DNA from: a bacterium
GTDB lineage: Bacteria; B130-G9
Length of the DNA: 9,151 nt
Assembly (NCBI GenBank): GCA_021160245.1
Contig: JAGHCW010000157.1
Location: 1-9,151, forward strand
Direction of reading: 5' to 3'
This document shows, piece by piece, positions 1 through 9,151 of this stretch (position 1 is the first letter of the stretch; the number at the start of each line of letters is the position of its first letter). The translations under genes were made by a program, and so were the position numbers. The notes under the pieces are model-generated. The model did not search any database. It was given only the letters and a program-made list of their open reading frames with translations, and was not told where the DNA came from.

Positions 1-2
1 CA

Positions 3-266
3 CCCGCGATTGAACGCTCGATGGAAACGCTAACGGTTCGCGAGTTCTTAACCTGCTGCCTCATCCCGTTTGTGTTTCAAATCGAGGAAGAAGACACCAT
101 CAAAGTCCAGTGGCAGGACTTAAGCTATGCGATCTCCGCATCAATGGACCTATACGCCGCACGAGTCACCATGACGCGCGACCTTGACATAATCTGCGAG
201 GAGTTCCGAGAACGATGGGTCGAATTCTGGCCCCAGCAGGAGCTAACAGACCCTCCTAAGGCTTAA
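3..266 (+). CDS. Hypothetical protein, C-terminal part (5' end outside the window)
   Basis: The reading frame is open from the left edge to a TAA at 264-266. The first in-frame ATG is at 21, but the frame stays open upstream of it and no clear Shine-Dalgarno precedes it, so I treat this as the last 87 residues of a longer protein. The codons favour C or G in the third position, and the opposite-strand frames here are broken by stops, which supports real coding. The visible part looks soluble and mostly helical, with an acidic patch (QIEEEDTIK) and an Arg/Glu/Trp-rich segment near the end (EEFRERWVEFW). I recognise no domain and propose no function. Its stop lies inside the 3' end of the convergent barrel gene, an 11-base tail-to-tail overlap, so the two genes cannot have separate terminators between them. 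A chance open frame is the main alternative. Confidence 0.5.
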   Translation, partial: PAIERSMETLTVREFLTCCLIPFVFQIEEEDTIKVQWQDLSYAISASMDLYAARVTMTRDLDIICEEFRERWVEFWPQQELTDPPKA

Positions 267-2967
267 CTCTTAGCTCCGGCCAACAATTCCTGAACACCCC
301 TCCCTTGCCCTTCACGTGCAAATTGAGGTACAGCTCCTCCAGATAAGTGCCATCACCTGTCGGAATATGAGGCCACGGAACGCTCAGAAGACCATCTGTG
401 TCTGTGGCGACAACCTCAACAGGATATGTCCCCGCTTCAAGCCAATCAACATCGTCAAATTCCAGTCGAGCCGTCCACTCGTGCGACTCAATGCTCCCCT
501 GCGCCGCAATTGTTTGCTCCATTGGAAAAACCAGGTCGGTATTTGGTATCCGAGCCACGCAGGACGCAATTGCGGCTGGATCACCCGGGTTGTCCGCGTC
601 AAAGGCAAAGGCCCGAACTGTGAAACTTCCCCCTTCGTGGGCAAACATGGCATTCTGCGAGATACCCGCCGCAAAGATCAGCGGATGCCTCGCGCCCTCT
701 GCGATAAGGCTATTAGCAGCTCCAGGGGCTGTTCCCGGTGCAGTCAATACCCCCCTGAAGAGCCCGTCGCCTGCTGCGCCGTCCGGGCCCTCCCCACCGT
801 CATTCAGCGAGACTTGTAGATCAAAGTCCCGATAAAATACCTTGATCTCATCAATGAAAGTGAAGCCGTATGGCAACGCGGCGATCCCCAGGTTGCCTGA
901 TAGGGCGCCATGCTCATCCAACGCGAGGTAGGAATCAAGCGTGCCGGCGCCCTTGAATGAAGGATATTCAGCTGTTGTGATCTCGATTACGCTCGCATAA
1001 TCGGAGACCATGATGCTATTCACTGTGATTGTAGTCGGATTCTCACGATCGACTGCAAACGTCATCGGAGTCTCAGGGCAATAAACATCCAACGAATGAA
1101 AATCGCCATCTGGCATCGTCTCAATCTGCCATACTTCCGGTGGAGTGGAAACGTCGAAGAACAACTCAGAAGATGAGAGATCGATCTGCAACCATGCCGC
1201 AATAGTATTGGGATTGCTGTCTCGGTTTGTGCGAGCATGAGTGAGCCCAGGTTGAGACTTGTACTCGGTCCCGACAGTCAGCGGAAAGTCGGTCATCTTC
1301 CAGTTCGTGATGATAACGCTTCCCTCACGAGGGCTGCCTGTGGAAGGGACGTGCGCCATTAGAGCTATCTCCTCGATGCCAGCCGCGATATCGCTCCGCT
1401 CGGGCCTCGGCTGATACTGAATAGGCAACGTAAACTCCCCAGCAGGCGCCCCAAGCAATTGAACCCCTATAGACTGCGGATTAACGTAATTGAGCGTCTT
1501 GTCAAAAATGCTAGCTATCGCCTGAAACGTCCAATACGCCTCCCGCTCTCGCTCCGGGAGCATGAACGGCCTATCAGGCGCAAGCCGACAGCCCGAGTTC
1601 GTATGCGTCCGGTTTATCAGCCCATAATCCGCTCCTCCGTCCCCAGAATCGCCTTCTTGCATCTGCCAGTGGGAAATGTGAACACCCGCGAAAAATGACG
1701 TCAAAAACGACCTGCAAAGATACTTCGACATCAAAACAAAAGACCTTATCTGAGCACGGCATGGCCAATCATAGTGGAACGGAGCGGAATCCTCCGTGCA
1801 GTAAAGCTCAATCGCATCCGCTTCCTGCCCAGTAACGCTGCAGATAGCTGTCCGAAGCTCTGAAACATGTTCAAGAAAACTCCTGGTCGGCGCCCCAAGG
1901 CTCTTGTAATGAGTGAACATGGAGCATTTGCCATACTTCTCATCATCGGGCGTGTATCGATGCGGGGACGGGACCTCGACCTCCGGGGCGCCTCGATACT
2001 TATCCTCATCCGAACGCCAGATACTGGCGCGAAAACCATGAAATCCATAGCCTTGAATATAGGTCTCAAAAAACTCCTGCGTAGCGCCAAGCGCCACCAT
2101 CTCCTCGACGACCGCCTCAACATAGGGCACGTCGCATCCGCAAGTTGCGCCAAATATCACGTCCGCATGAGGTGTCAGGCGCCTCATCAACGGAGCAGTC
2201 TGCATCAACATCTCTGCATACAATCTCACAATAAGCCGCCAGTCATCATCCGTCGCAAATGCCGGATAGGGTCTGAAGAAATCTGATTTACAGATACACG
2301 AATCACTATTAGAGGAATCACCCGTTGTCCAGTTCTCCTCCTCCCAAATCTGCCAGGCCGCGACGTATTCACCGTAGTACTCCGCCACCGTCTTGCAGTA
2401 CTTCATGTAGTGCGCAAGCCACTCCGCACAGATATAAACAGTCTCCACACGGCCTATGTCAGGGTCCTCATGAACATAGACATTCGTTCCACCCGGATAA
2501 TCGGCAGGTCTTACGAAAAAACACCATCTATCATTCCCCTGACAGGACGAGGGATCATCCGGAGTATAGAGCCATTCCGGATACCGCAGCGGATTGCTGA
2601 AGCCCAACGTCACAATCGGCTTGATATCGCGATCATGACACTCCCTGAATGTATCCAGCGTAACGGTATCAATCTCAGAAAAAATCGGGTTGCCACCTAA
2701 GTCCGTCTGCTTCTCGAGCTCTGACCAGGAGAGAGACGTGTCCCAGTGAGAAACCACAAACCAACTGACACCCAGGTCAAAGCCCTGATTCTCTAAAATA
2801 CGACCATATCGAACATCACTCCCCTGATATGGGAACGACAGCGCTACGCCGAAATGCGTCCCGGGCCCCTCTCCAGACGCGCGCATTTCAAAATGCTTCG
2901 CAAGACAGAGGTTGAAAAATGACATGACAAGAAACACGGCCAGAAAAATGACACAGGTTCGTCCCAT
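256..2967 (-). CDS. Exported clan GH-A-like (beta/alpha)8-barrel protein with C-terminal Ig-like modules
   Basis: 903 residues. Residues 1-23 form a Sec signal peptide: short basic start, hydrophobic core, cleavage probably after CLA. There is no lipobox. Residues about 35-490 read as a glycoside-hydrolase-type TIM barrel. The strand-4 motif WQIWEEENW (205-213) aligns with the WxxWNEPN acid/base motif of clan GH-A (GH5/GH39 types), making E210 the candidate acid/base. ELYCTEDSAP (387-396) aligns with the strand-7 nucleophile motif, making E392 the candidate nucleophile. GVHISHWQMQ (428-437) fits strand 8. The Asn normally before the acid/base is Glu (E209), so activity and family are uncertain. 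Eighteen cysteines remain after the signal, fifteen of them in residues 110-460, suggesting disulfides outside the cytoplasm. Residues about 500-903 are beta-rich, with an Asp/Gly loop at 722-737 and an Ig-like end (AGTYPVEVVATDTDG, 845-859) resembling modules in the subtilase-like protein at the other end of the window. No sorting or anchor signal is visible at the C-terminus. The ATG start is set by the signal peptide and a good Shine-Dalgarno. The substrate cannot be named. Confidence 0.88.
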   Translation of the reverse strand: MGRTCVIFLAVFLVMSFFNLCLAKHFEMRASGEGPGTHFGVALSFPYQGSDVRYGRILENQGFDLGVSWFVVSHWDTSLSWSELEKQTDLGGNPIFSEIDTVTLDTFRECHDRDIKPIVTLGFSNPLRYPEWLYTPDDPSSCQGNDRWCFFVRPADYPGGTNVYVHEDPDIGRVETVYICAEWLAHYMKYCKTVAEYYGEYVAAWQIWEEENWTTGDSSNSDSCICKSDFFRPYPAFATDDDWRLIVRLYAEMLMQTAPLMRRLTPHADVIFGATCGCDVPYVEAVVEEMVALGATQEFFETYIQGYGFHGFRASIWRSDEDKYRGAPEVEVPSPHRYTPDDEKYGKCSMFTHYKSLGAPTRSFLEHVSELRTAICSVTGQEADAIELYCTEDSAPFHYDWPCRAQIRSFVLMSKYLCRSFLTSFFAGVHISHWQMQEGDSGDGGADYGLINRTHTNSGCRLAPDRPFMLPEREREAYWTFQAIASIFDKTLNYVNPQSIGVQLLGAPAGEFTLPIQYQPRPERSDIAAGIEEIALMAHVPSTGSPREGSVIITNWKMTDFPLTVGTEYKSQPGLTHARTNRDSNPNTIAAWLQIDLSSSELFFDVSTPPEVWQIETMPDGDFHSLDVYCPETPMTFAVDRENPTTITVNSIMVSDYASVIEITTAEYPSFKGAGTLDSYLALDEHGALSGNLGIAALPYGFTFIDEIKVFYRDFDLQVSLNDGGEGPDGAAGDGLFRGVLTAPGTAPGAANSLIAEGARHPLIFAAGISQNAMFAHEGGSFTVRAFAFDADNPGDPAAIASCVARIPNTDLVFPMEQTIAAQGSIESHEWTARLEFDDVDWLEAGTYPVEVVATDTDGLLSVPWPHIPTGDGTYLEELYLNLHVKGKGGVFRNCWPELRVKP

Positions 2968-2971
2968 GGCT

Positions 2972-2977
2972 TCACCT
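2972..2977 (-). promoter_or_regulatory. Ribosome binding site of the barrel gene
   Basis: On the coding strand AGGTGA sits four bases before the ATG at 2967. It matches the 3' half of the consensus AAGGAGGTGA, so the aligned spacing is normal. This, with the signal peptide that follows, fixes the start. Confidence 0.7.
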
Positions 2978-3006
2978 CACATTGACAATTTGGACCAGTT
3001 TGCGGA

Positions 3007-3038
3007 ATTATAGTGCACTCCGCCTCAATTGACTGCAA
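3007..3038 (-). promoter_or_regulatory. Candidate sigma-70-type promoter of the barrel gene
   Basis: The coding strand has a perfect TATAAT (3012 down to 3007), about 40 bases before the ATG. The nearest -35-like hexamer, TTGCAG (3038 to 3033), is 20 bases away, longer than the usual 17. The best 17-base-spaced hexamer is poor, so the -35 is weak or an activator may help. The -10 lies between 5-base inverted arms GCGGA and TCCGC (3002-3006 and 3019-3023) and next to the palindrome GTGCAC (3013-3018), a possible operator. The predicted leader is about 30-35 bases and leaves no room for a riboswitch. Confidence 0.45.
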
Positions 3039-3060
3039 GAACAGTTTTAGATCAAACCTT

Positions 3061-3082
3061 AACAAGCTCGATGCGATTGAGC
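3061..3082 (-). terminator. Candidate weak intrinsic terminator after the methyltransferase gene
   Basis: On the - strand GCTCAAT-CGC-ATCGAGC can form a seven-pair stem (one G-U pair) with a three-base loop, followed by TTGTT. It lies about 75 bases past the methyltransferase stop. The T run is short and broken, so termination would be inefficient, or the structure may be chance. Confidence 0.3.
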
Positions 3083-3157
3083 AAACAAATTCTTTGACTA
3101 GCGCACATGGTCAGTCAGAAATCTCGAATCCCGACTCGATTTCAGAGCCGGACGCTA

Positions 3158-3799
3158 TCATTTCGTATCCGCCCTAATCGCGAATAGAGCTATTGAGCAG
3201 CCGCGGTTTCGCCAGAGAAGTTGATCAAGTCTTAATGCTAACTCCATTGCGAGTCGCGGAACCAAGAGTTTCATACTGAAAAGCCACGCCATATCCCGCA
3301 AATACCACAGCTGGTACAAAGCCTGGGCGATCGTGCCGCCGTACTTCTCTATGCCAACAACAACCAGTCCCGCGTCGTGACACATAGAGACCAGCGACCC
3401 AATCTCATAACCCGAGCGCACATGACCCCACTGCGACTCTGCCTCAAACCAAGTGCCGGCCTGCCGACCAAGCGGCAATTTTATCTCTCTGAAATCATGC
3501 AGCATAGCCGGCGTCGTTAGTACGAGGCCTCCCTGGGGCTTCAAGACTCGCGCTATCTCGCAAAGCAATCCCCGATCGTCCCGGACGTGTTCGATGACAT
3601 CCAAGCATAGCGCAGCATCAAAAGAACTCGCTTCAAAAGGGAAGATCGAGCCGTCATAAAGCACGAGATTGGGAAATGGCTTTCTCTCAACCTCAAGATT
3701 AATGATCCTCCATGCAGCGTTCTGGCCCGGCAGCGGTATCGTCCCACATCCAATGTTGAGTATTCGCCCCCCCCCCCCACACACACACGGCGCAGCCAC
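3158..3799 (-). CDS. Class I SAM-dependent methyltransferase (Methyltransf_11-like), N-terminus out of frame
   Basis: The intact frame gives 213 residues from a GTG at 3799. Residues 13-20 (ILNIGCGT) are motif I of the Rossmann-type SAM-binding fold. NLEVE (34-38) supplies the acidic residue expected after strand 2, DGSIFPF (49-55) is the adenine-side motif, FDAALCLDVIEHV (60-72) is motif II with its EH pair, and RVLKPQGGLVLTTP (84-97) is the usual motif III. The C-terminal third has a Trp/Leu-rich amphipathic helix region (about 160-197) that could touch the membrane. The acceptor is unknown; relatives act on lipids, quinones, sugars or small molecules. The GTG lacks a good ribosome site, and the first residues are merely the translated GT and G tract. 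A better N-terminus, MTIAVKRRHLAIRRWLRR, begins at an ATG at 3840 but reads into the wrong frame at the tract. Gaining one G (227 residues) or losing one GT (226 residues) would join the parts. The gene may be phase-variable, slippage-expressed, newly broken, or misassembled. Confidence 0.8.
   Translation of the reverse strand: MAAPCVCGGGGRILNIGCGTIPLPGQNAAWRIINLEVERKPFPNLVLYDGSIFPFEASSFDAALCLDVIEHVRDDRGLLCEIARVLKPQGGLVLTTPAMLHDFREIKLPLGRQAGTWFEAESQWGHVRSGYEIGSLVSMCHDAGLVVVGIEKYGGTIAQALYQLWYLRDMAWLFSMKLLVPRLAMELALRLDQLLWRNRGCSIALFAIRADTK
3767..3788 (-). repeat. Compound simple-sequence tract (GT)5-G12 inside the methyltransferase gene
   Basis: The + strand shows twelve C (3767-3778) followed by five AC units (3779-3788), so the coding strand reads five GT units then twelve G. 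It sits where the protein should have its Gly-rich turn just before motif I (GGRILNIGCG). Length changes in either part alter the reading frame. Such long tracts mutate by slipped-strand pairing and are typical of contingency loci, but they are also where sequencing most often miscounts. Confidence 0.85.
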
Positions 3800-3840
3800 C
3801 GTCGAATCGCCAGATGTCGCCTCTTAACCGCAATTGTCAT
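3789..3840 (-). other. Displaced N-terminal coding segment of the methyltransferase
   Basis: An ATG at 3840 opens a frame encoding the basic, helical segment MTIAVKRRHLAIRRWLRR, which suits the N-terminal helix before motif I in this family. As sequenced it passes through the G12 tract into an unrelated frame (GEYSTLDVG and onward). That frame has no methyltransferase signature downstream, so the true continuation is the 3158-3799 frame. The Shine-Dalgarno before the ATG is weak (CAGGCGA). Confidence 0.6.
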
Positions 3841-3896
3841 AACCGTCGCCTGCCCATATCTCGGCTATAGTCAGAAGTCCTTGACCGCTAAGCCGC

Positions 3897-3925
3897 ATAA
3901 TCCCTCTCAACTAGATATTCATCAA
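3897..3925 (-). promoter_or_regulatory. Weak candidate promoter for the methyltransferase gene
   Basis: On the coding strand TTGATG (3925-3920) and GATTAT (3902-3897) are separated by 17 bases, each matching four of six sigma-70 consensus positions. The predicted transcript would start about 50 bases before the ATG at 3840. This fits the upstream start better than the GTG at 3799. The match is modest and could be chance. Confidence 0.25.
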
Positions 3926-4355
3926 TAGTATCGTGAACGCTCCCTTTTCCGCAAACGACTCTTTCGTATCTGGTGGACATGCGTGCAGTCGATATTGTAG
4001 GCAGTATCACGACTCCTCATGCTGGATGCCTTTTTATGGCGGGGTGGCTCTTGATGCCCTGCAAGGGCTTAACTATCGTCGCTGTGAGTGCAAGCCTACG
4101 CATCAAAACCAGGCAAGGAAACAAGCTTCCTTCACGGCTGCGCGGCAAACGAGCATGAAGATTTGCTGTCCCACCAAACATATCAACTACACACGCCAAA
4201 CAAATACATTCTTGAAGCGATTCCAGAACACCAGCAAGCCCATTATCGACAACCTAGTTGCCGCCCGCCTCGCAACTGTGGCAATCTCTCCAAAACGGTT
4301 GTGGTCAGATGCTTCCAGCAGGGAGGCTGCATAGGCCGAAGAACTGCTAACGACT

Positions 4356-4361
4356 AGAGGG
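4356..4361 (+). promoter_or_regulatory. Ribosome binding site that supports the TTG start of the thermonuclease gene
   Basis: AGAGGG lies eight bases before the TTG at 4370. The next in-frame start, an ATG at codon 20, has no comparable site and would delete most of the N-terminal hydrophobic segment, so the TTG is preferred. Confidence 0.5.
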
Positions 4362-4369
4362 CTTCTATC

Positions 4370-4900
4370 TTGAAAAGGCGACACCGCCGGACAGCGATCA
4401 TCGTCTTCTCCGTCTTGGCCGTGACCATGTTGGCCATCAATTCATATAGACAACTCGAGGCGCCCACAAAATCGAGCCGGACAGATAGCAATTATTATTA
4501 TTGCACGAGAGTCGTTGACGGCGACACGATCGTTGTGAAGCGGCTCGCCTCGGTCAGACTCATCGGTATCGACACGCCGGAGATGAACTACGACATCGGA
4601 GTTCCCGAACCCCACGCAGTCGAGGCAAAGAGGATGTGTGAACGACTGGCCGACGGAAAGCGGCTTAGGCTGGAGTTCGACATCGAAAAGCGAGACAAAT
4701 ACGGGCGAGTTCTCGCCTATGCGTTCGTTCAAGTGGAGGGCGCGGACAAAGAGGTCTTCTTGAATGGTCGTCTAGTCGAGGCGGGTCTAGCCAGGGCATA
4801 TCACATCCCACCCAACTCGAAGTATAAAAAACGAATCTGGCAACTGCAGAATAAGGCAAAGAAAGCCAATCGAGGCATCTGGTCGGACAAACGGCAATAG
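4370..4900 (+). CDS. Thermonuclease family protein (staphylococcal nuclease-like, SNase/TNase domain)
   Basis: 176 residues. The family hydrolyses DNA and RNA phosphodiesters in a Ca2+-dependent reaction. Residues 1-7 are strongly basic and 8-24 hydrophobic, giving a signal peptide or, lacking a clear AxA site, a membrane anchor; the enzyme should face the periplasm or outside. The SNase domain runs from about 43 to 172. RVVDGDTIVV (47-56) supplies the metal ligand D52. VRLIGIDTPEM (62-72) supplies R63, D68, T69 and E71, matching Arg35, Asp40, Thr41 and Glu43 of the staphylococcal enzyme. DKYGRVLAY (109-117) supplies R113, matching Arg87. GLARAY and NRGIW are typical late motifs. All expected catalytic residues are present, so it is probably active. 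The start is a TTG. It is divergent from the methyltransferase and convergent with the propeller gene, with 40 bases between the stops, so it is probably transcribed alone. It could serve nucleic-acid scavenging; nothing ties it to a defence or secretion system. A short ATT repeat (4491-4502) encodes its Tyr run. Confidence 0.9.
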   Translation: MKRRHRRTAIIVFSVLAVTMLAINSYRQLEAPTKSSRTDSNYYYCTRVVDGDTIVVKRLASVRLIGIDTPEMNYDIGVPEPHAVEAKRMCERLADGKRLRLEFDIEKRDKYGRVLAYAFVQVEGADKEVFLNGRLVEAGLARAYHIPPNSKYKKRIWQLQNKAKKANRGIWSDKRQ

Positions 4901-4940
4901 CATCGCCTCGAGGCATATAATTCAAGCGACCATGATGTGC

Positions 4941-6905
4941 TTATAGCTCCAGAAAATCAAACCTCCCAGGCTCTTCAGGTGCCCGATTCGCAATTGAAAA
5001 CAGCCAAACAGCTACGCCGTCAAAGGCGCAGACGAATTCACCCGAGGCGTCGGCTGCGAATGAGCGAACTGCATCTTTCAGCACAACCTTCCATAGAAGC
5101 TCGCCGCCCAGAACCAAACAAAATAGCGCATTCCTCCGCCTGATGACCTCGATAAACTCCCTCTTCTGATTTCTGATAACCAGCGAACGTCTGCCCGCAA
5201 CTCGCCTGCGCCAGACTACTTTGCCCGCATCATCCAAGAAAAAAGCTGATCCCATTCCAGTGGTAACCAACAATCCGTCCTCAAAGGGCCGAAGTCTGGC
5301 CACGGGCTCCTCAATACAACCCGACCACAATTGACTGCCATAAAGGTCGTATGCTGATACTATCCCGCTGGAATCGCCGATATAAAGAGAGTCATCATCG
5401 ATTGCAAGGTGGCCTGCCGCGCCGTTGAACTCGGTCTCGAAAACCGGCCTACCGGCAAAATCGAGCACCACGGCCCGAGACGCCTCAGCCACGACCATCT
5501 CTTCGCCCGAGGGAGAAAGGCAGAAATAGCGAGCATCTCTGGATTTGAACCACGTCCATTTGAGCTCGCCAAGACTGTCGAAGAGAAAGATATTCCCGGC
5601 GTCATCCATTGCCGCGACCCGATTGCCCGCAGCGTTCAAGGCGAGCATCGCTGTCCCCGCGCGCCGCTGCCAGAGCATCTTGTCATGGCCAAAAGAATAT
5701 AGCCTACCCCCGGTCGCGGCTGCAAAGCGATAAGATTTAGACGCTGTGCAAATGCGAATCGAGTCCCCGAGAGACGCAAGTCTCTTCTGCCGACCGCTCT
5801 CGTCGAGCATGAGCATCCCACCATCGGATGTAGCACAGAGAGTGTACTTGCCTCCCGGGAGCAGCTTGACCTGCGCCTGATGACGACTGGTTGCCCGTCT
5901 GAAGAGGTCTATCGAGTAAATGGGCTTCTTCTCAAGCGGCTCTTCTCTCTCCTGCTCTTGCTCAAGAAAACTGAAACGCGTGCTTTGACCATGAACCAGT
6001 TGATAGCTGTGCAGCGACGACCCCTCATCAACGATAGCGAGAAAGGAGCAGCAATGATCAATATCCCAGAACCGCGGCCTAAACGAGAGCTCAAAGCGAC
6101 CCCTGAGAGCACCATCCTGATCGAGCATTAAAAGCTCCCCATAGCTCGTTCCGAGAAGCAGTGTTGAGCAGCCCTCAAGATAAGCTGCGCACATCACGGG
6201 ATGCCGCGGACGAAAAGCCCTTACATCACCCCCTGTGCTGTCGATAAGATACGCCCCACTCCCGAAAAGCGGCATCACAATCCACTTGCCGGTCGCGCTG
6301 AAACGGGCGACTCCGGAAATCATAGCGAAGCTCCTTGCCCACTCGGTCTCAAAAGCGCCATTGAGCGAGGCGAGAAATGCTCCCGAGTTCCCAACCAGAA
6401 CCCGATCATCATCCCGAGAAATGTTAATGAACTCTATAGGGGCCGAGAACACCATCGAGTCCAAGAACATTCCGTCCCGACTCAAGTTGCTAATCGTCCG
6501 CGAAGACCCACCAATCAGAATCGTGCCGTCCGAAATCCGAATGTCGAATGCCGAGATTAGATAGGAAAACCTCTTGTGCCACAGCAACCGACCGTCAACG
6601 TCGAGAAACGCAAGGCTCCAGTCATGAAAAGATACAACTGTATTCAGACTATCTCTGCTGAGCCGGGCAGCGACAATCCTATCCTTGAATTTCCTGCTCC
6701 AGACGAGCTTCCCATCCGGGCCAACATTGTAAAGCGTCCGCTCTCCGTCGGTGACTACAACGTGCCCAGTCACCGACATGCTTGGGTCCCTTATGACCCC
6801 GATTGAATGGTAAGTCCATCGCTCCTGAATGCTCAGCAGCGCATCCGAATCGGAACTTGGGGCCTGCCTGGCCTGGTCCCCATGCTGTCGCCCGGTTTGC
6901 CTCAA
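4941..6905 (-). CDS. Double beta-propeller protein with PQQ/WD40-like repeats
   Basis: 654 residues from a TTG at 6905, the first usual start after the in-frame stop at 7014-7016; the only internal Met near the N-terminus (residue 43) would cut into the first blade. A weak site (GAGAG) precedes the TTG. The protein is a series of roughly 40-residue four-strand repeats ending in a turn of the form D-x-x-G-x-hydrophobic-x-W, e.g. VGPDGKLVW (61-69), LDVDGRLLW (101-109), YDLYGSQLW (519-527), LDDAGKVVW (557-565), LVLGGELLW (597-605). About seven repeats lie before, and seven or eight after, a charged linker rich in Glu, Lys and Arg (about 314-342), so I read it as two propellers in tandem. Such folds usually bind proteins or ligands; the repeats lack obvious PQQ-dehydrogenase catalytic features, so I name no enzyme activity. 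No signal peptide or membrane segment is visible, which suggests a cytoplasmic location unless the N-terminus is misjudged. The start is 44 bases downstream of the subtilase-like gene on the same strand, so the pair is probably co-transcribed. Confidence 0.85.
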   Translation of the reverse strand: MRQTGRQHGDQARQAPSSDSDALLSIQERWTYHSIGVIRDPSMSVTGHVVVTDGERTLYNVGPDGKLVWSRKFKDRIVAARLSRDSLNTVVSFHDWSLAFLDVDGRLLWHKRFSYLISAFDIRISDGTILIGGSSRTISNLSRDGMFLDSMVFSAPIEFINISRDDDRVLVGNSGAFLASLNGAFETEWARSFAMISGVARFSATGKWIVMPLFGSGAYLIDSTGGDVRAFRPRHPVMCAAYLEGCSTLLLGTSYGELLMLDQDGALRGRFELSFRPRFWDIDHCCSFLAIVDEGSSLHSYQLVHGQSTRFSFLEQEQEREEPLEKKPIYSIDLFRRATSRHQAQVKLLPGGKYTLCATSDGGMLMLDESGRQKRLASLGDSIRICTASKSYRFAAATGGRLYSFGHDKMLWQRRAGTAMLALNAAGNRVAAMDDAGNIFLFDSLGELKWTWFKSRDARYFCLSPSGEEMVVAEASRAVVLDFAGRPVFETEFNGAAGHLAIDDDSLYIGDSSGIVSAYDLYGSQLWSGCIEEPVARLRPFEDGLLVTTGMGSAFFLDDAGKVVWRRRVAGRRSLVIRNQKREFIEVIRRRNALFCLVLGGELLWKVVLKDAVRSFAADASGEFVCAFDGVAVWLFSIANRAPEEPGRFDFLEL

Positions 6906-6949
6906 TGAATCTCTCGAAAATCCCGCGAGTGGAGCAAAACCATCGCTCG

Positions 6950-9151
6950 TTAATGGACGACCAGATACGGCCAGGTGTCGCTTCTTCCGCCCGACGCATC
7001 GTATGCAACAACCTCAAGCAGCAGCTCGCCCTGTGCGAGTGGACCGACACCAGAATAGAACGTAAATATACCATCGCCGGCCGCCTCGTCGCCCTGAGTT
7101 CCATCATCCCACAGAAACACGCCAAGCGGCGACTGGTCTTTCAGAAAAAGCTCAACTTCAGTCACGTCTGAGAGGCCGTCAGGATCAAAGACCTCCGCCG
7201 TGAGCTTCAACTCGCCGCCCTGCACAGTCACGGATGAAGCCCCAAAACCGCCCAGTTTTATGACCGGAGAGCCCGAATCAAGCAAGTGGTAACTCGACGT
7301 TCGCCTCGCTCCGCGCATGGCAATTCCGGCGGAACGCCCGGACTTTACTGTTAGATATGGCCACATATCGCTATCCAGACCCGACGAATCCGTCGCGACG
7401 ATGCCTATGGTGTAATTGCCAGCCGCAAACATCCCGGGGAATATGTAGGAGTAGAATGTGAATATCCCATCTCCCCCGCTTGCATCCCCATTCACGCCGT
7501 CGTCATTCATATAAAGACCGGTGGATGCGCCCTCGAAGTAGAGCTCCACGCTACCAATATCGTTATTGCCATCAGGCGTTGAGACTTCGGCCAAAATATA
7601 CAAATCCCCACCAGCTGCCTCAGAGATGAAACTAGTCCCAAATCCAGCGCGGCCAATAACCGGAGCCTCGTTGTTGACAGAACCCGCAAGGGCCGCATGT
7701 AGATCAATCAAACCGTGAACCGGCTTGGCCGACTGCTTGACCGCGCCGATGATCTCGGAATATGGAACATCCGGTCGCTGTGACCGCAAAAGCGCGCAAG
7801 CGCCAGCCCCAAACGCAGCGGCATAGGCGGTGCCGTGAACGAAATCGTAGCCCTGGCGACACCCCTCGTCTATGAGGCGGCAGGGATACGTCGGCAACGT
7901 TGTGAGAATGCCACTCGCATCGCCGAAGGCGCCTGAACCGCCAGGCGCGACAACGTCCACCTTGCTCCCCGTCTGCGAATTGCCAACGTTTGAATAGGCC
8001 GCAACGGCGCCATTCCTGTCAGTTGCGCCGACTGCAAGAACTTGCTCAAAACTCGCCGGATACGTCGCGTCGCCACCGTCATCGCCTGTTCCAGAAACAA
8101 CCACGACATTATGGCTAGCGGCATAGAGAACTGCATCCTCAAGCTGGGCTGACCTCCCATTGAATCCCTCTGGAATAAGTATCACGCCCGCGCCCTGCTC
8201 AACAGCATACTTCACGGCCTTCCACATTGCCTGTCGCGTCCCATCGAATTTAAGAGACATAATCTGCGCTCCCCAAGAAACACCGGCGACATTCCATACC
8301 TCACTAGCGTCGTCCGTGAAACTCGAAATATCATTCGCCTTGGCCGCGACGATGCCTGCCACAGCAGTCCCAAGACCATCTTCGTCGAATATACCATTTG
8401 AACCCTTGCCGTCCCTTGTGAACGACCAGCCATAAACGTCATCAACAAAGTCGTTGCCGTCGTCATCCGACCCGTTACCATCAACCTCGTCCGGGTTGAT
8501 CCAGACGTTATCCCGAAGGTCCGGATGGTTTAGGTCAATACCTGTGCTGACTATCGCCACGATAACCGGCGAGCTCTCGCCTCGTTCCAAATACCAGCCG
8601 GCGGGAGCATTTATGTCGGCCCGCCCGTCAGGATCAAACAGCCCCCACTGCTTGTCAAAACTAGTGTCGCACGGAATGACCATCTCACCCTCAGGAGTTA
8701 GATTGCATTCGTACAGGTGCATGCCCTGAGCCGAGATCGATATGCCATCGATGACACAATCCGAGAAACCGGCCTTGCTAACTGTCAACGTTGTGTTGTC
8801 ATCCACAGGAATCAAATCCAGCAGCGCCCGACCAAGCGAGTCAGTCTCAGTGGAGAACTGTTGACTATTGCCTGAAGTTACCGTGACGGTTGCCGAGAAA
8901 ACCGAGCACTCCGCCGCGAATTCTGAGCCATTGGTAACCTCGATGCCCAAAGTCCCGGTCTCTCCGGCAAGGCCGATATCTATCCTGTATATCACTTCGC
9001 CATCATAGTCCGCTGCCCAAAGGTAGCTGCCATCAAATGCCAGCTCATAAAGCGCAGTGCCCGGAACCGTAGCCCATGCACCGTGCGTTCCGTCCTCAAA
9101 GAGCTGAAAATATATGCTATCGCTGCCGACTGAGGCGGAGCAATAAAGCCC
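6950..9151 (-). CDS. Subtilase-fold (peptidase S8-like) protein lacking the catalytic triad, with two C-terminal Ig-like domains; 5' end outside the window
   Basis: The frame is open to the right edge (733 residues visible); a GTG at 8995 is internal, since the 52 codons before it encode a propeller-like blade (LAFDGSYLWAADYDG). Residues below count from that GTG. Residues 10-100 look like a CarboxypepD_reg beta-sandwich (TDSLGRALLDLIP, TVSKAGFSD). Residues 107-437 have the S8 fold: KQWGLFDPDG, HPDL at 157-160, the Asp/Gly insert DGNGSDDDGNDFVDDVYGW (172-190), AVGAT and DVVAPGG. The triad is gone: VAIVSTG has S150 for Asp, DGLGTAVAG has L208 for His, and HGTAYAAAF has A390 for Ser. The oxyanion Asn is D305. 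The protein should fold like subtilisin but not cleave by its mechanism; binding or a structural role is inferred. Residues 443-551 and 576-681 are two Ig-like repeats, each with a probable Ca2+-binding loop. The protein ends directly after the last strand, without an anchor motif. It is probably exported (signal not visible) and heads the operon with the double propeller. Confidence 0.9.
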   Translation of the reverse strand, partial: GLYCSASVGSDSIYFQLFEDGTHGAWATVPGTALYELAFDGSYLWAADYDGEVIYRIDIGLAGETGTLGIEVTNGSEFAAECSVFSATVTVTSGNSQQFSTETDSLGRALLDLIPVDDNTTLTVSKAGFSDCVIDGISISAQGMHLYECNLTPEGEMVIPCDTSFDKQWGLFDPDGRADINAPAGWYLERGESSPVIVAIVSTGIDLNHPDLRDNVWINPDEVDGNGSDDDGNDFVDDVYGWSFTRDGKGSNGIFDEDGLGTAVAGIVAAKANDISSFTDDASEVWNVAGVSWGAQIMSLKFDGTRQAMWKAVKYAVEQGAGVILIPEGFNGRSAQLEDAVLYAASHNVVVVSGTGDDGGDATYPASFEQVLAVGATDRNGAVAAYSNVGNSQTGSKVDVVAPGGSGAFGDASGILTTLPTYPCRLIDEGCRQGYDFVHGTAYAAAFGAGACALLRSQRPDVPYSEIIGAVKQSAKPVHGLIDLHAALAGSVNNEAPVIGRAGFGTSFISEAAGGDLYILAEVSTPDGNNDIGSVELYFEGASTGLYMNDDGVNGDASGGDGIFTFYSYIFPGMFAAGNYTIGIVATDSSGLDSDMWPYLTVKSGRSAGIAMRGARRTSSYHLLDSGSPVIKLGGFGASSVTVQGGELKLTAEVFDPDGLSDVTEVELFLKDQSPLGVFLWDDGTQGDEAAGDGIFTFYSGVGPLAQGELLLEVVAYDASGGRSDTWPYLVVH
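6953..7669 (-). repeat. Two tandem Ig-like domain repeats at the end of the subtilase-like protein
   Basis: The two copies (7343-7669 and 6953-7270) encode related segments of about 105 residues. Both begin with a Pro-Val-Ile and Gly-Phe-Gly stretch, contain a pair of ValGlu-Leu strands, then the loops DDGVNGDASGGDGIF and DDGTQGDEAAGDGIF followed by TFYS, and end in DMWPYLTV or DTWPYLVV. The repetition is at protein level; the DNA has diverged, so this is an old duplication. The Asp-rich loops resemble Ca2+-binding loops. Confidence 0.65.

Follow-up and report, generated by a model that had tools for sequence, protein, structure and literature searches.

The window analysed here (9,151 bp in all) is an entire contig, C20, of a fragmented Candidatus Coatesbacteria assembly (G000; 3.43 Mb in 244 contigs). 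To our knowledge, almost nothing functional is known about this candidate, uncultured phylum, and a literature search on Coatesbacteria returned only passing mentions. The minus strand of the window carries, at 6950-9151, an uninterrupted reading frame of 733 codons plus a stop that encodes a subtilase relative, termed a pseudo-subtilase below. This frame remains open at the contig end, so that the 5' end of the gene is cut off; the rest lies on another contig of the same assembly (C182), where the translation of the matching segment starts MRRLLLFSITIGVFLITFGADFLQA, a hydrophobic, signal-like beginning, and closes with GLYCSA, the hexapeptide that also opens the window protein. The first-pass annotation had described the frame as free of stops and frameshifts, and this holds for all of its 733 codons, the gene being truncated at its 5' end in the window. 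Read from the hydrophobic N-terminus only, the protein is most likely secreted. (It should be noted that residues are numbered on the window protein, P0001, with residue 1 at codon 9151-9149; the residue numbers of the first-pass annotation become ours by adding 52.) The features of the locus are as follows.

G000:C182:2-607, minus strand: missing 5' end of the pseudo-subtilase gene (N-terminus, signal peptide), located by profile search
8723..8917, minus strand: CarboxypepD_reg domain, below threshold, placed by alignment with the G001 orthologue
7727..8566, minus strand: Peptidase_S8 (subtilase) domain (PF00082), predicted to be catalytically dead
6953..7675, minus strand: two C-terminal Ig-like choice-of-anchor X modules (NF041940), ending SDTWPYLVVH at the stop
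4941..6905, minus strand: downstream gene for a BamB/PQQ-like beta-propeller (PF13360, E=1.1e-16)
G000:C182:690-2096 (L109), L039:5744-7171, L041:3978-5417 and L040:6129-6917, same strand as the pseudo-subtilase: B12-type radical SAM gene directly upstream, in 4/4 genomes

In the orthologues, a signal peptide is followed by some 230 residues of repeated strands, a carboxypeptidase-regulatory-like domain, the S8 domain, and, as the last part of the protein, a pair of Ig-like choice-of-anchor X modules. The regulatory-like domain is a sub-threshold assignment even in the G001 orthologue (PF13620, E=8e-7, 29.7 bits versus a cut-off of 32.3), while the choice-of-anchor X match scores 25.2 bits in the window protein, versus a cut-off of 25, and 33.6 bits, in two stretches, in the G001 orthologue. 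The N-terminal region matches no family and no PDB sequence; the repeated strands seen in a poor full-length AlphaFold model (pLDDT 49, pTM 0.34) suggest that it may be propeller-like. A search of the pseudo-subtilase for an I9-type prodomain found none, and a promoter scan near the gene gave nothing above chance.

The first-pass annotation had recognised a well preserved peptidase S8 fold, and both family and structural comparisons bear this out. The window protein matches PF00082 with E=6.2e-32 and 111.5 bits (gathering score, 21.8), and the four pseudo-subtilase loci described below score 109.6-129.8 bits. An AlphaFold model of the S8 domain, based on 45 sequences, has a mean pLDDT of 93.5 and a pTM of 0.94. 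Its best solved match (Foldseek/VIA) is the deseasin MCP-01 (PDB 3vv3), with Z 44.2 and an rmsd of 1.8 over 298 residues at 34% identity; Z to thermitase is about 41, as befits a subtilisin fold. Deseasin, an S8A enzyme, is also the nearest solved structure by sequence profile (E 5e-28) and has the DxDxNGxxDDVxG insert in common with the window protein, but it is an active protease in which all four of the residues considered next (Asp, His, Ser, and Asn) are intact. The best NCBIfam match is to the type VII secretion mycosins (TIGR03921), at 112-139 bits, far under the equivalog cut-off of 278.75.

All three catalytic residues and the oxyanion Asn are replaced:

8546..8548, minus strand: AGC, Ser202, at the former catalytic Asp; Ser, AGC in 4/4 orthologues
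8372..8374, minus strand: CTT, Leu260, at the former catalytic His; Leu, Val, Thr, or Leu across the four genomes
8081..8083, minus strand: GAT, Asp357, at the former oxyanion Asn; Asp, GAT in 4/4 orthologues
7826..7828, minus strand: GCC, Ala442, at the former catalytic Ser; Ala, GCC in 4/4 orthologues

Alignment to solved subtilases places S202, L260, D357, and A442 opposite D(TG), H(GT), N(DG/DA), and (GT)S, respectively, and about 95 subtilase loci, drawn from the same genome, the phylum, other phyla, and GTDB contigs, fall into the same register in a profile alignment. Every one of these subtilases outside the orthologous group has D/H/N/S at the four positions, wherever its match covers the position. 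Thus both the reading of the codons and the alignments agree with the four replacements that the first-pass annotation had named; the orthologues read S/x/A across the triad, each with Asp in place of the oxyanion Asn. No intact triad is seen elsewhere in the fold, where the only invariant histidines are H209 (in the normal HPDL motif), H347, and H439, and no orthologue with a triad occurs among the four genomes examined; these were the two outcomes named beforehand as evidence against a pseudoprotease. Because nucleophile, base, acid, and oxyanion Asn are all absent, established subtilisin chemistry leaves no room for serine-protease action, and the protein would be unable to hydrolyse peptides by the subtilisin mechanism. 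Two further marks of inactivity that had been proposed do not discriminate: the missing second His (HGTH changed to GTA) has parallels in intact subtilases (HGTAV, HGTSV, and HGTS), and the Pro after the catalytic Ser is also missing from intact subtilases with GTSxxA (GTSVSASF, GTSMAAAH).

The changes extend beyond the catalytic residues. At 16 positions, catalytic ones included, the four pseudo-subtilases are fixed at a residue unlike the active consensus, defined as the residue common to at least 60% of the active subtilases compared; among them, AAGN of the active enzymes has become GTGD. Two changed positions outside the catalytic set are these:

8171..8173, minus strand: Pro327, one of the 16 fixed replacements, in place of a substrate-strand Ser that 98% of the compared active subtilases have
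7835..7837, minus strand: His439, three residues before the lost Ser (HGTA), shared by all the pseudo-subtilases, with no counterpart seen among active relatives

This pattern suggests that the cleft of the pseudo-subtilase S8 domain has been remodelled. As a separate observation, all the pseudo-subtilases have Cys161 (8669-8671) and Cys452 (7796-7798) at positions where active relatives commonly carry other residues; a disulphide between the two could link the N-terminal segment with the central helix. Cys82 and Cys149 of P0001 were noted alongside them.

Orthologues with 56-61% identity are present in all three other Candidatus Coatesbacteria genomes examined (G001, G002, and G003). Their motifs read STG, G(V/T/L)GTAVAG, SGTGD, and HGTAC, so that the same losses are found in 4/4 genomes of the phylum, spanning three genera, with Ser, Asp, and Ala fixed and the His position drifting. 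Four species whose genomes were assembled independently show the same losses, which excludes chance. With synonymous sites near saturation between the genera, the loss is an old, shared state, and the residues had been replaced before the four sampled species diverged. In a tree, the four S8 domains group together with 100% support; the stem of their clade is long (1.13), and no active subtilase is closely related to them. A profile built from the four S8 domains found no pseudo relatives outside the phylum in 386 genomes: the four score 648-712 bits, any other match at most 165 bits, and the best matches outside the group, among those fetched, all have intact D/H/N/S. A scan of the genome collection with the window protein as lone query gave no match. 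Within the genomes examined, the pseudo-subtilase thus appears to be specific to Candidatus Coatesbacteria.

Selection on the dead domain has been measured with a simple method (Nei-Gojobori) in the single species pair G001/G003, whose synonymous changes can still be counted; one pair was used because dS is saturated in the others. The dN/dS of the dead S8 domain is 0.094 (95% bootstrap, 0.055-0.146), and that of two active S8 orthologue pairs from the same two genomes is 0.073 and 0.072. The rest of the pseudo-subtilase gives 0.149 (N-terminal part) and 0.215 (C-terminal modules), and nearby genes give 0.200 (propeller), 0.197 (radical SAM), and 0.185 (FapA). The dead S8 domain is therefore under strong purifying selection, its constraint being close to that of an active protease domain. 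The claim that selection rather than decay explains the losses is strongly supported by these values and by the sharing of the losses among orthologues, which together point to an ancient pseudoprotease under purifying selection rather than to decay or an assembly error.

The neighbourhood is partly conserved. In each of the four genomes, the BamB-like propeller gene adjoins the pseudo-subtilase gene and is read in the same direction, its product being 52-45% identical to those of G001/G002. The upstream radical SAM protein scores far below every curated NCBIfam cut-off, and a pairing of radical SAM and subtilase as a peptide-maturation system (RiPP or QhpD/QhpE-like) was rejected on those scores. 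Further downstream, on the plus strand at 4370-4900 of the window, lies a thermonuclease-like gene (SNase, E=2e-20) whose product has an N-terminal hydrophobic segment; this gene of G000 occupies the place of a FapA-like (DUF342) gene in G001-G003, so that local synteny differs in G000. Neither an active protease nor an obvious client is encoded beside the pseudo-subtilase.

The reading that we favour, at a probability of roughly 60%, is that the protein is a secreted, multidomain pseudoprotease of Candidatus Coatesbacteria that works by binding, as a surface or extracytoplasmic scaffold, adhesin, or receptor. It would be exported by way of its signal peptide-like start and held by anchor modules at its C-terminus, with an S8 domain that retains the subtilisin fold but has none of the catalytic residues and no oxyanion Asn; the remodelled cleft, together with the beta-rich and Ig-like domains, would then make up that scaffold, adhesin, or receptor. 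Both export and a binding role are inferred from this architecture. A more specific proposal, to which we give only a small chance, is that the protein is a phylum-wide surface receptor or assembly factor in which the converted site (with Ser202, Asp357, Ala442, His439, and Pro327 fixed) serves as a novel site for binding a ligand or peptide, and which forms a unit with the radical SAM protein and the propeller.

Dead subtilases are known from CspA and CspC of Clostridioides difficile (PMC6636752, PMC12880746). These have lost two triad residues, CspC keeping D105 with T170 and G485 at the other positions (PMC6636752), and like the Coatesbacteria protein they combine a subtilase fold and replaced catalytic residues with conservation for a non-proteolytic (signal-sensing, scaffold) role (PMC6636752, PMC12880746). 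However, CspA and CspC have a prodomain and a jelly-roll insert of about 130 residues, whereas the Coatesbacteria protein has no such insert: its Asp and Ser sites lie 240 residues apart (S202 to A442), versus 368-380 in CspB/CspC as computed from published residue numbers (PMC6636752). Unlike CspC and CspA, it has also lost all three triad residues and the oxyanion Asn, and it is a secreted beta-rich/Ig-like protein from another phylum. A second parallel is human PCSK9, an S8 member that acts as a binder and is reported to lower its receptor without a need for catalysis (PMC13276728), its subtilase domain likewise binding rather than cleaving targets. PCSK9 cleaves its own prodomain, while the Coatesbacteria protein has neither a triad nor a detected I9-type prodomain. 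More broadly, a survey of five serine-protease families in 91 prokaryotic genomes counted 42 inactive homologues (PMC2605481). Such family members without catalytic residues are the same class of observation; for the Coatesbacteria orthologues, purifying selection has been measured as well, and their replacements form a fixed set. Pseudo-subtilases as a kind are thus already known, and what is new in this orthologous group is the four-residue loss, the domain order, and the phylum.

The Csp proteins also provide the model for an alternative, which seems unlikely, in which the pseudo-subtilase would regulate (inhibit, activate, or chaperone) an active subtilase of the same cell, as CspA/CspC do with CspB. 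CspC, with two residues dead, does share a pathway with active CspB (PMC6636752), and each Coatesbacteria genome encodes several active S8 proteases with intact triads. These active paralogues are, however, far off in the tree, and the 41-kb contig carrying the G001 orthologue (G001:C64) has no active S8 gene, the pseudo-subtilase being its sole S8 match. Of the roles suggested by the first-pass annotation, binding and scaffolding accordingly fit the architecture, whereas inhibition of a neighbouring protease has no support, no active subtilase being encoded nearby.

It is also doubtful that the S8 domain is structural filler between the outer domains, kept for folding with its cleft unused. 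The S8 fold is a stable one that many extracellular multidomain proteins contain, and the His position varies freely; against this, the S8 domain has a lower dN/dS than either the N-terminal part or the C-terminal modules, and cleft positions are fixed at new residues. A conversion of the site to other chemistry, giving a different kind of enzyme (using, for example, His439, Asp357, and Ser202), is very improbable. In its favour, none of Ser202, Asp357, Ala442, and His439 varies among the four orthologues, and the cleft strands have settled on new residues; but a binding site would also be expected to conserve polar residues, and Ala at the nucleophile with a freely varying His position leaves no serine-protease mechanism. 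Finally, gene decay or a sequencing or assembly error, suggested by the short contig whose end cuts the gene, is ruled out by the orthologues and dN/dS: four independent assemblies agree at these positions, the frame has neither stops nor frameshifts, dS is saturated between genera, and selection is purifying.

An automatic annotation would say subtilase or serine protease, which by the known mechanism this protein is not. The group adds a clean case, from neither spore germination nor eukaryotes, of a subtilisin fold under strong selection after the loss of all catalytic residues, and a binding partner, if found, would let the fixed cleft residues show how a protease site was turned into a binding site.

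The C-terminus of the pseudo-subtilase is one of many of its type. The tandem choice-of-anchor X module ends many proteins in all four Coatesbacteria genomes, with a (W/Y)P-x-(L/F)-x-V ending a few residues before the stop, and G000 alone has 33 profile matches to choice-of-anchor X-type C-termini, the S8 ones included. This tandem C-terminus may be a lineage-specific export or surface-attachment signal. Elsewhere in the window, a minus-strand gene at 256-2967 encodes a secreted-looking protein of 903 residues with no Pfam match and a glycosidase-like look to its N-terminus; it, too, has a choice-of-anchor X stretch near its C-terminus.
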